Shown: positions 1 through 6,871 of the stretch, in pieces
How positions within the stretch are numbered: position 1 is the first letter of the stretch
Layout: every line of letters begins with the position of its first letter
Assembly (NCBI GenBank): GCA_024278215.1
Contig: JAJRTR010000087.1
Coordinates: 1-6,871, forward strand
DNA length: 6,871 bases
Direction: 5' to 3'
Origin: a bacterium
Lineage (GTDB): Bacteria; UBP15; UBA6099; JAJRTR01
The notes under the pieces: generated by a model
Seen by the model: only the letters and a program-made list of their open reading frames with translations
Told to the model about the DNA's origin: nothing
Databases searched by the model: none
Position numbers and translations under genes: made by a program

Positions 1-166
1 TAACCGACCTCGGGGCAGGGGGCAGGTCTTCCGTAGCAACTATATCCGACCCCAGCACGCGCCCCCGGCAACTTTCCAGCGCAACCTTCTCTTTCGGCAC
101 TCTCCTGAAGCCAGCCATCGCCTCGAACAGCGCATCTGGTGTCACAACTTTAAAAAACTCCGGCAC
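1..166 (-). CDS. moeA: MoeA-type molybdopterin molybdenumtransferase, N-terminal part (runs off left edge)
   Basis: Reading the minus strand from a GTG at 166-164 gives 55 open codons that continue past the window edge. The start MPEFFKVVTPDALFEAM leads into VALESCRGRVLGSDIVATED and then LPPAPRSV. This matches the N-terminus of MoeA proteins, where 'GRVLAEDVVAPEDLPPF.RS' comes just before the MDGYAV motif, which would be the next residues outside the window. MoeA inserts molybdenum into adenylylated molybdopterin in the cytoplasm, the last step of molybdenum cofactor synthesis. The start is supported by a strong ribosome binding site, GGAGG (minus strand 178-174), 7 bases before the GTG. Only about 35 bases separate the start from repeat copy A, so the messenger leader probably contains that repeat. 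The catalytic domain is not visible, so a MoeA paralogue such as a tungsten-specific form or a MoeA fusion cannot be excluded. Confidence 0.82.
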   Translation of the reverse strand, partial: MPEFFKVVTPDALFEAMAGFRRVPKEKVALESCRGRVLGSDIVATEDLPPAPRSV

Positions 167-173
167 GTAACTA

Positions 174-178
174 CCTCC
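174..178 (-). promoter_or_regulatory. Ribosome binding site of the moeA-type gene
   Basis: GGAGG on the minus strand, 7 bases before the GTG at 166. It decides the start: without it, the short N-terminus and the non-ATG codon would be doubtful. Confidence 0.75.
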
Positions 179-201
179 GATTCACATTTCTCTCTGGTGA
201 G

Positions 202-379
202 GAGCCGATTGGAAAATTCTGAATCGCCAGCGGTCGCCTGCAATGTCAACAGCAGCGTTGTCGGCACAAAACCTTACTCAACGTACTCTGCGAGTATACC
301 TGCGGAGATTTAACACTTCCGCCTTATTTTTGAACAATTTCGCTCGACCTCGCCTCGAACATGATTTTGCAATCGCCTC
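202..379 (+). repeat. Palindromic repeat family, copy A (diverged)
   Basis: This is a 178-base copy of a dispersed repeat also found at 2215-2393 and 3331-3509. It begins GAGCCGATTGGAAAATT and ends ATTTTGCAATCGCCTC, which are imperfect inverted repeats of each other. The centre is a hairpin, GTACTC-TGC-GAGTAT (283-297). Compared with copy C it has a 1-base deletion near 246 and many substitutions, so it is the oldest or least constrained of the three. The flanking four-base words (TGAG on the left, TCAT on the right) do not match, unlike those of the other two copies. It sits about 35 bases upstream of the moeA start. Confidence 0.85.
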
Positions 380-383
380 TCAT

Positions 384-412
384 ATTATATTACTTTACCA
401 AATTATTTTTAA
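384..412 (-). promoter_or_regulatory. Candidate promoter for the moeA-type gene, beyond repeat A
   Basis: On the minus strand there is TTAAAA (412-407), a 17-base spacer and a perfect TATAAT (389-384). Transcription would start near 377, at the edge of repeat A, so the moeA messenger would begin with the whole palindromic repeat as a leader of roughly 210 bases. The -35 box matches consensus at only four of six positions and the region is AT-rich, so a chance match is possible. Confidence 0.4.
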
Positions 413-465
413 TAATGTTGCATAGTTTCAGTGCTTGATTACGCAACTATCGGATCATTTAGTGT

Positions 466-471
466 TAGAAT
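466..471 (+). promoter_or_regulatory. Possible -10 box for the small membrane protein gene
   Basis: TAGAAT lies about 60 bases before the start at 533. The same TAGAAT word forms the -10 box of the glyQ and cyclase promoters in this window. No convincing -35 box is found 16-18 bases upstream, so the assignment rests on the shared -10 word. Confidence 0.3.
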
Positions 472-532
472 ATATGGTGGTGACTGGATTACGAAGCAGG
501 TGAAAAATCGAAATAAAAACGGAGAAATGAAA

Positions 533-640
533 ATGAACAATTATGGAAAATACAGAACTTTGAACAAGATTCGATATTCGGTTGCTGTGCTTGTAATCGT
601 AGGCATACTGCTGCTGATAAAAAGCTGCGCTGGCGGCTAA
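533..640 (+). CDS. Small single-pass membrane protein, 35 residues, unknown function
   Basis: The 35-residue product begins MNNYGKYRTLNKIR, with four basic residues and no acidic ones. A hydrophobic segment of about 15 residues follows (YSVAVLVIVGILLLI, roughly residues 15-29), then a short tail KSCAGG. This is the layout of a single-pass inner-membrane microprotein with its N-terminus in the cytoplasm. The ATG at 533 is chosen because GGAGA (521-525) lies at good spacing from it. The in-frame ATG at 527 is too close to that site, although it would add only MK. A lipoprotein is unlikely because lysine is two residues before the cysteine. The gene converges on the exported-protein gene with 74 bases between the stops. 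I do not recognise a family. Such a short ORF could be chance, but the ribosome binding site and charge pattern favour a real gene. Confidence 0.5.
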   Translation: MNNYGKYRTLNKIRYSVAVLVIVGILLLIKSCAGG

Positions 641-714
641 CCGCATATTTCACCTCTGCGGGCTGATTCCAATACTGCGTACTTTAGAGCATGAAGTGCA
701 TCAGAATAGGAAAA

Positions 715-1956
715 TCACCTGACCCAGAATCCGAAAGAATTTTCCTTAGTAGCGCCGACATTGTCTTCTGCATGAATTATCAGATAGTATTTTCCATGCG
801 GAAGATTTTCACTGAAAGTGTTTGCGTACCCGCAGGGATTTCGTTTCCCATTACAGACGGTTTCTGTTTTACTGTTATAATTTATATAATCACCCCGCAA
901 AGTCGAAATGATTTTTTTGATTGTTCGGCCATGTCCGCCGTCTCTTACCATATATTTTATTTCGACAAGTACCGAATTCTGATTGGGTGGAATGGTAAAA
1001 TCTGTGGCAAGACGGTTGGAGAAGTCTATTACGGGTTTGAACAACCCCGCGTCTTTTTCAGGATCATTTTTCTTCGACGTATTTTTAGATTTATTCATTG
1101 TCGGCGCGGGTGAATCGCCGGTGTTTTTGTCTTTGTCCAGTTTTATCGCGGCGTATAATGCCAACCCTGTCAGCAGGGCTTCCTTTATATTTTTCTTTTT
1201 GTTATTATCTTTTTGATCAATATCATCGCCGTTGGGATTGGCCGCATTCTTCGGTGCGCGTCTTCTCATCTCCTCTATGCGTGCAGACATTTCCGCTTTT
1301 GCTCCGTTGCTTGCGGATTCTTCAGTTTCCGGAGCAGCTTTTTTCGAACTGACTCGACGTTTTCTTACAGGATGTTTTTCTGACTCTTCTGACTCTTTGT
1401 CCTTTTTATCGCCAACCGCTTCAGCGACATCATCATTCTTATCTTCGTCACTGTCAAAATCAGGCACGATAAGTTCTACGCCCGATTCTCCCTCGACTTC
1501 GTCTTTCGACAATCCACTGTCGTAATCGTCTTCTTCGCTTTCATTATCGTTATCCACGATAACGGTTGATTCGACGTTTGCTTCATTGCCGTCATATTCT
1601 CTGCCGGCAATACATGATTTGTATTCAGAGTCGCTTTGTGCGCCGGCGCAGTGGCATTCCGCCTTTTCATCTTCGCCCAGTTTTGTGTAGCTTTCACACA
1701 GATACCAGTGCGGATAGTAATCAACGACATTACCGTCGACGGAGTGAACCCCCGAATCGGAATTGATGCTCAGAGCGAGTTCGATCTTTGCCGCACAATT
1801 TTTGAAATCTCCGCTTTTATAATACTGAACGCCCTGCAGATAATACGTGTTCCATGTTGCCGCGGATGCAATGCTGCCAACTGAAAAAAGCATAAACAAC
1901 ACAGGTACCGCGCATACTGAAATAAATATGATCCCTCTTTTGAGTTCGATTCTCAT
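715..1956 (-). CDS. Exported TPR-like protein with acidic linker and C-terminal Ig-like domain, unknown function
   Basis: The product has 413 residues. Residues 1-32 form a Sec signal peptide: basic start MRIELKR, hydrophobic core, and an A-S-A site before ATW. Residues 36-108 look like one or two TPR units (YYLQGVQYYKSGDFKNCAAK, then YYPHWYLCESYTKLGEDEKA). Residues 120-192 are very acidic (many D, E and S), followed by a basic stretch near 195-206. Residues 259-272 form a short hydrophobic segment that is probably too short to span a membrane. Residues 305-413 look like a beta-sandwich domain of the bacterial Ig-like kind: VLVEIKYMVRDGG near the front and GKYYLIIHAEDNVGATKENS at the end. Cysteines 368 and 375 could pair as a disulfide outside the cytoplasm. 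The likely place is the periplasm or cell envelope. The ribosome binding site is weak (GGAT, 8 bases before the ATG). I recognise the architecture but no named family. Confidence 0.85.
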   Translation of the reverse strand: MRIELKRGIIFISVCAVPVLFMLFSVGSIASAATWNTYYLQGVQYYKSGDFKNCAAKIELALSINSDSGVHSVDGNVVDYYPHWYLCESYTKLGEDEKAECHCAGAQSDSEYKSCIAGREYDGNEANVESTVIVDNDNESEEDDYDSGLSKDEVEGESGVELIVPDFDSDEDKNDDVAEAVGDKKDKESEESEKHPVRKRRVSSKKAAPETEESASNGAKAEMSARIEEMRRRAPKNAANPNGDDIDQKDNNKKKNIKEALLTGLALYAAIKLDKDKNTGDSPAPTMNKSKNTSKKNDPEKDAGLFKPVIDFSNRLATDFTIPPNQNSVLVEIKYMVRDGGHGRTIKKIISTLRGDYINYNSKTETVCNGKRNPCGYANTFSENLPHGKYYLIIHAEDNVGATKENSFGFWVR

Positions 1957-2009
1957 ATTTCACATCCGTTTTTTACTGTATTCAGGCGTGTTTTTGCAGT
2001 TGGTTATCT

Positions 2010-2063
2010 GTCGAGCTGATAGCAAAAGGTGCTTCGCCTGCGGTCGGCGGCAATCGACTCGAC
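2010..2063 (-). promoter_or_regulatory. Structured inverted-repeat segment in the leader of the exported-protein gene
   Basis: GTCGAG at 2010-2015 pairs with CTCGAC at 2058-2063. Inside lie smaller complementary pieces such as AGGTG-CTT-CGCCT, near 2027-2039. A transcript from the minus promoter at 2071-2098 would start close to 2064, so this fold would form its first 55 bases, with the start codon about 110 bases downstream. It could be a protective hairpin, a protein-binding leader or a repeat remnant. It matches no riboswitch class that I recognise. Confidence 0.35.
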
Positions 2064-2070
2064 TGTTGAT

Positions 2071-2098
2071 ATTTTATTCCAGGCAGTCCTGTTGTCAA
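2071..2098 (-). promoter_or_regulatory. Promoter for the exported-protein gene
   Basis: The minus strand reads TTGACA (2098-2093), a 16-base spacer and TAAAAT (2076-2071). That is a perfect -35 box and a five-of-six -10 box. Transcription would start near 2064 and read into the gene starting at 1956. Its -35 box overlaps that of the plus-strand promoter at 2092-2119. Confidence 0.6.
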
Positions 2099-2119
2099 CA
2101 TTATGAATGATAATATAAT
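2092..2119 (+). promoter_or_regulatory. Divergent plus-strand promoter (TTGTCA / TATAAT)
   Basis: TTGTCA (2092-2097), a 16-base spacer and a perfect TATAAT (2114-2119). Transcription would start near 2126, more than 300 bases before glyQ. The product could be the doubtful small ORF at 2159, a small RNA, or a long glyQ transcript passing through repeat B. The -35 box lies inside the palindrome GTTGTCAAC (2091-2099), shared with the opposing minus-strand promoter. Confidence 0.5.
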
Positions 2120-2158
2120 AATATGCAGCTATACGATGTATCGCCGAGAGGCAGCGCG

Positions 2159-2266
2159 ATGCAACGATTCAATGTGATTATATACGGTTGCGATCGGCAT
2201 GACATTATTCCTTTGAGCCAATTGCAAAATTATGATTCTGCTGTGGTCGGTTGCTATTGTCCATAG
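2159..2266 (+). CDS. Doubtful small ORF, its end altered by repeat B
   Basis: The ATG at 2159 is preceded by GAGAGG (2146-2151) at a 7-base spacing and lies about 33 bases downstream of a predicted transcription start. The frame encodes 35 residues starting MQRFNVIIYGCDRHDIIP. The part after codon 19 lies inside repeat copy B. If B and one copy of its flanking duplication are removed on paper, the frame would end after 20 residues, at a TGA lying within the glyQ -35 region. It could be a leader peptide, a decayed gene or chance. No homology is recognised, and the composition is not glycine-rich as a glyQ attenuator peptide would be. Confidence 0.22.
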   Translation: MQRFNVIIYGCDRHDIIPLSQLQNYDSAVVGCYCP

Positions 2267-2397
2267 CTGCGTTGTCGGCAGAAAATCGTCCTCGACGTAC
2301 TCTACAAGTACGCCTGCGGGGATTTCGCATCTCCGCCTTGCTTCGGAACAATTTCGCTCGACCTCGCTACGAATATAATTTCGCAATTGGCTCCTTT
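2210..2397. repeat. Flanking direct repeats (target-site duplication) of repeat copy B
   Basis: CCTTT lies at 2210-2214, directly before GAGCC, and again at 2393-2397, overlapping the last base of the element. Depending on whether that terminal C counts as element or flank, the duplication is 4 (CTTT) or 5 bases. Together with the same arrangement at copy C, this marks insertion by transposition rather than spread by recombination alone. Confidence 0.55.
2215..2393 (+). repeat. Palindromic repeat family, copy B (MITE-like)
   Basis: This copy is 179 bases, the same length as copy C with no gaps. By hand alignment it differs from C at 23 positions, about 87 percent identity. The ends GAGCCAATTG and CAATTGGCTC are perfect 10-base terminal inverted repeats. 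The two halves are partly complementary throughout, with the apex GTACT-CTACA-AGTAC at 2297-2311, so the element can fold as one long hairpin. It is flanked by CTTT on both sides. It encodes no transposase, so it would depend on an enzyme supplied elsewhere. The right end lies 7 bases before the glyQ -35 box. Confidence 0.88.
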
Positions 2398-2400
2398 TTC

Positions 2401-2429
2401 TTGACGTTGTAATATCACTTTGTTAGAAT
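2401..2429 (+). promoter_or_regulatory. glyQ promoter
   Basis: TTGACG (2401-2406), a 17-base spacer and TAGAAT (2424-2429). Both boxes match consensus at five of six positions and the spacing is ideal. The glyQ ATG is only 9 bases after the -10 box, so the transcript would have a leader of roughly zero to five bases. There is no room for, and no sign of, a ribosome binding site. Confidence 0.7.
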
Positions 2430-2438
2430 TGCTATTCC

Positions 2439-3317
2439 ATGATAAAACTAACTTTTCAGGAATTGATATTCAGGCTGGAGAAATACTGGTCGGACTACGG
2501 ATGCGTGATAGCGCAACCGTATGACATAGAAGTGGGCGCAGGCACTATGCACCCGCTTACATTTCTAAAAGCGCTGGGCGGCGAGCCGTGGAAAGTCGGC
2601 TATGTGCAGCCGTCGCGCAGGCCTGCGGACGGTCGTTATGGCGAGAACCCGATGCGTCTTCAGCAATATTTTCAATATCAGGTAATATTGAAACCATCTC
2701 CCGACGATGTGCAGGACCTTTATCTCCGGAGCCTGGAGTCTGTAGGCCTTAGTATAAATGATCATGATATCCGGTTTGTCGAGGACGACTGGGAATCGCC
2801 CACACTTGGTGCCTGGGGACTTGGCTGGGAGGTGTGGCTCGACGGCAACGAGATAACCCAGTTTACATATTTCCAGCAGGTAGGCGGTATCGACCTGCCG
2901 GTTGTCTGTGCGGAGGTCACATACGGACTCGAACGAATATGTATGTATATCCAGGGTGTCGATAATGTTTACGAACTGAACTGGACGGAGAATCTGAAAT
3001 ACGGTGATATATACAGGGAAAATGAACGCCAGCAGTCATATTACAACTTGCAGTATGCCGCTGTTGATTCACTTTTCACCCTTTTCGATTTGCATGAAAA
3101 GGAGTCGAAGATGCTGCTCGATCTCGGCATGCCGCTTCCTGCATACGACCAGGTGCTGAAGTGTTCGCATATTTTCAATCTGCTTGACGCGCGTAATGCG
3201 ATCAGCGTAACGGAGAGGCAGGATGTGATCGGCAGGGTGCGCGACCTGGCAAGCGGATGCGCGAGGCAGTATCTGGAGATGATAAGTCCTGAAGAAGAAT
3301 CGGAAAATGTGGGGTAG
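2439..3317 (+). CDS. glyQ: Glycyl-tRNA synthetase alpha subunit
   Basis: The 292-residue product has the normal length and motifs of GlyQ, the catalytic alpha subunit of the bacterial alpha2-beta2 glycyl-tRNA synthetase. This cytoplasmic class II enzyme charges tRNA-Gly with glycine using ATP. Seen in the sequence are [17 protein letters not shown] (31-47), [16 protein letters not shown] (56-71, motif 2 region), [15 protein letters not shown] (122-136), [11 protein letters not shown] (140-150), the motif 3 core [15 protein letters not shown] (161-175) and [15 protein letters not shown] (246-260). The ATG start fits the family N-terminus ([19 protein letters not shown]), yet it has no ribosome binding site and lies 9 bases after a -10 box, so the messenger is probably leaderless. 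The beta subunit gene glyS normally follows directly, but here repeat C and a cyclase gene follow instead. A distant glyS is therefore expected. The identification is secure. Confidence 0.97.
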
Positions 3318-3325
3318 GCGCAATA

Positions 3326-3513
3326 CTGTTGAGCCAATTGAAAAATTCTGATTCGGCTGCGGTAGGCTGCAATTGTCCATAGCTGCGTTGTCGGCACAAA
3401 ATCATCCTCAACGTACTCCACGAGTACGCCTGTGGTGATTTTGCACCTCCGCCTTGCTTCAGAATAATTTCGTTCGACCTCGCTTCGAACATAATTTTGC
3501 AATTAGCTCTGTT
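3326..3513. repeat. Flanking direct repeats (target-site duplication) of repeat copy C
   Basis: CTGTT lies at 3326-3330 directly before GAGCC, and again at 3509-3513, sharing the terminal C of the element. The arrangement is the same as at copy B but with a different word, as expected for independent insertions. The length is 4 (TGTT) or 5 bases depending on the terminal C. Confidence 0.55.
3331..3509 (+). repeat. Palindromic repeat family, copy C (MITE-like)
   Basis: A 179-base copy that starts 14 bases after the glyQ stop codon. The terminal inverted repeats are GAGCCAATTG and CAATTAGCTC, with one mismatch. The hairpin apex GTACTC-CAC-GAGTAC (3413-3427) has a perfect 6-base stem, and the arms beyond it stay complementary in patches (for example CACAAAATCAT against GTGATTTTGC). 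It could act as a strong RNA structure at the 3' end of the glyQ transcript, protecting or ending it, although no run of T follows as in a classical terminator. Confidence 0.88.
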
Positions 3514-3530
3514 CACTTAATGCTTTTACG

Positions 3531-3596
3531 ACAGGCGAGACGCCTGTTGTACTGACGCGATGATATGAGATACAGTAGCGCAGGCGTCCCGCCTGT
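3531..3596. repeat. Double-hairpin palindrome
   Basis: Two 24-base arms, 3531-3554 and 3573-3596, are inverted repeats of each other with 20 of 24 positions matching and an 18-base loop. Each arm is itself a small hairpin: ACAGGCG-AGA-CGCCTGT (3531-3547) and CAGGCG-TCC-CGCCTG (3581-3595). The segment is more GC-rich than its surroundings and unrelated in sequence to the 179-base family. It may be a second class of small dispersed palindrome, or a transcription terminator or insulator before the cyclase promoter. Confidence 0.7.
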
Positions 3597-3623
3597 GCCG
3601 GTCATGACCTTATGTGAAAGGTA

Positions 3624-3653
3624 TTGGATGCAGGCTTAGTTTTCTGATAGAAT
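3624..3653 (+). promoter_or_regulatory. Promoter of the TPR-cyclase gene
   Basis: TTGGAT (3624-3629), an 18-base spacer and TAGAAT (3648-3653). Transcription would start near 3660, leaving a leader of about 58 bases before the GTG start at 3718. The -10 word is the same as that of glyQ. No operator is obvious. Confidence 0.55.
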
Positions 3654-3707
3654 GCTATATGTACTAATCGTGATACTAAAAAGATTATTTCAAGTTTCTT
3701 AACAACT

Positions 3708-3714
3708 GGAGAAG
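3708..3714 (+). promoter_or_regulatory. Ribosome binding site of the TPR-cyclase gene
   Basis: GGAGAAG, with GGAG ending 6 bases before the GTG at 3718. It supports a GTG start. Confidence 0.7.
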
Positions 3715-3717
3715 CAA

Positions 3718-6555
3718 GTGACGCCAAAATCGGCCGACCTCAAGCGTACAGCAGTCAAACAGAGTCTGCTCGATGTCGATCTCATGCTCAAGGAAGCAAA
3801 CGAACATGCTTCACTTGGAATAAATGATGTTGCGCTGTCGCTTTACCAGAAAGCGCTGAAAAGCCTGCGGGAGCGTTTTGCAGGCGATGTGAAAAACATA
3901 CCGGTCGATGTGCTTGTCATAAGATTCCGTGTTCTGATTCAACTTTCAAAGCTGTTTTCCGCCTCAGGCCGACATGAAGAAGCGTTGAAATTCGCAGGCG
4001 ATGCCAACCAGCTTGCTTCAATTGCCCTTAAAGATGAAGTCGAACTTTTACTCATTTCATGCACCGAACTTACAAGGCTTTACATCGTTGCATCCGACCT
4101 GAACTCCGCAAAGAAAATCGTGGCCCGTGCAAACAAAGCCCCAAAGGGCGAAGACACCGGACTGTGCCAGGCTTTAAACTCGCTGGGCACAGGCAGGCTC
4201 TTCTTCGCATTCAAAAAATATGACATGGCGATGAATATCATCGAAAAAGGCTTGCGAGCGCTCCGGAAACCAAAAACCAGAGATCATATTGAAGTTAAAA
4301 CAGACTTGTACAGTCTATACGTCGCATCCCTGAAAGCAGCGGGAGAAAAAGATAAAGCAGAAACTGTTCGCGACGAAGCAGTCGAGTTGTTGAACAAGAG
4401 CGGCAGAATAGCAAGAGACCGCGAAGAGGGTACATTCGATGCGATTTACTACTATACGAAAGCGCTGAAGGTACTTTCTACGGCACCGGATTCAGAGTTG
4501 AAAATAGCAAGGATATCTGAAGTCAACTTGAATCTTGCTGATATTCTCATAGTGAGGGGCCTGTGGTATGTTGCGCGAAAATTATTAAAAGAAACATCCG
4601 ATTTCTATGTGGACAGCACGGATCATGATCCGAAAAATCGCATACTTTGCTGGGTAGGTCTCGGACAACTTTATATCGAGATGAAGCGCTACGAAAAGGC
4701 TGAGGATATTCTTTATAAATCCATATCATTTGCAGAAAACAGCAAGAATATATATTGCTACTGTCTGGCGAATCATTACCTTGGTTTGTGTATATCCAAG
4801 ATGGGTGACGACGAAAAAGGAGTAGAAAAGTTTGAAGAAGCCCTTGATTTCCTGCAGGACGTGTCGGACAGCCGCGAAAAATTCAGCCTGATGGCACGCA
4901 TCTACAATCAGCTGGGGTTCATAGAGGCAAAAAAACAGAATATCGAGAAAGCCGTCGAGTATCTGAAAAACAGCGTCGAGTTGCTTCGTCCATATACAAG
5001 GGACCTCGCGCTGGGCGAAGCATACCGGATGCTCGGTGAAATATATTCGCAACGACAACAATACATGCAGAGTGAACGCACCCTGAAAATTTCACTGGAA
5101 ATATATGAAAAGAAAAACGCCCGGATCGAAGTGGCTCGAGTTTATAGAAGTATTGGAATCAACTTCCTGAGCCGGGGCGAATTGGATAAAGCGACATTTT
5201 TCCTTGATGAAGCGATAGAGATTTTTGAAAAACTCGGTCTCGATTCGGACTTGCCCAAACTCTACAGCAACAAAGCCCAAGTATGTATTATGAAGGAAGA
5301 TTACATCGCGGCCGAAGACCTTTCCAAGAAAGATTTCGAGATAGCGAAAAAATTCGACAACAAACATTCGCTTGCTTTTTCCTATTACCACCTTGGCCGC
5401 ATCAGGCGATTGCTCAAGAGAACACATTCCGCCGAGGATTTCCTGAAAAGAAGCCTGGCGCTTTTCGAGGAAGTTAATAACATGGATATGGCGGGCCATG
5501 TGATGATCGAACTCGCGCTGTGCGCCTCTGAACGAAAAGATGTGAAATCTGCAACGGACTATTGCGCGAAAACACAGAAAATTTTTAAACGCGACAAGCG
5601 GAATTCTCCCGAACTCGCCAAATTGCTTGTGACTCGCGGCATCGTCCTTAGAACCGCAGACAGAAGACAGATAGCCAGACGTTGTTTCGAAGACGCACTC
5701 AGAATGTATGATAAGCTCGAGATGGTAGTGATCGACCTTGCTGAAGCACACTTCGAATTCGCGATGTACTGGAAGGGCATAAACGACAGAAAAACCGCCA
5801 CCGAACATATGAGAAGCGCCATCGATATCGCCGAAAAACTCGGCCTCGGTCGTAAAGTCGATTCCTACCTTCAGGAACTCAACGCGTTCAACCCGGAAGA
5901 AGGATCAAAGCTGCGGCTGTCGCAACTCATGGACAAGTCCGCTGTCGAGCAGTTCACCAGCAGGAAAGTTAAAAGCGGGCAGCTTGTGGTAGAAAAGAAA
6001 CACCTGACGATCCTCTTTACCGACATACGTAGTTTCACGATGATTTCCGAAACTCTGTCACTCGATGACATGACTTCCTTCCTCAACGACTTCTACAGGA
6101 ATGTAACGCAGGTAGTAATGAAATTCAACGGGCAGATCAACAAATTCATCGGTGACGCGGCGATGGCGATATTCAACATGGACGGCCAACTCGACGATCA
6201 TCCCGTGTGGGCGGTACGCGCGGCGCTGGACCTCGTGAGGGCAATGGAAGAGACAAATCACATTAGATCAAAAAAAGGCGAGATGCCGATACATGTGGGA
6301 ATCGGCATCAACACGGGAGAAGTGCTGCTCGGCGCGTTCGGCTCGGGGCTCAGGCTCGATTACACTGCCATCGGCGACAATGTTAATATCGCCTCCAGGA
6401 TTCAGGGCCAGGCCGGACCAGGCGAAATCGTCATAAGCGACGCGACACTTGAACATGTAAAGGATATTGTCACTGTCGAAGACCTCGGAGAAAAACCCCT
6501 CAAAGGAAAAGGACAGCCGCTGCGGCTCCACAAAGTGATGTGCCTCAAGGAATGA
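3718..6555 (+). CDS. TPR-repeat class III adenylate cyclase, 945 residues
   Basis: Residues 30-700 are about sixteen helical repeats of the TPR type, for example LGQLYIEMKRYEKAEDILYK (315-334), LGFIEAKKQNIEKAVEYLKN (399-418) and LGEIYSQRQQYMQSERTLK (439-457). Residues 728-755 are the helical linker before the catalytic domain, which covers 760-945. Class III cyclase residues are complete: metal-binding Asp769 (LFTDIRSF) and Asp813 (FIGDAAMAIF), purine-selecting Lys809 and Thr883 (DYTAIGDNVNIASRI), and transition-state Asn890 and Arg894. Lys with Thr points to ATP as substrate and to subclass IIIb, some of whose members respond to bicarbonate; that last property is inference. The enzyme should work as a homodimer making cyclic AMP. 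There is no membrane segment or signal peptide, so it is probably cytoplasmic with the TPR array as the sensing or docking part. A GTG start with good ribosome binding site and promoter suggests a single-gene unit. Confidence 0.93.
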   Translation: MTPKSADLKRTAVKQSLLDVDLMLKEANEHASLGINDVALSLYQKALKSLRERFAGDVKNIPVDVLVIRFRVLIQLSKLFSASGRHEEALKFAGDANQLASIALKDEVELLLISCTELTRLYIVASDLNSAKKIVARANKAPKGEDTGLCQALNSLGTGRLFFAFKKYDMAMNIIEKGLRALRKPKTRDHIEVKTDLYSLYVASLKAAGEKDKAETVRDEAVELLNKSGRIARDREEGTFDAIYYYTKALKVLSTAPDSELKIARISEVNLNLADILIVRGLWYVARKLLKETSDFYVDSTDHDPKNRILCWVGLGQLYIEMKRYEKAEDILYKSISFAENSKNIYCYCLANHYLGLCISKMGDDEKGVEKFEEALDFLQDVSDSREKFSLMARIYNQLGFIEAKKQNIEKAVEYLKNSVELLRPYTRDLALGEAYRMLGEIYSQRQQYMQSERTLKISLEIYEKKNARIEVARVYRSIGINFLSRGELDKATFFLDEAIEIFEKLGLDSDLPKLYSNKAQVCIMKEDYIAAEDLSKKDFEIAKKFDNKHSLAFSYYHLGRIRRLLKRTHSAEDFLKRSLALFEEVNNMDMAGHVMIELALCASERKDVKSATDYCAKTQKIFKRDKRNSPELAKLLVTRGIVLRTADRRQIARRCFEDALRMYDKLEMVVIDLAEAHFEFAMYWKGINDRKTATEHMRSAIDIAEKLGLGRKVDSYLQELNAFNPEEGSKLRLSQLMDKSAVEQFTSRKVKSGQLVVEKKHLTILFTDIRSFTMISETLSLDDMTSFLNDFYRNVTQVVMKFNGQINKFIGDAAMAIFNMDGQLDDHPVWAVRAALDLVRAMEETNHIRSKKGEMPIHVGIGINTGEVLLGAFGSGLRLDYTAIGDNVNIASRIQGQAGPGEIVISDATLEHVKDIVTVEDLGEKPLKGKGQPLRLHKVMCLKE

Positions 6556-6694
6556 TTCGTGTGTAATAAGTCATTTTCAAAAACAATGTTTTTGTCAAAG
6601 TCGGCCAAGATGTTCTGAAATGCAGAACGCACGTTCGTTATAGTCGATCATTTTTGGTTGACATTTGTCATCTTCGACTTATTATGCACGAATC
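6554..6694. repeat. Inverted-repeat element touching the cyclase stop codon
   Basis: A 19-base inverted repeat, 6554-6572 against 6676-6694, matches at 17 of 19 positions and bounds a 141-base segment. Inside are small palindromes: CAAAAACA-A-TGTTTTTG (6578-6594), GTTCTG-AAATG-CAGAAC (6612-6628) and TGACA-TT-TGTCA (6659-6670). The segment is flanked by near-identical 10-base direct repeats, CAAGGAATGA (6546-6555) and CAAGAAATGA (6694-6703), so the last codons of the cyclase gene and its stop appear twice. This looks like a small non-autonomous insertion at the end of the gene, different in sequence from the 179-base family. A long 3' hairpin serving the cyclase messenger is the alternative. 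Confidence 0.6.
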
Positions 6695-6746
6695 AAGAAA
6701 TGAGCGCTTGTTTACATTCGCTGACAGGTGTTATAAACGCTGGCCG

Positions 6747-6809
6747 AAATTTGCCCCCCTGGAGGTGAAGCGCTGAAGTAAATTTGACCCCACTGTGAAA
6801 AATTTAATC
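6747..6809. repeat. Cluster of AAATTTG-type direct motifs
   Basis: AAATTTGCCCCCCTGG (6747-6762), AAATTTGACCCCACTG (6780-6795) and a weaker AAATTTAATCC (6799-6809) are spaced 33 and 19 bases apart. CCCACTG (6789-6795) is mirrored by CAGTGGG (6864-6870). Repeated motifs of this look are found at the ends of some insertion sequences of the IS21 type, as transposase-binding sites. With only the edge visible, that identity is a guess. Confidence 0.35.
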
Positions 6810-6837
6810 CTCGAATATGGAAATGAAGGAAAGTGCT

Positions 6838-6871
6838 ATGTTCGGGGAGGATCGGAATGATTGCAGTGGGA
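6838..6871 (+). CDS. Possible start of a gene cut by the right edge
   Basis: The ATG at 6838 is preceded by AAGGAAAG (6826-6833) at suitable spacing, and the frame stays open for the 11 codons left (MFGEDRNDCSG). In-frame ATG codons at 6817 and 6823 are alternatives but lack a ribosome binding site. Too little is visible to name a family. If the motif cluster upstream is an insertion-sequence end, this would be its first gene. Confidence 0.2.
   Translation, partial: MFGEDRNDCSG

Follow-up and report, generated by a model that had tools for sequence, protein, structure and literature searches.

The three palindromic repeats of about 179 bp in the window (the whole stretch analyzed, 6,871 nucleotides) are copies of a MITE: they are short, non-coding and too small to encode a transposase, with fixed terminal inverted repeats and a target duplication of fixed length. 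The family belongs to a group of elements scattered across bacteria that had not been linked before and that probably takes in the ERIC repeats of gut bacteria. Taken jointly, the reading that we consider likely is that of a 179-bp MITE whose interior acts as a folded strand, with ERIC probably in the same superfamily.

Copies in the window and in the host genome

Copies A (202-379, 178 bp), B (2215-2393, 179 bp) and C (3331-3509, 179 bp) are full-length, share one orientation (+ strand) and each form a single imperfect palindrome, with profile E values of 1e-32, 3e-40 and 2e-53, respectively. These three copies had been proposed in the first-pass annotation, along with terminal inverted repeats and a GTACTC/GAGTAC apex; both are present, the apex as GTACTC-nnn-GAGTAC. 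It also put the identity of B and C at about 87% without gaps, with A more diverged; the ungapped repeat comparison gave 86% for B vs. C and 65% for A vs. B, with indels in A. Copy A is old and has no flanking duplication. Copies B and C lie between exact 4-bp duplications read directly from the sequence, CTTT (2211-2214 and 2394-2397) and TGTT (3327-3330 and 3510-3513), and element boundaries fall exactly at GAG/CTC, with GAGCCAATTG at the left end and CAATTGGCTC at the right. The terminal inverted repeat GAGCCAATTGCAAAAT of copy B (2215-2230, + strand) is mirrored at 2378-2393, and that of copy C (3331-3346, + strand) at 3494-3509. Two interior boxes of copy C are kept in other bacteria, box 1 (CTGCGTTGTCGGC, 3383-3395, + strand; 2267-2279 in copy B) and box 2 (CCGCCTTG, 3449-3456, + strand). 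The hairpin apex of copy C, ACGTACTC-CAC-GAGTACGC, lies at 3411-3429, agrees with paired-column counts and is followed by a conserved CCT bulge. Folding, a check suggested in the first-pass annotation, gave -57.5 kcal/mol (+ strand) and -63 kcal/mol (- strand) for copy C, far better than dinucleotide shuffles on both strands (z = -4.6 and -5.0). No named family had been recognized at that stage, and the Rfam search likewise returned none above the gathering threshold at the window elements, and sub-threshold chance matches only for the homologues.

Between the same-orientation copies B and C lies glyQ (glycyl-tRNA synthetase alpha, 2439-3317), with copy B 46 bp upstream of its start codon and copy C starting 14 bp past its stop codon; glyS does not come after glyQ in the window. 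The gene at 3718-6555 codes for a 945-aa protein that combines a long TPR array with an adenylate/guanylate cyclase domain at its C terminus. At the cyclase stop codon there is a separate inverted repeat (6553-6695; 20-nt arms, 90% complementary, 103 nt apart), which may be a further small palindromic element.

Within a draft genome of 4.55 Mb, the window makes up contig 57. Genome-wide, the 16-base end with at most one mismatch was counted 552 times (0 for the reversed control), and the interior box CTGCGTTGTCGGC 306 times (8 in the control). BLAST recovered at least 40 near-full-length copies among 456 first-look candidates. A 1.48-Mb sample, a third of the genome chosen partly for copy-rich contigs, contained 159 matches, 95 of them full length. 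We estimate that the host genome holds about 300 intact copies, up to about 500 with fragments, or roughly 1-2% of its length. Many contigs begin or stop within a copy, as expected of an assembly-breaking repeat. Length was 177-179 bp in 83 of the 95 full copies (range 176 to 181 bp). Median pairwise identity was 89% (range about 76-98%) and, with hundreds of same-ended copies, agrees with the earlier suggestion of a long-lived, abundant family. The family has two sub-lineages, one of 178 bp and one of 179 bp, set apart by about 14 linked positions besides the one-base difference in length. Two copies (L045 18518-18640 and L057 14638-14790) are apparently interrupted by other short palindromic sequences, GGGGGGTATGTACTTGACTC... 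and GGCGCAAAAAGTCC...GGACTTTTTGCGCC, which suggests that the host genome has more palindromic families.

An exact 4-bp flanking duplication was found in 57 of the 93 full copies with flanks, vs. 1.35 expected when flanks of different copies were paired; duplications of other lengths were at or near this null. The duplicated sites are A/T-rich, and TA is not required. A few collapsed copies of 39-106 bp keep both tips and the 4-bp duplication (e.g., L062 6953-6998); as each length occurs once, they look like post-insertion deletions, none of which has multiplied. The autonomous partner was sought genome-wide among DDE_Tnp_1 genes (three) and DDE_Tnp_1_6 remnants (two), none with matching ends, and in 1.48 Mb of the 4.55 Mb no two ends spaced at IS length survived inspection. 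The 1443-bp and 2081-bp end pairs on L051 and L240 were rejected as chance pairings of MITE remnants, and a transposase remnant on L071 as a mere neighbor, the adjoining MITE having its own CATA duplication. A partner could have been lost or missed by the assembly, or it could belong to a transposase family other than DDE_Tnp_1 and DDE_Tnp_1_6. Under the proposed mechanism, a transposase whose gene lies elsewhere, probably of the DDE type, would act on the GAGCCAATTGCAAAAT ends, with insertion via a 4-bp staggered cut at A/T-rich sites. On the strand opposite CTGCGTTG, the interior would function single-stranded and folded, either as RNA or as exposed single-stranded DNA, and selection would keep this fold, not a protein.

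Relatives in other bacteria and the shared interior

BLAST of the element in 40 relatives, the nearest being other families of the host's order, gave no match. When named genomes were scanned by pattern, the same interior turned up in the Planctomycetota MAGs B36T1B5 and B58T3L14, the 'Acidobacteria' MAG B69T1B8 and the Phycisphaerae MAG Tobar13.5m-G39, with 27, 19, 1 and 12 BLAST matches, respectively (59 in total, some of them fragments). These homologues equal the window family in length, align with it end to end and conserve the interior boxes. Their ends are GAACTGGTTTC, GAAGTCATCCC, GAACCCATTTC or GGCACTCTAAC, with the complementary partner at the opposite end in nearly every copy, and many of the Planctomycetota copies, read by eye, lie between TA and TA. 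The first-pass annotation took a centre shared by relatives without the ends as a sign against a family. Such sharing does occur in other bacteria, but the family stands: ends are fixed within the host genome, and between species both ends change together, stay complementary and hold the same alignment positions.

Covariance models find members that sequence search misses. The model of the element core (R1) gave three copies in G005, a member of the host's order where blastn gave none, and full-length matches in 12 of 386 genomes, the host included (11 others); all but a few of these matches fold as one long hairpin. The central model (R2), for which G053, an unrelated 2.2-Mb genome of another phylum, supplied only three training sequences, found 43 copies in that genome. 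With the G053 copies added (R3; E up to 1e-4), the interior was detected in 24 of 386 genomes and 23 of 327 genera, the host included (23 of 385 others, about 6%). Plasmids and phages were searched with no match. Nine pattern matches in viral contigs were all rejected as chance coding matches, as were those to Shewanella, Oscillospiraceae and Berkelbacteria among 13 genome-contig pattern matches.

The abundant element of G053 is about 125 bp long and starts with TATAC or TAC; TNA on both sides of 11 of 18 copies (6 exact) is moderate evidence for a target duplication. At least three distinct sub-families of the superfamily, 125-bp ERIC-like and 180-bp forms, occur side by side in this genome (L181-L210). 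On L206, L208 and L209, the TNA triplets on the two sides of some copies are reverse-complementary (TGA/TCA, TAA/TTA) and not direct repeats. Target duplications apparently differ: 4 bp in the host (strong evidence), TNA in G053 (moderate) and TA in many Planctomycetota. If these differences hold up, the one interior has been combined with more than one insertion chemistry, which is the strangest and the least certain of our conclusions.

Conserved across unrelated bacteria are the boxes CTGCGTTG and CCGCCTTG around the stem, and the apex CTCRACRTA...TAYGCCTSCG. Arms and ends are replaced between species with complementarity retained; among the compared species, conservation is lowest at the ends and highest in the interior. 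Across 26 diverse members, 84% of the named stem cells were paired, vs. 75% in shuffles and 31-51% when the stem was slid; changes on both sides were seen at 9 of 14 stem pairs, and the covariation score was 0.292 vs. 0.129. Stem mismatches were retained in place and were strand-biased. In a second set of 16 elements that had not been folded in the first set, the CTGCGTTG strand had 30 pyrimidine.pyrimidine and 3 purine.purine mismatches, and the first set had the same trend; on the opposite strand these become purine.purine, mostly G.A. The strand opposite CTGCGTTG folds better, by about 10 kcal/mol, in 21 of 27 cases and in 15 of 16 additional families. This pattern suggests that one strand of the interior is the working form, folded as RNA or single-stranded DNA. 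The strand bias counts as support and not as proof, as ancestry is partly shared; the asymmetry could be inherited with the boxes and not selected afresh in each family.

Competing explanations and wider reading

The strongest competitor is an ordinary DNA-only MITE. Its palindrome would consist of long terminal repeats, with complementarity maintained by the transposase together with palindrome correction in replication; the interior would be without function, and ancestry plus horizontal transfer would explain the boxes held in common. Clean ends and target duplications fit this explanation, complementary end changes are what it expects if one arm templates the other, and the short duplication-flanked forms (39-106 bp) show that palindromes collapse post-insertion. 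However, recognition by a transposase predicts conserved ends, the reverse of what was found, and the 30 vs. 3 bias of mismatches retained in place also speaks against it; we regard this explanation as somewhat less likely than not. Alternatively, a non-coding RNA with a defined structure or a hairpin with a regulatory role (terminator or RNase site), spread as a domesticated element and kept for its effect on neighboring transcripts, would account for the covarying structure and the strand asymmetry, and ERIC in Yersinia has been reported to act on neighboring transcripts (PMC2229807). Placement is also in its favor, with 90 of the 95 full copies intergenic although coding sequence takes up about 80% of the sample, and with divergent gaps over-represented at 27 of 73 vs. 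121 of 629 gaps (both from our own gene caller and approximate, the latter uncorrected for gap length). Orientation relative to genes is nevertheless near random (21 opposite, 15 same), copies decay freely (identity to the consensus as low as 81%) and relatives of the same order mostly have no such element, which makes a regulatory hairpin unlikely.

Two further explanations have little probability. If a RAYT (Y1) transposase mobilized a REP/BIME-like palindrome, the element would also be palindromic, intergenic and present in hundreds of copies, but the 179-bp unit has exact 4-bp target duplications, and to our knowledge Y1/RAYT systems make none; the duplications refute this explanation for the unit tested, and we give it very little credence overall. 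Least probable of all is a coding repeat for a small protein. Open frames of about 85 aa do cross copies B and C, but the main sub-lineages are one base apart and copies run from 176 to 181 bp, which shifts the frame, and conservation follows base pairing.

Beyond the 179-bp MITE with a folded interior, it is possible, at a little under even chances, that a bacteria-wide superfamily of non-autonomous mobile hairpins exists that includes ERIC, with its heritable identity in the folded interior strand and with ends and duplication (TA, TNA or 4 bp) exchanged, much as though a single structured passenger had either adapted to several transposases or recruited them. Grouping ERIC with the elements that share its interior plan, which occur in Planctomycetota and candidate phyla and in about 6% of the sampled genomes, would make them a general class of selfish hairpin. 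The puzzle of why a mobile element conserves its middle and lets its ends change is thereby made testable.

ERIC and other known systems

ERIC repeats have been used in strain typing for decades, and the enzyme that mobilizes them is only inferred. In the published ERIC consensus (PMC2759123), CTGCGTTGGCTGC and CCGCCTTG are spaced as in the window family. The interior boxes are CTGCGTTGgCtGC and CCGCCTTG in ERIC, about 75 nt apart, and CTGCGTTGtCgGC and CCGCCTTG here, 73-75 nt apart. In an alignment with ERIC, the G053 element falls on matching coordinates (score 30), and none of 1000 structure-preserving shuffles was as good. An R3 match on L233, found by a model that contains no ERIC, has the ERIC apex TCACTTAC...GTAAGCTCC, and none of 600 such shuffles matched ERIC as well. 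The two strands of ERIC fold at -45.2 vs. -61.8 kcal/mol, the same asymmetry as here. Compared directly, ERIC and the window element are weakly similar, with 37 of 1000 shuffles as good; E. coli ERIC copies scored 8.8-10 bits in the R2 and R3 models, which was not significant, and the profile HMM was too weak for scoring ERIC. By way of the two bridges, the G053 element and L233, ERIC is probably a distant member of the superfamily.

The window family is not an ERIC, as length, ends and target duplication differ: ERIC (also IRU or RU-1) is 127 bp with TATAC...GTATA ends and a TA duplication, whereas the window element is 179 bp with GAGCC...GGCTC ends and a 4-bp duplication. The ERIC apex is TCACTTAC/GTAAGCTCC, and the outer boxes are absent from ERIC. 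The two are alike in forming one imperfect hairpin, in box spacing, in fold asymmetry and in reaching hundreds of intergenic copies in some genomes. The reported range of ERIC is limited to Enterobacteriaceae and Vibrionaceae, and bacterial MITE sizes and ERIC copy numbers have been reviewed (PMC10969869). MITEPlu5 of Photorhabdus luminescens, of the ERIC group, has 552 copies and has been linked to IS630 (PMC6267812). In the literature searched, which left out most subscription papers, no report joins ERIC to elements of other phyla.

MITEs of the IS630/Tc1 type are similarly small and non-coding with terminal inverted repeats, and the Planctomycetota homologues are often TA-flanked; such MITEs duplicate TA, whereas the window family duplicates 4 bp without requiring TA. 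Correia/NEMIS, RUP, Chunjie and other bacterial MITEs are alike in size class, intergenic placement and inverted ends, a comparison drawn from the literature and not by sequence. REP/BIME repeats with RAYT are likewise palindromic, intergenic and abundant, but differ in unit size (REPs are 20-40 bp) and in target duplication. The attC sites of integrons provide an analogy only, with no kinship claimed: they too are imperfect palindromes in which the fold is conserved over the sequence and one strand is favored, but here there is no integrase context, and target duplications are present.
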